Source of the DNA: Candidatus Altimarinota bacterium
GTDB lineage: Bacteria; Patescibacteriota; Gracilibacteria; Absconditabacterales; Absconditicoccaceae
Length of the DNA stretch: 64,000 nt
NCBI GenBank assembly: GCA_021734475.1
Contig: JAIPIU010000007.1
Span: 1 to 64,000 of the forward strand
Direction of reading: 5' to 3'
Positions 1 to 64,000 of this stretch are shown in pieces. Positions within the stretch are counted from its first letter, which is position 1; every line of letters starts with the position of its first letter. A program made the translations under genes and the position numbers. The notes under the pieces are model-generated. The model saw only the letters and a list, made by a program, of their open reading frames with translations, was not told the origin of the DNA and did no database searches.

Positions 1-214
1 CAAACATAATAGTATGATAGAATCAATTGTAACTCTGTCATCCAGCACTCAACTTAGCATTGAATGTATATCTACAATGAAGTTTTAGATCACTTCATGA
101 TAATGGACTTATATAAAAACTTGGATCTGCAGCAAAAACTGTTGTTGATATTCACAAAAGAATTCAAAACAAAACAAACAGAACCAAAACAAATCTTTTA
201 ATTTGAAAATTCAT
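1..214 (-). CDS. Secreted protein with cohesin-like domain (5' part only)
   Basis: The gene runs off the start of the window, so only its first 71 codons are visible. An ATG at 214 opens a signal peptide (positive MNFQIKR, hydrophobic core, cleavage likely after TVFA). After it come a PSFYISPLSG segment and AKLSAGGQSYNGFYHTIMF. This resembles the opening strands of cohesin-type domains, in which a short strand and SG turn precede a strand with GGQ-x-NG and a hydrophobic strand. It lies 32 bases downstream of the dockerin-bearing gene on the same strand, so the two probably share a transcript and may bind each other. The domain call rests on pattern similarity over a short stretch. Three in-frame TGA codons in the signal peptide and mature start read as glycine. 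Confidence 0.6.
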
Positions 215-246
215 TTTAAAAAAGATCATAAAATAAATAAAAATTT

Positions 247-2508
247 TTATCGATTAAACAAAGGTTGAAATCATATATCAGCATAAAAAGAAATATCTTC
301 CATTTCAAAATTAATTCATATAATTGCTATATCAGAAGCATTTACTGCGACATCTCAATTTAAATTTCTAGGATCCAAAACTCATATTCAATTATCAAAT
401 AATCAATCGGCAACTATAATTGCTATATCATTTCAGTTAATCATATAATCATAAACTCAATTTGTATTTTTTAGATCTCATGCAGTTTGATACCTATATC
501 CGTCATCTTGAGACAGGTTTTTTTGTTGAGTTCAATAAAGATTTGTTCAAGTTGTAAAATCCAATAACATCAAACCACTATTTTGAACAACAACAAATCA
601 ACTTATATAAGATGATAATTGAGATTGTCATTTATATACAACATAATAGGTTCAAGCTGAGATTTCTTCAATAAAATTTCAGGTTCATACTATATTTGTA
701 CCTATTTCTCAAGAATAAACAAAATTTTTAGATTCATCATAAAATATTATAATTCAAGAGTTATCTAAAGTAGTTACACGATTACTAGGATAAACTTTAA
801 CTATAAAATTTCATATTCTAGTAAGTAATACAACATTTCAACTAGCTCATGTTAAAATAGCTTTTATATTAGTACCAGAAAATATAAGTTCTATTCAAGT
901 AAATTGATCAAGTAATGTTCATGTATTACCATCACCAGAATAAATAGATATTCAATAATAAGTTTCCTGACAATCTAAATATCATGTAATAAATCATGTA
1001 AAACTTGGTATCAATCAAGAAGCATAACTAACATATAAGTCAGTATATGGATAGAGTATAGGAGTTCAGGTTCATATTTGTGTATATATATAATCACAAC
1101 ATTGCAATTCACTACAATCTGGTCTAGTAGTAAAAGTATAATCATTTATACTATCTACATTATTTTCCATATCTTCAGCATATACTGATACTTTAATAGT
1201 TCATGATGCTGGGAAATCTACATGATTTGTAATATTTATATAATAATCTGGTTGATTAGCGGATCAAGGAACTCAAGTTAAATTCAAATCATTACCACTA
1301 AATATATATGGTCAATAATCAGTTCAATTGATTCAAGATAAAGTAATTTGTATAGATCAACCATCTACTCATGCCCAATCATCTTGAATTCATAATTGAA
1401 CTGGAGCAGATAAATTAACAAAGATAGCTCAATTAGAAGGTACAAAAGTTCATAAAGCTCGTGGAGATACAGGAGCATTAAAATTAATTACTCTTTGAGT
1501 TGCACTATTTCATTCACGATCAGCAACATTAATAGTTACTTGAATTGTTTTTTCTATTCAATAATCAAATATTTGTCATGATGATATTGTAATACTATAA
1601 TTTTTATCATTATCTTGCCAAGTTCTACCATTTCATAAAGCTGTAACTCATAAACTACCTCACGTAAAATTCTTTCATGTTCAATTTCAAAATATATTTA
1701 ATGTAAATGTATTTAGATTTATTCAATATTGATTAGAAATAGTTCATCATGGATTTCATGTCCATACAGTACCTCATCATGTTCGTATATATGGTACATT
1801 GGATCAAGCAACTCATGCAGCCTCATTCAAAGATAAAGAAATTCAATTTAAATTACTTATTTTTGTCGATCAATTCGATGGAAAAGAAACTGATATACTA
1901 GGATTGTTTGTATCATCAACACATGGTTCTTGTAAAATATTATATGTTCATGTTAAACGAGACATTTGTTCTACAGGATCTATCATTTCAACTCATCATG
2001 TACGACTCAAAGTAGTTTCGGTAGTAACTAATCAAGACACATATTCCATACCAAACGATCAATTAAACGTAGATACATTATATAATGGTGCAAATTTTAT
2101 AGTTCAATAAAGTCAATTACTTCAATTATAATCAGTAGATGTATTAGTACGATCTACTTGTAAAATAGTTGTTCCTCAACCTCACCAAGAAGGAGATCAA
2201 TCAGATGATCGATTCAAAAAAGTATTAGAACTAGCATTAAACAAATCAGATCTAAGTATAGAAACACCAGAAGATGTAGAATAATAAAAACTACTTGGAT
2301 CTAAAACTAAATGAAAACGTCATCATCTAATTGAATCTCACTGTGTATTTATTCTTACACCCAATGTTTCATTACATCACTGTTGATAAGGATAAGTAGT
2401 TGATCATGTATCAAAATAATAATATTGAGCAAAAACAACTCAAAAAGATAATGATACAAATCAAATTAAAAATAAAACATTTAACTTAGCAAAAAATCTC
2501 AATCTCAT
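247..2508 (-). CDS. Secreted modular protein: N-terminal cohesin-like domain, C-terminal dockerin-like calcium loops
   Basis: This 753-aa reading frame has no TAA or TAG inside it and dozens of TGA glycines. Residues 1-27 form a signal peptide ending VVFA. Residues about 45-150 look cohesin-like (GVRINTQGDSIRGGRFHLVL, then DPSSF and a later TIKFAP strand). The middle is beta-rich, with Ig/bacterial surface-repeat character (VINFNAPVSP, TIKVSVYAED). The C-terminus carries two 12-residue loops spaced like EF-hands, NGVYDYMINGND at roughly 688-699 and NLNGDVAVNASD at roughly 711-722. Both are followed by MAII, as in type I dockerin repeats. Such proteins assemble extracellular complexes through calcium-dependent cohesin-dockerin contacts. 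Having both partner types in one protein next to another cohesin-like protein suggests self-assembly or a surface scaffold. Function is inferred; no catalytic domain was recognised. Confidence 0.7.
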
Positions 2509-2892
2509 TTCTGAAATTTTTAAAATAAATAAAATGAAAAAATACTAGTTCTTAAGTACTCAAAAAATATAATAATTTTATCAGGGAATAGCTTCATAAA
2601 ATTGTTTTAGAATACTATAAATAAAATACTAAATATAACTACATCAAGCTTTAATAAATAAATATAAAAAGTCAATAAAAAAAAAGAAAATAATAGGACA
2701 AAATAAACTAAAAATAATATTAATATTGACTAAATATAATTTAAATAAACAAATAAATAATTTATATTAGAAATTCAAGTTATTAAGCCATTAAAAAATC
2801 ACTAAATAAAACATATTGAATAATTATAATTTTTTTATATTATCATTTTAACATTGATTTAAGATTTTATATTTTAGTTTTGAGTTTGAGTA
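2509..2892. other. Gene-free AT-rich stretch between divergent genes
   Basis: This stretch separates the start of the minus-strand dockerin gene from the start of ung on the plus strand. It should hold two divergent promoters. I see only A/T-rich sequence with no convincing -35/-10 pair, no stable hairpin and no open frame with protein-like composition. Confidence 0.6.
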
Positions 2893-3588
2893 ATGTCTAT
2901 ATCTGTCGATATTAATAATGTCAACATAGAAAATAGCCGAAAAGAAGAGTTAAAAGATGAGTTTTTTAAACCATATTTTTTACAAATTAAAGAATTTTTA
3001 TTAGAAGAAAAAGATAATTGAAATATAGTTTATCCAGAGTGAAAAGATATTTTTAATGCATTTAACCAAACTCCATTTAATAAAGTTAGAGTAGTTATAT
3101 TAGGTCAAGATCCATATCATTGAGAATGAGAAGCTCATTGATTATGTTTCTCAGTACAAGATTGAATTAAACAACCACCATCATTAAAAAATATTTTTAA
3201 AGAAATAGAATCAGATTTATGAATAACTAAACCTCAGTCATGAAATCTTACTAAACGAGCTCAACAGTGAGTTTTACTTTTAAATGCAGTTTTAACAGTT
3301 AGAAAAGATTCTCCTGCATCACACAAAAACATTTGACGACATACATTTACAGATGAAGTAATAAAAAAATTATCAGATAAAAAAAATTGACTTATATTTT
3401 TATTACGATGAGCATTCGCACAATCCAAAGAACAATTTATTGATTGATCTAGACATATAATTTTAAAAGCAACACATCCATCACCATTCTCTGTTTATAG
3501 AGGGTTCTCATGATGTAAACACTTCTCACAAATAAATAAAATTTTCAAAGATAGATGAGAAAAAGAAATTAACCGAAAATTAGATTAA
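2893..3588 (+). CDS. ung: Uracil-DNA glycosylase, family 1
   Basis: This 231-aa enzyme removes uracil from DNA as the first step of base excision repair. Its hallmark motifs are the water-activating loop GQDPYHG at residues 71-77, followed by EGEAHGLCFSV, and the DNA-intercalating loop HPSPFSVYRG from residue 195. The canonical loop is HPSPLS, so one residue differs. LLLNAVLTV corresponds to the LLLN-x-x-LTV strand of the family. The second glycine of GQDPYHG and four more in the next 20 residues are TGA, which is strong direct proof of UGA=Gly. Length is normal for the family. The gene converges on recG, with the two stop codons 4 bases apart. Confidence 0.96.
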
Positions 3589-3592
3589 TTTT

Positions 3593-5674
3593 TTACACCA
3601 AAACATCTCACATTTTTTCGTTCAAATATTTTTTTAATAAATCCAATCATTCTAAATTAGGATATTTTTCCAGTAACCATTTAGCTCATTCTTGAACTTT
3701 TTCTATAAATTTTAAATCTGAAAGAAAATTTAAAGGTATATCAGACTCTCAAGACTGCATAGTACCAAGTATTTCTCACGCTCAACGATTTTGTAAATCC
3801 ATTTCTGCTAACTTAAATCAATCACTAGTTTCTTCCATAGATTTCAATCTTTTATATGTATCTCAAGATTTATTTTTCGTTTCCAAAAAACAATAAGATT
3901 GTAAATCAGATCTTCAAATTCTACCTCTAAGTTGATGAAGTTGAGACAAACCAAAACGTTCAGAATTTTTTATAATCATTATAGTAGCTTCTGGTACATC
4001 AACTCACACTTCAATTACAGTAGTAGACACTAATAAAGATATTTTTCAAGATTTAAATTTATTCATCATCTCATCTTTATCTTTTGATTTCATTTTACCA
4101 TGTAATAATCAAATTTTTCACTTAAGTTCAGGAAACAATTCTTTTATTTCTTCAAATTGAGTCATAGCAGCTTTTAGCTCTTCCATTTTTTCAGACTCTT
4201 CAATCAATGGAGTAACTACAAAAACTTTTTGTCATTCATTTATTTTGGATAATATTCGCAATTTTAGTTTTATATATTCTTTTTCAGAAATTATTTTTGT
4301 AAAAATAGGTTTTCTACCTACAGGCATTTCATCTATTATACTAACATCAAACTCTCAAAAAAATGCTAAAGCCATAGACCTAGGAATAGGAGTAGCACTC
4401 ATTTGTAATATATGAGGACTACCAAATCTTTTTAATACAGCTCTTTGTTTTACTCCAAATTTATGTTGTTCATCTACTACAGCATATTTTAAATTCTTAA
4501 ATTCAACATCTTCTTGAAGTATAGCATGTGTTCAAATAATTACATCTATTCTTCATGATTTTAAATCAGATTTTATTTTATTTTTTTCTCATTTTGTCAT
4601 AGATCAAGTCAAAAGAGCCACGTTTAATCATAATGGTAAAAATAATTTAGCCAAAGTTCTATAATGTTGATTTGCTAACACCTCCAAAGGAGCTAAAAAA
4701 ACTGATTGTCATCAAAGTATTTTATGAGTATAATATGCTGCTATAGCAGCAACTACAGTTTTACCACTTCCAACATCTCATTGTAACAATCTCATCATAG
4801 GTTTAGATGAGTGAATATCTTCAATCAAATGTTTTATTACTTTTTTTTGTGCCATTGTAAGTTTAAATGGTAATTTTTTAATTATCAATTTAATCTCTTC
4901 CCAATTAGGTTTTCAAACATCTTTAAAATTTGATCATAATATATAATCATTTTTATTTAATAAAGAATACAACTGAATTCTAAGTAATCTATCAAAAAAC
5001 ACCCTATGAAAAGCTCTTTTATTTAATTCCATATCATTAGGAAAATGAATTTCTTTTATAGTATTTACTACATTCATAAGTTCGAATTTTTTTATGAATT
5101 CACTAGGTAAGTACTCGTCAAAAAATATGTCTACTTTGTCCATAAGTGATCGCATTTTTCTAGCAAATCGTCATGATTTAATTCACAAAAGCTCACTATA
5201 AACAGGAAAAAGTCTTCAACTTGCATATCATGATTCTCAATCAATATCTTCATCTTCTTGGGATTGAGTTTCTATAACTTCTGGATGTGAAAAAACTATT
5301 TTACCATATTTAAAACCAGGTTTTCATAATATCAGATATCGTTTATCTTCCTGTATTTTTTGTGCCAAAAATCAAGAATTAAAAATCGAAATATATCATT
5401 TTTTTCAATTTATATCTTCAAAACTTATATCATAAATTTTTTTTCTTCATCTCATAAAAACCTTCTTTGACAAAATTTTTCATTTTGTCATAATTTTATT
5501 ATTATCTTTAAAGAAAGTATCTGATGATATATCTCAAAGAGTTTTTATATTTGACCTATCTTCATAAGTTCTAGGAAAATATTCCAAAAAATCTTTTGGT
5601 GTATTTATTCAACTTTTTTCTAAAACAGACAAATATTTTGACGTAGTTTTTAATAAAGATTTTAATTCTTTCAT
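3593..5674 (-). CDS. recG: ATP-dependent DNA helicase RecG
   Basis: RecG (693 aa) remodels stalled replication forks and branched recombination intermediates. An N-terminal wedge/OB region (residues about 1-260) precedes the helicase core. The P-loop reads LLQGDVGSGKT near residue 297, the DExH-type box reads VVDEQHKFG near 404, and SATPIPRS and QLRGRIGRS mark later motifs. Several P-loop and core glycines are TGA. Length matches the bacterial family. The ATG at 5674 is the first in frame and begins inside a short intergenic repeat shared with the nusA upstream region. The 3' end abuts ung. Confidence 0.96.
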
Positions 5675-5693
5675 AATAAGCAATAACTAATAA
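5673..5693. repeat. 21-bp intergenic repeat, copy 1
   Basis: These 21 bases occur again, exactly, at 35603-35623. Both copies lie just upstream of a gene start, recG here and nusA there. Degenerate AATAACTAATAA-type words continue to about 5723, followed by a pyrimidine-rich stretch of CTTTCAACTTTTT type that is echoed near 40925-40965. It could be a promoter-associated repeat or simple slippage-derived sequence. Confidence 0.6.
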
Positions 5694-5807
5694 CTAATTA
5701 CTAATAACTTAATAACTAATTCCTTTTTACTTTCAACTTTTTGTTTGAAATTTATAGTATTTTAAATATAAGTATAGAACTTTTTTATTTATAGCTCAAT
5801 ACCACAT

Positions 5808-7724
5808 ATGAAAAAAGGAATACTATTCACGATAATATTTATAATAATAATGACAGGACTACTACAAGTATATAAAAATAGCAATATTATCTGAGATGAT
5901 ACAATCCAAACTATAAAAGAAAAAAAAGAAATATCATTAAACGAACGACTTTGATTATATAATTCATGAACTTTTTCTAATATTAAATTAATAAATGATT
6001 CAAAATTAGAATGATATAATTTTTTGTGAACATGAGAAGAAAAAACAATAATGGCTTTCAATAAAAGCTTAAAACAAGATCTTTTTGATTTATACCATTC
6101 TCAAAAGCCTATAAATACTTCATTAAATGATCTATGAATAAGCCTAACTTGAGCCACAAAGATAGAAGTAGAATTTACTGAAGCTTCAATATTCCAAAAA
6201 ATATTAGAACAAGTCTGACCATTAATCTTATTTATAATAATAATTTTCTTTTTTGCAAAGTTCGCATTACCAAAATGATGATGAATGCCATTTAATATGA
6301 AAATATGAAAACAAACCCAAAAAGAACAAAGTAAAACAAGATTTTCAGATGTAGCAGGAATGGAAGAAGTTAAAATGGAATTAAGCGAAATAGTTGATTA
6401 TTTAAAAAATCCTGAAAAATATCATAAAGTATGAGCAAGACATCCAAAATGAGTATTGTTATACGGACAACCATGATCTTGAAAAACATTATTAGCTAGA
6501 GCTGTAGCTTGAGAAGCATCTGTACCATTTTTTACAGCATCCTGATCAGAATTTATGGAAATGTTGGTTTGAATGTGAGCTGCAAGAGTTAGAGAACTAT
6601 TTTGAAAAGCAAAAGCAGCATGAAGAGCTATAGTATTTATAGATGAAATAGATGCTATATGAAAAAGAAGATGATCTTGATTTACATGATGACATCAAGA
6701 ACAAGAACAAACACTAAATCAGATACTAACTGAAATGGATTGATTTGATAATACTACAAAAGTTATAATAATAGCAGCAACAAATAGACCAGATACATTA
6801 GATCCTGCTTTATTAAGAGCTTGAAGGTTTGATAGAAAAGTAATGGTATCAGCTCCTACATATGAAGAAAGAATAGAAATATTTAATTATTATCTCAAAA
6901 AAAAGAAGATAACAAAGGAGGTTAAAATAGAATCTTTAGCAAAAAGAACTAGTGGTTTAGTATGAGCAGATATAGAAAACATAGCAAATGAAGCTTCTTT
7001 AAAAATAGCAAAAGAAAATAGAGAATATATAACAGTTAATGACTTTGAATATGCTTTGGAAAAAGTATTAATGTGACCAGAAAAAAGAGTTAAATCAATC
7101 AGAGAAGATGAAAAAAAGACGATAGCATATCACGAATTATGACATGCAATTACATCTCACATACTACCAAATGCTGATCCTGTAGAAAAAATATCTATAG
7201 TACGTAGATGACAAGCATTATGAGTTACATGGATATCTCCAAGTGAAGATAAATATCTCTATTCAAAATCAAAATTTATAGATGAAGTAACATCTCTATT
7301 GTGATGAAGAGCGGCTGAAGAGATATTCTTTTGAATAGAAAATATAACAACATGAGCTTCAAATGATTTTGAAAAAGCTACAACAATAATAAGAGATATG
7401 ATTACAAAATATTGAATGGACGAAGAATTATGACCAATTCTATATTCAGATCAAAACAAAGATGAATACAAATTATTCAAAAACTATAGCGAAAAAACAG
7501 CTGAGATTATAGATAAAAAAATAAAAGATTATTTATTCAAATGTTATGATAATTCAAAAAAAATAATAAAACAAAATAAAAAATTAATAGAAAAAATGTC
7601 TGAAGTGTTATTATGAAAGGAATATCTAACAAATGAAGAATTCAACCTTATGATGAATGATATTTCAACAGCAAAAGATCTAATGAAATGAATAGCTGAA
7701 GATAAAAAAAATTGAAAAAAATAA
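5808..7724 (+). CDS. ftsH: ATP-dependent membrane zinc metalloprotease FtsH
   Basis: FtsH (638 aa) unfolds and degrades membrane and short-lived cytosolic proteins. A first membrane segment lies at residues 4-20, an extracytoplasmic domain follows, and a second membrane segment ([18 protein letters not shown]) is near residues 148-165. The AAA+ domain has the P-loop GQPGSGKT at 219-226, [10 protein letters not shown] (Walker B) and the second region of homology ([20 protein letters not shown]). The zinc motif HELGH is at 442-446. Two of the three P-loop glycines are TGA. It heads a tightly spaced plus-strand run ending with dnaB. An A/T-rich gap with a pyrimidine-rich tract separates it from recG. 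Confidence 0.97.
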
Positions 7725-7748
7725 TTTTTAATAAGTATAAAATAAAAT

Positions 7749-8639
7749 ATGAAATCATTATATGTCCTAGATCGATTTACAAACAAGAATATAGAAATAA
7801 CAAACGTAGATGAAAAAAGCCTATCTGAATGCAAAGTATGAGATAAAATTGTTTATAATCTTGAAGATAAAAATAGTTGATCAAAGCTCTCGGTAGGTAT
7901 AAACCTATGACATTCTATATCTACAGATAGAAAATGAAAATTTGAAAAGATATTAAAATGAGAAGAAAAAGATGATTTTGATGAACAACAAAAATTTGCA
8001 TTAGAAATATTTCCCTTATTCAAAGAATCATTTAAAAAAAACTTCAAGTGATCAATTCCTGTAACCGCAAGATTTCATACATATGCAGATCAGATTTATT
8101 TTTTCTTTTATTCAGAAGAAAGATATATATTTACTGAATTTGTTAGATGATTAAGGGAAAAATTAGGTAAAAATATTTTTCTATTTCAAGTTTGAGCTAG
8201 AGATATGATAAAAATGTCACCAAACACAGATCATATAGCCTGATGTAATTGATTAAATTTATGTTGTAAAAGCTCTAGAGCATTACCAAGTGTTGAAATG
8301 GAGAATATAATATTACAAAATTTAGAATGAAGAGACATTGAAAGATTAAAGGGAAGATGTTGAAAATTAAAATGTAGTCTTATATACGAATTAGAACTTT
8401 ACACACAAGAAAGTGAAAAATATCCTAGCAAATGAACAGAGGTAGAATGTGAATCATGCGATGCAAAATGATTTTCTACGTCCTTCAATATAATGAGTTG
8501 AGAAGTTACAATAAAAACTGGTGAATGAGAAATATTTAGAGTACCAGTATCAGATATTAAAATTAAAAATAAAAAAGTTCAACAAAATAAAAAAATAGAA
8601 AAAAAAGATACTTGAAATAACAAAGATTTAAAAAAATAA
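7749..8639 (+). CDS. PSP1-domain protein, RicT/YaaT-like
   Basis: This 296-aa protein has a PSP1 core in its middle. The part from about residue 150 reads GARDMIKMSPNTDHIAGCNG, then LNLCCKSS, and later GRCGKLKCSLIYE. That follows the RicT/YaaT pattern of a GARD box, a cysteine pair and the LxGxCGxLKCCLxYE signature. The last box has CS instead of CC. RicT works with RicA and RicF as a Fe-S-containing complex that helps RNase Y mature mRNA in Bacillus; other PSP1 proteins act near replication. Here it follows ftsH by 24 bases and precedes a membrane TPR gene. Whether it binds a cluster is unknown; cysteines are retained at most expected sites. Confidence 0.75.
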
Positions 8640-8648
8640 CAAACTAAA

Positions 8649-9539
8649 ATGATTAAAATCTGAACTATTCTACGAATAATACTATGATTTATAGTAATTT
8701 GAATACCTGCATTACTAATAATTTTTCTAGCATCAAAAAAAATAATGAAAACTTGATGATTTTTAGAACAAAAAATCAATGAATTAAAAACCCTTAAAAA
8801 AATTAAAAAAGAAATACTTGAAAAAACAGTAGAAAAGAAAGAGGATTGAGAATCTGAACTAGATGTCGAAGAAAAAGACGAAATAACTCAATTATTAAAC
8901 AAAAACTTAAATAAACAAGAAATAGAAAACATTCAAAACATAAAAAAAGAAAACAATGAACAAAATGAAATAATAAATTCAAAACAAAAAAAACTTCTAG
9001 AAAGAATAACATATGAAGCATCTCTTCTAAAAAAAGATGGTAAAATAGATGATTATGAAAAAAAATTAATAGAATGATTAGCTATAGATCCAAATAATTT
9101 AGAAATAAAAAAACATTTAGCAGAATTGTATTTTACAATATGAGATCACAAAAAAGCTCTTTCATTATCAAAAAAAATAATAGAAGAAGATCCTGAAGAT
9201 CATAATGCAATACGACAAATATGAGAAATATATTTATTAACATGAGATTTAAAAACAGCAGAAGTCTTGGTTGAAAAAGCAATAAACTTAAAGCCAACAA
9301 ATCCTAAATATTACATAAGTATGGTTGAAATATTTTATAATACAGAAAGAAAAAAAGAAGCAATAGATTGTATGGAAAAAATAGTTAAACTGAGACCAAC
9401 AAATACAAATTATATAATGACCCTTGCATGATTATACGAAGAAATAGATGACAAAGATAATGCAAAAAAATATTATTTCAAAATATTAGAATTAGAACCA
9501 TCAAACGAAAAAGCAAAAAGAAAAATAAAAAACTATTAA
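8649..9539 (+). CDS. Membrane-anchored TPR protein
   Basis: The 296-aa product begins with one membrane helix (residues about 3-28), then a highly charged Lys/Glu linker likely to form coiled coil (residues 35-115). The rest, about residues 130-295, consists of tetratricopeptide-like helical pairs (EIYLLTGDLKTAEVLVEKAI, INLKPTNPKYYISMVEIFYN, LEEIDDKDNAKKYYFKILEL-type pattern). TPR arrays are protein-docking scaffolds, and with this topology the repeats most likely face the cytoplasm or outside depending on insertion. It starts 9 bases after the PSP1 gene, so the two are almost surely co-expressed. A specific partner cannot be named. Confidence 0.8.
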
Positions 9540-9567
9540 TATAGTTTTTTAATATTTCAGAGAAAAA

Positions 9568-10899
9568 ATGATTGCTAAGTATTATCAATTACTAAAAGAT
9601 TTTATAAATTTTGAATCATCTATAAATATTGCAGATGAATCAAAAGAATTAAAAAAAACTTCAAAGTGGTTAAAAAAAATATTCGAGGAAAATAAATTGA
9701 ATAGTGAAATAATAGAATGATATTGAAATTCAATCGTATATGCTGAATATGAAAACAATGAAAACTTACCAACTTGTCTAATATATTGAAACTACGATAT
9801 AATAGAAACTAAAAAAGAAAGGACTTGGAAAAATGATCCATTTTCATTGTTTATATGAAAAGAAAAAATATACGGTAGATGAACTGCAAATAATAAGTGA
9901 CAAATACTTATACATATGATATCTATATTTGAATTAATAAAAGAAAAAAATCTTTGATATAATATAAAATTCATAATAGATTGAGAAAAAACAATATGAT
10001 CTCCAAATACAAAAAAATTTATAGAAGACAATAAAGATAAATTAAAATCAGATTTATTTTTGATTTCTGATTGATCATTTATAAATGAAAAGCCTTGTAT
10101 ATGAATAAGTACAAGATGAAATATAGAATTATCATTAGAAATACAATCAACAGAGAATAATCTAGATTTAGAAACTTATTGATGAATAATTCCAAATGCC
10201 ATACAAGAGATGAGTAAATTGTTATCAAAATTATATGGTTGAAATCAGCAAATAAACATACCTTATTTTTATTATGAAGTAGAAGATATTCCATTTAACA
10301 ATATACTTAATAATAAAAAAATAGACTATGATCGAGATAACTTCAAAAAAGAAAATTGAATATGAGAAATATTTAAAGATAAAAATAATGATTATTTTTC
10401 TCAAATATGAATGAAACCAACGGTACAAATTACTGATATATCTTTATGAGAAGATACGACACCAAATAAATCAATAATACCTAAATCATCAAAAGCTGAA
10501 TTAACATTCAAGATAGTAAAAAAACAAGATCCAGATAAAATAATAAAATCATTTCAACAACGAGTAATTTCCAATATTCCAGATTATCTAAAATATCATA
10601 TATCTATAAAAAATAAATCTATGTGGACACAAATAGATACAAACAATAAATATTACGAAAAAGTTAAAAATCTAGCTGAAAATATATACAAAAAAGATTT
10701 ATTACAACAAAATATGTGAATATCTATACCGATATTAGATATAATACAAAAAGAAATAACAAAAAATATAATTATATTTCCATTGGCTAATAATGACTGT
10801 AATTATAAAGGTATAAATGAAAACTTAAATATAGAAAATATTGAAAAATGAATATTATTTAGTTTAAATTTATTTTCTAAACAAACTCAACTGTTTTAA
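9568..10899 (+). CDS. M20-family peptidase homologue lacking most metal ligands (pseudoenzyme)
   Basis: The 443-aa fold is that of M20 dipeptidases. It shows the family order YGxYD, W-x-x-DPF, YGRG-x-x-x-x-KGQ, GxxxIGS, SDG, and a C-terminal NEN segment. The key residues are changed, however: GHxD is GNYD, GRGxxDDKG is GRGTANNKG, the GEEEIGS base/ligand pair is GEKTIGS, and the terminal HxxNE histidine is lysine (NYKGINEN). Only the aspartate of SDG remains. Zinc binding and peptide hydrolysis therefore look lost while the scaffold persists in an intact frame. It lies 28 bases after the TPR gene and 22 before galU. It may act as a binding or regulatory protein. Confidence 0.8.
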
Positions 10900-10921
10900 T
10901 ATTTAAAAATAAAATAAACTA

Positions 10922-11716
10922 ATGGAATGAATTATTATTGCATGATGATATTGAACAAGGATGTTACCAATATCAAAAATAATAGCAAAAGAAATGATGC
11001 CAATTTGAGATAAACCTGTTATTCAATATATAGTTGATTGATTAGTTTGAATTTGAATAAAAGATATTATTATATTAACAACATGACAAAAAAGAATCAT
11101 AAAAGATCGATTCACTAATAATAAAGAAATTGAAAATATATTAGAAGAAACATGAAAAATAGAATATTTAGAAAAAATAAGAAGACCAATAGAAATAGCA
11201 AATTATAAATTTATTAAACAAACTAATCGATTATGAACATGATGAGCTTTATTACAATTAAAAAATCATATCAAAGAAGATTTCTTTTTTATTAATTTTT
11301 GAGATGCAATATATGATAAAAATGATTTTCAAAAAATCTTTAATAAGTTTCAAGAAACAAAATCTCCAGTAATATGAATAATACCTCAACCTATAGAAGA
11401 AACTTCAAATCATGGAGTTGCAAAAATTAATTGAGATAAACTTATAGAAATAGAAGAAAGTCGTGATATAAAAAAAGCTCCATCAAATTATATTCGAGAT
11501 TGATTTTGTATACTTCCATATGAAATATTCGAAATATTGAAAAATATAAAAAAAGAAAGAAATTGAAAGAAATTTCGTTTAGCTGATTGAATAAATATTT
11601 TATTAAAAAAAACAGATATATATACAGTAAAGATTGATTCTTACCGAGATATATGAAATATAAAAAAACGATTAAAAGCAAATAATAAAATATATAAAGA
11701 TTGATCTTTATTTTAA
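10922..11716 (+). CDS. galU: UTP-glucose-1-phosphate uridylyltransferase (GalU-type)
   Basis: The 264-aa enzyme would join UTP and glucose-1-phosphate to give UDP-glucose for surface polysaccharide. The N-terminal nucleotide loop is AGGYGTRMLPISK, followed by AKEMMPIGDKPVIQYIVDGL, which corresponds to the PKEMLP-x-x-x-KPxIQY box of GalU. Later boxes are GTGGALLQLK, NFGDAIYD (metal-binding aspartate) and GVAKI. It is slightly shorter than typical GalU proteins (about 280-300 aa). The family also includes other sugar-1-phosphate nucleotidyltransferases, so the exact sugar is not certain. Confidence 0.87.
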
Positions 11717-11816
11717 ATATAGACAGATATAGACAAAATTTTATATTTTTTCTAATTGATAATCGTATTATTTTTAATATAAAACAGTCACTATTTTTAA
11801 TGAGTACCAAAAAACA

Positions 11817-13175
11817 ATGATTCAAATAGATGATATTAATTTACCACCGCATAATATAGAAGCAGAAAAGGGTGTATTATCATGAGTTTTAATAGATAAC
11901 GACGTATTATGGATATACGATGGAGATTGATTATTATTCCAAGATTTTTATCAAAAAGAACACTCATTAATTTACAAAGCTATACAAGAATTGTGGAATC
12001 AGCGTAAAACAATAGATATAGTTACACTTACAGATCAATTAAATAAAAATTGAGATACAGAAACAATATGATGAATAGATTATTTATATGAATTATCAAA
12101 TTTTCTTATATCAACATCCTCATGTTGAGAATATTCAAAGATAGTAAAAGATAAATCAACCCTTAGAAATATATTAAAAGTTTCTCAAAAAATTATTTGA
12201 GATGTTTATCAGCAAAAAGATACAGTATGAATATTAGATGATATAGAAAAAAAAATATTTGAACTTACTCAACAAAAAATATGAGATTCAATGATGAAAA
12301 TATCTGATATTCTAAAACAAAGAATAGAAAATTATATGGAAATTGTTGATAATCCAGAAAAAGCACAAGAAAGAAAAGTTATGTCATGATATACTTGAAT
12401 AGATAACTATATTACATGATTTAAACCATGAGAACTAATAATAGTAGCTGCTCGTCCTAGTATGTGAAAAACATCTTTTGCTATAAACATACTCACCAAT
12501 GTAGCTTTAAAACAAAACAAATCAGTAGCTATGTTATCCTTAGAAATGGGATCTGAATCTATAGTAGATAGAATAATAGCTGAAGTATCAAGAGTCCCAA
12601 TGTACAAAATAACAAAATGAAATTTAGATGAAGAAGATTTTTCAAATATATGAGAAGCTATAGAAAAGTTATGAGAAACCAAAATATATATAGATGATAA
12701 GTGAGCTTATTCAGTACCTCAATTAAAATCAAAATTAAGAAAATTAAAAATAGAAAAATGAGCTTTAGATATAGTTATAATAGATTACCTACAATTAATG
12801 CATTGAACAAATTTTCCTTGAAACAGAGTACAAGAAATAAGTGAAATATCTAGATGACTTAAAGAACTAGCAAGAGAACTTGAAGTACCAATAATTGCAT
12901 TATCACAATTATCTCGTGCAGTAGAACAACGTGTTGATAAAAAGCCTCAATTATCAGATCTTAGAGAATCCTGAGCAATAGAACAAGATGCAGATGCTGT
13001 AATAATGTTACATAGAGAAGATTACTATGATCCAGATACTGATAAAAAGTGATCAACAGATATTTGTATTAGAAAAAATAGAAATTGAGCAGTAGGGGAG
13101 GTTGAACTACATTTCGAAAAAGAAATCATGAAATTCACAGAAAAAGCAGTTAAAGCCTGAGATTGAACATATTAA
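11817..13175 (+). CDS. dnaB: Replicative DNA helicase DnaB
   Basis: DnaB (452 aa) is the hexameric helicase that unwinds DNA at the fork. The N-terminal domain begins [20 protein letters not shown], the usual DnaB opening. The RecA-like domain has the P-loop AARPSMGKTSFA near residue 211, the Walker B segment [19 protein letters not shown], and [20 protein letters not shown]. The C-terminal [10 protein letters not shown] motif is present. A 100-base gap separates it from galU, so it may have its own promoter. It is the last gene of the run before a gene-free region. Confidence 0.97.
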
Positions 13176-13440
13176 AAAATAGAGTAGAGTAGTTAAAAAA
13201 TATAATAAATAATAGGACCGATCTACTTATAAACATAAATTATCAAACATATGACCGGTCATATAAAATAAAAAAATATTTAAATAAAAAATATAATAGC
13301 ATATTATACAATTTAATAACAATATGTAATTATATTTTTTTTTATAAATAAGTTTTTGTGATAACCTAAGTATAGAGGATTATTCAAAATATCATTTGTT
13401 TTTTTTATAAACAAACTTAATAATAAAGACGTAAAATAAA
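13176..13440. other. Gene-free stretch with a perfect 16-bp palindrome
   Basis: No protein-like frame is visible here. A perfect palindrome, ATATGACCGGTCATAT, lies at 13249-13264, with a second GACCG word upstream near 13216 that could pair with its CGGTC arm. This may be the 3' hairpin of the dnaB transcript or an operator, but there is no T-run directly after it. Confidence 0.55.
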
Positions 13441-13708
13441 AATATAAAATAAAAATTAGAAAAGTCTTTGGACCTTAAATTAAATCGTAAATTCAAATCT
13501 TAGTATTTCTATAGATTTGAAAGCAAAGATTCTCCGCTTACCAAAGCGTGACTTCGCAAAATTATTCTTGAGCCGGTTTTTTTTCCTTATATTTAATAGG
13601 CATATAAAATAAGCAGTCAAAAGCTTCTTACTTTATACGCCTAATAGTAATAGGCAAGCCGGTTCGAGTAACCGGCTATCCTGTTTTCTACTGGATAGCT
13701 TTTTTTTT
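13441..13708 (+). ncRNA. Unidentified structured RNA or leader with competing hairpins
   Basis: About 270 bases hold a series of stems. A 9-bp stem pairs 13492-13500 with 13513-13521. A long hairpin spans 13597-13643 (TAGGC/GCCTA base plus 11 pairs with one mismatch). The word AGCCGGTT occurs at 13571 and 13657, and either copy can pair with AACCGGCT at 13670-13677. That arm overlaps the 5' arm of the final terminator stem (GCTATCC 13675, GGATAGC 13693). TAGGC at 13651 competes for the same GCCTA. Mutually exclusive pairings of this kind are typical of attenuators and riboswitches, but an independent structural RNA is also possible. I could not match it to tmRNA, RNase P, SRP or 6S RNA. The next gene starts at 13780. 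Confidence 0.55.
13675..13708 (+). terminator. Rho-independent terminator
   Basis: A perfect 7-bp stem (GCTATCC with GGATAGC, 11-base loop) is followed by nine T residues. Its 5' arm overlaps the 3' arm of the preceding AGCCGGTT hairpin. Confidence 0.85.
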
Positions 13709-13779
13709 AACTTGAAATTATAATACAAATAAACTATAGATGATTTAGTTATGAATTTTTAATAAATAATATCTAAGTT

Positions 13780-14586
13780 ATGAAAGAAATTAATCTAGTT
13801 TACATGGTTGCATGAATGTCTTCTCGCTTCTGATGAAAAATAAAACAATTTGCAAAGGTTTGACCTAATAATTCAACTCTAATAGAATATTCTCTACAAC
13901 AAGCACTTCCTGCATGATTTTCAAAAATAATTTTTATAGTATGAAAAATGACTGAAATACCTTTCAAAGAAATGTTTTGAAATAATTATAAATGAATACC
14001 TGTTGAATATTCATTACAAACATTTGATGAAACAACAAGAGATAGACCACGATGAACTGTAGATGCTTTATGTAGCGCAAAAGAAATAATAGATTGACCA
14101 TATATAGTTTGTAACTGAGATGATATTTATTGATCACAAGCATTCAAAATTCTAGTAGATCATTTAAATAATTCAGAAGAATCTGCATTAGTATGATATC
14201 CATTAAAAAATGTCCTACCAAATCATTGAACAGTAAATAGATGAATTTTAAGATTAGATCACAATAATTATATAGAAAGAGTAGAGGAGGCTACTTGAAT
14301 ATCCAAAGATACTCTAAACCAATTCTGATTAATATTAGATCAAGATTTATGTAATATGAATATATTTGCAATACATACAGATACTATAAATAAACTAGAC
14401 AATACATTAACTATTTTTAAAAATTCTAATATTTGAGATAGAAAGATTGAATGTTACTTACCAGTAGAATTACCAAAAGTCTGAAAAGTAAAAGTATATA
14501 CAACTCAAGATCCACGATTTGGAGTAACAAATCCAGAAGATGAGGAAATAGTTAAAAAACAAATAGAAGAATATGAAAATCAATAA
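13780..14586 (+). CDS. Nucleotidyltransferase, sugar-nucleotide synthesis type
   Basis: The 268-aa protein has a GT-A-like nucleotidyltransferase core. VYMVAGMSSRFGGKIKQ at the N-terminus is the glycine/arginine nucleotide loop, and VCNGDDIYG at about residues 108-116 is the metal-binding (G/N)DD segment. GILRLD and VTNPEDEE occur later. Enzymes of this fold attach a nucleotide to a sugar phosphate or similar substrate, usually for cell-envelope precursors. The substrate is not evident. It follows the structured RNA by about 70 bases, so it could be the gene that RNA controls. Confidence 0.75.
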
Positions 14587-14655
14587 TCAATTTGTAAAAA
14601 ATCAAATAAAGGATAATATCTAATATAAATGTATAATTTTATTAGATAATTTAAA

Positions 14656-14841
14656 ATGAGTGATAATCTCAGACGTTATATAATACGAGTAATCATTATT
14701 AATATAGTTGCTTATCTTATATTTCATCTACTTTCAAATAAAAGTTGAAATAAAGAAGATATTTTAAATACAACTTGAATAGACATACAAAAAACAAATT
14801 GAGATATAAATACATTATTAGATAATTTATTAAAAGAATAA
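14656..14841 (+). CDS. Small membrane protein, unknown
   Basis: This 61-aa protein has a basic start (MSDNLRRYIIR), one membrane helix (residues 11-27) and an acidic/polar tail (GIDIQKTNGDINTLLDNLL). It lies 69 bases after the nucleotidyltransferase on the same strand and has two in-frame TGA glycines. No family recognised. Real coding status is likely from the frame and composition but not certain. Confidence 0.5.
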
Positions 14842-15343
14842 ATTGTGCAAAGTATAATAAATATTATCAAAAATATAAAATAAATCTGAATATTTTTATT
14901 ATATAAAACTATTATTTTATATTTAATTTTAAAATACATATTATAAATCCACAAAAAATCATATTTTAATAGAGTAGTACTACCCTAATTTTTTATTTTA
15001 TAGACTCCCCTAAATCTGCACCAAAAGCCAATATAGGGCGATTCAAATTCGTTAATTTTTTTATACCAACTGAACTAGACAAGGCTCAAGCAAGCAAACT
15101 TGTCTTATTTTTCTAGTAAAAACGTCATTTATTTAAAATAGAAGACCAATAGACGGATTTTTCATTTATAATTAAATAATAAATTTATTTTTATATTATT
15201 CTAGATTTGTTTTTATAAAATAAAAAATAAAATAAATTTATTTTGAAATATAAGATCTAAAGCAAATTTAAAGAATTTGAGATAAACACATTATACATTG
15301 CACAAGATATATTGTGCAAATCATAAACTATAATCATAATTAC
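14842..15343. other. Gene-free region with possible small RNA and inverted repeat
   Basis: No open frame of protein-like composition lies here. A near-palindrome with core GTAGTACTAC sits at about 14974-14983. A terminator-like hairpin follows at 15077-15105. TTGCACAA and TTGTGCAA form an 8-bp inverted repeat at 15298-15319, and the word ATTGTGCAAA also occurs near 14841, bracketing the region. The segment between 14970 and 15112 could be a small plus-strand RNA. The repeats could instead mark an insertion boundary. Confidence 0.4.
15077..15112 (+). terminator. Terminator-like hairpin
   Basis: AGACAAG (15077-15083) pairs with CTTGTCT (15099-15105), and a T-rich tail follows. It is not next to a plus-strand gene end, which suggests a short transcript between 14842 and 15105. 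Confidence 0.5.
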
Positions 15344-16120
15344 TTATTTTTTAATTTCAGCAGCAATCAAGCAATCAGTAAAATATACAATCGGCTTTTC
15401 CTTAGCCTCTCTACCAAACAAATATCCTCCATTATATAAATGTTCCTCCTCAGCACCATTACCATTTAACCTAAGTCAAAAATCATCCTCTACTACAATA
15501 TCACCATAGGGCATTTTTACTATAAATTGCCAGTATTGTGATTTAGATTTACTAGAATTTCTTATTCAACTATCTATTGATAGATCTTCAATAGCTCTAT
15601 CCCAATCATGAAGAAATTTATTTATAGGATTTAAATGCTTACCTGGTATATTAACAGTTCAATTAGCAATATCTTGCAAAGACACCAAATTATCTAAATA
15701 TTCTATCAAAACAAAATCTGATTCATCTGTATGTTTGTATTTCAATGCTTTGGGATATTCTATGTCATAGGGTGGCTTATCTGGTAGATATGATTTATAT
15801 ATATGTTCTGATATTATCTTATATCAATTCAATACTGCACCATACCAAGCTTTGATATCGTCAGGCATATCGGTAACGGTATTGGATTTATCGATACCTT
15901 GATTTTTTCATATAATGACAACATATTTTTTTCAATCTAATTCAAACGATTTCATATGACCATTTCTACTAAGTTTTTTTCATTCTGACCAATGCGCTTT
16001 TATCCAATCAAAAAAATCTGGATCAATTAAATTAGTAATTTTTTGACTTGTTATATTTGTACTAGCTTTCATTTGTGGTCCCACAATATTAGTTTGTTCA
16101 GGTTTATTTTTTAGTTTCAT
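15344..16120 (-). CDS. Unknown 258-aa protein
   Basis: The frame is intact from ATG at 16120 to TAA, with seven TGA glycines and eleven GGN glycines, a more GGN-rich mix than neighbouring core genes. It has no signal peptide or membrane segment. It contains several aromatic-rich stretches (FFDWIKAHWSEGKKL, DDIKAWYGAVLNGYKI, YLPDKPPYDIEYP) and a C-terminal half with NGNGAEEEHLYNGGYLFGRE. I do not recognise a family. It is transcribed away from the helicase at 16234, with a 113-base shared upstream region. A recently gained gene would fit the glycine codon mix, but that is inference. Confidence 0.75.
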
Positions 16121-16233
16121 AAAATAATTATATCCAATAATTATATATTTCGCAAATATTTTTTACTTGAAAAAATCTTTTCTAAAACTAAGATTAAAAT
16201 CTGAATTTTTACTATTGAACAACTCCTCTCCTT

Positions 16234-17616
16234 ATGCTAAATATTGACAATCTCTCCCCTGACGCTAAATCTAGATACAAAAAAATTCTAAAAAAACGAA
16301 AAGATAATCCTGATGCATTGTCATTTCTAAAACAATTAGATACTACAGATAACTGTATCTTTTTGACTGGTAAAGCTGGTACAGGGAAATCCACACTTAT
16401 CAAAGATATAATAGAATTTTGTACAGACATATCCAAACCACCTCTAGCACTTTGATCTACAGGTATCTCAGCACTAAATATATGATGACAGACTGTTCAT
16501 TCTTTTTTTGCTTTATGAATCGAGAATGTATATTTCAAAGATATCCAACATTATCTGAATAATAAAAAAAATAGACAATATAAACTCAAAAAAAAGAAAG
16601 TTAAAACACTTATGAATGTCCCATTTGTGATTATAGACGAGATCAGCATGTTAAATTCTAGTACCATAGATTGTATCAATTTTCTAATGTCATATAATAT
16701 TGCAAAACAAAGCAAAGATCCTAGCCTAGCAAAGAAATCATTCTGAGGGAAACCGGTTATTTTTGTTTGAGATGTTTTTCAATTACCACCAGTAAGCAAT
16801 CCAGCTTGGAAACAAAAATTCGCAGACAAATATGAAAGCGAACGATTTTTTGATTCACTAACATTTAAAAATAAATTAGATTATGATATCATAGAACTCA
16901 AAAAAAATTATAGACAAGAACATGATGAGTTTTTCTGAGCTATATTAGATGCTATCAGAAACGAAGATATCTCTGATTTTCATCTTTCTATAATAAATAA
17001 ACAGCTATGAGATGTTGATTGAGATGCTATTTTATTATCTACCCATAGAAATAAAGTAGATACAGTAAATAACAAAAAATTATTTGAATTAGAATGAGAA
17101 GAATATCTCTATCACTGAGAAACACAGTGAAAATTTCCAGAAGGCATGAAAAAGGCTGATGATATACTCAGATTAAAAAAATGAGCAAAGGTTATGATGA
17201 TTACCAACGATATGTCAGCTAGACGAATAAATTGATCAATGTGATTTATCAAAGGCTTATGAGAAGACTTTATTGACGTCGAAATATGAAACGATATTGT
17301 TTCTGTTTTACCAGAAGTTCGATATAACAAAGAAGTTACCATTACAGACAAATGAATAGTCCAAGAAGATATACTATGAACATACTCACAGTTCCCATTA
17401 AAACTAGCCTACTCTATCACTATCCACAAATCACAATGAATGACTTTCGACACTTGTACACTAGATCTCTATGGTACCTTTACATGATGACAAGCATATA
17501 CAGCTCTTAGTAGATCAAGAACTTTAGCCTGAATAAAATTATTAACTAAGATAGAAAGGAGACATTTATTTTTTCATCCAGCAATCAAAAAATTTATCCA
17601 AGAACATATGACATAA
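16234..17616 (+). CDS. PIF1/Dda-like superfamily 1B DNA helicase
   Basis: The 460-aa protein carries the ordered motifs of small PIF1/RecD-type helicases. The P-loop is TGKAGTGKSTLI (residues about 47-58), then GSTGISALNIGGQTVHSFF (Ia) and IIDEISML (II). VGDVFQLPPV is motif III, and ELKKNYRQ is motif IV. AYSITIHKSQGMTFD and YTALSRSRTLAGIKLL close the fold near the C-terminus. These helicases unwind DNA 5'-3' at forks, R-loops or G-quadruplexes. P-loop glycines here are GGN while others are TGA. The start at 16234 gives a conserved-looking N-terminus. It stands alone on the plus strand. Confidence 0.92.
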
Positions 17617-17721
17617 AAACCTGAATTATTTAAAGCCTAGCTATTCAATATTATTTTCTTACAATTAAAACTGTATCAAGAATCGGTACGAGAAACCTTT
17701 TATATCCTAATACGAAATACT

Positions 17722-17853
17722 ATGACAGACGAAACAACTGTAGAAGAGGTAGTTGGTACAGATACTGAGACTACTCCTGAAGTTACTCCTGAAGTTACTG
17801 AAACTCCAGCTGAAGCTACTCCTGCAACTACTGAAACTCCAGCTGCAGAATAA
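17722..17853 (+). CDS. Small Thr/Pro/Glu-rich protein
   Basis: A 43-aa frame (ATG 17722 to TAA) encodes an acidic low-complexity peptide with tandem TPEVTPEVTETPAEATPATT-like units. It is followed at once by a strong terminator, and its codon phase is clean, so it is probably translated. It has no signal peptide or recognisable family. The only glycine codon is GGT. Confidence 0.5.
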   Translation: MTDETTVEEVVGTDTETTPEVTPEVTETPAEATPATTETPAAE

Positions 17854-17874
17854 TCATTTCTAAAACTAAAATTA

Positions 17875-17903
17875 AAATTACTCTCTATAGAGTAATTTTT
17901 TTT
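17875..17903 (+). terminator. Rho-independent terminator
   Basis: A perfect 10-bp stem (AAATTACTCT with AGAGTAATTT, loop CTAT) runs into eight T residues. It ends the 43-aa gene and could also act from the other side. Confidence 0.85.
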
Positions 17904-17918
17904 ATTTATAAATAATAT

Positions 17919-18191
17919 CTATTTTATACCTTTTTCATTATAGGGTCTACATAGATCAGCTAAAGGTTCTACTTCATTTTCTAATATATCCTTTAATCAC
18001 TTAGATATGTTTTTTAATTTTTCAGAAACTTGTGGATGTCATAAATTCATATCATTAATAGAATCTTTCTTAAATTTAGCAGTCAATACAGCAAAAAGTT
18101 CTGCTAAAGCATCATAATCCAAATTACCTATATCTTCACCTAATTCTGTGATAGTTCAGTTATACTTCTCTACTTTATTTTTATGACTCAT
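17919..18191 (-). CDS. Unknown 90-aa protein
   Basis: ATG at 18191, TAG stop. The product is a predicted helical, mostly acidic soluble protein (ITELGEDIGNLDYDALAELF, then KNISKGLKDILENEVEPLAD). In-frame TGA occurs at three glycines. It lies 110 bases downstream of the cold-shock gene on the same strand but beyond a terminator. No family recognised. Confidence 0.65.
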
Positions 18192-18258
18192 TTAAATTCT
18201 ATTATGTAATAAATTATATATTAATTAAACAAAAATCTAAACAAATCAATAAAAAAAA

Positions 18259-18273
18259 ACTCGCCTAAGCGAG
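18259..18273. terminator. Bidirectional terminator after the cold-shock gene
   Basis: CTCGC-CTAA-GCGAG is flanked by an A-run on the left and a T-run on the right, so it can stop transcription in both directions. It ends the minus-strand csp transcript. Confidence 0.8.
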
Positions 18274-18301
18274 TTTTTTTACAAAATATATCGAAGAAAA
18301 A

Positions 18302-18508
18302 TTATTCAGCTTCAACTACTTGTACATCTTGAGCTTGTGTTTTTCCTGTTCTTTCATTAGCTCAGATTGTAAAAGATACTTCATCACCTTCTCTAGGTTG
18401 GTATCCTTCTACACATCCAGAAATATGAAAAAATACATCTCCATCTGGTGTAGAGATAAACCCGAAGTTTTTGTCTTCAAAAAATTTTTTTACTTGTCCT
18501 TGATTCAT
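18302..18508 (-). CDS. Cold-shock domain protein
   Basis: The 68-aa single CSD binds single-stranded RNA and DNA and acts as an RNA chaperone. RNP1 is present as KNFGFIS and RNP2 as VFFHIS, with the usual GQVKKFF start and EGDEVSFTIG strand. Seven of eight glycines are GGN and one is TGA, so the gene is expressed under the recoded system but is richer in GGN than most neighbours. A terminator follows. It sits just downstream of a DEAD-box helicase, a common cold-response partner, though 105 bases and the opposite order in the transcript (helicase first) separate them. Confidence 0.95.
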
Positions 18509-18612
18509 GTGAATAGATAAGAATAAAATTACTATTAAGAATTTTTTAATACTTAATATTAAATGAGAGTATAAGTATTTCCTTTTAATTTACAACCCTA
18601 AAAATATTAATA

Positions 18613-20337
<1,725 letters not shown>

Positions 20338-20353
20338 TTATATATATAGTAAT

Positions 20354-20396
20354 AAAACGGACAACAGGGCTGAATTAAGCCCAAACGATGCCGTTT
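20354..20396 (-). promoter_or_regulatory. Structured 5' leader of the DEAD-box helicase mRNA
   Basis: On the minus strand, a stem of AAACGG with CCGTTT encloses an inner hairpin, GGGCT with AGCCC. The structure ends 17 bases before the helicase ATG. It is well placed to hide the ribosome entry site and so could make translation temperature- or helicase-dependent. Regulation is inferred from position and structure only. Confidence 0.5.
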
Positions 20397-20569
20397 CGTT
20401 AGATAGCGTATCAACCTTATTAGAAAAACAAGTATAAAGATTTCCTAGTAAATTACCAGGCTAAAGCAAATATCAATAAATTTGCTAAAATTAAAATTTT
20501 AAATATACTTAATATACGACTATAAACAGTCGTTAAAGCTGTTTTATGCTCTAACGCTTAAACGTTAAT

Positions 20570-22525
20570 ATGCAAATACAAAAAGTAAAATTCTCAAACA
20601 TTTTAAGTTTCCCTTATCTAGAAGATTTCGACGCTAATCAATGGATAATTTTTGATACAGAAAAAAATTGAAGCGTAAATATATTAATATGACCAAATTG
20701 AGCATGAAAAAGTAATTTTTTGTTAATTATAAATGAAATAATAAAATCCTGATTAATGAAAGATTATGTCTATGATCCTAAAATAATAAATAGTTGAGAA
20801 AACAATAAATTTTCTAGTGTTATCACAGAAAACGAGGTGTCAATAAAAAAGATTTTCAAACATTTTTGAAATGAAGATAAAAAATCAAAAGTAAGTATAG
20901 CATTCAAACTAAATAATCATGACATAGAAAATCTATGATTTATGTCAAAACATAGAGATCATTTTCAAAAACTAATAAGAAAATATAGTAATATTAAATT
21001 AAATTTATCTGACATTAACACAGAAAGTTTATTAGAAAATAGAATTTTGGAAGTTACTTTTGATATAGATATAGAAAATAGAAAAGCAATTATAGATGAA
21101 AGTTATCTATCAAAACATCAAAGACAAATAGTAGAATATATAAAAAATATAGAGTTAATGCAAATATGAATTATTATCCAAAATGAATTTGAATACCCAA
21201 ATGATAAAATAAAATTTTATCCACTAAAAAATACTTTTACATCAATATGACTACATAGAAATTTTTTCGAACTATCAACAAATATAGATCCTAAGTGACG
21301 AAACACTTATATATCAGAAAAAAACACAATAGAATATCCCCCATTTATATGATATTATTTATGTATAAATAAAATACGAAATATAATAAACAATACATCC
21401 AATGAAAACATAGATACTAAAAGCGTTAAAAGAGAATATACACTAGAAGATATAAATAAAAAATTAAATAAATCTGATTTCTTCTCAAATTTAAAAGAAG
21501 TAATACTAAAATATTTCAACAAAGAATTACAAGTTTGAAAAGATAATAATTGATTCTATCTTTTTCTAGTAGACAGTTTTGGACAAAAATTTAGTTTTGA
21601 ACAACTTAGTGATTGAGAACAGTCTATGCTTACAATAATCTTTGCTCTATATTGATTTGATTTAAAAGAATGAACAATGTTAATAGACGAACCAGAGATA
21701 CATACTCACCCACAAATGCAAAGAAGCATAGTAAGAATGTTAGAAAAAGTAAGTGAAAATATTTGAACACAATTCATAATATCTACTTACTCTCCTCTAT
21801 TTATAAATGAATGGAATATATCTAATGTTTATAGATTTACAAAAATAAATTGAGAAACAAAAATTATATATCCTCAAAACATAGGTACAGAAGAACGAAG
21901 TTTAATACAGATGTTAAAATTTGAAAATGCATCTAAAATATTTTTCTCAAACAAAATAATAATGGTAGAATGAGAAACTGATGCCTATTTTTTCGAATTT
22001 TATCTTAATTATTTACATAAAAATTTTCCATTACGAAAAAAGAAATTAAAAGATTATGAAATAATAAATATAAATTGAAAGTGATGATTTAAAAGACGAA
22101 GACATTTCTTATCAAAATTCTGAATAAAATCATATTTTATATGAGATCGAGATAATACAGTAGATTTTGGAATACTACATCAAATGGATTTAAATAATTT
22201 TTATCAAAAATCCAAAAAATATTATAATACAATGAAAAAAGAAAAAAAAAGCTATGATCGTCACTATACAAAATTAGTAAAAACAGTAAAAGATTTGTAT
22301 CCTAATAAACATAGTTATATTATCGAAAAAATTGAAGAACTATACGAAGAAAATGTTTTTATATTAGAAAAATGAGACATAGAAACATACTTATGAATGA
22401 AATCAAAGTGATTAGAAGATACAGTAAACTTCTGTCACCGACATTTTCACCAACGAATAAAAAACAAGTCATTACAATGACACATAAAAGAACTAGACAA
22501 AATAATGAATATTATATTTCCCTAG
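20570..22525 (+). CDS. OLD-family ATPase with TOPRIM nuclease domain
   Basis: The 651-aa protein joins an ABC/SMC-like ATPase to a TOPRIM nuclease. The P-loop LIGPNGAGKSNF lies near residues 41-52. The ABC signature is LSDGEQSM and Walker B is MLIDEPEIHTHPQM. TOPRIM follows, with the catalytic glutamate in MVEGETDAYFFE and the metal DxD in FIGDRDNTVD. OLD (overcoming lysogenization defect) nucleases act in phage defence or DNA repair. No UvrD-like helicase partner (as in Gabija) is adjacent, so a stand-alone, class 1-like protein is likely. Its stop codon overlaps that of the convergent neighbour. AACGTTT-type repeats lie just upstream. Confidence 0.88.
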
Positions 22526-23079
22526 TTATTCATCATAAAGAAAATAGCAATCAATATAAACAACAAAGATATAACTACAAAAGCTATATTTTTTACTCTT
22601 TCTGTTTTTACTTTTCACTGTAATCTATCTATTTTTTCTTGTAATTTCTCTTTTTCTACAATAGCCTGTTTTTTTTCTTTATCATAATCAGGTAAAGCTA
22701 TCATATTATTTATCTTAGATTCCAAGTCATTAACTCTTTGTTGTAATACAAATATTATTTTATTTTTTTCTTCCAAAACCTTATCTTTTTCTTTGAAAAT
22801 AAGAAAAAACTTATCAACCTTTTCATCTATAGATTCTTCTATAGAAGACCTAACTGCAACTGATCTTGAATCTTGATTTCAAACAATTTCTGTACTTACT
22901 TCTTGATGTAACGCTGAGAAATCCTTTTGTAGAATATCTAGTTCTTCTTTTGCTAATAGGACTTTATTAGCAACTTTTTTATAAGAAAGCTTACCCCCTC
23001 TAATGTATCTATCAATTGTTCTTGTAGAAACACCAAGCATTTTAGCACCCTTATCCCTAGTAACACCATACGTTTTCAT
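22522..23079 (-). CDS. Membrane-tailed HTH/coiled-coil protein
   Basis: The 185-aa product has an N-terminal MerR/excisionase-like helix-turn-helix (GVTRDKGAKMLGVSTRTIDR, then YIRGGKLSYKKV). A long charged coiled coil follows (about residues 75-155), then a single C-terminal membrane helix (NIAFVVISLLFILIAIFFMM). This puts a DNA-binding head on a stalk tethered to the membrane. The ATG at 23079 was chosen over an upstream TTG at 23112 because the HTH starts directly after it. The stop (TAG) overlaps the OLD gene's TAG on the opposite strand at CTAG. A membrane-linked regulator or DNA tether is possible; no exact family is named. Confidence 0.75.
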
Positions 23080-23117
23080 AATAACACAATATTTTATAAA
23101 TCTAAATAACAAATATT

Positions 23118-23366
23118 TTATAAATCAAATTTCTTAATGTCTTGTTGTTTCATATCATCTATAAAAGATTTCACATATAGGGTAATAAAAACTCATTCAA
23201 TTATCCCTAGAAACAATATCCATGGATAAACTGCAACAAAATCTTTAGCAGCTCATACAAGGAAATATACTTGTACTGGCATTGCTACATTTTGAAAATA
23301 TGGTATCCATAAGAATATAAAAAGCAGAACAATCACAACAAGATAAAAGACATTTCATTTTTTCAT
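23118..23366 (-). CDS. Small two-helix membrane protein
   Basis: The 82-aa protein has two hydrophobic helices (VFYLVVIVLLFIFLWIPYF, and VYPWILFLGIIEGVFITLYV) and a short charged tail (DDMKQQDIKKFDL). It begins 2 bases after the stop of the holin-like gene on the same strand and ends 38 bases before the HTH protein gene, so the three are likely co-transcribed. No family recognised. Confidence 0.7.
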
Positions 23367-23368
23367 TT

Positions 23369-23737
23369 TTATATTTTTTTAATTAAAAGATGCAGTACAG
23401 CGAATACAAAAGATATTATCAATACTTGAGTTATAGTTCACAACAATACTTGAATTCAAGTAACATAATCATTAACTACATATTCAAACACGTAGATAAC
23501 AATAATATTTATAACAAAAGATGATAAACCAAGTGTTAATATTTTTAATGGCAATGTAAATATTATAAGAATTCTCTTTAAGAAGACATTAAATAATCGA
23601 AATCAAAATCACAACACCAAAAAAGTAATATAAACATCATATTCACTAGCAACTACTTTAAATCACAAATCATATTTATGAATAAAATACAAAACCACTC
23701 AATTAATAATAACGTTAAACAGTAGGTTTTTTATCAT
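23369..23737 (-). CDS. Four-helix membrane protein, phage-holin-family-4-like
   Basis: This 122-aa protein has about four membrane segments. The spacing and the sequence FTLPLKILTLGLSSFVINII resemble the phage holin superfamily IV (PF04020) pattern of LPL-x-x-LTLG-x-x-x-x-x-N. Chromosomal members are common and usually not linked to phage. It heads a three-gene minus-strand run with the small membrane protein and the HTH/coiled-coil protein. Role unknown. Confidence 0.65.
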
Positions 23738-23829
23738 AATATAATAAATAAATTTAAAGCTTTAAAGCTATAAAGAATTGTCTACTCTTTTCAAGACATT
23801 TTAATAAAAATATAGACAAATATAGACAG

Positions 23830-24234
23830 TTATTCTAATAAATCATCAAAAGTATCTTTTTTTCAATCTTTTAAATATTCGTGAATTGAATTTCTAAGTG
23901 CCAAAAGCGATATAACCATAGCTCTTCTCCTTTTAGGAGAAACATCAAATCAATTATCAACAAAGAATTTATAATCCCAATTTAAAATAGTATTTATATC
24001 TATTCAAACAATAAATTCAGATAGAAAACTAGCTGCTGCTGTAGTTATACTAGAACAATTTCAATCAAAACTATATTCTTTGATCTTTCCACTATTTATA
24101 ACAACATATACTGTTATATCATCTCAACATATAAAATTACCTTCATGAAAACTAACATCAAATTTATCCATTTTATAATTACATAAAGGATTTTTAGCAT
24201 ATTCTTTTACTAACAATTCTGATTCTTTTGACAT
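23830..24234 (-). CDS. sufU: SufU/NifU-like Fe-S scaffold protein, third cysteine missing
   Basis: The 134-aa protein follows the SufU/IscU fold: NPLCNYKMDKFDVSFHEGN, then ICGDDITVYVVINSGKIKEY (ligand Cys 1), SFDGNCSSITTAAASF (ligand Cys 2), and a helix with PKRRRAMVISLLALRNSI. In SufU and IscU the last helix carries RRxC-x-x-L, and here that cysteine is alanine. SufU in Gram-positives accepts sulfur from SufS with zinc bound by these cysteines, so the loss may alter metal binding. SufS is at 58797 and a SufB/D-like protein at 45055, so the pathway is scattered. A non-canonical scaffold or transfer role is inferred. Confidence 0.8.
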
Positions 24235-24274
24235 TAAAATAATAAATAATAAACATTTTTATGATAAAAAAAAA

Positions 24275-24298
24275 TGTAACGATTTCAAGACCGTTACA
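24275..24298 (-). terminator. Rho-independent terminator
   Basis: TGTAACG pairs with CGTTACA (10-base loop) and a nine-T run follows on the minus strand. It ends the transcript of the 229-aa gene at 24330. Confidence 0.8.
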
Positions 24299-24329
24299 TC
24301 TTTTTATAAGTTAAATAGTACATATATGA

Positions 24330-25019
24330 TTATCTTACTGCCATCACTTTATTAAACATAGTCTTTATTTTAGCACTGTTCATCAACGATGATTTTTGTT
24401 CCAAAATTAATCAATAAATAATATGTTGTATATATTGTTTAACTAAACTCTTTTGTATATCTTCAGCTCCAGGTAAGATACAAAGTTCTTCTATATCTTC
24501 TCAATGATAATCAAAGTTCAAACTAAATCTGGAAGAAAAATAATCAATATCCAATCAACAAATAGGGAATAAATCCAATTCTGAGACATTTCAATTTTCA
24601 TCAACAAAACACACACTAATATTACTATATTTAGACTTATCTATACCAAGATTTATATTATGAAACAAATCTTCAAAATCTGATTCTTGAAAATCTTTTC
24701 TTATATTACAACATCATAATATATTAAATCCTGATCAAATAAACGAATCAAATCAATCTTTTCATAAACAAAATATATCTGTATTTGTTTTTTCAAGTAA
24801 ATACTTAGATCATAAATATTGAGACAACAATAAATTAGATCAAGGTGAACTAATAGTTATAATCATTTTTTTAGACATAACACCATTTACATATAGTTCG
24901 AAATTGGGCTTTATTAAATTAAAAATCTCCAAAAAATCTCACATAAAAGATCTATAGGAATCAAAGGCATCAGAAACGTTCAAAGAAGTGTCTTTTTTTA
25001 TACCTTTGTTTAGATTCAT
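24330..25019 (-). CDS. Unknown 229-aa protein with faint resemblance to F1 ATP synthase gamma
   Basis: An intact frame with many TGA glycines. The order of segments recalls the Rossmann-like part and last helix of F1-ATPase gamma: IITISSPGSNLLLSQ, FCLGKDGFDSFI, SNISVCFVDENGNVSELDLFPI, then VKQYIQHIIYGLILEQKSSL and AKIKTMFNKVMAVR. The hallmark N-terminal gamma helix (IRRRI...KITKAM) and the SEHAARM signature are absent, so the similarity may be chance. No signal peptide or membrane helix. It lies downstream of the 90-aa gene at 25152 and ends at a strong terminator. Treat as unknown. Confidence 0.6.
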
Positions 25020-25151
25020 TTAACCTAATAAAATTATAAAAATAATTTATATTCAAAGTTCTTATAATAAAAAAAAAATGTTTTTCAAGACAAAAAGAAA
25101 AACAAAAAAACGGTTAAGTTTCCCAGTAGATATCTAGCAACTTAATTAAAA

Positions 25152-25424
25152 CTAATCTAATCTACAAAAAAGATGGTCTATTAATCCTCTCAAAATATCA
25201 ACAATTTTTTTTGAAAGCTCCATAAATCATTTTACAGCAACAATTTCAAAATCAACAATTTGATCAAAGACTCTGGAAACCTTTATCAAAAACTTATGAG
25301 AACTGATTTCCAAAATAACATCATAAGCGTTATCAAAAGATTTTTCGAATATTGCTTTTACATTATTTAGACACATAACCTGCTTATTCACGTCCAATTC
25401 TGATAGCAATACTCATTGATACAT
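25152..25424 (-). CDS. Unknown 90-aa protein
   Basis: ATG 25424 to TAG 25152. It is a small soluble protein with alternating strand-like and helix-like segments (NAYDVILEISSHKFLIKVSR, QIVDFEIVAVKGFMELSKKI). In-frame TGA occurs at residues 4 and about 66. It precedes the 229-aa unknown gene by 132 bases on the same strand. No family recognised. Confidence 0.6.
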
Positions 25425-25585
25425 CTTTTTCGTATTTAATATAAATAGACGAATAAATCGTCATAGAGTTATTATTTTTATCAAAATAAATTACAATAGA
25501 AAAATCGTTAGAATTATTATAGTAATTTCCTCTTGATTTTTTTATCAAAAACATTAGATTAATTTTACTGTTTTTACTAGTTTAT

Positions 25586-26365
25586 ATGCTATATATGAAA
25601 AATAACTATTTTAACATTGTTGTTAAAAATTTATTAAAACACAAAAATAAGCTAATAGAAATAGATAAAATAAAGAAAATTTTAGAAAAAATTTTAGATT
25701 CTGAATACTCTGATCAGAAATTATACAAAATAATTTACCATCTTAAAAATAGAGAATACTTACAAAGTTTAAAAAAAGATATCTTATTAGTAAAAGACCC
25801 AGAAAAACAATATAGTGATGAGCAATTACTTGAAATGTACTATCGAAATATCTTAAAAAAACACTGTAATCAATATATAAAATGAAATCGATACATATGA
25901 TGATTAAAGGCACTTGAATTAAATATATCTTCATATGATATCCCAGAAGAAGTATTGATAGTAAATCAAAATAAACAATGTACAGAAAAAGTAATGTTTA
26001 ATAAGCAAATACTATTAAAAACATATACTACTAATGAAAAAAAAATATTTAGCACTTTTTATAAATTAACAAAAAAAGTTTATATAAAAAATAATGTCTT
26101 TCCAATAGCAAACATAGAATTAGCTATATTAGAAAGCTTATATAATCTTTCTTTAATAAATAAATGATATACAGAAGAATTAATAAAGAAAATCTTAAGA
26201 AAAAATAAAAAATATATAAACCCTCAAGTACGAGAAAAAATTATAAAAACATGAAAACACCATACAAGTATAAATAGATTATATAGAATAACATTATCTA
26301 TAGATCCTCTATTATGAGAAACAATCAAATGAATTATCAAAAAACATAGTTATTTTATTTGATAG
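25586..26365 (+). CDS. AbiEi-like antitoxin/transcriptional regulator, orphan
   Basis: The 259-aa protein begins with a winged-helix-like segment (KIIYHLKNREYLQSLKKDIL, LVKDPEKQ). It then has YIGGLKALELNI and, later, ANIELAILESLYNLSL. This order matches AbiEi-type antitoxins of type IV toxin-antitoxin systems, which repress their own operon and counter an AbiEii nucleotidyltransferase toxin. No AbiEii-like gene is next to it, as the neighbours are an unknown protein and lgt. It may be a stand-alone regulator. The identification rests on motif order and is moderate. Its 3' end overlaps that of lgt on the other strand by 11 bases. Confidence 0.55.
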
Positions 26366-27203
26366 AAATTTTCTTTTTTTCAAAAATAACAAAATATAAT
26401 CACACAATAAAGAAAATAACAAAGAATCGCTGACTTTTAGTTAAATGAAAAACAAACTCTGACTGACTATCAAATCTAATGTATTCCAATAAAAACCTTA
26501 CAAAACTATACCACAATAGAAATATACCTGTAATATATCATACTCTAAATTTTCATCTTTTCTTAAAGACAAAGAATATACTCAAAGTTACAACAAGTGA
26601 TATAAATCATTCAAAAAAACTTGCTAAGAAGTTTGTGTTTATTCTAAGAAATATATCTATTTTATCATAAACATAAAAAACATTTAACTTTTCTAATAAA
26701 TTTATTAATCAACTAGATAATCACCAAAAATCACTTGGAACCTTTATACCATAGAGCTCTTGATTTAAAAAATTTCATATTCTACCAATAGTTATACCCA
26801 ATGGAGCAATACACAGTATACAATCGAATAATATAATTAAATCTGATCTTTTTAATCATTTTCTTTTAGCTAAAATAAAAAGAGTTAAAAGTACTCAAAT
26901 CATTCATCATATAAAAGACATTCATCATTTCCAAAACTGAAAAATTTCTACAGGATATTGTAAATAATGATTTAAATCATAAATAATTACATGTCATAAT
27001 CTACCACCTACCAATACACCTAATATAGAAAACAATACAAGATCATCTAAATTTTTATCAAAGAAATTTTGCACCTTAGGATATTTTGAAAAAATACTAC
27101 TCTTTCATACATAATAGAGAAATAGATAAGCTATAAAAAATGTAATAACATAAAAAATTCAATATCGATATATATCAAGTGATCAAATAGAAAAAGCTAT
27201 CAT
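26355..27203 (-). CDS. lgt: Prolipoprotein diacylglyceryl transferase
   Basis: Lgt (282 aa) moves diacylglycerol onto the lipobox cysteine of prolipoproteins in the cytoplasmic membrane. About seven hydrophobic segments are visible. Conserved boxes are GGRLGHVIIYDL, FWKGGMSFIGGMIG (HGG-like region) and the Lgt signature GRIGNFLNQELYG. VGYITGIFLLWYSFVRFLLE lies near the C-terminus. Most of the signature glycines are TGA. A lipoprotein substrate is seen in this window (FKBP lipoprotein at 41457). The 3' end overlaps the AbiEi-like gene. Confidence 0.94.
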
Positions 27204-27275
27204 CTAATAATAAATAATATAAACAAGATGAAAATATAAATTAAAAACAAAAATACAAGACAATAACACAAATTG

Positions 27276-27962
27276 TTAGTCCAAAGAGTTAAGAGTTTTC
27301 AGAACAGCTTTAGTTTCCAAAAGCTCATCAAGGATATCTGTTTTCATAAAATCAAAATTTCTTAATATAAGATCTTGCTTAGACTCTATATAGTCATATT
27401 TTGTTTTTATAAAAGTATAATAATGATTTATCATATCCAAAAGTATAATATTAGCATTCATATTTATTCTATTTTCTGAGGCACATTTTTGATAATATAT
27501 AGATTTTTCTAAAGATTCATCCATATAAGACTGATCATACAATTCTAAAGCTTGAAAATATTGCTTATCATAAACGTTTTTATCATCCATACAATCTTGC
27601 ATATCAGATTTTAATATATTTATTTTTTGTTGTAAATCATTAATTACAAAATCTGTATCTTTCAATAAGTCATTAGTATCATCCATATATTTTTTCAAGG
27701 ACATTTCTCTTATAGAACTAAATTCCAAAATAGAAATAATACTAAGCGAAGAATAGTCCTTAAGTTTTTTTAATATATTAATATATCAGCCACTTCAATT
27801 TTCATTCCAACTATCTACACCTTGAGAAACCTTTTTATGGATTCATATAGCAAATAAAGACATATCAGAATAATCTGAAAGATTATATGCAAACAAAAAA
27901 TTAAAACAAAAAAAAGACAAAATAAGTATCAATAGTTTTGTTTTAATTTTATTACATCACAT
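27276..27962 (-). CDS. Exported coiled-coil protein of the pilus operon
   Basis: The 228-aa protein starts ATG-TGA-TGT (MGC), with a hydrophobic signal-like segment (residues 8-23) ending FLFA. The rest is mostly helical and likely coiled coil (MDDTNDLLKDTDFVINDLQQ, KINILKSDMQDCMDD). Its ATG lies inside the 3' end of pilC: the genes overlap by 11 bases, which argues for translational coupling and a role with the type IV pilus machinery. Under the standard code its second codon would be a stop. Function unknown; a pilus assembly or minor surface component is plausible. Confidence 0.75.
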
Positions 27963-29040
27963 TTACTAATTCTGCCATAGGTAAAAATATAGAAGCTACT
28001 ATTCATCATATAATCACAGCTATACAAGCCATTAATATAGGTTCTAATACTGACATTAATATAGCTATTTTAGATTTCAATAAAGTGTCATAAAACATAG
28101 ATATTTTTCACATAGATTCTCAGATCGTTCATGTATTTTCTCAAACATTTATAATTTGTATTAATATAGGATCAAATAAATCTGATCATTCCATAGAATC
28201 ATAATACCCAAATCATGCTCACAAATCATCTTTTATCTCAATCATTTTCTTTTTATAATAAAAGTTGGTTAGTATCCTAGACATGAGTTTCAATGATACA
28301 ACTGGATTTACTCAAGCTTGATAAAACTGAGACAAAAGAGAACAAAATCTGTACATATAATACGCTTTTATAACTCAATTCACAGCTGGTATTTTCAAAC
28401 TCATTCAATCAATAAATATTTTAAATGGTAGAAAATATTTATATAAAAATTGAATACCAAAAACCACAGCAAAAATAGTAATAATAACAGCATACCAAGT
28501 TTTCTGTAAAAAGTCAGATAAATCTAACATCAAGATTGTAATACTAGGTAATTGATCTTTACTAGGAAACATTGAAACTATATTTGGTATAACAAAAACT
28601 AATAAAACAATAACCGCTATTATAGAAAAAATTATAAGTATCAAAGGATAAGTAATAGCTTTTTTTATATTTTGTTTAATATTTTGAGTATTTTCAAGTT
28701 CAGCAGCTACTTGTCATAAAACATCAGGTAAATTTCAAGTTATCTGAGAGGATCTAATTAATTCTATTTCTGAATAGCCAAAAAAATAGTCATGATTTTC
28801 CATTGCAGAAGCTAAACTTTCTCATTGAGTCATCTGATTTATCAAATCATCTATAATCATACGCAATCATCTATGTGTTTCAGATTGTTTAATAGAAATC
28901 AAAGAATCTCTAATTCAAAGTCATGCTTTTTGAGAAATAGCCATAAGCCTAAAGAAATTAGTTTTATTTTTTAATCATGGAGCATTCAGCTTTATCATCA
29001 TTTTTTCCAAAAATCCTCCTTTTAAAACCGATTCAGACAT
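27952..29040 (-). CDS. pilC: Type IV pilus inner-membrane platform protein PilC
   Basis: PilC/GspF (362 aa) is the membrane platform on which the PilB ATPase drives pilin assembly. It has two cytoplasmic GspF-type domains and about three membrane helices (LIIIFSIIAVIVLLVFVIP, TWYAVIITIFAVVFG, and ILMACIAVIIGGIVASIFL at the C-terminus). The LRMIIDDLINQMTQGESLAS segment is the typical F-domain opening. The gene starts 16 bases after pilB and overlaps the next gene. Confidence 0.92.
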
Positions 29041-29056
29041 TAATAAAATTAAATTA

Positions 29057-30379
29057 TTAAAAATTTTTAGCTTTTACAAACTTAAATACTTGATCAAGAC
29101 TCAAAAATCATTTCATTATTTTAAATACTCAATCTCTTTCCAAATTAATCATTCAACTTTTTAATGCAGCTTTTTCAACTTCGAAAGCTTGTTTTCATTC
29201 CAAAAGCATAGATTTTATTTCATCCGTATATGGCATCATTTCAAATATTCAAAGTCTTCACTTATATCAACTACCACCACAAACAGGACAAACATCTCCA
29301 GTCTCTGGATCTTTTCAAGTTCAAGCATATACATATCCTTCATTCATAAAATCATTCCATTGTTGCTGAGATATTCATCTACTTATAACTTCTTTTTTTA
29401 AAGCATCTTTATCAAAATTACGAAAAGATTCTTTAACATATTCTATTCTTTTATCTCATTTTACAGAAATTCTAGTTTTACATCTTTTACAGTTCATCCT
29501 ACAAAGCCTCTGAGCAATAACTAAATTAAAAGTACCAACCATCATATATGGTTTAGCTCATAAATTTAAAACTCTTGTAATAGTTTCTACAGCAGAATTA
29601 GTATGAACAGTAGAAAAAACCAAATGTCATGTCATCGCAGATTCCATAGCCATATCCAATGTTTCCTTATCACGTATTTCTCAAACCATTAGAATATCAG
29701 GATCTTGTCTAAGTCATCATCTAAGTCAACTAGCAAAAGTAAATCATATATCAGTTCTAATTTGAGCTTGATTTAATCATGAAACTTTATTTTCAACAGG
29801 ATCTTCATAAGTAATTATATTCACTTCTGGAATATTAACTTCACTCAAACAAGCATAAAGAGTAGTAGTTTTACCAGATCATGTAGGTCATGTATTCAAA
29901 ATAATTCCATTTGGATATTTTAAATAAGTTTCTATTATATCCTTATTGCTTCATTCTATACCAAGTTCAGATAAAGGTGGTATATCTTTAGATTTATCCA
30001 CAATACGCATTACAAGTTTTTCTCACCAAACAGTAGGTAATGTATTAGCACGCAGATCTATTTCTTTATTAGTTTGAGTAACATTAGAAACTCTAGCATC
30101 TTGAGGAAGCCTTTTCTCATCAGGTCTCATTTGACCAGATTCTATTTTAAATTTAGAAATAATACTCTCATGTAAATGCCTAGGGTATTGTATAAGCTCT
30201 TGTAAAACTCAATCAATTCTGATTCTAATCCTAGAATAGTTTTCCAATGGCTCAATATGAATATCCGAAGCTCATTCTTCTACAGCAATGGTTAAGAGAT
30301 TATCAAAAATTTTTACAACATCAGATTGTAATACAGCTTGTCATAATCTTTCCTTAAAAGTAGATACTTCTATTGTCAT
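29057..30379 (-). CDS. pilB: Type IV pilus assembly ATPase PilB/GspE
   Basis: The 440-aa ATPase powers pilin polymerisation. Visible motifs are ASDIHIEP, the P-loop [15 protein letters not shown], the Asp box (ITYEDPVE), Walker B ([15 protein letters not shown]), and the His box ([12 protein letters not shown]). A four-cysteine zinc site is formed by CRMNCKRC and CPVCGG. It is shorter than classical PilB because most of the N-terminal N1 domain is absent, as in many GspE proteins. Several P-loop glycines are TGA. It leads the pilB-pilC-exported protein operon. Confidence 0.95.
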
Positions 30380-30503
30380 AATAAAATATTGAATAAATAG
30401 TATTAAATCACCATAAACCAATTATAATTAATTTTCCAAAAAAAAGCAAAAAAGATGGAATGAAATTTATAAATAAAACGCCGAAAGTTTCTTTTAAAAC
30501 TTT

Positions 30504-30566
30504 ATAGAAATTATTTTAAAATTTCTATACGACAAAAAAAATGAGGCATTTAGCCCCATTTTTATA
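30504..30566 (-). terminator. Two hairpins between serS and pilB
   Basis: TATAGAAAT/ATTTCTATA-type arms form a stem at about 30508-30531. A second stem, ATGAGGC with GCCCCAT (one mismatch, 30541-30559), is flanked by A-run and T-run sides. On the minus strand the second stem is followed by eight T residues and would end the serS transcript. The rest of 30380-30615 shows no gene. Confidence 0.65.
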
Positions 30567-30615
30567 TTTTCACCTAAATTTATTAAAATTTACAGTAAAT
30601 ATAAAGAGATTACAT

Positions 30616-31854
30616 CTATTTACCTATATATTCCTTATTCATATAAGGAACAAGAACTTCTGGAATCTTAATAGTTCAGTCTTTTTCTTGATTATTTTCT
30701 ATTATAGAAATTAATATTCTAGGAGTAGCAATAGCAGTATTATTCATAGTATAACAATATTTAATATTTCATTCTTTATCACGATAACGCAAATTCAATC
30801 TACGAGCTTGAAAATTCAAAAATGATGTCACAGAATGAGTTTCTCCATAAGAATTACGTGAAGGCATCCAACATTCTAGATCATGAGAATTATATTTACC
30901 TATAGCTAAATCTCAACTACATAATTGTAAAATACGGTAAGGAATTTTCAAATCATTTAATATTTCCATAGCATTATTCAAAATATAATCATGAAACTCG
31001 TCTGATAACGCAACATCTTCTGGTAAAACAACAACTTGTTCTACTTTCATAAATTGATGAACTCTATACAAACCAGCAGTATCTTTTCAATAAGTACCAG
31101 CTTCTCTACGATAACAAGCTGAATATCAACAATATTTTTTTGGTAATTCATTTTCATCCAAAACTTCATTCATATGATAAGCTGTTACTGGTATTTCAGA
31201 GGTTCATATAAGTCGTTGATCGTCTCTTTCCATCCAATAAGCATCCTCCTCTCATCCAGGAAAATATCAAGTTCATATCAAACATTCTGGATTAACTATA
31301 TTTGGCACATTCATAGGTGTAAATCATTTCTCTACAAGTTTTTTTAAAGTATATTGCAATACAGCTTGTTCCAAAAGCATACCATCTCATTTCAAGAAAT
31401 AACTACGTGCTCAAGCAAGCTTAACTCCTCTTTCAACATCTATCATATCATATTTTTTCATTAAAGATATATGATCCAAAGCTTCAAAATCAAAATTAGG
31501 AACATTTCATACATTCTTTAAAACAACATTTTCTGATTCATTTTTTCAAATAGGAACTCAAGCATGTAATGATGTATTTGGCATATTTAAAATAGCTTTA
31601 TTAAATTCATCCATCACAACATTATAATCTGACTCTATTTTTTGAATTTCTCATTTTAAATTTTTAGCTCATTCAAAATCCTTTTTAGAAGCTAATTCTT
31701 TTTGTTGAAATTTCATATCGTCAATTTTCTTTTGCAAATCTCTTCTATTTTCATCTAATTTCAAAAATCAATCAACATCAATATCTTTTCATTTATTTTT
31801 GCATATTTCTTTATAAGCTTCTATATTATCACGAATTTTTTTTATATCTATCAT
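30616..31854 (-). CDS. serS: Seryl-tRNA synthetase
   Basis: SerRS (412 aa) charges tRNA-Ser. The N-terminal coiled-coil arm (residues about 30-100) precedes the class II core. Motif 2 is CYSACYRREAGTYG followed by LYRVHQFMKVE, and motif 3 shows NNTAIATPRILISIIENNQ (TAIATPR replaces TAVAVPR). LIGTSEIPVTAYH is the serine/ATP site. Length is normal. Confidence 0.96.
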
Positions 31855-32018
31855 TTATTAAATTATAAATTAAAATTAAGAATCTGATAAAATATTAGCT
31901 TCTCGAAAGTAAATTATTAAAATGACGTAAATCAAAAGTCAGAATCATTTTTTCTTGTTCTAATAAGATAAATTAGTAAAATATAAATTAAGAATTTAGT
32001 TTTTTTTTACAACGCAAA

Positions 32019-32405
32019 ATGAAAGAAAATACATGAATTATTATAATTTGAATAATAATATGACTCATAATATGATATCTAATAGCAAAAATATATTTTC
32101 AAATAAAAATCAAATGACAAAGACAAGAAGCAGTATCTAGATCTCGTTCCGTTGTTCTATGAAATGTAAACGAAAAAATAGCTCCTCTACTACCAAATTT
32201 CCCTTATTATTACAAAGATCTTACTTTTGTATGAAAATGAATAGACTATATAGTTTTCGACTGATTATCCTCATGAAATCTAAAACAAATAGTATTCTTG
32301 GAAATCAAAAGTTGAACTTCAAATCTCAATAGAAATGAAAGAATGATCCAAGAATGTATAAAAAGCTGAAGAACAAAATATAGTATCTATAGATTAGAAA
32401 AATAA
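32019..32405 (+). CDS. Membrane-anchored Holliday-junction-resolvase-like endonuclease
   Basis: This 128-aa protein has an N-terminal membrane helix (residues about 6-28), then the Endonuc_Holl (PF10107) core. The core reads LLPNFPYYYKDLTFVGKGID, then YIVFDGL and QIVFLEIKSGTSNLNRNERM. The D in GIDYIVFD and the ExK in LEIKSG match the PD-(D/E)xK active site. The family is described as Holliday-junction-resolvase-related, but its real role is unproven. It ends 1 base before the convergent VanW gene's stop codon. Confidence 0.85.
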
Positions 32406-33518
32406 TTATCTTATAGCGTTACTTTTGTAACTATAAGTAGATTCAAAAGTTTGGCTTGTTAATAAGTTTCAATAGTTTAGATCATAAACTTTTTTTTCTA
32501 ATATAGCAGATAAATTTCATACCTGTTTTTTACTTATATTAACTTTTTTTTCTGGTTCTTTAGATAATATAGCTATAAAATAACTATAATCTCACTTATT
32601 CATAACTTTAAAGTAAATATTTTTTTTGGAATTATTTTTTATTTCAAACTGTTTGGTGTTTTGATAAATAGCAGCATCATCTCAATAAATATAATCAGAA
32701 TAATAAGCTGTAAGCCAAACACTATGTCATGATCTTTTTAATATCTCCATATCTGGATTTAATAAAGATGATCTAAAAAGCTGACTAGCAAATCAACATA
32801 CACCTCCGTAAAACATCAAATTTTGAGGTCAAGATCACTTACAATATCATGGAAGATAAGAAATATGATCATTTAGATTAAATATATTTCAGGGAGCTAA
32901 CACATAGTTATCAAGGCTATTTAATGCTACTTTATAGTTTTGTTTAGTACAAGGTTTAAGTAAACTAATATTTTTAGATACAACATAAAAAGACATTTTT
33001 TTAAAGTTTTCATACATAATATAGGTTTTAGGTACTAATATATAAGTCCCCCTATCATATAATTTTATCAGAAATAATTTTTGAATATTATCTATATCAA
33101 ATATTGATTTATAATTTTTAAAAAAGGGATTCGCTGATTTATATTCAAATTTAGTTTTAGTTTCATCATAAGAATCATCAAATCAAACCACTTCAGGCCA
33201 AATATTCTCAATAACTAGATTTTCATCAATATAAGGTAATTCTCTGTTTAATAAACATAATGGAGAAAGTAAATAACTATTACCCCTTTCTTTATATACA
33301 CATTTCTCATTTTTCAAAGATAGCATTTGAGTAAACAAAGATCTATTAGAAAGCTCTTGATCACTATCAGATATATGATTAATTATTTTTGTATATTCTC
33401 ATCGATGAATAAAATCATCAAAACTATCTGAAGCTAACGAAAATGAAAAATATAGACTAAACAAGAAAATAGATAATATAAATTTAAATCATAAATTTTT
33501 TGATAGATAAGCTTTCAT
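32406..33518 (-). CDS. Secreted VanW-family protein
   Basis: The 370-aa protein has a signal peptide (residues about 10-30, ending SLA). Its C-terminal half is VanW-like: NYVLAPGNIFNLNDHISYLP, then FYGGVCGFASQLFRSSLLNP, EILKRSGHSVW and YGDDAAIY. These mirror the VanW boxes F(S)FN, GGVCQVSTTLYNA, ERHPHS and G-x-DA. VanW proteins are found in cell-wall operons and vancomycin clusters, but their reaction is unknown. GGVCQ is GGVCG here. It lies opposite and downstream of the structured RNA. Confidence 0.8.
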
Positions 33519-33622
33519 TATCAAGTATATTTTTATTATATTCTAAAAACAAAAACTCACAATAAATTATAGATTAATTTTAAATTTTGTCAAATCTTTA
33601 TATAAAGCAAAGTATATATAAT

Positions 33623-33650
33623 TTGTTTTTTATATGTTTGAAAATATAAT
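33623..33650 (+). promoter_or_regulatory. Likely promoter of the structured RNA
   Basis: TTGTTT (33623-33628) and a perfect TATAAT (33645-33650) are 16 bases apart and point at the start of the structured RNA around 33657. Confidence 0.6.
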
Positions 33651-33656
33651 TATATT

Positions 33657-33888
33657 AACATAGTTACTTATTGTGATCCTACTACACTTAGGTAGTTATG
33701 TTGGAGGTATTCCTCCTTAAATACTATCTAGATCTTTTACCCCAAAAGATCAGATAGAAACTTGGAGAGTGCCGGATGTTTATTATACAATCCATAGGAA
33801 ATACAAAAAAATGTATTTAAATCGGTTGTATGAAACCGACTCTGGCACTTTCCGACCTTAAACTAGAGGTATTCCCCTAGTTTTTTTT
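33657..33888 (+). ncRNA. Unidentified structured noncoding RNA, about 230 nt
   Basis: The segment lies in an intergenic gap, has its own promoter-like sequence and ends in a terminator. Stems are GGAGG/CCTCC (33703-33716), a 14- to 15-bp hairpin at 33724-33757 (one mismatch), and a four-way junction. The junction is closed by GGAGAGTGCC (33764-33773) with GGCACTTTCC (33844-33853). It encloses three small hairpins: GGAT/ATCC, AAATACA/TGTATTT and TCGGTT/AACCGA. No protein-like frame runs through it. I looked for tmRNA, RNase P, SRP, 6S and tRNA signatures and found none. It may be a lineage-specific housekeeping or regulatory RNA. Confidence 0.65.
33861..33888 (+). terminator. Terminator of the structured RNA, inside the gltX 3' end
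   Basis: AACTAG-x-GG pairs with CC-x-CTAGTT and runs into eight T residues. The hairpin includes the gltX stop codon (33877-33879) on the opposite strand, so the RNA gene and gltX overlap tail to tail. Confidence 0.8.
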
Positions 33889-35532
33889 ATATTTTAATCT
33901 ATTAATTACTCTTTCTTTACCCATTACTCTCATTACGGAGAATAGATCTGGAGTTTGACTAGCACAACAAAGTTGTATTCTCAAAAACATAGCTAAATCT
34001 CAGATTTTTCAAATATATCATCATTCTTTAAATTCAGCATTATTTCAAGCAAATCAGTATTTTTTTCATATTTGTTTCAATTGAACAAACCAATCTTCAA
34101 TAGACATATCCAGATCCAAAACACTTGCATACTCACTTATAAATTTCCCAATCCAATCATCATTAAATATTTCTGGCAAATCTGGTTTATTTACAAAAAG
34201 CTTTTCTCGTTCACTGTCATAAAAAAATATAATCTGACTCTCGACATCTTTAAAAGTTGTAAATCTTTTTGGGTCTTTTGGAGTATGTCTCTCTATATTT
34301 ATAGCAGCTTTTGTATAATCTACATCAGATATCATTAATTTTGCAAAATCTGGACTATATTTATAAGCTCGTTCCAATGTCTTTTCATAAAGTTCATCTG
34401 TAGATATTCTAGATATATAGTTGTTACATACACTATTGAGTTTGATAAAATCAAACAAAGCTCAAGCATGATTCATATTCTCCAATGTAAATTTGAATTC
34501 AAATAATTCCTTATCTATATTTTCATTCCTCCAGTTTTCGAAACTAGAATCCATAATTGTCAAAAGATATTCCATCAATCATTTTGTAGGAAATCATTGT
34601 TCAAAAAAATATTTCATATTAGCTTCTGGATCATATCTTTTACTCAGTTTTCTCTTATTTCAGTTATCTAATTTCAATAATGGTGCTATATGAGCATAAA
34701 ATGGTATTCTTAACCCAAAAGCTTCAAAAAGCTGTATATGTAATGGCACTGAAGTTAGCCACTCTTCTCATCTGATAACATGTGTAGTTTTCATCAAAGT
34801 ATCATCTGCTACATGTGCAAGATGATATGTAGGCAATCAATCTTTTTTTAACAAAACTACATCATTATAATTATCAGCCATATTAATTTTTCACTTTATT
34901 ATATCATCAAAATTAATTTTTTTATGTAAATCTCAATGTGAACGTAATCTTAATACTGGAAAGAATCACGATTCATCTTGAATCTTTTTCATTAATTCAT
35001 CAGGAGTTTTATTTCTCCAGACAGAATAATTTCAATAAATACCAGGTATAAGTTTTGCCTTTGTTTGATTTTCTCTTATTACTGCTAATTCTTCTTCTGT
35101 CATTCGACAAGGATAAGCCAATCATTTTTCAACCAAATATTTAGCAAATACATTATAAATATATTTTCTCTTTGATTGAACATATGGTCAATATTTACCA
35201 ACATCTTGCATATTTTCGCCAATTGGTCACTCATCCAAAATTATATTAAATCATTTTAGAACCTCTAAAATAACATCTATAGCTCATTCTACCTCTCTTT
35301 TCTGATCTGTATCTTCTATCCTTATAAAAAAGACTCCATTATTTTGTTTACTATATTTCCACGAAGTAAATGCTTGATAAAAGTTTCCTATATGCATAAA
35401 TCATGTTGGACTAGGTCCCATACGACTTACTACAGGATTTAATTCTCTATCTGGGTATTTTTTCAAAAGATCTTCTATAGTTTCTTTCACATCAGGAAAC
35501 ATAATATTAGCAACCTCTTTTCGTGTAGACAT
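33877..35532 (-). CDS. gltX: Glutamyl-tRNA synthetase
   Basis: GluRS (551 aa) charges tRNA-Glu. PSPTGFMHIGN is the class I HIGH region and KRKLSKRYD is the KMSKS equivalent. FIRIEDTDQKRE and THVIRGEEWL are further GlxRS signatures. The C-terminal anticodon-binding part extends to about residue 551 and includes DIE-rich helices. No separate glutaminyl synthetase is visible, so a tRNA-dependent amidation route is possible. The 3' end lies in the terminator of the facing structured RNA. Confidence 0.95.
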
Positions 35533-35602
35533 AATTTATAAAAATATAAATAAAATTCTGACTATAAAATAACTATCCTAATTTTAAATTCAAGTCAGCT
35601 TT

Positions 35603-35623
35603 ATAATAAGCAATAACTAATAA
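35603..35623. repeat. 21-bp intergenic repeat, copy 2
   Basis: An exact copy of the repeat at 5673-5693. It lies between the divergent starts of gltX and nusA, 89 bases before the nusA ATG. Confidence 0.6.
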
Positions 35624-35711
35624 TCAATAACTATGTTTAATTTTCTATTGAAAAGCCAAAAATAATATATAAAAACAAGTCGTCATAATTTTATTTTTAG
35701 TAAAATTTTTA

Positions 35712-36740
35712 ATGAAATTAGATTGAAAAAGCATACAAGCTGCAATTATGCAATTAGTAGAAGATTTTAAATTCGATCCATATAATATTCTAGAAATTGT
35801 CAAGCTATGAATTAGATCATGATTCAAAAAAGATTTTCCTGAATATAAAAAATCTAATATTTTAGTAAACATAGAAAACGACTGAACAGTTACTATATAT
35901 AGAGAACTTGATGTAGTTGAAGAAATAGAAGACGAAGATATTCAAATATTACCAGAAAAAGCAAAAGAAATACGTAAAGATATCAAAGTTTGAGAAAAAT
36001 TACTAATAAATGTTACTCCAGAAAAATTAGAATTATCTAGAATAGCTGCTCAAGCTGCTGCTCAAACAATTAAACAAAATCTAAAAAACATAGAAAGAGA
36101 AAGATTCTTCGAAAAATTCCAAAACAAACAATGAGAACTTCTAAAAGCTAAAGTAATTAGAGTTCATTCAGATAGTGTAATCTTAGATATAGAATGATCA
36201 GCTGTAGTATTATCTCCAGAATGACAAATTCCTCATAGATCATATGAAGCAGGAGAAGAAATATTTGTATTACTTAGACAAATTTCAAAAGATCAATGAT
36301 GAATAGTTTTGGATATTACACAATCTACTACAGATTATATAGAAGCTATTCTTAGAAAAATAGTACCTGAATTAGAAGAATGAATAATTAAAATAGAAAA
36401 AATAGCTAGAATGGCAGGTAAAAAAACCAAAATAATTGTTTCTTCAAGTGAAGAGAAAGTAGATCCAGTATGAGTAATGGTTTGACACAGATGAGATAGA
36501 ATAAACACCGTATTATCACTTCTAGATTGAGAAAAAATAGATTATATAGAAAAAACTGATGATATAATCCAAATGATCAAAAATTGTCTTAAACCAGCCC
36601 AAATAGAAAATATAGAACTACTTGAAAGGAAAGCGATAGTGCATGTAAACGAAGATCAAAAAGCTCAAGCTATATGAAAATGAGCATCTAATATCAAATT
36701 AGCTACACAATTAACTGGTTACCAGATTGAAATTAGATAA
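35712..36740 (+). CDS. nusA: Transcription termination/antitermination factor NusA
   Basis: NusA (342 aa) binds RNA polymerase and nascent RNA and tunes pausing and termination. An N-terminal RNAP-binding domain (residues 1-130) precedes an S1 domain (LLKAKVIRVHSDSVILDI). Two KH domains follow, including GVMVGHRGDRINTVLSLLDG and KAQAIGKGASNIKLATQLTG. It ends directly after KH2, so there are no C-terminal acidic repeats, as in many non-proteobacterial NusA proteins. Confidence 0.95.
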
Positions 36741-36807
36741 ATTCTTGATGATAAACAAAAATTCTTAAATAATTTTCTAATAAAAACTAAAATTAAAAAA
36801 CTTTGTT

Positions 36808-37998
36808 ATGAGCGATTACAACGACAGAGGTGTTTCTTCTGATAAATCAGAAGTTCACACAGCGATTAAACTTTTAGACAAAGGCATTTTTCCAAATGCT
36901 TTTTGCAAAATCCTACCTGATCTCTTGGGTGGAGATGAAAAATTCTGTAATATTACACATGCAGATGGTGCAGGTACCAAAGCAATACTTGCTTATCTAT
37001 ATTGGAAAGAAACTGGGGACCTTTCAGTTTTCAAAGGTGTAGCTCAAGACAGTATTGTAATGAATCTTGATGATTTAGCTTGCATAGGTGCTATTAATGT
37101 TCCATTACTATTATCTAGTTCTATAGGAAGAAATAAATTCTTAGTTCCAGGAGAAGTAATTGCCGAAATAATAAATGGAACAGAAGAATTTCTCCAAACA
37201 TTAAGAGAATTGGGAATTCAAATTCATTATGGTGGAGGTGAAACTGCTGATCTTGGAGATTCTATTAAAACGCTTGTCATAGATCACACCCTCACAACAA
37301 GAATGACAAGACACGATGTTGTTTTACCTCAAATATTGCCTGGCAATATTATAGTTGGACTTGCATCTTTTGGTCAAGCTAGCTATGAAACAGAATACAA
37401 CAGTGGAATAGGTAGTAATGGATTAACATCAGCTAGACATGATGTTCTTGATCATAAATATGCTGAAAGATATCCTGAAATTACAGATCCTAATATGCCA
37501 AAACATTTAGTTTATCGTGGTGATTTTGATCTAAAAGAATTAGCTCCCAGAGTTTTTGGAAATGAAGTAGAATTTGAAAATACATCAATAGGAAAACTAC
37601 TTCTATCGCCAACTAGAACTTATGCTCCAATAATAAAAAGAATATTGGATACAATACACTGGTCAACTCTAAAAGGTATTATTCATTGTTCTGGAGGAGG
37701 ACAAACAAAAGTAATGAAATTTGCAGATAATGTTCACATTATCAAAAACAACTTATTCCCTACTCCTCCTCTATTTCAATTATTACAAGCAGAAGCAAGA
37801 ACAGACTGGAAAGAAATGTTTCAAACCTATAACATGGGTCATCGAATGGAACTTTATACAAACAGTCAACAAACAGCAGAACAAATCATTGAAATATCAA
37901 AAAGTTTCAATGTTAATGCTCAAATAATTGGTCATGTAGAAAAATTTAATGGAAAAAAATTAACAATTCTTCACAATGACAATGAAATTATTTATTAA
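36808..37998 (+). CDS. purM: Phosphoribosylaminoimidazole synthetase (AIR synthase), imported gene
   Basis: PurM closes the imidazole ring to make AIR in purine synthesis. The 396-aa protein has DRGVSSDKSEVHTAIKLLDK, THADGAGTKAILAYLYWKET, the MNLDDLACIGA metal/ATP segment, YGGGETADLGD, and VGLASFGQASYE. NGLTSARHD and SGGGQTKVMKF follow. It is longer than E. coli PurM and resembles the roughly 390-aa form I recall from Bacteroidota. All 33 glycines are GGN and no TGA occurs in frame. Every other gene of this size here uses many TGA glycines. The gene was thus probably gained recently from a standard-code bacterium. A strong terminator follows. Only purA of the pathway is otherwise seen. Confidence 0.92.
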   Translation: MSDYNDRGVSSDKSEVHTAIKLLDKGIFPNAFCKILPDLLGGDEKFCNITHADGAGTKAILAYLYWKETGDLSVFKGVAQDSIVMNLDDLACIGAINVPLLLSSSIGRNKFLVPGEVIAEIINGTEEFLQTLRELGIQIHYGGGETADLGDSIKTLVIDHTLTTRMTRHDVVLPQILPGNIIVGLASFGQASYETEYNSGIGSNGLTSARHDVLDHKYAERYPEITDPNMPKHLVYRGDFDLKELAPRVFGNEVEFENTSIGKLLLSPTRTYAPIIKRILDTIHWSTLKGIIHCSGGGQTKVMKFADNVHIIKNNLFPTPPLFQLLQAEARTDWKEMFQTYNMGHRMELYTNSQQTAEQIIEISKSFNVNAQIIGHVEKFNGKKLTILHNDNEIIY

Positions 37999-38004
37999 TC
38001 TTAG

Positions 38005-38031
38005 ATACCCGGTTTTTTATCGGGTATTTTT
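38005..38031 (+). terminator. Terminator of purM
   Basis: ATACCCG pairs with CGGGTAT (9-base loop) and a short T-run follows. It lies 7 bases after the purM stop. Confidence 0.85.
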
Positions 38032-39075
38032 CTATAATTTATCAACTGTATATGTTTTAATTAATATCTCATAGAAAATAGATTTTTTAACCAGATCATA
38101 TTTATCTGACGAATACATATCACGAAATAATTTAATAATTTTTCGTTTATAATCAGATCCATATTGTTTTATTATAGTTTTTATAATTTTGTCTAATTTA
38201 TCTACAAATTTTCGATCTTCAGAATTCAAAGTATAAGTTAAATCAGGCTTGTATTCTGTTTTCATTGGTGGTGTAATTCAAGTAAGTTTGATATATTCAT
38301 CTCTTGTAAGTACAACAAACGCATCCATTATTTTTCTTCTTCATCCTCTATCCAATACCAATCATGAATATATCATACCCAAACTAGCTCATGCATCTAA
38401 ATTAATTGCATTCCAGCATCCAAATTGTTCTTTGATAAATGCTGGCATTTTCCATAAATTCAATCAACCAACTACTCATAAATATATAGTAGATTTATCT
38501 TTTGTGGAACATATAAAACTTTTATTTCAAGGTGTTTCCATCTTTTTATCTACATAATTCAAAAATCACATAACCACATCATCTCAATCTTCCAATAATA
38601 CAGGAAAATTCCCAAGTCAAAAATATAAATCTGATTGTCTATCTTTGTTTATATTACTCCAGTATCCTATATCACTAATTCAAAAGTTATTTTGGACTAA
38701 CAATGGTTCTCAGTATTTATCAAAACCAAAAATAGCCCTTATACTTGTATCTGGCCAAAATCTACTATAATCTTCACCATTTCACATATAAACTCTCTCT
38801 GATATTGTATGCGTCAATCAATTACAATAAGTATAATCTGCTGGACAAAAAAACACACCATTAACTGCGGTATCTCATCAGACTTTTTTGGTTAAATTTT
38901 CCAAAGTATCTCATCAATCATTAGCTACAGAACTAACTACATAATGTTGCCCATCCAGAACAACTTTAATTACTCTAACTGGCAGTCCTCCCCTATTTTC
39001 TATAATTAATTCTTTATATGCAAAAACATTTCAAAAGATAAACAAAAAACTAATAACAAACAATACTTTTTTCAT
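38032..39075 (-). CDS. Secreted phosphodiester glycosidase-like (NAGPA domain) protein
   Basis: The 347-aa protein has a signal peptide (residues 1-20, ending VFA). Its body resembles the NAGPA/phosphodiester glycosidase domain (PF09992): GDTAVNGVFFCPADYTYCN, IRAIFGFDK, NAINLDAGASLGMIYSG and RRKIMDAFVVLTR. The family motif is N-LDGG-S-x-x-MVY, and here it is NLDAGAS, so the second motif glycine is alanine. Related proteins cleave GlcNAc-phosphodiester or teichoic-type linkages and take part in sporulation or biofilm matrix. The C-terminal 70 residues are charged and helical. The substrate is unknown. Confidence 0.78.
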
Positions 39076-39156
39076 ATTAAACTTTTAAGCTATAAATCTT
39101 TCATCAATATTTATCAAAAACCAAAGGCTTTGTTTATCGTCTGCATTAGCAGACTC

Positions 39157-40884
39157 TTACCTATCAAATAGTTTATCTATATTTTTCTTTTCTACTTGAA
39201 CAAAAAAAGGTCTTCCATGCTGACAAACAAACAATCATTCAATATTTTCAAATCATTCTTTTATTAGATTCAACATCTGTTGCATAGATAATCTATGTCA
39301 GGCCTTGATAGATGTTTTACAAGCTCTAGTAGCAAATAAACCATCCAACATATGATCATAAGAGATTTCTTTTAGATATAATATATGATTCAAAAGCTTA
39401 ATTAAATCTACTGGATACAACACAAAAACTTTCGGTACAGCATATATCACAAGTGTATTTTCACTTATCAAAGAACAATCAAAACCAAATTTATTTATTT
39501 CATCTATTTTTTCTTGTAAATTTGGAATATTAATTACTTCAAATTTTAATGGTTGCAAAAGTAATTCTGGCTTTAAATCACGCTCTTTTTTCATCTTTTC
39601 AAAAGCAATTCTCTCTGCTAATGCATGTTGATCTATATAGAATAAACTATCTTTTGATTCAAGCATTACATAACTATTTCGCAACTGTCAAACAATCTTA
39701 TATTCTCAAATAAATTCATTTTCAAAAATTTTTTCCTCCTCCTGTTCAAAAAATCAAGATCATTGAACATAAAAATTACTACTATCATTTGAAATAAGGT
39801 TTTTTTGTTCTATAGAATTATCTAATGTCTCTTTAGTATAAAGATTCTGACTAAAATCTGATTTTTTTTCTCATAAATCTGATAAATTTGATATTCTATT
39901 TTCACCTAAAACTTTTTTTATTTGACTATAAACAATCTCATATATTTTCCTAGAATCTCGAAATTTAACCTGAAGTTTACTAGGATGAACATTTACATCT
40001 ACATATTCTGGATCTATTTCAAACATCAAAACAGCTAAAGGATACTCACCAGGCGTTATTTGTCTATAATAAGCATCCATTAATGATTTTTTAATAACTT
40101 TATCTTCTATCGGTCTAGAATTAACATAAATTTTTATATTTTCTGCTGATCAAAAACGCAAACTAGAATCTCATACAACAGCATTAAATTCAACAATATC
40201 ATCTTTATACGAGACATCCTTGAGATTTTTAGATCGATCTTTTTTATATAACTTATTTATTCTATCTATAATTCAATCACTAGGCTCTAAATCAAAAACG
40301 ACTTTTCAATTTTTCTTTAAAACAAAATGTTTATTATAATGCCACAAAGATATATCTACAAAATAATTATAACAATAATAAAATTCTGTCTGTGGGGATT
40401 TCATAAATTTAAGTCTAACAGGAACATTATAAAAAATATCCTCTACACTTACGATAGTTCAACTATCAAAGCCAACTGGAACATTTTTTATTATATTTTC
40501 TCCTCCTCTTCTAATAAGTTTCGTAGCTATTTCACTATATTTTGTTTTAGAAATCACTGTAATTTTACTTACTTCTGCTATACTAGCCAAAGCTTCTCAT
40601 CTAAATCAATAATTTTTGATATGTAATAAATCATTTTCATTATTTATTTTAGATGTAGCATATCTTTCCAAAACCAAATCCATATCAGAAAGTTGAATTC
40701 AACTACCATTATCTTCCACACTTATCAAACTTTTTCATCAATCATCAACAGAAATTATTATATTATCTGCTCATGCATCTATACTATTTTCAACTAATTC
40801 CTTAATTACAGAAACTGGCCTATTAACAATTTCTCAGGCTTTTAATCTATTTATTATATAGTCTGGTAATCTATTTATTGCCAT
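39157..40884 (-). CDS. mutL: DNA mismatch repair protein MutL (endonuclease type)
   Basis: MutL (575 aa) couples mismatch recognition to strand removal. The GHKL ATPase has ELVENSIDAGA, DNGSGIQ, YGFRGEALASI, and ATSKI. The C-terminal domain carries the metal endonuclease motif DQHALAERIAFE, plus ACKTSIKAGHRLS and CQHGRPFF. The usual ACR is ACK and CPHGRP is CQHGRP. That points to an incising MutL of the Bacillus type rather than the MutH-dependent E. coli type. A GTCTGC/GCAGAC hairpin at 39139-39154 lies just past its stop codon. Confidence 0.95.
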
Positions 40885-41025
40885 AAAAACAAGCAAAATC
40901 AATAAATAAAAACATTATAAGTTACTTTTAACTTTCTACTTTCAAGTTTCAACTTTTTTAATTTTCTCTTGAATTTTCAAGGAAGAATAACAAAAGATAG
41001 TAATATATTATTAAGTAAATAAATT

Positions 41026-41430
41026 ATGAAAAATCTAGTAAAATTTATACAAAGATATTCTACACAGTTAAAATATCTATGATTAATAGTTTTTATACTA
41101 TCTATGATAGTAGCTATCAGAACTTACCTAAATTATATAGCTATATTAGATGCAATTTGATCTGTTAATCAAGAAATCGAAAAAAAGACACAGGAAATAA
41201 ATCATGTTGAAAATTTTTTGAATAAATATTTATTATCTCACTATTGAGACTATTTCCTATCGCATGAAAATAATATTCTTTACAAAAACGAGTATATTCT
41301 TAGACTAGATATCAGCAATTCATGAAATCAAGAAATAATAGACGAAAAACAAGAAGTAAAAGAAAAAATATTAAATGCCCAAGATTCACGAAAAGATTTT
41401 ATAGATAAAAAAATTAAAAATATAAAATAA
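41026..41430 (+). CDS. Small membrane coiled-coil protein
   Basis: A 134-aa product with one membrane helix at residues about 16-33 (YLGLIVFILSMIVAIRTYL), then a polar, helical, probably coiled-coil outer part (IEKKTQEINHVENFLNKYLL) ending Lys-rich. It lies 26 bases before the FKBP lipoprotein gene and is probably co-expressed with it. No family recognised. Its layout is like pilus or division accessory proteins of PilN/FtsL type, but this is not supported by specific motifs. Confidence 0.7.
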
Positions 41431-41456
41431 ATTTTATATACTCACAAAAATCAAAA

Positions 41457-41954
41457 ATGAAAAAAATCTGATTATTAATGATCGTTTTAGCTTCAATATT
41501 TATATTTGGATGCTGAAAAACACAGATCCTAGAAAGCATAGAAATCTGAGACAAAGTGAAAATAAGTTATGATTCTAAATTTGAAAATTGAGATATTTTT
41601 GAAGAAAATCAAACAAAAGAAATTATTGTATGAAATCAAGAAATAATAGAATGATTAGAAAATGCTATTATATGAATGAAACAATGAGAAGTTAAAGAAG
41701 TATTAGTAAATCCAAATGTTTGATATTGAGATAAATATGATGATAAAAATATACAACAATTGGCAAAATTTATATTTGATAGATTAAATCTAGTACCAGA
41801 AATGTGAAAAGAATATCAAATATGAGATATAAATGGTATCGTAAAATGAATTCAATGAGATTGAGATTACACAATTGTATTATTAGACACAAACCCAAAA
41901 GAAACCTATCAAAATTTAATATTTAATGTAAAAATAGACGAAATAAGTGAATAA
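41457..41954 (+). CDS. FKBP-type peptidyl-prolyl isomerase lipoprotein
   Basis: The 165-aa protein has a lipoprotein signal (MKKIGLLMIVLASIFIFGCG; lipobox cysteine at residue 19). The mature part is an FKBP/SlyD-like domain: GDKVKISYDSKFENGDIFEE, EIIVGNQEIIEGLENAIIGM, KQGEVKEVLV and the NVGYGDKYDD loop. It would speed proline isomerisation in proteins folding outside the membrane. The insert after YGDK resembles the IF domain region of SlyD. It depends on Lgt, which is present in the window. Confidence 0.88.
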
Positions 41955-42013
41955 TATAGTCTCGATATTTAAATTTTATTACGTTTCAACGTTTTTACGC
42001 TTTAACGTTTTCT

Positions 42014-44194
42014 ATGCAACTTTTTAAAAGAATTCTATTGTCGCTATTTCCAGACGAAATGATGAAAAACAATATAAACCCCGCAAGTATGTTTATATCT
42101 TTTATCTCTGCAAAAGAATTTTTTTCCGTAATAAACAGAAAAATAATAGAAAATTATAAGCTAAATTTATTTGATATTTCTATAGATCCATTTGAATTCA
42201 AAATTTGATTCTGAAATAAACAACAATTCAATCCAAAAGTAATTGACGCTTATTATTGATACTGTAGTACTGCCAATATAAATTGATACAGGTTCTTCAA
42301 TCCTGCAAATACATCAAATTCAATAGCATTGATTTCTAGTATATATACAAAAGATATTTTCTCCAAATATCCCAAAGAGTATTTTCTAAATTTTATATAT
42401 TCTGTTTATTTATTGAGTTTTGTTTTTTTAGCAAGAATTAAAAAATTTCCACAAAAAACTGAACAAGAAAAATACAATCGATTTATTGATACATTTCTAT
42501 CTTTTTACAAATTTGTTTTGGAACAAACATGAAAAAATATAGATCAGAAAGCATACTCTCAAATAAAAAAATCGTTATTATGACAAATAGATCTATTTTT
42601 TCTATTATTTCATTATTATCAAAATATAAACTGATTATTGCAAAATGATAAAGTATCTGATAATGAATTTTTAGAATGGATATTCTATGATGAATTAAAA
42701 AATGAAGATAAAAAAACTCATATACTCAATTTTATAAAAACACACAAAGAACAAAGTGAAAAATCAAATTTTTGAAGTTTAGAAAAATCTGTATTACAGT
42801 ATATATTACCAGTTGATATACTTTTAAAGTATTTATTTTCAGAAAATGATATAAATTTAGTAATAGATAATATAGTAAGCAAAATATTTGATAAAAAGAT
42901 ATTGGATCCTTTTATAAAAAATATACGTAAAAACCCAGAAACATTAGAAGATTTATTAAATTATACATTAGATTACAAAAATTTCAAAAAAAATTTCTTC
43001 AATTGAGTTCAAAAATATATAGTTAATATATTTAAAAATTCCCCCAATTGAACAGATGAAGAAATTGAAGACTTTATGTCATCTATAGGAGAAGATATAG
43101 ACAATATAGAAAGTCTAAAAATACCAGAAAGAATAAAAAAAGAATCAAGAATAATGGAAAAAATATTAAATTTTTACATAACATATGTATGATGATTACG
43201 AATATCTAGATGAGATAATTTTTTCATAAGAATGTTTAGAAAAGATTTAATAAAAGATATATTAAATACAAAAGCATGAGAAGAAAAGGATACTTCTATA
43301 AACTACTATTGATCAATGTTATACCAATATTGAAAAAATGTATTTTATTATAAATATACTACAGAAAATCTGAGATTATGAAAACAAAAATTCTTCTTAC
43401 CATACAAAAGTGATAGTAAAAAAATATATTCAAATCTATGTATATTAAATCTATTTGATGAAAATTTTATATCTACAATATTTCAAGATATAAACGACAA
43501 AGATATAAAAATATACATAAAAAATCAGTATATTATAAATGATTTTAAAAAAATATTTAGCAAAGACATATCTATATTAGTAAAAAAAAATTGAGATAAA
43601 TTCATAGATAAAACGTATTGAGATTTATCAAAACTACTAAACAATCCTAAGTCTTTTATAAAAAATTTAAACAAAAATCTATTGAAAAAAGATATTTATC
43701 AAATAAAAGAAAGCCTATATTGTTTAGATTTTTGGATATTCAAAGATATATGTACAAATCTAAACAAAAGTAATATAAATTTAAAAAATAGTTATTCTGA
43801 TACTATTATCTTGGGTATATTGGCAAGTATTAGAGAGACCATTTTTTGATTCATATTGATAGATAGATATTTCAAAAATAAGAATATTGATAATAAAATT
43901 TTAATTGATTTATACTTATCTCAAATAATAAATATAGATTCTAAATACAAAAAAGTTTTTGAAAATATATTAAAATGAATGATAATTACATATTGAGAAA
44001 TAATAGAAAAACGAATAGAAATAGATGACAACAAAGAAATATTATGATTAATATTAGATAATCGAATGAAATTTACAGATAAAAAAACAACAAAAGATAT
44101 AATAAAATCTATTTCATGAGAAGATATAATACGATTCAAATGATTACTAAAAAATATGTATTATTACAACAAAAGATATATAATACCAAATTAA
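42014..44194 (+). CDS. Unknown 726-aa protein
   Basis: The frame is intact and rich in TGA glycines. The protein is helical, Lys/Ile/Asn-rich and soluble for most of its length. A somewhat hydrophobic stretch, FLNFIYSVYLLSFVFLARI, falls at residues about 121-139, and FGFILIDRYF near 615. There are no clear nucleotide or metal motifs. It ends 33 bases before nrdR on the same strand and starts after AACGTTTTTACGC-type repeats. I recognise no family. Confidence 0.75.
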
Positions 44195-44227
44195 AAGATT
44201 TTTTTAACTATTAATATTTAATCAAGT

Positions 44228-44662
44228 ATGAAGTGTCCCAAATGTCAAAGTATGGAAACAAAAGTAATAGATTCCAGAATGATAGAAGATTGACAAGTTA
44301 TAAGGCGCAGAAGAGAATGTGAATTTTGTTCACATAGATTTACAACATTTGAAAAAAAGTGAGTAACAGAGCTAATTATAATCAAAAACGATTGAACAAA
44401 ACAAATGTATGATAGACAAAAAATCAAAAGAGGTTTGATTCTATCATTTGCAAAAAGAAAAATAGAAAACGAAATAATAGAAAATATAATAAACAATTTA
44501 GAGATAAAACGACAAAATGAAAGCAATGAAATTAATTCAAATCAAATAGGTGAAGATATTCTTGAAGAACTAAAAAAATTAGATCCTGTGGCTTTTGTTA
44601 GGTTTGCTTCTGTTTACAAATCATTTAACGACTTAGAAGACTTCAAAAAATTCATATGATAA
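44228..44662 (+). CDS. nrdR: Ribonucleotide reductase repressor NrdR
   Basis: NrdR (144 aa) represses ribonucleotide reductase genes in response to dATP/ATP. An N-terminal zinc ribbon is formed by CPKCQ (residues 3-6) and CEFCSHRFTTFE, with the VIDSR and RRRREC signatures. The ATP-cone follows (VIKNDGTKQMYDRQKIKRGL-type, ending VAFVRFASVYKSFNDLEDF). Stop is TAA after a TGA glycine. It ends at the facing stop of the 129-aa gene. The operators (NrdR boxes) were not located. Confidence 0.95.
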
Positions 44663-45052
44663 TTACAATAACACTATTTCACTACCTATAGAATTAAGTT
44701 TATTATTTAGATTAAGCAAATCATTCCTAGATAATTTCCATAAAATATCAATTTCAGATAAGATAAATAAAGTTTTTCCTAATTTTTCCAAATCATCCGA
44801 TAATAAATCCTGATAATCAAATTTTTGGTTTCGATATTCTGATTTTGATTCAATATCTCCTATTTGAACAAACTCTTCTAAACTTATTTCATGTTTTAAA
44901 AATTTATTAAAAGCATCAAATAAAAATCAATGTTTATGTGAGATTTGAAATTTTTCATATTTATTCGATTCTATTTTTTTTGCTATATCAATATAAGAAT
45001 CTTTATTTTCAATATACAATAAATCCAATAATAGTTCAAATTTTTCTATCAT
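44663..45052 (-). CDS. Unknown 129-aa protein, next to SufB/D-like gene
   Basis: A helical acidic soluble protein (EKFELLLDLLYIENKDSYID, HKHGFLFDAFNKFLKHEI, LSEIDILWKLSRNDLLNLNN). It starts 2 bases after the stop of the SufB/D-like gene and so is likely its operon partner. TGA occurs only once. It is not a recognised Suf component (no cysteine is present). Function unknown. Confidence 0.7.
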
Positions 45053-45054
45053 AT

Positions 45055-45711
45055 CTATAATTTTATATATTCTAAAAATGTTTCAAAAATTTTATTTTTC
45101 TTCTCCAAATCTAAATTTGATAATCATAAGATATTATCAAAATATCATTTTACTATAAGTTTCTTGGTTTCATGTAATGAAAGTCATTTAGACATCATAT
45201 AGAACAGTTTTTCATTATCTATTTTTTGTATCTTAGCTCAATGTGAAGCCGACACATCATTTGAAGATACATTTAATATAGGTAATGTTTTTACTGATAT
45301 TTTTTCTCATAATAATATATTTTCCTCCAATAAATGACCACTTACTCATTTTATATTTTTTCATATATCTATATTGGCTTTTACATCGACTATTCAATTA
45401 TTAGCCAAAAAAGACACGATATAAATATTAACTTTACAAAAATTAGCATTAAGTTTGGTATCAATATTTATTTTAGATTTATTTTCATCACAAGATGCAA
45501 ATATACAATAAACATCAAGTTCACTATACTCCCCTTTTAATTCAAATTTTATATCAATATCAGATCAATGACCATAAGAAAAATAACTAAGTTTTGATTT
45601 TTCCTCCAATATAATCTTTTTATTTTGATTACAAGAAAAAAAACTATCAAAAATCTGATTATTTTCTCATTTATTTATAAGATTTTTTTTTATTTGTGGG
45701 GGTTTTAACAT
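45055..45711 (-). CDS. SufB/SufD-like Fe-S assembly protein, short
   Basis: The 218-aa protein has the C-terminal SufB/D signature: KTLPILNVSSNDVSASHGAK, then IQKIDNEKLFYMMSKGLSLH and ETKKLIVKGYF. In SufB/D this reads P-x-L-x-I-x-x-x-D-V-x-A-S-H-G-A-x-x-G-x-I-D-x-x-x-x-FY-x-x-SRG. Full SufD is nearly twice as long, so the N-terminal half is missing. It would help build Fe-S clusters with SufS (58797) and the SufU-like protein (23830). No SufC ATPase is in the window. It is probably a reduced SufD that partners a SufB elsewhere. Confidence 0.8.
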
Positions 45712-45721
45712 AATTTTATAT

Positions 45722-46153
45722 TTAATTACTTACATTATCATTAAATCAATAATCAGCACCGGTTAAATCTTCTCAAGTATATACATTGTCAAATCATTCA
45801 TTAAATTCTTCCTCAAATTCAGGATCATATACATTTACCAAATCTTCATTAGTTTGATCAACACTTCACGAATCTACAAGGTTTCAAGTCAAATTATCTT
45901 GATTCCATTTAACATAATCCTTCAATATTTCATAGATATCACTATCTGAATAAAAAATATTAGACAATGAAGCTGGTTCCAATATACTTATTTGAGCAGA
46001 TATATCTCTCCAATCTCTAGAATTTTGATAAAAGAAATAATTTTCAAATCATCAAGTTTTTATAGTACCTATAAGCAAAAAGTATATTATAACTATAAAC
46101 AAAGTCCATAATAAATTTTTTATAATATTCCAAATCAGATGAATTAATTTCAT
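45722..46153 (-). CDS. Membrane protein with acidic extracytoplasmic tail
   Basis: This 143-aa protein has an N-terminal membrane helix (IKNLLWTLFIVIIYFLLIGT, residues about 11-30). A polar and strongly acidic tail follows (DPEFEEEFNEGFDNVYTGED). It lies 10 bases upstream of the SufB/D-like gene on the same strand. The tail is like the acidic surface protein transcribed divergently at 46304. No family recognised. Confidence 0.65.
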
Positions 46154-46303
46154 ATTGAAAATATAACAAAATAAAGTAAACAAAATATAATCATTGATTA
46201 ATCTTTATCAACGAAATCAAACAAAATCAAAAACAAAAAACATTTGACATTATTTATAAATTATTTATAATAAAGATAAGTTTTATTTATTATCATCACC
46301 CAG

Positions 46304-48061
46304 ATGAAAAAACTATTAGCTTCACTTATTTTATTATCAGCGATTTTCTTTGTATGAAATCATACTTTTGCCAAAGATTGCCTAGATCTCAGTTTTTCAG
46401 ATTGAGATATTTGTATTAGTATGGACAAAGACGATGATGAATATACATTAGACTATGAACTTGAAGATACAAATTGAGCGGTATCTTTGAAATGTGATAT
46501 TTTATTACCAGATAATACACTAAAAAATCTATGAGCATGTAATTGAGATTTTACTTATTCAAAGGAAAAAACCGAAAAAGTAAAATTATATGTAAGATTA
46601 AATAACGAATACAAAACTAAAGAAGCATATTATGATTTTGATGATTGAGAACGATGAAATTCAATATGATGATCTTCTTCTAATTGAGATTTAGATGAAT
46701 TTGATTTCTATTATATTGAAGATTCTTCTCCTGATAAAGACGAACGAATTACTGTTAGAATAAAAGCTTTAGATGACGATAATGACGTAATCTCTGATTA
46801 CGATGAACAAGTTACTCTTCATTTCCAAAGAGATTGAGATGATGCTGATGATTACGATCTTAAAATACAATCTGATGATTTTAATGAAGATGAAGACGAT
46901 CTTGATTCCAACGGTGAAATTGATGTTGATTTCGATAACGGTTATCTAGAATTTGAAGTTTGGTTCGAATATGAGGACGAATATACAATTACTGTTGAAG
47001 ATTGAAGTGTTGATGCAGATCAAGATTTCGATGTTTGAGATAATTGATCTTCTTCTAATTGAGATGTTGATAATTTCTATGTAACAACTAATGATTCTTC
47101 TCCTGAAACTGATGAACGAGTTGATCTTACTATCAAAGCTCGTGATGATTGAAATGATTTAGTTGATGACTATGATTGAACTGTTGTATTTGAAGTTTAT
47201 TATAGAACTTCTAGTTCTTCTTCTCGATACAAAACTACATCTTCTACTTATTTTGAAATAGATGATGATTATGAAGACGGTTATGAATTTGATTCTGATG
47301 ATGACTGATTAGTCACTCTTGATAATTTTATTGAATTCAAAAAAGATTATGATTTCAAAGTTCTTGTTGAAGATGAAGATGATGATGATATTTATGGTGA
47401 AAGAATATTTTATGTTGATGATAACTGATCTTCTTCTAATTGAGATTTAGATGAATTTGATTTCTATTATGTTGAAGATTCTTCTCCTGATAAAGACGAA
47501 CGAATTACTGTTAGAATAAAAGCTTTAGATGACGATAATGACGTAATCTCTGATTACGATGAACAAGTTACTCTTCATTTCCAAAGAGATTGAGATGACG
47601 CTGATGATTACGATCTTAAAATACAATCTGATGATTTTAATGAAGATGAAGACGATCTTGATTCCAACGGTGAAATTGATGTTGATTTCGATAACGGTTA
47701 TCTAGAATTTGAAGTTTGGTTCGAATATGAAGATGAATATACGATTACTGTTGAAGATTGAAGTGTTGATGCAGATCAAGATTTCGATGTTTGAGATAAT
47801 TGATCTTCTTCTAATTGATTTTCTTCAAGTGATATAGATAAAGTTGAATGAGTTTACAATGCTCGACCAGCATTAATAGATGATCTAGAAGATGATTATC
47901 CAGCATTAAAAACAAATAATACACGACAAAATATGTCAGATGATTTCTATGATGAAATGGAAAATATAATAAATTGAGATGATTCTATATACGACAATTA
48001 TGATGAATTTTATGACTGATTCTTAGATCGATATTCTTATACAATACAAGTTAGAGACTAA
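46304..48061 (+). CDS. Secreted very acidic repeat protein
   Basis: A signal peptide (MKKLLASLILLSAIFFVGNH, ending TFA) precedes 585 aa dominated by Asp, Glu, Ser and Gly. It has Ig-like beta units of about 100-130 residues separated by GSSSNG linkers. A 131-codon block (DEFDFYYIEDSSPDKDERIT to GSSSNG) occurs twice, encoded at 46670-47062 and 47426-47818 with only a few base changes. A related, diverged unit lies between them. Such acidity suggests calcium binding or a surface coat. The C-terminus has a helical segment (ALIDDLEDDYPALKTNN) and no membrane anchor. A terminator follows. Confidence 0.8.
46670..47062 (+). repeat. 393-bp direct repeat, copy 1
   Basis: This in-frame repeat inside the acidic protein gene matches 47426-47818 almost base for base, including TGA glycine positions. 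That indicates a recent duplication or ongoing homogenisation by recombination. Confidence 0.9.
47426..47818 (+). repeat. 393-bp direct repeat, copy 2
   Basis: The second copy lies 756 bases after the first. The differences seen include one Ile/Val change and a few silent third-position changes. Confidence 0.9.
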
Positions 48062-48088
48062 CTCTATCTATAATAAATTTAAATAAAG

Positions 48089-48118
48089 GCAGATCTTCAA
48101 AAGAGTTCTGCTTTTTTT
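48089..48118 (+). terminator. Terminator of the acidic protein gene
   Basis: GCAGA pairs with TCTGC and a seven-T run follows, 28 bases after the stop codon. Confidence 0.75.
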
Positions 48119-48197
48119 ATTGCATAATCTCATAAAATATTTATATAAAAAGCTAATCTATAAATAAAAAATAAATTTTAAAAATTTCTCAATTAAA

Positions 48198-48983
48198 ATG
48201 ATTAAAAAAAATAAAGTCTGAAGACCTCAAAAAGTTTTTAAACTTAAACCAAAAGAAGATATAGTTAGACCACGCTGAAGACCAAGAAAAGAGGTAGAAA
48301 AAGAAAAAAACAAAATATTAAAAATAGACGACATATCTTCCATAACAAAAAAAATAAAATTTAAATCTAATATTGATAAAATAACTCGATGATTATTGTT
48401 ATTTTCTGTAATACTTTTAATATTCTCTATAATGGTAAAAAATAATTCTAATCAAGAAAAGGAGGTTATAGATGAAATAACATCTAACATACAGATAGAA
48501 AAGCAAGAAATTAAAACACCAGAAAAAACAACAACATGACAAAGAATACAAGCTCCACAAAAACAAGATGACAATTTAAGACCATTGTCACAAGAAGAAG
48601 AATTAATATTCAATTTTTATAAAGACATAAATGAATCAAATTTCAACAAATTATGAGATTATATGGATATTAATTTAAAAAGAACAGATGTTTACAGAAT
48701 ATATTTCAATCAAGATTGGTTATCAAATTTCATATCAAACATAAGCAACAATACATTATTTATAATTAGCATAAAAGAAATCCCTAACGAATGATCAAAG
48801 GCCAAGAAATATGAATATCAACTAAAATATAAACTCAAAAACGATGATACATTATTTACTGAAAATCGAAATATATCGATTGTATACAAAGATAATATTC
48901 CACTAATATGAAGTATAATGTGTACTACAACATGATGTTCCAAGAATCCATTCTTCAACCCACAAAGATACTGAATAAAATAA
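48198..48983 (+). CDS. Membrane protein with AT-hook-like cytoplasmic tail
   Basis: The 261-aa protein begins with a very basic region bearing two GRP cores, VGRPQK (residues 7-12) and RPRGRPRKE (residues 24-32). The second matches the AT-hook consensus for minor-groove AT-rich DNA. A membrane helix follows at about 68-86 (RGLLLFSVILLIFSIMV). The outer part has a Thr/Lys/Gln linker and an NTF2-like domain (LSQEEELIFNFYKDINESNF, then NPFFNPQRYGIK at the end). Such a protein could tether the AT-rich nucleoid to the membrane. The AT-hook role is inferred from motif and topology. All four motif glycines read TGA. Confidence 0.72.
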
Positions 48984-49056
48984 AACGTTTAAACGTAAAA
49001 ACGTAGCAATGTAAAAACATTTTACGCTTATACGCTTTTACATTTTTACGCTCTCT
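48984..49056. repeat. AACGTTT/TTTACGC-type repeat cluster before miaA
   Basis: The gap holds many short direct and inverted words of type AACGTAAAAACG and TTTTACGCTT. Similar clusters lie directly before the 726-aa gene (41981-42012) and the OLD gene (about 20550-20568). They may be binding sites or a shared repeat element. Confidence 0.5.
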
Positions 49057-50010
49057 ATGGAAATACAAGATATTGTTTCTCAAGTAAAAGAAGATATAAC
49101 AAATTTCAAAAAAGATAATCATAATTGAATTATCATAATTCGATGAGCTACGGCTACATGAAAAAGCAAATTATCAGTGATGATATGAGATTTTTTTGAT
49201 ATAGAGATAATATCTGCTGATAGTAGACAGATTTTTAAATATATGAATATTGGAACAGATAAAGTATCAGATGATATACTAAAAAAAATACATCATCATC
49301 AAATAAATATAGTCAATCCAGACGAAAGATATACAGCATGACAACGAAAAGATGATACAGAAAAACTAATACAAAAAATATTCAAAAAAAAGAAAATTCC
49401 TCTAATTGTATGATGAACATGACTTTATATAGATACTATATACAAAAACTTTTCTATGCCTTCATGTCCTCCTGACCATAAACTCAGAAAAAAGCTAGAA
49501 GATAAAGAAATTAAAAAGCCATGAATACTATATAAAGAATTAATGGAAATAGATACACAAGAAGCTAATAAATTACATCCAAACTCAATCAGATATATAA
49601 TCAGAGCGCTAGAAATTTACCACAAAACCTGAAAAACAAAAACCCAGAGTTATTTACAATCTGATGTTAAACGACCAACTTTGATGATATGATTACGAAG
49701 AGAGAAAGAAGATACAAATCATAGAATAAATATTAGAATCAAAGAAATGATAAAAAACTGACTAATAGATGAAGTAAGATGATTATTAAAAAAGTGATAC
49801 TGATCCCAGTTACAATCAATGCAATGAATAGGATACAAAGAAACAATAGAATATTTAAACTGAAATTATGATCTAGAGAAATTAGAAGAAACACTTAAAA
49901 GAAATACACATTACTTAGCAAAAAAGCAAAGAACATGGTTTCGTAGATATATAGCAGAAGCTAAACAAATTCCAAAAAAAAATGTAACATATAAATTATA
50001 TAAATTATAA
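49057..50010 (+). CDS. miaA: tRNA dimethylallyltransferase MiaA
   Basis: MiaA (317 aa) adds a dimethylallyl group to A37 of tRNAs reading UNN codons. The P-loop is IIRGATATGKSKLSV (residues about 25-39), followed by IISADSRQIFKYMNIGTDK. VGGTGLYIDTIY is the family signature, and SIRYIIRALEIYHKTGK and QGIGYKET are also present. The C-terminus RNTHYLAKKQRTWFRRY is typical. Its upstream gap is packed with TTTACGC/AACGTTT-type repeats. It converges with vanY, whose stop is 4 bases away. Confidence 0.96.
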
Positions 50011-50014
50011 TATT

Positions 50015-51079
50015 TTATGCAGCCATAGATCGATTATCAACATAGCTTTCATCTAAATTTTGAGCTATATCTAATCTAGCGTCCTTATTTTTGTAATAAT
50101 TATCTACAAACTCTTTGTGATCAAAGTGCCAATCTTCTGAAGAAATTGGATGAAAATTAAATATTTTTGCAATTTTCTTTAATCAAGACACTCATCATAT
50201 TTTTTTGCTATATCTAGAATTAGTAGATACGTCTATAGAATATCATAGGTTGTGTCAACTATAACCAGGATCTGCTGTGGGAGTTCAAGTTTTTTTATTT
50301 TTTTCTTTTAGATCTTCTTGATGTTCTATTGTTCTATAGCCACTTTCTATTAAAAACTTAGATCAAGTTTTATTATAAAATATCAAAGCAAGTCAAATTA
50401 AATCTGATGCTATTTTGGAATTTACATAAGGAGTTTTGCCTCTACATTCCAAAATAATCTTTCAATTTTTATCTTTTAATTTTTTTATTTTGGTTAGATT
50501 TCATTTTGTTTCAAGTTTATCCACTATATATTTACTATTTTCTCAAACATATTCCAAATCCTCTTTTTTGACTTCTCATCAAACTTTAAGATTTTTATAA
50601 GGAGTATAAATTGGCACAAATGGTACAATGGGAGTTTCTTTAGAATCAGTATTACTAGTCTCTGTAGAAGCATCATCTGTAGAAGTATCATCTATTGCTT
50701 CAGGATCTTCAACGCTAATATCAGGATTTAATATTTTTTCTTTTAATTGATTTAATGCATCTTTGGTATTAGCACTATCAAGTTCTTTTTTAGCTTCTTG
50801 AAAATACTTACTAGTTTCCGGATCTAATCAATCCAACAATTTATTTATAAAATTTCAACTAAAATTATCTGATATTTTATCTAATAATCACTCAGATACT
50901 AAATAATCTTTGATCATATCTCAATCCCCTATTATAAAATTAGACAAAGAAGATCATTTTTTTTCTTTTATTTTTTCTATATATAGATCAGCTACTTCAT
51001 TCTTTAGATCAATAATTTCATCATCAACAGATCAAATAGGATTTTTAAGTATATCTAGATTCTCAAATATTTCTGCCAT
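50015..51079 (-). CDS. VanY-type D,D-carboxypeptidase (M15) with long N-terminal region
   Basis: The C-terminal half of this 354-aa protein is an M15B zinc peptidase: FLIESGYRTIEHQEDL, TPTADPGYSGHNLGYSIDVS (SxHxxGxAxD zinc motif) and SEDWHFDH (E-x-WH motif). These enzymes trim the terminal D-alanine of peptidoglycan stem peptides. Residues 1-170 are helical and Asp/Thr/Ser-rich in the linker (DDTSTDDASTETSNTDSKET). No signal peptide is visible. It starts 16 bases after the 1459-aa gene, so it is the last gene of the giant-protein operon. With no signal peptide, export may depend on the operon or a non-classical route. Confidence 0.88.
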
Positions 51080-51095
51080 TTTTTAATTTTAAAGA

Positions 51096-54000
51096 TTAAA
51101 ATGAATTAATATATTTTATAAATTTTCATTTATTTGACTCAATAAGTAAGCTAGGAAAGTACTTTTCTATGGTTTTTGGTTTTAAAATATCAGTATCATT
51201 TATATATGAATCATCAACATAAAGTTTACCACTCAGATCTCAAAAATCAAATTTACCTGATGAATCAGGATGTTTCTTTAAATAATGTCACTTTATTCGA
51301 TTTATAAGATTACTCATATAACAAAACTCTCTAAGATTAGTAAAAGAATAATTTATACCAACTATTTTATACAGTTTTTTCTCTACGTCTATTTTTACTT
51401 CACAAACAGATCATCGACTTTCAACCGATCAAATAATATTTTTTTCAGAAGACTTTTTTTCATTCAAATTAAATTTTATTTTTCATCTTCAATATCATCG
51501 ATCAACATTATTCATAGTTTTAATTATATTATCCATAGTTTTATCAATATTTGCATATATTTCATTTTCCGAATTAGAAACATTTCTTATAGTTTGAGGA
51601 TTTTCTTTTACTTTTGTTCAATCAATTGAAAGTAAAGTATCATCTACATCAATATACAAATTACTATTCCCTAAATTTATATCTATTCTAGCTTTTAAAT
51701 AATCATCATTTCAATCATAATTCTGTTTTATTTTAGCAGTATTTTCATTATTTCAATTAGTTTTCAAAACTTCTGATTCAAATACAGACAACATAACTTG
51801 ATTTAACATTCGCTCTCATTTCTTTTTTTCTATAAGGTTTTCTGATAAAAGCAACTGTTCAACTGTTTTATCTTCTCATTGATATTTATTTTTTATATAT
51901 TTTAATATATTCGTCTTTTCATCTTCTTCCAAATCTAAATGATCAAAGTTAACTTTTCAACTTTTATCAATCTTATATTTTTCTTTATTTATCCATGCCC
52001 AAGCTTGAGACATACGATTGAAATTTCATAAATTATTATTTATAGAAAATTGTGATATTGTTGCCAACATTCACATATAAGTTCAATTAAAGTAATTATA
52101 GTAAGATTTCCATTGTTCTTTTAATTTAAAACTAGCACTATCTACATCAAGATATTTCAAAGATTCAACAAAATTATTTCGTTCATAAACTTTATTTGAC
52201 ATCTCTCTTTCTATTTCTACTGGAATATTTAATTCATCTTCATGTCATCAAAACAATCCATCTTGCTTACGAGATTCTATATTTCTAATATTATTAAGTC
52301 TATCTTTTTCAATATTAACCATTTCTATAACTTTTAGTTCTTCTACACTAAGATTATCTCTAAGTGGATTTATAGATTCATATTTTATATTATTTCAAGT
52401 TTGATCAAAATTTAAAATTTCGCTAATATAGTTTTCTGAGCTAATAGCAATTATTTGATTATTTTCATATTTAAATAAAAATTTTTCAACATCTCAAATT
52501 TTTGCTCTTTTGGCCGCTATTACCAAATTATATGGAATTTCAACGTATCAAGTTTGATTTTTTCATTCATATATCAATTCTCCATTATTATTTACACTAG
52601 CGTCTTCTCATAAAGAACTAGATTGTTTTTTAATAAAATCAACAATTTGATTCTCAACCTTTTTCTTTTCTTGAGGAGATTTAGCATCTATTTCTTCTTT
52701 TATTATTTCTTTTATTTTTGATCTAAATTCATTTACAGCTTCTCTATCAGCAACATCTACTGCTGAATCCAGCATCAAAACATCATCAAATTTGTCATAA
52801 ACCTGATCTGCTGTTAAATTTTTATTATCTATATCATCCAAGTTCCATTTTCTATCAATAGTAGAAAACCGATTAGCAACTGCATTTAGAATAATTCAAC
52901 CCATAACAAAACTAATTGGACTACTATTGTACCATCTATCTCAACCAAAAGTATTTTCATCATTATTTATTTTTCGTTTATTATCGTAGTATATTCATTT
53001 AGTATCATCACTAGATTCAGTATAAAAACTCATAAGTTCAAACATATCATTATTTCAATCATATCAATGAAATTCTCTAGCCATCCTATATATTATATTT
53101 TGACCAGTAGACTGTGATGTTTGAAAATTTGTATTTAATCTAGATTCTAATCAGTTTCTACTTGAAAAGTAATTTATAGCATTATCTTGATTAAAATTCG
53201 AAGAAACATCTATCTGTTTTATATCAATCAATATTCTTTCCAAATAGCTATTATCATAAGATGTATAATCTATAGTAACGTTCTTCTTATGTTCTATAGT
53301 CAATCAAAGGTTTTTATAATGATAATATTTTTTAATAAATTCTTTATTTTTCTTAATAGCGGTTAATTCAGTTTCGGTATATACAGATTCATTGAATATT
53401 TCAAATCTATTTATTCCAGTACATAAATATTCAAATCTATTTATATCAGTTTTATAAATATTCTCAAACAAAGAATATTGTTTTGGATAACTATTTTTTA
53501 AGTCTTCTCAAAGTTTATTTTTATATTCTTCTATAGATCATGTAAATCATTTTATACATTCATTTTCGGGATTTTTTATTTCTGAATAAACATCAGATTC
53601 TCATAATATCTTTTCTATATAAGATATACCTGAACTTTTTTTTATATTTTCCATAAATTCAAGATATTTTTTGTTATCTATATCCTTTTTGATAAACTTG
53701 TTTACATATATCATCCTATCATTTATTATATTTTCCATAGTACTCCATTCATTATCTCGTTTATCTTTATCTTCTTTTGATAATTTTTTATAAAAATCTT
53801 CTCTAATTAATCCTGAATAATACCAATTACTAATAATAGAAAAACTATATTTACTAGATAATAAATTTTTTGAATATTTATCTATTTCTTCTTGAAATAT
53901 CAAAGCTTCCCAAGCATCTTTAAATGTATTTATTCATTTTTTATTCAATGCTTTATCTGTAAGATTTGGATTAGCATCAATATCTTGTTCTTTTGCACAC

Positions 54001-55475
54001 TGTAAAATAGCTTGTTTAATATCAGTTCTATCTTGTTTTATATAGTCCTCTCTATTTTGAGTATAAAATTCCAATTTATTATAATAAAGCTGATTGACCA
54101 TTTCTTGTACAGTAAAAATTAGAACTCATACCGCCAAACCTATCACCAATCAAATTGCATTTCAAACACCAGGAACAACAGATCAAGCTGCTGCTCATAT
54201 ATAAGATGCACTTAAAATAATTCAAAGTTCTAAGACAATGGAAGCTGCACCCATAGCTAATTCAAAATAAGCTTTATCTTTTTTTACAGAAGCTCTAGCT
54301 TCATTAACTTTTGCAATAAATTCAGCTTCACTCATAGATTCTCTTCGCATCCAGACATCAAAACCAAAAAATGCTAAATCCAACGCTCCAAAACAAGATA
54401 ATCATTTCAAAAAAGGAGACATTTTTTTACCATATCTCAAAACTTTTGAAAAAGCTTTAATATTTCAGACATCATCCATATCAGTCAAAATAGCTATTAC
54501 TCTTTTATCTATATTTTCTATACCATTATCAGATAGAATTCAGACTATTTTATCAACTGATTTTTCTTTTGCTATTAGCTGAAAAACATCTTCATTTAAT
54601 TCTGCTAATTTAGCCGCTGTTTTAGCATCCAAAGAATTTAAAACATTGTAAGGAATATCTTTTCATAACTTACCTCGAGAATCCCAAGCACTAATAAATT
54701 CTTCATCTCACAATCATGCAGAAATTTCAGCAAATTTTTTAGATGACTTATCAAGATTATTTCTTGCTGCTCTAGAAATTTTTGGATTCACTTTTTCTTT
54801 ATCAAAACGACTTACAGTTTTTTCCATTTGTTTTTTTATACTTTCTATCTCTTGTTTTGCTGATTTTGTAGTTAGCTCAAAATCTAATTCTTTTTGAAGT
54901 TTCATACTATTATATTTATTTACAGATCATTCCATAGCTTTCCAAGCAGTAGCTCAAGTCACACCAGTAATTACTCAGCTTTCTAGTGAATTATTATTAA
55001 CATCAGTATCTTTATTTTCATCTAATTCTGTAGAATTCTCATCAGTATCTTTATTTTCAGAAGACTCATCATTTCATCAATCATCAGATGTTCAATTAGA
55101 TTCTTGATTATCATTTTGATTTTCATCTCAATCGGTTTCTTGATTATCTCAAGGAACAACTTCATCTTTAAGTTTATTTAAACTTTCAGCAGTTTTGGAT
55201 CTAATAATAATAGATTGTTTTTCTTTCAAAAAATCAAAAATAGTATTTGCCATACTTGGCGTAACTATACCAAGAACATTTCTCCATCGTCCCAAATCAT
55301 CCAAATCTTTCAAAGTCTTTCATTCCAAATCAATATTAGATGTCATTATTTTCTTCAATTTATCTTCTATAGGCAAAATTGTCAAAGATTTTAACCATCC
55401 AAGTTCTTTTTTAAATTCTTGGATGTAACTTTGAGCAAGTTCTAATTTTACACTTTCAATATTTTTATCCACCAT
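51096..55475 (-). CDS. Giant unknown protein (1459 aa) with glycine-zipper membrane hairpin
   Basis: One uninterrupted recoded frame. Residues 1-110 are helical. A Asp/Glu/Asn/Ser-rich linker covers about 112-170 (ETDGDENQNDNQESNGTSDD). Helical and coiled-coil sequence follows. Two adjacent hydrophobic segments at about 415-462 contain small-residue runs (ASYIGAAAGSVVPGVGNAIG, LVIGLAVGVLIF) like glycine zippers of pore-forming or phage-tail-type proteins. The remaining 1000 residues are charged and soluble with no motif I know, ending in a beta-like region (NLYIDVDDTLLSIDGTK). There is no signal peptide. It begins 2 bases after the stop of the 1063-aa gene, indicating translational coupling, and is followed by vanY. 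Confidence 0.85.
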
Positions 55476-55477
55476 AT

Positions 55478-58400
55478 TTATGTAATTTTAGTAAATACCT
55501 TAAACATATTTTTTAATAATAATGCTATATCATCAGAATTACTTATCAATTTTTTTCAAGCAGTATCAATTTTACTAACAATCTTATTTATATCGTCCAA
55601 TTTAACATATTTCAAAAAGTTTTGATCTTGAGATGCTATTCTTAAAGAATATTTTAGTTCATCAAAATTTCATTCACTCATAGCTTTTTTTATCAAATCT
55701 GATCAAGGAACATTTACTTCTAGCATCCTATGTAATTTAGCCATAGATGACATATCAAATCAATTATCACTAAATCTTATAAGTGCTCTATATTCTATAT
55801 CAGAAAAAGTATTTGCTCTAAGTTTCATATTTTCCAAACTTTTTATAGAATCTTCATAATAAGCTTTTATATGTCTACTATAATTAGGTGATCATGGTTT
55901 TATCTTATCCAACTCTTTTTTCATTATATTCAATTCCAAGTCAACTCTACGTCCAATATCTTTGATTTTGACATCATCAATCACATCAATTTTGGGTTTA
56001 TTTATTACTTTTCTAATATTTTCTATTTCTATATTTATTTCAGCAGCACTTGATAATTTTCAGATTTTTTTAGATAATTTTTTAGCAAGTTTAGGTAACT
56101 CTTTTTCTGGAACATCATCAAGATTTATTTGATCTATATTTTTAATTAATTTTTCTAAATCAGTTTTTGAAAACATTTTAGTATTTGTAACTAAATCAAA
56201 TAATTTAGATTGTTTATTAGTCAAAGAAGCTATTTTAGATTCATATAATTTAGCAAGTCTCAAAGATTCATCGAAATTATTTAATACCAATCAATTAAAG
56301 CTTCTATTATCAAAATATTTAGCTAATAATTTCCAATCATCATCAATCATTGTTTTATCTGAAAAAGCTTTCTTTAAAAGTTTTCATTTTTTCCAACCAA
56401 CATCTTTAGTAAATAATCCATCTTTACTATTAAATCGTCTATCTTTTATTTTTTGAGTTGTTCTAATCTGACTTCAGTCAACAATTTCTTGAGCTTTTTT
56501 AAGCGATATTTTTCATTTCCCTAATTCATCCACAAGCTTCTGAGGTCCATCAGCTTCACCAAAAAACATTCTTCTAAGTGATCATGATGGTCAACGATAT
56601 TTTCATCATATCTTTCTAGCAGTTCATAAAGAGGCTTGATAAACCTTTCCAGGAACAGTTACTGGTGATAATAAAGTATACTTCAACATAGTTCACGGAT
56701 ATTTTTTGAATGCTATAACTAAACCTGTAATTACAGCAATAGGAGCAACTCAAGTCAATAACCATCATAATCCAGAAAATATTTCTCATTTAAACAATTT
56801 CCCAAATCATTTTCACATATTTTTGAACATATCTTCAAACAACTTAGTGAATCTAATAATTACACTTCCATCATCCGATTTTACCATTTCATATATATTT
56901 ACTCATATTTCCAATTCTTTTTTTAGAGCAAAATAATTATTCATAAATTGTTTCAAAGATGTTACATCAGCAGCAGTCATTTCTCAACTAGCTATTTTTT
57001 GTTTTAATCCGGGAATATTTTCTCTAATTACTTTCAATAATGGTAATATAGTCGAGTTCTTTAAGAGCTCCTCTTTATTAGCATTTTCTGTATTAAATAA
57101 TCTTTTATACATATCAAACATTCTATCTTCTGCTACAATTTCCAAATCTTTTATATCATCCACTATTTTATCACAAGATTTAGAGAGTTGCTTCTCGTTT
57201 TCTGTTTCCAAAGATCCGTCTCATATATCATCTTCACATCTTTTAATTATATCATCTCAATCACTTCAATCTAATATATAATCTCTCTTATCATCACATT
57301 CTTGAACTATCTCAGTAGTATCTTCATTCATTTCTCAAGACATAATATTATATTTATCCAAAATTGAATAAGCATTTATAATCTTTCATTCTCTAAAAGA
57401 TTTGTAATCCAAATCGTCTTTTATGTTTCTTTCAAATCGTTCATCATCATCCAATGCTTCTTGATGATCTTCAAAATCTCATTTATCTGTTTCAAATTTT
57501 TTCTTAGCAATGGCATTTATAAGTTCTCATTCCTTAGTTTTCAAAAATACAGTAACTCTCATTTGTTGTCTAAAAAAAGCTTTTAATTCAGATATACGAG
57601 CTTGAGGATCTGAATCAATCCAAGCTGAAAATTTCTCCTCTAAATTATTTCAAACACCAAAAGTAGTCCAAGAAGGCAATATTTCTAGAAATGATTTTAA
57701 AGCTCATCAAACTTTACTTCTAAGTCGACTCAAAACTTTTGTTTTTATTTCTTGTGTATTTTTTTGATACAAATCTACTTCTATTCACCATTCCGAGAGA
57801 ATACTATCTACATCGCTAAAACTATTATCCATACAGAATGGAACCAATCATTTCAAAGATTTTCATCATAACTCTTGAGAAATAGAGTCCATATCAGAAT
57901 CATCTTCCCATCAATTTTCTATTTCTTTTGCAAATATATTATTATAGAGTCAGTCTACATTATCTCCAAATTTTTCATATTTTTCTGCTTCTTCAGGATT
58001 ATTTTCAACAAATTCTTCATAAGATCCTATTTTATCTTGATTTTCATCATGATTATCTGTTCAACTCTCTTTTCAAAATTTATTCATTAACCATTTAATA
58101 CCAAAAAAAGCTCCCAATCATATTCACGTCCATTTTAAAAACTTACCAAATCAACTTTTCCAAAACCCTTTCTTCTCTTTTTTATCTCAATCATCCCCTT
58201 CTTTTTCTTCTTTATTTTTTTTTCTTCTTCTAAAAAGAGCTATTATTCATACTACAGCCAATCAAATTCCAGCAGTTTTCCAAGGATTTTCTTTTACTCG
58301 TTCAATAGTTTTTCATCATTTCTCTTTAACCTTCTCCCAAAAAGTATTACTTTGAGGTTGAATTTCTTTCAATTGTTTTTCGTATATATCAAGTTCTTTT

Positions 58401-58669
58401 CTAATTTCATTAGTTACAGTAATATCTTGCTCCAAATCAGCAAGCTCTCTAGTTTGTTTTATAAGTTCCTGTGTCTCTTCTTTTTTCTTTTTGATTTCCA
58501 ATTTTTTCTCCTCTATTTCTTTATTTTTACGATCAAATTCAGCTTGTTCAAGATTAGCCTTATTTTTATTTAAATCTACAATTTCTTGATTTAAATCATC
58601 GACAGATTTCTTGATTTCATCAAGATTTCATTTTATTTGTTGAATTTTTTCAACACTAGTTTCTACCAT
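55478..58669 (-). CDS. Giant unknown protein (1063 aa) with coiled coil and DUF883-like membrane segment
   Basis: This is the first gene of the operon. Residues 1-112 form a strong heptad coiled coil (EIKKSVDDLNQEIVDLNKNK). TIERVKENPWKTAGIGLAVV with GIIALFRRRKK then recalls the ElaB/YqjD/DUF883 membrane anchor (ENPW then a glycine-rich helix and RRR). A second amphipathic or membrane stretch (FLKWTGIGLGAFFGIKWLM) follows at about 172-190. A third hydrophobic region lies near 640 (GLGWLLTGVAPIAVITGLVI). The rest is charged helical sequence with no known catalytic motif. No signal peptide. The product may be an inner-membrane structural part of a large envelope machine. Homologues were not recognised. 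Confidence 0.85.
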
Positions 58670-58735
58670 TAGTTTTTTTAGATACTAAAATTTACTCCTA
58701 AATATTATATCCAAAAGCTACTTTAAAACAAAAAA

Positions 58736-58754
58736 GTCCTGAATAATTCAGGAC
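58736..58754 (-). terminator. Terminator of sufS
   Basis: GTCCTGAA pairs with TTCAGGAC and six T residues follow on the minus strand. It separates sufS from the giant-protein operon, whose own promoter must lie at about 58670-58735. Confidence 0.85.
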
Positions 58755-58796
58755 AAATAATTGACATATTTACAAAATACATATAAACTTAAAAAA

Positions 58797-59999
58797 TTAA
58801 GTTAATATTTCTTCTAAAGCCTCAAAAAACTGATTTATATCATCTTTTGTATTATACACATACAAACTCATTCTACATGTTCAATTTTTACCTAAAAATT
58901 TATGTAAAGGATAAGCACAGTGACCGCCACAACGTACACAGATATTCTTTTCAGCAAAAGCCTCTCATACAATATTTTGATTTGTATTGGTCATTATATT
59001 AAAAGAAAAAACTCACACTCTAGAATCTATGTCTTTTGGTCAAACTATACTAATTTTATTACCCAAAGCAGCAAATCAATCCAATGTATGCTTCATAAGA
59101 CTCTCTTCATGTTTATGTATTGCTTCAATTCATCATATAGATTTTATATATTCAATAGCTTTTGATAAACTAACAGCTCAAATAATATTAGGAGTTCAAC
59201 TTTCAAATTTATCATTTGATTGAAAAAATTCAAAAGAATCTTGATTTACATCTCTAACTGTTCATCATCATCCAAACATTGGCATCAATTTCTTAATCCA
59301 GTCTAGTTTTAGATAAACTACACCTATTCAAGTATAGGCCATCATTTTATGTCAAGTAAATACTAAACAGTCACATCATATATCTTGAACATCTACTGCT
59401 ATATTAGGTACAGATTGAGATCCATCAACAATAAAAAAAGTTTCAGGATTTAGTTTTGATTTTATTTTTTTCATATCATATATTTTTCATGTAACATTCG
59501 AAACATGACCACATGCTACAAGTTTAACAGTTTTATCGTATTTTTTATCAAAATCACTCCAATTTATATCAAAATCATTTCATATCTCAAAAAATTTAAT
59601 ATTCAAACCAAACTGCTGCCCTAAAATCATCCACGGTAATATATCAGAATGATGTTCCCATATTCACAACAAAATCGAATCTCATTTTTTCAAAAAACCA
59701 GAATTTATCAAAGATTGAGCAATAATATTAATTCAATATGTAGCATTGTAAGTATAAATCACCTCAGAAGCCTTACAATTTATAAATTCTCAAACCAAAA
59801 TTTTTGATTGATGATAAAGTTCCTCTGATTTTTCAGACAAAGAATACAATCATCTGTGTATATTAGAATAATCTTTTGATACAAAATCTGATACTCAATC
59901 TATTACATAGGCAGGTTTTTGAGTACTAGCAGCATTATCAAGATATACTAATCATTTATTATTAGCAAATATAGGAAAATCAGATTTTAAATTTTTCAT
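58797..59999 (-). CDS. sufS: Cysteine desulfurase SufS
   Basis: SufS (400 aa) is a PLP enzyme that takes sulfur from cysteine for Fe-S cluster and tRNA thiolation pathways. It has VYLDNAASTQKP, the EHHSDILPW PLP site, DGSQSVPN, and the PLP-lysine motif TGHKMMAYTGIGVVY. FESGTPN and the group II active-site cysteine loop RCGGHCAYPLHKFLG follow. Glycines are largely TGA. Its usual partners SufU and SufB/D lie in other parts of the window, so the genes are not clustered. Confidence 0.95.
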
Positions 60000-60078
60000 A
60001 TCACTAAATTAAATAATAAATTTTTATCTACGTTTATCTATGTTTATCTACTATTTATCGCAAAGCTTTTATCAATAT

Positions 60079-60918
60079 TTATTTTTTTCTAACAATCACC
60101 ATATTTCAATCCAAGCTTCATAAGTCTATTTCCTGAAACCTAGAAAAATCATCAGCGTATTTTATCAAAAAATCATACATATCCAATTGCTGTTTTATAT
60201 CTTTTTTGAAGTTTAAGTAAACTACTTTTGAATTTTTATTAAAAACTCACGCTCTAGCTGATCAAGGAAAATAAACGAAACGAAAATCATTACCAAAAAA
60301 CTGAATTATAGAATTCATATTCATCTCAAATTCATTGAAAGAATAATCAAAAAATAGTCATTTCAAATTATCTAATCCAGAAAGATATCATGGCAACTCT
60401 ATTTGAACTACATCTCTTCATAAGCTATTTCAACTATATAGCAAAAAAGTATATCATTTATACAATCCCCAAACTTTATCATGTATGATTACACGAAAAT
60501 TTAGATCATCAAAAATAACATCTACATCCAAAGTGTTTTTACTAGAAAAAGAAAATTCAATATCACTAACCATAGGAAATCTTTGCCTTACAAGATCTAG
60601 TATATCAGATTTTTTAAAAAACTTCAAAATATAATAATTTTCTCCTTTCGTCTGAGTTTTTATTATTTTATACAAAGCAGGATCATCAAATTTTTCTATA
60701 CTTACACTAGAATAATTTACATTATAAATGTAATAATCAGGTTTGAATAAAGTAGACCTAAAAAGATATATCACAAAATAAATAAACACAAAAACCAAGG
60801 AAAATATCCAAATAAACTTTAAAATAGATTTTATCGGTATTTTAAAAGGAAGTCTGAATCTCCTCATAGACCTCCTATATTTTTTTCTAAATTTTTTCTG
60901 TTTAACTATATTTATCAT
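60079..60918 (-). CDS. FtsQ-like cell-division membrane protein
   Basis: The 279-aa protein has a very basic N-terminus (KQKKFRKKYRRSMRRFRLPF). One membrane helix follows at about 32-52 (FIWIFSLVFVFIYFVIYLF), then a POTRA-like segment (YILKFFKKSDILDLVRQRFP, MVSDIEFSFSSKNTLDVDVI) and a C-terminal beta domain with GRDVVQIELPGYLSGLDNLK. This is the layout of FtsQ/DivIB, which links the divisome to septal wall synthesis. No dcw neighbours are present, so the assignment relies on topology and the POTRA pattern. It ends 79 bases before sufS starts. Confidence 0.72.
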
Positions 60919-60925
60919 TCTAAAT

Positions 60926-61417
60926 TTAAGCTATCATTGCAAAATAGTAAATTATATAAGTCAAAATCACACCAAAAATCACTCATCATATAACTTCAAA
61001 TGGAGTATGTCAAATTCTTTCTTTCAATGGTAATTTTTCATTTTTAGTCAAAACTCATTGTAAATCTATTCTCAAATCATTTATATAATGAGCATGTTGA
61101 CCAGCTTCATATCTAAGATTCATTGCATCATAAGCAAAAAGAATAGAAAATGCTACAGCTACAGCAAATAAAACACTATCAAAACCAGTTTCCAACAAAG
61201 CAAGCATTGTTGCACTAGTAGCTATTCAACTATGAAAAGATGGAAATCATCATGAAGTAAAAATATGTCACCAATAAAAACGTCTATATTTTATAGAATC
61301 TATAATTACTTTAGTTCATTGAATAATTAATCAAACCACAAAAATTATAAAAATAGGATACATTTTTATTCATTCTTGTAAGAGATTATTGATAGATCAA
61401 TAAATATGATTCCACAT
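60926..61417 (-). CDS. DUF212 (divergent PAP2) membrane protein
   Basis: The 163-aa protein has about four membrane helices and the DUF212 markers SGGFPSFHSGIATSATMLAL (SGGMPSSHSA in the family), YDAMNLRYEAGQHA and the closing GHTPFEVIGGVIFGVIL. Members are distantly related to PAP2 phosphatases; the enzymatic role is unproven. The ATG at 61417 was preferred over an internal ATG near 61360 because it restores the usual N-terminal helix. Its stop is 7 bases before the ftsQ-like start. Confidence 0.88.
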
Positions 61418-61543
61418 ACAAAAAAATCAACATATAAACACATTTTTTTGATAATGATATTTAGCGAAATTGCAAACAAAATATTTCTTGTTTTTTAACT
61501 CCAAAATAATACGCTATAACTTGTTTTATAATATATAAAAAAA

Positions 61544-62344
61544 ATGAAAATCAGAATTCTTGTAAATCTAATCCTAATATCATTCCTTTCTATTTTTATA
61601 AATTACAATGTATCTTTAGCTTACAATTCTTATCAAAGCACAGATAATATATTAGAAATGATAGATACTAAGATGCAAAAATTTAGTCAGAATGATCAGA
61701 TAAAAAAATATAATCTATTTATTAATATAATTCAAAAAGCTAAAGATAAATCAAAAAAGCAAACAGACAAAGATAAATATTCATATATTCTATCACACTT
61801 CAACAATAACTTAAATAAAATAAAAAATCCTGAACCAGAAACTACAAACGTTACCAATATAAATCAAGAAACTATCCAAAATCAACGACTAGAACTACAC
61901 AATCAAGAAAGATCAATTTTAGGCCTAAATTCATTTATTATAAACGAAAATTTAAATAATACGGCTCAAAAACGAGCAAATTATCTAGCTAAAATAAATA
62001 ATTCAACTCATAAAAGAAAAGTTTCAGACTGATATTATAATTATGATAGTATCAAATCTTGGTTTCAAGAAAATTGAGTAAGTTTTGCTAAAGAAGAAAA
62101 TTGAATAGCAAGTTTTTCTGAAAATATAGCACGACAAACTTTTAAATGCACTCAAAACGATTGTACAGATTACTTTTTATGACAAATCAACAAAGCATTT
62201 CAATTTTTTATGGACGAAAAATATAAATCATACAAAGCACATTATAATGCTATAGCTAGTCCCTATTTTCAAGAAATATGATTTTGATATGCCAAAGTAT
62301 GAAATAGATTTTTCATAGTCACACACTACTGAAAATTTAAATAA
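61544..62344 (+). CDS. Secreted CAP/SCP-domain protein
   Basis: The 266-aa protein has a signal peptide (residues 1-27, ending SLA). A helical, Lys/Gln-rich linker with TTNVTNINQETIQNQ comes next, then a CAP domain from about residue 117. The CAP markers are LHNQERSILGLNSF, LNNTAQKRANYLA, the first His near 156 (STHKRK), ENIARQTF, YKAHYNAIASPYF, and GFGYAKVGNRFFIVTHYG. CAP proteins of bacteria are extracellular, of largely unknown activity, and often bind lipids or glycans. The frame passes through several TGA codons after residue 162. Confidence 0.85.
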
Positions 62345-62376
62345 AACATATATACAATTGACTAATTATATTTTTA

Positions 62377-62404
62377 TTGACTTTTACTTGTATTTTTTTA
62401 TAAA
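62377..62404 (+). promoter_or_regulatory. Likely sigma-70-type promoter of purA
   Basis: TTGACT (62377-62382) and TATAAA (62399-62404) are 16 bases apart, ending 33 bases before the purA ATG. Confidence 0.65.
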
Positions 62405-62437
62405 CTACAAGCTTTTTTATTGTTATAAGAAGATATT

Positions 62438-63829
62438 ATGACAGAATTAATGAGACAGAGTAACGAATGATTCAAATATAATCAAATCCAAGCTATACAA
62501 AATCTTACTAAAGAAAATTTAGAAGATGAAATATTTAAAAGATGACCAGTAGTCGCTATATTTTGATGACAACTATGAGATGAAGGTAAAGGTAAAGTAA
62601 CATCTCAATTCAAAAATGTAGATTATGTTGCAGTATGACCATGATGATGAAATGCATGACATACAGTCGTTTGTACAAACTGAAAATCTATCGCTCTACA
62701 CGAATTACCATGATGAGCTATAATAGAAAATGCAAAAGTTTATATGTGACAATGAAGAAGTGTAAATATTTCATGACTTTACAAAGAGATCAGAGAACTA
62801 GAAGAAAATTGATATAATATGAAAAATAAAATAATTATAGCCTGAAATGCTCAAATAATATTCGACAATCTACAAAAAAAACTAGACAGAATAATAGAAT
62901 GATTAAAATCCAAAAAAGTTTGAACAACAGCTAAATGAATTTGACCTACAGCTGCTCTAAAAGCACTAAGAACATGACCAAATTTCAATATATTATTAAA
63001 CGATAATCCTGATCAATTAAATGAATTTATGAAAGTAAATTGTAATTTATTTAATGGATTAAATATTGATGAATTGATGAAAGAAATCCAAGAAGAAAAA
63101 GAATTATTACAAAATTTGATTGATGAGGGATATATACAGATAGATTCTACAAATATGATATTAAATCAAGCAGCACATGAAAACAAAAGAATTCTGATAG
63201 AACTTTCTCAATCAGCAATGTTGGCTGCAGATGGTTGAATGTATCCTTACAACACATCCAATGATACTTCAGTAAACTGAGCTATGAGTGCTTTGAATCT
63301 ACCAGAAGTAAATACAAGAATAGCTGTATTCAAATCAATCAAATCAAAAGTTTGATGATGATTTTTCCCAACAAAATTTGAAGATGAAGAATTCGCAGAA
63401 AATTATAGAAAAAAATCTGGTGAATACTGAGCTACTACCAAAAGACCAAGAGACGTTTGACATATAGATACTGTAGAGGGAAGAAAAGTACTAAAAACCA
63501 ATAGAACAGATATAATAGTTTTTACAAAAACAGATCTTCTAAAAGAGTTATGAACAAATGCAAAAATATGAGAAAAATATATAGATCAAAGAGATTGAAA
63601 AGAATACATAAACGAAATACCAGCTACCAAAGAACAATATGAAAACATACAAGTAGAATATAGTTCAGCTTTTGATTTATCAAAAGACATTATTTGAATC
63701 CAAAATCCTGAAGATCTACCAGAAGAATATACAAAATACATAGATTACTTGTTTGATAAATTAGAATTTGATGGTAATGTATTACTAGGTACATGACCAT
63801 GTCCACAAGAATTTATGGTTTATAAATAA
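62438..63829 (+). CDS. purA: Adenylosuccinate synthetase
   Basis: PurA (463 aa) makes adenylosuccinate from IMP, GTP and aspartate. It has the P-loop IFGGQLGDEGKGKV (residues about 45-58), GGGNAGHTV, GTTAKGIGPTAALKALRTG, and GGGFFPTKFEDEEFAENYRK. DVGHIDTVEGRKV stands where the usual DxxxxR substrate motif occurs. The C-terminal GTGPCPQEFMVY resembles the family GxGxxRxxxI segment in altered form. About 25 residues longer than E. coli PurA, mainly at the N-terminus. It uses many TGA glycines, unlike purM. Confidence 0.94.
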
Positions 63830-63830
63830 T

Positions 63831-64000
63831 CTATAATTTTCAATTAATAATTTCCCTAGTTTTTGGACCCAAATAACCACACAAAGCTATTGAATTTCAA
63901 CTTACCCAAAGCTCATTATTTTTCTGAAATTGACACAAAGAATTGATCACACTAACAGAATACACTCAATCTATTTTTCACTTATACAAATTTTCTCACG
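63831..64000 (-). CDS. Peptidoglycan-binding domain protein (3' part only)
   Basis: The 5' part lies beyond the window. The visible 55 residues, ending at TAG (63831), read YKGKIDGVYSVSVINSLCQF, QKNNELWVSGNSIALCGYLG and PKTREIING. This matches the PG_binding_1 repeat pattern (Y-x-G-x-x-DG-x-YG...V-x-x-FQ...G-x-x-GP-x-TR). Such domains anchor secreted hydrolases or surface proteins to the cell wall. Its end faces the purA stop at 63829. Confidence 0.75.

Follow-up and report, generated by a model that had tools for sequence, protein, structure and literature searches.

The window analysed here is a stretch of 64,000 nt from a host genome of 1.17 Mb in 8 contigs, whose genes are open when TGA is read as glycine (code 25). 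Between a VanW-domain gene and a GltX-type tRNA synthetase gene, in the gap named by a sequence-only reading of this DNA, lies a free-standing RNA gene of ~230 nt (Table 1). The GltX frame (code 25) terminates within the terminator hairpin of the RNA on the opposite strand (33877-33883), so these bases are common to two convergent genes. On the other side, the minus strand carries a perfect sigma-70 consensus (12/12 matches, TTGACA-16-TATAAT, 33566-33593) just upstream of the VanW-domain gene and divergent from the RNA. A short gene for an Endonuc_Holl (PF10107) protein (32019-32405, plus strand) is convergent with the VanW-domain gene, and an Endonuc_Holl-related gene also precedes the RNA in two relatives from g1 and two from g21. 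The six window neighbours of the RNA that we tested comprise tRNA synthetases, VanW, NusA, a Holliday-junction-resolvase-like protein and an AIRS protein.

Table 1. Features of the RNA locus (positions in the window; paired, share of alignment cells that pair; double-changed, base pairs with both sides changed)
Feature	Position	Strand	Details
VanW-domain gene	32406-33524	-	left flank of the RNA gap
Promoter of the RNA	33622-33650	+	-35 TTTGTT/TTGTTT; -10 TATAAT at 33645-33650; TTGTTT-16-TATAAT spans 33623-33650
RNA gene	33657-33888	+	~230 nt; in the gap between the VanW-domain gene and gltX
P1 hairpin domain	33657-33702	+	stem 33657-33670/33689-33702; inner loop 33671-33688 with conserved CUACAC stretch
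P2 hairpin	33703-33716	+	GGAGG-UAUU-CCUCC; 99.4% paired; 5/5 pairs double-changed
P3 hairpin	33724-33757	+	one-base bulge; loop 33739-33743 in conserved UACC context; 91.2% paired; 14/14 double-changed
P4 domain	33762-33855	+	outer stem 33762-33776/33841-33855 around P4a and P4b; 96.1% paired; 13/13 double-changed
Strand X	33785-33792	+	AUACAAUC; complements Y (33824-33831); X-Y pairing excludes P4b
P4a apical hairpin	33799-33818	+	length variable in relatives; 76.6% paired; 9/9 double-changed
P4b hairpin	33822-33839	+	UCGGUU-GUAUGA-AACCGA; 97.3% paired; 6/6 double-changed
Intrinsic terminator of the RNA	33860-33888	+	hairpin 33860-33883 running into T8 (33881-33888)
GltX-type tRNA synthetase gene	33877-35532	-	right flank; convergent with the RNA gene

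Both transcription signals that had been proposed for the RNA, the promoter TTGTTT-16-TATAAT and the T-run terminator, are present. A -10 element with at least five of six matches is located just 5' of the RNA in 33 of 34 members (compared to 14% of 3000 random places), and TTG occurs in the -35 region of 31 of the 34, a count made without random-place control. A terminator-like hairpin within 90 nt of the RNA is kept in 29/34 members (12% of random places); in five (L082, L057, L060, L084, L063) none was found within that distance. A generic promoter and terminator scan of the window picked up neither the promoter of the RNA (TTGTTT has 3/6 matches) nor its terminator, and the promoter-like sites it reported are at chance level (16 observed, 17.0 expected); the case for both signals thus rests on their conservation. 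The loop of the terminator hairpin is often P2-like (e.g. 33868-33875): one scan found G[T/C]AT in 13 of 22 terminators of the RNA. Among other terminator-like hairpins of these loci it was present in 3 of 19, and among those of the window in 2 of 9, a set that includes the RNA's own. As the compared rows are related, this enrichment is only suggestive.

Comparing 31 loci, we found that the genes flanking the RNA are mostly common only within genera and differ between most genera. A convergent gltX homologue is located 3' of the RNA in 6 loci (g1, g19, g21), and in nine g14 loci a related same-strand gene follows, starting 481-1158 nt from the start of the RNA; conservation of such a downstream gene was seen within g14 only, not across genera and not in the window. 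No closed sense ORF above 27 codons was found in the RNA of the 11 members checked. Since the RNA gene is kept together with its promoter and terminator while its neighbours change, it most likely acts in trans.

Fold and covariation

The RNA has a folding energy of -82.3 kcal/mol, compared to -43.4 +/- 4.3 kcal/mol for 200 dinucleotide shuffles (z -8.96, with 0 shuffles as low). It is built of four consecutive hairpin domains, P1 to P4, the first two of which abut directly with zero linker. No overall stem closes this row, and therefore the RNA has no four-way junction. In place of the four-way junction and the closed multi-branch region that had been read from the sequence we thus find hairpin domains in a row, and the only branching that the data support is a possible three-way junction within P4. 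The larger part of that reading, an independent structured RNA of about 230 nt at 33657-33888, is borne out by the folding energy, the covariation described below and the conserved promoter and terminator.

Alignment of related loci, which had been proposed as a check, revealed very strong compensatory change. In an unfitted MAFFT alignment, 25 of the 54 predicted pairs have both sides changed in at least one sequence; in the fitted alignment of 34 members, 52 of the 54 pairs are double-changed and 94.5% of 1780 cells are standard pairs. The two helices of P1 (94.7% and 92.6% paired) show double changes at 11 of 13 pairs. Across the 34 members we counted 442 double-changed cells, compared to 111 in shuffles, and the observed value of each of the five measures used is reached in 0 of 500 shuffles. 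A fitted alignment of 29 members agrees (94.6% of cells paired), and in a control in which the partners were slid by 1-3 columns pairing falls to 35-49%. Fitted alignments lean towards their own structure and related rows inflate shuffle-based counts, but effects this large across 16 genera are not explained by alignment bias and kinship. On the evidence of the alignments, the fold consisting of P1, P2, P3, P4 and the terminator is therefore shown to be under strong selection. Among the pairs of all members, G-U cells are far more frequent than A-C cells (180 vs 16), which identifies the RNA as the product of the plus strand. Four sequences (L077, L034, L044, L085) and three opposite-strand matches were dropped ahead of the alignment for R2.

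The stems vary freely among members around loops that are nearly constant. CAC in the inner loop of P1 is found in 34/34 members (CACA in 27/34, the host's own not among them) and ACC in the loop region of P3 in 33/34; the loop region of P2 reads GUAUUC or GUAUUUC in 24/34, and GUAUGA is present in the P4b loop of 17/34. Constant loops on variable stems resemble loops that either bind proteins or base-pair with targets.

The P4b hairpin is well kept (Table 1), yet it is disfavoured by energy in most members: with the P4 region of each member folded alone, the probability of P4b is below 0.15 in 23 of the 31 members having the element, and 0.46-0.95 in the other 8. In those 23 members, and likewise in the host, the 5' arm of P4b pairs mainly upstream, with strand X just 5' of P4a. 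The complementarity of X and Y is better than with permuted partners: in a test on 10 genus representatives, 6 of 2000 permutations scored as low (25/29 members), the short-P4 rows L066, L067, L072 and L076 having been left out of this test. Of the cells in the X-Y columns, 78.2% are paired, compared to 69.3% in shuffles; covariation scores 0.228 (shuffles 0.125), above all slid controls. Three of the five measures of the column test exceed the shuffles and two do not, with a weak spot at one column pair where 14 of 27 cells are unpaired. A covariation scan for pseudoknots or extra helices (columns filled in >70% of sequences) gave nothing notable beyond P4a extended into the 5' arm of P4b as the leading extra helix; two further weak candidates score 0.08 or less. 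In g19 members P4 is short and forms a compact three-way junction without a bubble, and the hairpin form prevails. On this moderate evidence we propose an alternative X-Y pairing of P4 that is not expected in short-P4 members. The simplest reading of P4 is then a switch or a migrating junction, and it may switch in the cell. In one locus (L034:5824-6141, minus strand; the same RNA as L085, g14) ~100 extra bases form additional stems within P4, while P1-P3 are almost unchanged.

Distribution and comparison with known RNAs

A DNA search detected clear homologues in the host genus (88-89% identity) and fragments in other genera; at E <= 1 it matched 55 of 59 genomes, almost all of these matches being due to chance, and 12 places reach E < 1e-5, the last of them in a genome (G017) that the covariance models leave unmatched. 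The P2-P3 core pattern occurs in 23 stretches of the species-genome collection, 15 of which are the RNA; the other 8 (L037, L040, L041, L045, L047, L049, L050, L052) looked like chance matches on inspection by eye. With a first covariance model (15 sequences), 21 of 59 genomes were matched at E <= 0.01, all within the 36 of them that belong to the host's GTDB family and none among the 23 others, and within the family 30 of 49 at E <= 0.001. The second model (29 sequences) recovered the RNA in 27 of the 33 listed family genomes and in 0 of 159 other genomes of the class. A third model (34 sequences) found the RNA in 30 of 40 family genomes and 16 of 22 genera, in 21 of the 23 good genomes (completeness >=90%, contamination <=5%), and across the phylum in 1 of 286 genomes, this one being the host. 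The searches with the first two models and that of the phylum were run with stricter filters and evaluated few candidates in each genome (8 in the phylum search), so that distant relatives could have been lost; the E-values of the covariance models are rough (short calibration). The RNA occurs at one place per genome, as second matches in 5 genomes fall on the opposite strand of the same place. Carriers include genomes named candidate division SR1 bacterium, Candidatus Absconditabacteria bacterium, Candidatus Gracilibacteria bacterium and Patescibacteria group bacterium. Matches to G006 (E 2.5e-6) and G012 (E 9.4e-6) are weak, and the ten of 40 family genomes without a third-model match (G009, G010, G017, G019, G021, G026, G028, G029, G034, G065) include all six genomes of g18 and g20 as well as two good genomes (G010, G026), reflecting either divergence or loss. 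A single match in viral contigs was examined by eye and viral carriage was rejected, because the flanking elements are absent there. As far as searched, the RNA family thus appears to be confined to the host's family within Absconditabacteria (SR1).

The sequence-only reading recognized no common RNA signature, and comparison with Rfam 15, another check that it had proposed, agrees. In the window no family reached its gathering score, and permissive searches (of the region at E <= 10, of 14 whole loci comprising the host's and those of 13 relatives, and of two diverged members) gave scattered weak families, none of them recurring. The strongest is the trpB motif in L069 (E 0.015, 30.7 bits, cut-off 59), followed by mir-3688 in L087 (E 0.061) and the nqrA-II motif in L072 (E 0.087, 33.6 vs 55 bits), all on P4 with or without the terminator. 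For the housekeeping RNAs, each family was searched in 36 genomes. The RNA is not a tmRNA (RF00023), the host's own lying elsewhere (G000:C8:10879-11340, 69.3 bits, cut-off 47), and ARAGORN found no tmRNA in the window; nor is it RNase P RNA (RF00010), whose match in the host also lies elsewhere (G000:C3:280915-281255, E 2.3e-30, 95.9 bits, cut-off 100). CPR RNase P RNAs scoring under the Rfam cut-off are reported in PMC8172020.

6S RNA (RF00013) is similar in that it is a free-standing gene of similar size, and P4 can resemble the 6S anatomy of a rod with a 3'-strand hairpin in its bubble. However, the new RNA has three further hairpin domains, its bubble in P4 is not universal, and instead of a single rod with one large central bubble we observed four consecutive domains, with a bubble-less P4 in g19. 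RF00013 matches neither the RNA nor any other place in the host, which leaves the host's own 6S unaccounted for. Candidates just below the cut-off of 46.4 bits (G003:C34:3240-3391, L030, 41.2 bits; G006:C6:43560-43703, L029, 44.3 bits) are perhaps the 6S RNAs of this family, and they sit apart from the new RNA in those genomes. Bacterial SRP RNA shares the size range and the housekeeping-like distribution, but the new RNA matches neither of its models (RF00169, RF01854), and in the 25 genomes searched (16 of the family including the host, 9 of the class) the RNA-binding M domain of Ffh was not found (PF02978, SRP_SPB; controls 14/14). SRP RNA itself was found in 0 of 36 genomes by RF00169 (E <= 0.001) and in 0 of 36 by RF01854 (E <= 1). 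The host and its relatives thus seem to live without SRP, having neither SRP RNA nor an Ffh M domain that we could find. Loss of SRP is in itself not new: according to PMC8080830, Vampirococcus and numerous further CPR bacteria lack two SRP subunits.

The suggestion that the RNA might be a divergent housekeeping RNA is hence weakened for tmRNA, RNase P, 6S and SRP RNA, given the candidates elsewhere and the failure to find the Ffh M domain, and the second suggestion, a new class, gains support from the absence from Rfam together with the covariation. The kind of evidence resembles that for the orphan structured RNAs of comparative-genomics surveys (e.g. PMC11109978, PMC6429828), which also show covariation, are lineage-restricted and have no known function; in the two main texts none of the terms Absconditabacteria, SR1, Gracilibacteria, Patescibacteria or candidate phyla was found. 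The RNA was absent among the literature matches listed, in which coverage of subscription papers is thin, so that its absence from print is unproven.

Interpretation of the RNA

The novelty would lie at the level of the RNA family, which is supported by P1-P4 that covary and by the lack of a match to catalogued families. A conserved shape without a catalogued match points to a probably undescribed part of the cells' basic machinery, and with a -10 and a terminator of its own, a single place per genome, survival of genome reduction and constant loops, a ribonucleoprotein (RNP) scaffold is its most likely role. We therefore think it probable, though far from certain, that 33657-33888 encodes a new RNA family with its own promoter and terminator and a selected fold, which scaffolds a housekeeping-type RNP in trans. 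The covarying stems would position the near-constant loops CUACAC (P1), GUAUU (P2), UACC (P3) and often GUAUGA (P4b), and a protein would read them. P4 would be the moving part of the RNP, alternating between a rod in which strand X is paired to the 5' arm of P4b, the energetically preferred state in most members, and an open state with P4b formed and X released, which binding of a partner could bring about. More tentatively, and with a confidence well below even, one may picture the core of an undescribed, lineage-defining RNP of the Absconditabacteria, whose partner flips P4 from the rod to P4b and thereby exposes the GUAU loop together with X. Loops of the GUAU type, present in P2, in P4b and often in the terminator hairpin, would then be repeated sites for the same protein.

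The main rival is a base-pairing regulatory sRNA whose constant loops UACC and CUACAC are mRNA seeds that the stems merely present. The most constant unpaired parts of the RNA are indeed loops (ACC of P3, CAC of P1) and could equally be target-pairing seeds. Nevertheless, four large covarying domains kept across a family would, in our judgement, be unusual for such an sRNA, and no clear rRNA target emerged: antisense 8-mers to E. coli 16S/23S are common to at most 10 of 34 members and 9-mers to at most 8 of 34 (the shuffle control being uninformative owing to related rows). The reverse complement of part of the 16S sequence lies in P2, but we regard an anti-16S pairing as coincidence, because the best 16S 8-mer occurs in 9 of 34 members only and the stem of P2 varies freely. 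We consider the sRNA rather unlikely. By analogy, the open P4, a bubble rod with a 3'-strand hairpin, could also mark a 6S-like regulator of RNA polymerase, as P4b lies on the 3' strand facing an AU-rich 5' strand and the bubble can close; the missing RF00013 match, the separate 6S candidates in G003 and G006 and the bubble-less P4 of g19 make this improbable.

With a terminator behind a structured RNA, the locus has the usual layout of an element acting in cis on a neighbouring gene (leader, attenuator or riboswitch), and both the nine g14 loci with a same-strand gene and the five members in which no terminator was found within 90 nt are in line with such a role. Yet gltX is convergent in the window, the neighbours differ between most genera and 29 of 34 members have a terminator, and thus we judge a cis element to be very improbable. 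Even less can be said for a divergent form of a known housekeeping RNA, above all the missing SRP RNA. Its slot seemed open, none having been found in the host or the sampled relatives, but as PF02978 was found in 0 of 25 genomes, an SRP RNA would have no partner to bind. Moreover, the typical SRP helix-8 sequence was not seen in the new RNA, and the host has its tmRNA (G000:C8) and its RNase P RNA (G000:C3) at other places. To a guide RNA of a CRISPR system or transposon (tracr, scout or omega type) we give the least credence of all, even though PMC8080830 describes type V systems in Vampirococcus (an absconditabacterium) and other CPR: the RNA occupies one place per genome in 16 of 22 genera, in differing gene contexts, and the six neighbours tested in the window are those named above.

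Large, strongly conserved bacterial RNAs without known relatives are uncommon, and several of them have proved to be ribozymes or RNP cores. The RNA described here, for which we favour the role of an RNP scaffold, is retained by most of a family of bacteria that have small genomes and an altered genetic code, and as it is kept despite genome reduction, it probably does something that the cell cannot easily drop. With the alignment, the model and the map of promoter and terminator, the RNA becomes testable in cultured members and can be found in metatranscriptomes.

What the first reader, a model, noticed from the sequence alone, without database searches (positions are those of the whole stretch)
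50015..58669. 8.7-kb operon: two giant unknown proteins plus a VanY carboxypeptidase
The genes for 1063-aa and 1459-aa proteins are 2 bases apart, and a vanY-type gene follows by 16. Both giants have internal membrane segments (a DUF883-like anchor; a glycine-zipper hairpin) and long coiled-coil or charged regions. None of the three has an obvious signal peptide. Two huge structural proteins coupled to a peptidoglycan enzyme in a lineage with host-attached or predatory members could be an attachment, injection or host-wall-penetrating machine. This is inference from layout.
Basis: partly seen in the sequence, partly recalled or inferred. Interest (0 to 1): 0.85.

Follow-up and report, generated by a model that had tools for sequence, protein, structure and literature searches.

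The report
Giant-protein cassette with swappable wall-cutting enzymes
In a group of tiny, probably host-dependent bacteria, two giant membrane proteins are encoded together with a cell-wall-cutting enzyme whose cutting part is replaced by unrelated ones from species to species while its front end stays the same, which suggests an unrecognised device for opening another cell's wall.

Summary
Read with genetic code 25 (TGA=Gly), three genes run on the minus strand 2 and 16 bases apart: A (1063 aa), B (1459 aa) and a VanY peptidase, C (354 aa). None has a signal peptide. A and B match no described family.

VanY itself is not the constant part. In related genomes of the same family the giants are followed by a peptidoglycan enzyme of varying fold: M15, M23, NlpC/P60 or YkuD (L,D-transpeptidase). 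C enzymes share an N-terminal domain of about 120 residues with giant B. It occurs in 31 proteins, all B giants or C proteins. Its sequence stays up to 65% identical while the catalytic domain changes. Four genomes without an adjacent enzyme carry one, with this domain, elsewhere. C proteins also end in alanine (14 of 18; background 4%). A SufS tree needs at least nine changes of enzyme class.

Best reading: a polymorphic enzyme cargo carried by giant membrane proteins, probably for breaching a host's wall. The architecture is shown; delivery and target are inferred. No relatives of A, B or the N-domain were found among phages, plasmids (B only) or solved structures. The closest analogue is the WHIX class of T6SS effectors.

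The parts
55478..58669 (-). Gene A, 1063-aa giant: N-terminal coiled-coil-like charged region (about residues 1-105), two weak hydrophobic segments (about 123-200), a stronger one at about 629-655
   Evidence: homologues in 14 of 59 relatives, all in the same family
58220..58303 (-). A residues 123-150: DUF883_C-like hydrophobic segment
   Evidence: Pfam PF19029 E 8.2e-5, below cut-off; an A-like region of this type is also found near the N-terminus of class-wide fused giants, weakly (hhalign E 9e-4, prob 23%)
51096..55475 (-). Gene B, 1459-aa giant: N-domain, acidic linker, helical region, hydrophobic hairpin, long C-terminal region
55098..55472 (-). N-domain of B (residues 2-126), homologous to the N-domain of C
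   Evidence: HMM E 3e-19 to 4e-34 with profiles seeded on C proteins and iterated
54093..54272 (-). B residues 402-461, hydrophobic glycine-rich hairpin
   Evidence: Hydropathy; the most hydrophobic segment in 10 of 12 B homologues
52980..53111 (-). B residues 789-832, the most widely conserved core (QNxxYRxAxExxGYxGxND...GIYY)
   Evidence: Profile match across other families of the class; hhalign E 3e-12, 97.6%
51105..51608 (-). B C-terminal domain (about 1290-1457), also seen alone or repeated in other proteins of the family
   Evidence: profile positions about 1210-1370; L179
50015..51079 (-). Gene C, 354-aa VanY-type (M15) peptidase with N-domain, no signal peptide
   Evidence: Pfam VanY 32.5 bits
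50717..51034 (-). N-domain of C (residues 16-121), predicted all-helical
   Evidence: AlphaFold2 with 3 sequences, pLDDT 71.8, pTM 0.62
50120..50404 (-). M15/VanY catalytic domain of C with SGHNLGYSID (274-283) and EDWH (315-318)
50018..50026 (-). C-terminal -M-A-A of C, the terminal-alanine feature of C proteins
   Evidence: 14 of 18 C proteins end in Ala vs 24 of 586 background proteins, Fisher p 3e-15

Best explanation
A, B and C form one polymorphic cell-wall-breaching cassette. C is a peptidoglycan enzyme carried as a cytoplasm-made cargo: its N-domain is the address by which it joins the A/B membrane assembly (B has the same domain), a flexible acidic linker follows, and the catalytic end is exchanged in evolution. 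I infer that A and B, both with membrane segments, anchor or span the envelope at the contact site, that C is passed to the outside or into the neighbouring cell through or with them, and that the enzyme opens the host's wall, its exchange reflecting different host walls. Shown: gene order, shared N-domain, swapping of catalytic domains with intact active sites, absence of signal peptides, terminal alanine, patchy distribution. Inferred: interaction of N-domains with A/B, export, target, and any role of the C-terminus.
For: C follows the giants on the same strand within about 50 bases in 20 genomes. In 16 it is a recognisable peptidoglycan enzyme: 14 by Pfam, 2 by homology and motifs. The N-domain occurs in 31 proteins, 12 B giants and 19 C proteins, at or near the N-terminus, and in none of the other roughly 840 predicted proteins of the loci. 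Class-wide it is confined to this family apart from marginal short hits. Orphan N-domain enzymes exist in G005, G025, G033 and G067, whose giants lack an adjacent one. N-domains are 60-65% identical between M23 and NlpC enzymes and 51-54% between M23 and VanY in the window's own genus. There are at least 9 class changes over 16 tips, with well-supported sister genomes differing. Terminal Ala p = 3e-15. The cassette is absent from many near-complete relatives, so it is not needed for wall growth in general.
Against: No export route is shown. No known secretion-system component matches A or B. No immunity gene sits beside C, unlike T6SS effectors. A VirB4-like ATPase lies elsewhere in the genome, so another secretion route is possible. 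Relatives in other families of the class have A/B-like giants without a neighbouring N-domain enzyme, so the giants may have a function of their own. The lifestyle of this organism is not known.
Confidence: 0.5

Rival explanations
1. Own-envelope remodelling: the cassette opens or reshapes the cell's own wall to seat a large envelope structure (pilus, secretion channel), as VirB1-type enzymes do for type IV secretion.
For: Peptidoglycan enzymes commonly assist channel assembly (PMC12102498); a VirB4-like ATPase is present in this genome; giants exist class-wide.
Against: The cell's own wall should not need four or more unrelated enzyme chemistries in sister species; many near-complete relatives lack the cassette; the other VanY of the same genome has an N-terminal export-type segment and C does not.
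Confidence: 0.25
2. Interbacterial competition toxins: C proteins are polymorphic antibacterial effectors against rivals rather than tools for a host.
For: A swappable enzyme on a constant N-terminus is the hallmark of polymorphic effectors (WHIX, PMC12135965); an L,D-transpeptidase-fold T6SS effector, Tlde1, is known (PMC9638812).
Against: No immunity gene beside C in the cassettes read here; the downstream neighbour is often MiaA or LexA on the opposite strand.
Confidence: 0.1
3. A domesticated phage ejection or lysis module: giant helical membrane proteins plus a muralytic enzyme, as in phage ejection proteins.
For: Same general make-up; the VanY domain matches phage endolysin profiles.
Against: No match to A, B or the N-domain in 50,697 phage records, none for B in IMG/VR, no PHROG for A or B; often the same chromosomal site (SufS upstream, MiaA or LexA/RecA downstream).
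Confidence: 0.08
4. An internal role unrelated to a foreign wall: B and C meet through N-domains in the cytoplasm and the enzymes act in wall recycling or are stored.
For: No signal peptide on any of the three; the terminal alanine resembles the tmRNA tag end (YSVA) read in this genome, so turnover inside the cell is conceivable; FtsH is present.
Against: Peptidoglycan lies outside; unrelated enzyme chemistries are hard to explain by recycling; the ClpXP version of the idea fails because no ClpX was found.
Confidence: 0.07

Closest known systems
WHIX-domain type VI secretion effectors (PMC12135965)
   Same: A constant domain fused to exchangeable, mostly peptidoglycan-targeting enzymes, including M23, NlpC/P60 and M15; found by the same sign, similar N-termini with different C-termini.
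   Different: The N-domain here is about 120 residues, all-helical, and was not compared with WHIX directly; no adjacent immunity genes; the partners are two giants, one of which shares the domain; T6SS genes were not searched for.
Giant surface proteins and wall enzymes of Vampirococcus lugosii (PMC8080830) and Strigamonas methylophilicida (PMC13059738)
   Same: Predatory or epibiotic code-25 relatives with very large membrane proteins; Vampirococcus has peptidoglycan hydrolases proposed to degrade the host wall.
   Different: In the passages read, no link between giants and hydrolases and no shared domain or swapping is described; the Vampirococcus hydrolases are predicted to be secreted, whereas C has no signal peptide.
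VirB1-type peptidoglycan enzymes of type IV secretion, including Patescibacteria (PMC12102498)
   Same: Wall enzymes with varied domains attached to a membrane machine in the same phylum.
   Different: No VirB components seen beside the cassette; A and B are not VirB6-like by any profile run here.
VanY/M15 D-Ala-D-Ala carboxypeptidases
   Same: Catalytic domain of C with intact motifs.
   Different: N-domain, no export signal, far below the NCBIfam VanY resistance models (27.5 vs 425 bits); not a vancomycin-resistance gene on this evidence.

Membership tests
Peptidase M15 / VanY (PF02557) | Profile match above gathering score | tested here: met
   32.5 vs 25 bits
Peptidase M15 / VanY (PF02557) | Zinc-site motifs SxHxxGxAxD and ExWH | tested here: met
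   SGHNLGYSID and EDWH present; Ser in place of Ala at one variable position
Vancomycin-resistance VanY (NCBIfam) | Match above the curated cut-off | tested here: not met
   27.5 vs 425 bits
WHIX / T6SS polymorphic effectors | Constant domain with exchangeable toxic domains | tested here: met
   N-domain with M15, M23, NlpC/P60 and YkuD; its trafficking role is not tested
WHIX / T6SS polymorphic effectors | Bipartite WHIX motif | not tested
   No WHIX profile was at hand; no Pfam domain covers the N-domain
WHIX / T6SS polymorphic effectors | Cognate immunity gene beside the effector | tested here: not met
   C is followed by convergent MiaA or LexA in many cassettes
WHIX / T6SS polymorphic effectors | T6SS core genes in the genome | not tested
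Type IV secretion VirB1 module | Linked VirB4/VirB6 | tested here: not met
   Only a sub-threshold VirB4-like match on another contig; none seen in the neighbourhoods read
Phage ejection or lysis module | Homology to or linkage with virion genes | tested here: not met
DUF883 (gene A) | Match above gathering score | tested here: not met
   22.6 vs 27 bits

The most novel reading that the evidence does not exclude
A previously unknown delivery machine of code-25 Patescibacteria: giants A and B form an envelope-spanning device unrelated to known secretion systems, the N-domain is its export/docking signal, and exchangeable peptidoglycan enzymes are its cargo for breaching the host's wall.
Probability: 0.3. 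Interest if true: 0.93.

Novelty: new variant of a known kind. Interest (0 to 1): 0.8.

Why it matters
How predatory and epibiotic Patescibacteria get through another cell's wall is an open question, and their giant proteins are mostly unexplained. This gives a defined gene set, a marker domain (the N-domain) that pulls out the wall enzymes concerned from genomes of the family, and a testable rule: the enzyme class carried should track the host. If the N-domain is an export signal, the system would be a new polymorphic effector platform.

Tried and rejected
Standard code: rejected, the genes only exist under code 25. Phage origin: no support; plasmids: no match for B. Anti-phage defence: no PADLOC match. 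Solved structures: no convincing relative of A, B or the N-domain by profile, and VanY only weakly by single sequence. The structure of C from three sequences was poor (pLDDT 42.5). The N-domain alone was moderate (71.8), and its fold searches gave nothing (best E about 4). ClpXP degron reading of the terminal alanine: weakened, no ClpX found. Two enzyme-position families (G018/G009 and G022/G008/G069) have no Pfam match to explain their C-terminal parts fully; conserved Cys and His residues suggest cysteine peptidases, unproven.

Full report
WHAT IS THERE. The window comes from a 1.17-Mb genome (8 contigs) that reads TGA as glycine. With table 11 the region holds only fragments. With table 25 three genes appear at the stated coordinates, all on the minus strand: A 58669-55478 (1063 aa), B 55475-51096 (1459 aa) and C 51079-50015 (354 aa), with gaps of 2 and 16 bases. 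Upstream, 127 bases away, is a SufS-like aminotransferase class V gene. Downstream, convergent and 4 bases away, is a gene with the sequence features of MiaA. C carries a VanY domain above the Pfam cut-off, with the zinc-site motifs intact. A and B have no Pfam, PHROG, NCBIfam or PADLOC match over a cut-off. B has one strong hydrophobic hairpin (402-461), the most hydrophobic segment in 10 of 12 B homologues. A has one clear hydrophobic segment (about 629-655) and weaker ones (about 123-200). None of the three has a hydrophobic N-terminus. Another VanY protein of the same genome (L096:9668-10432) does, which serves as an internal control.

RELATIVES. A and B occur in genomes of the same family. 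With a profile of nine B proteins, 31 genomes of the family have some match, about 20 of them strong. A neighbour in the same genus, G001, matches the contig DJVF01000010.1, 'Patescibacteria group bacterium UBA6263'. In most genomes with B, A lies directly before it. In G008, G069 and G067 one protein carries both. The cassette often lies at the same site: SufS before it, MiaA or LexA/RecA after it. Many near-complete members of the family lack it.

THE LAST GENE IS A SLOT FOR UNRELATED PEPTIDOGLYCAN ENZYMES. In 20 genomes a same-strand gene follows the giants within about 50 bases (in G001 after a short extra gene). In 16 it is a recognisable wall enzyme. VanY/M15: G000, G002, G032, G035. M23: G001, G059, G063, G064. 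NlpC/P60: G015, G016 (two), G020, G022, G024, G027, G060. YkuD_2 L,D-transpeptidase: G031. G032 has a second, M23, gene. G002, G024 and G064 rest on homology and motifs to scanned relatives rather than on their own Pfam scan. In G018, G008 and G069 the following gene has no Pfam match, and in G062 it is cut by the contig end. The catalytic motifs searched for are present, except that the histidine pattern was not found in the G022 NlpC protein.

A SHARED N-TERMINAL DOMAIN. A profile built from the N-terminal parts of six C proteins found the N-termini of B giants at once (E 4e-11 in the first round) and, in the next round, B of the window at 3e-19. In the final round it matches 31 proteins: 12 B giants and 19 C proteins, at or near the N-terminus, and none of the other roughly 840 predicted proteins of the loci. 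Genome searches place it in 22 of 49 genomes of the family with solid scores, and nowhere else in 353 genomes of the class except marginal short hits. Four genomes whose giants have no adjacent enzyme (G005, G025, G033, G067) carry N-domain enzymes elsewhere: YkuD_2, NlpC/P60, NlpC/P60 plus YkuD_2, and M15_4. This was not built into the search and is the strongest sign that domain and enzyme belong together. Not every enzyme in the slot has a detectable N-domain: G035, G031, G022 and a few others gave no hit.

SWAPPING. N-domains stay alike while the enzyme changes: 65% identity over 122 residues between an M23 and an NlpC enzyme, 60-63% in four more pairs, and 51-54% between M23 and VanY in the window's own genus. 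On a SufS tree the enzyme class needs at least nine changes over 16 tips. Three well-supported sister pairs differ: G000/G001, G035/G027 and G060/G063. SufS is a single gene and stands in only roughly for the species tree.

TERMINAL ALANINE. Of 18 complete C proteins with the N-domain, 14 end in alanine, against 24 of 586 background proteins (p 3e-15; related proteins are not independent, so the p-value overstates). This holds across catalytic folds. The tmRNA of this genome, read in frame from its resume codon by me on the Rfam alignment, encodes a tag ending YSVA. The resemblance suggests turnover or a C-terminal recognition signal. ClpX was not found; FtsH is encoded in the window. I treat this as unexplained.

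THE GIANTS ARE PROBABLY OLDER THAN THE ENZYME SLOT. In other families of the class, with standard code, proteins of 1.0-2.2 thousand residues carry the core of B (hhalign 97.6%, E 3e-12) and, near their N-terminus, a weak match to the membrane region of A (prob 23%, E 9e-4). In G106 two adjacent genes of 904 and 1007 aa match A and B separately. No N-domain enzyme lies beside the ones read. So the enzyme slot looks like an addition in the recoded family.

MECHANISM. I take the N-domain as a docking or export address, B as the resident bearer of the same domain in the membrane, A as its partner, and C as cargo. The exchange of enzyme chemistry between sister species is hard to reconcile with care of the cell's own wall and fits targets that differ from species to species, i.e. 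hosts. Known relatives with code 25 kill or parasitise other bacteria, have giant surface proteins, and in one case have hydrolases proposed to attack the host wall (PMC8080830, PMC13059738). Steps not shown: binding, export, target.

COMPARISON. It works like the WHIX class of T6SS effectors, in which a constant domain carries exchangeable, mostly peptidoglycan-targeting enzymes (PMC12135965). It is not filed as a member: there is no adjacent immunity gene, and T6SS genes and the WHIX motif were not tested. An L,D-transpeptidase fold as an antibacterial effector has a precedent in Tlde1 (PMC9638812). I found no report of this cassette in eight literature searches of an open-access library, which cannot prove absence.

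VERDICT. New variant of a known kind, with a real chance that the carrier is a new kind of machine.

Noticed in passing
L180:8615-12304 and L179:7939-9684: The C-terminal domain of B occurs alone or repeated in other large proteins of the family; the 1229-aa protein in L180 appears to hold three copies by eye.
   Followed up: partly
L177:11611-12531 and L179:13631-14446: Two proteins near A/B-like genes end in -MAA and -IAA but show no enzyme domain by eye (the first has no Pfam match); possible non-enzymatic cargo.
   Followed up: partly
L065:7549-12896: Three short A-like proteins (463-518 aa) follow SufS in G005, and similar single ones in G067, G070 and G071; the N-terminal module of A is duplicated in this genus.
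   Followed up: no
46304-48061: 585-aa secreted-looking protein with long, nearly identical internal repeats, with related proteins at the same site in relatives; no Pfam match.
   Followed up: no
L097:1501-1962: tmRNA with a tag that I read as AKTLNRAFALVPSYSVA; ARAGORN did not call it.
   Followed up: partly
5808-7724: FtsH in the window, while no ClpX was found in this near-complete genome.
   Followed up: partly
L161, L164, L167: Standard-code relatives of the giants lie near a ValRS-like gene and a secreted-looking M23 protein about 3 kb away (M23 shown by Pfam in L167, by similarity in L161 and L164).
   Followed up: partly
G027 contig C1 (L064): Single-contig genome of 1,177,760 bases; from memory this may be SR1 bacterium RAAC1_SR1_1, which would place the family in Absconditabacteria. 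Not checked.
   Followed up: no
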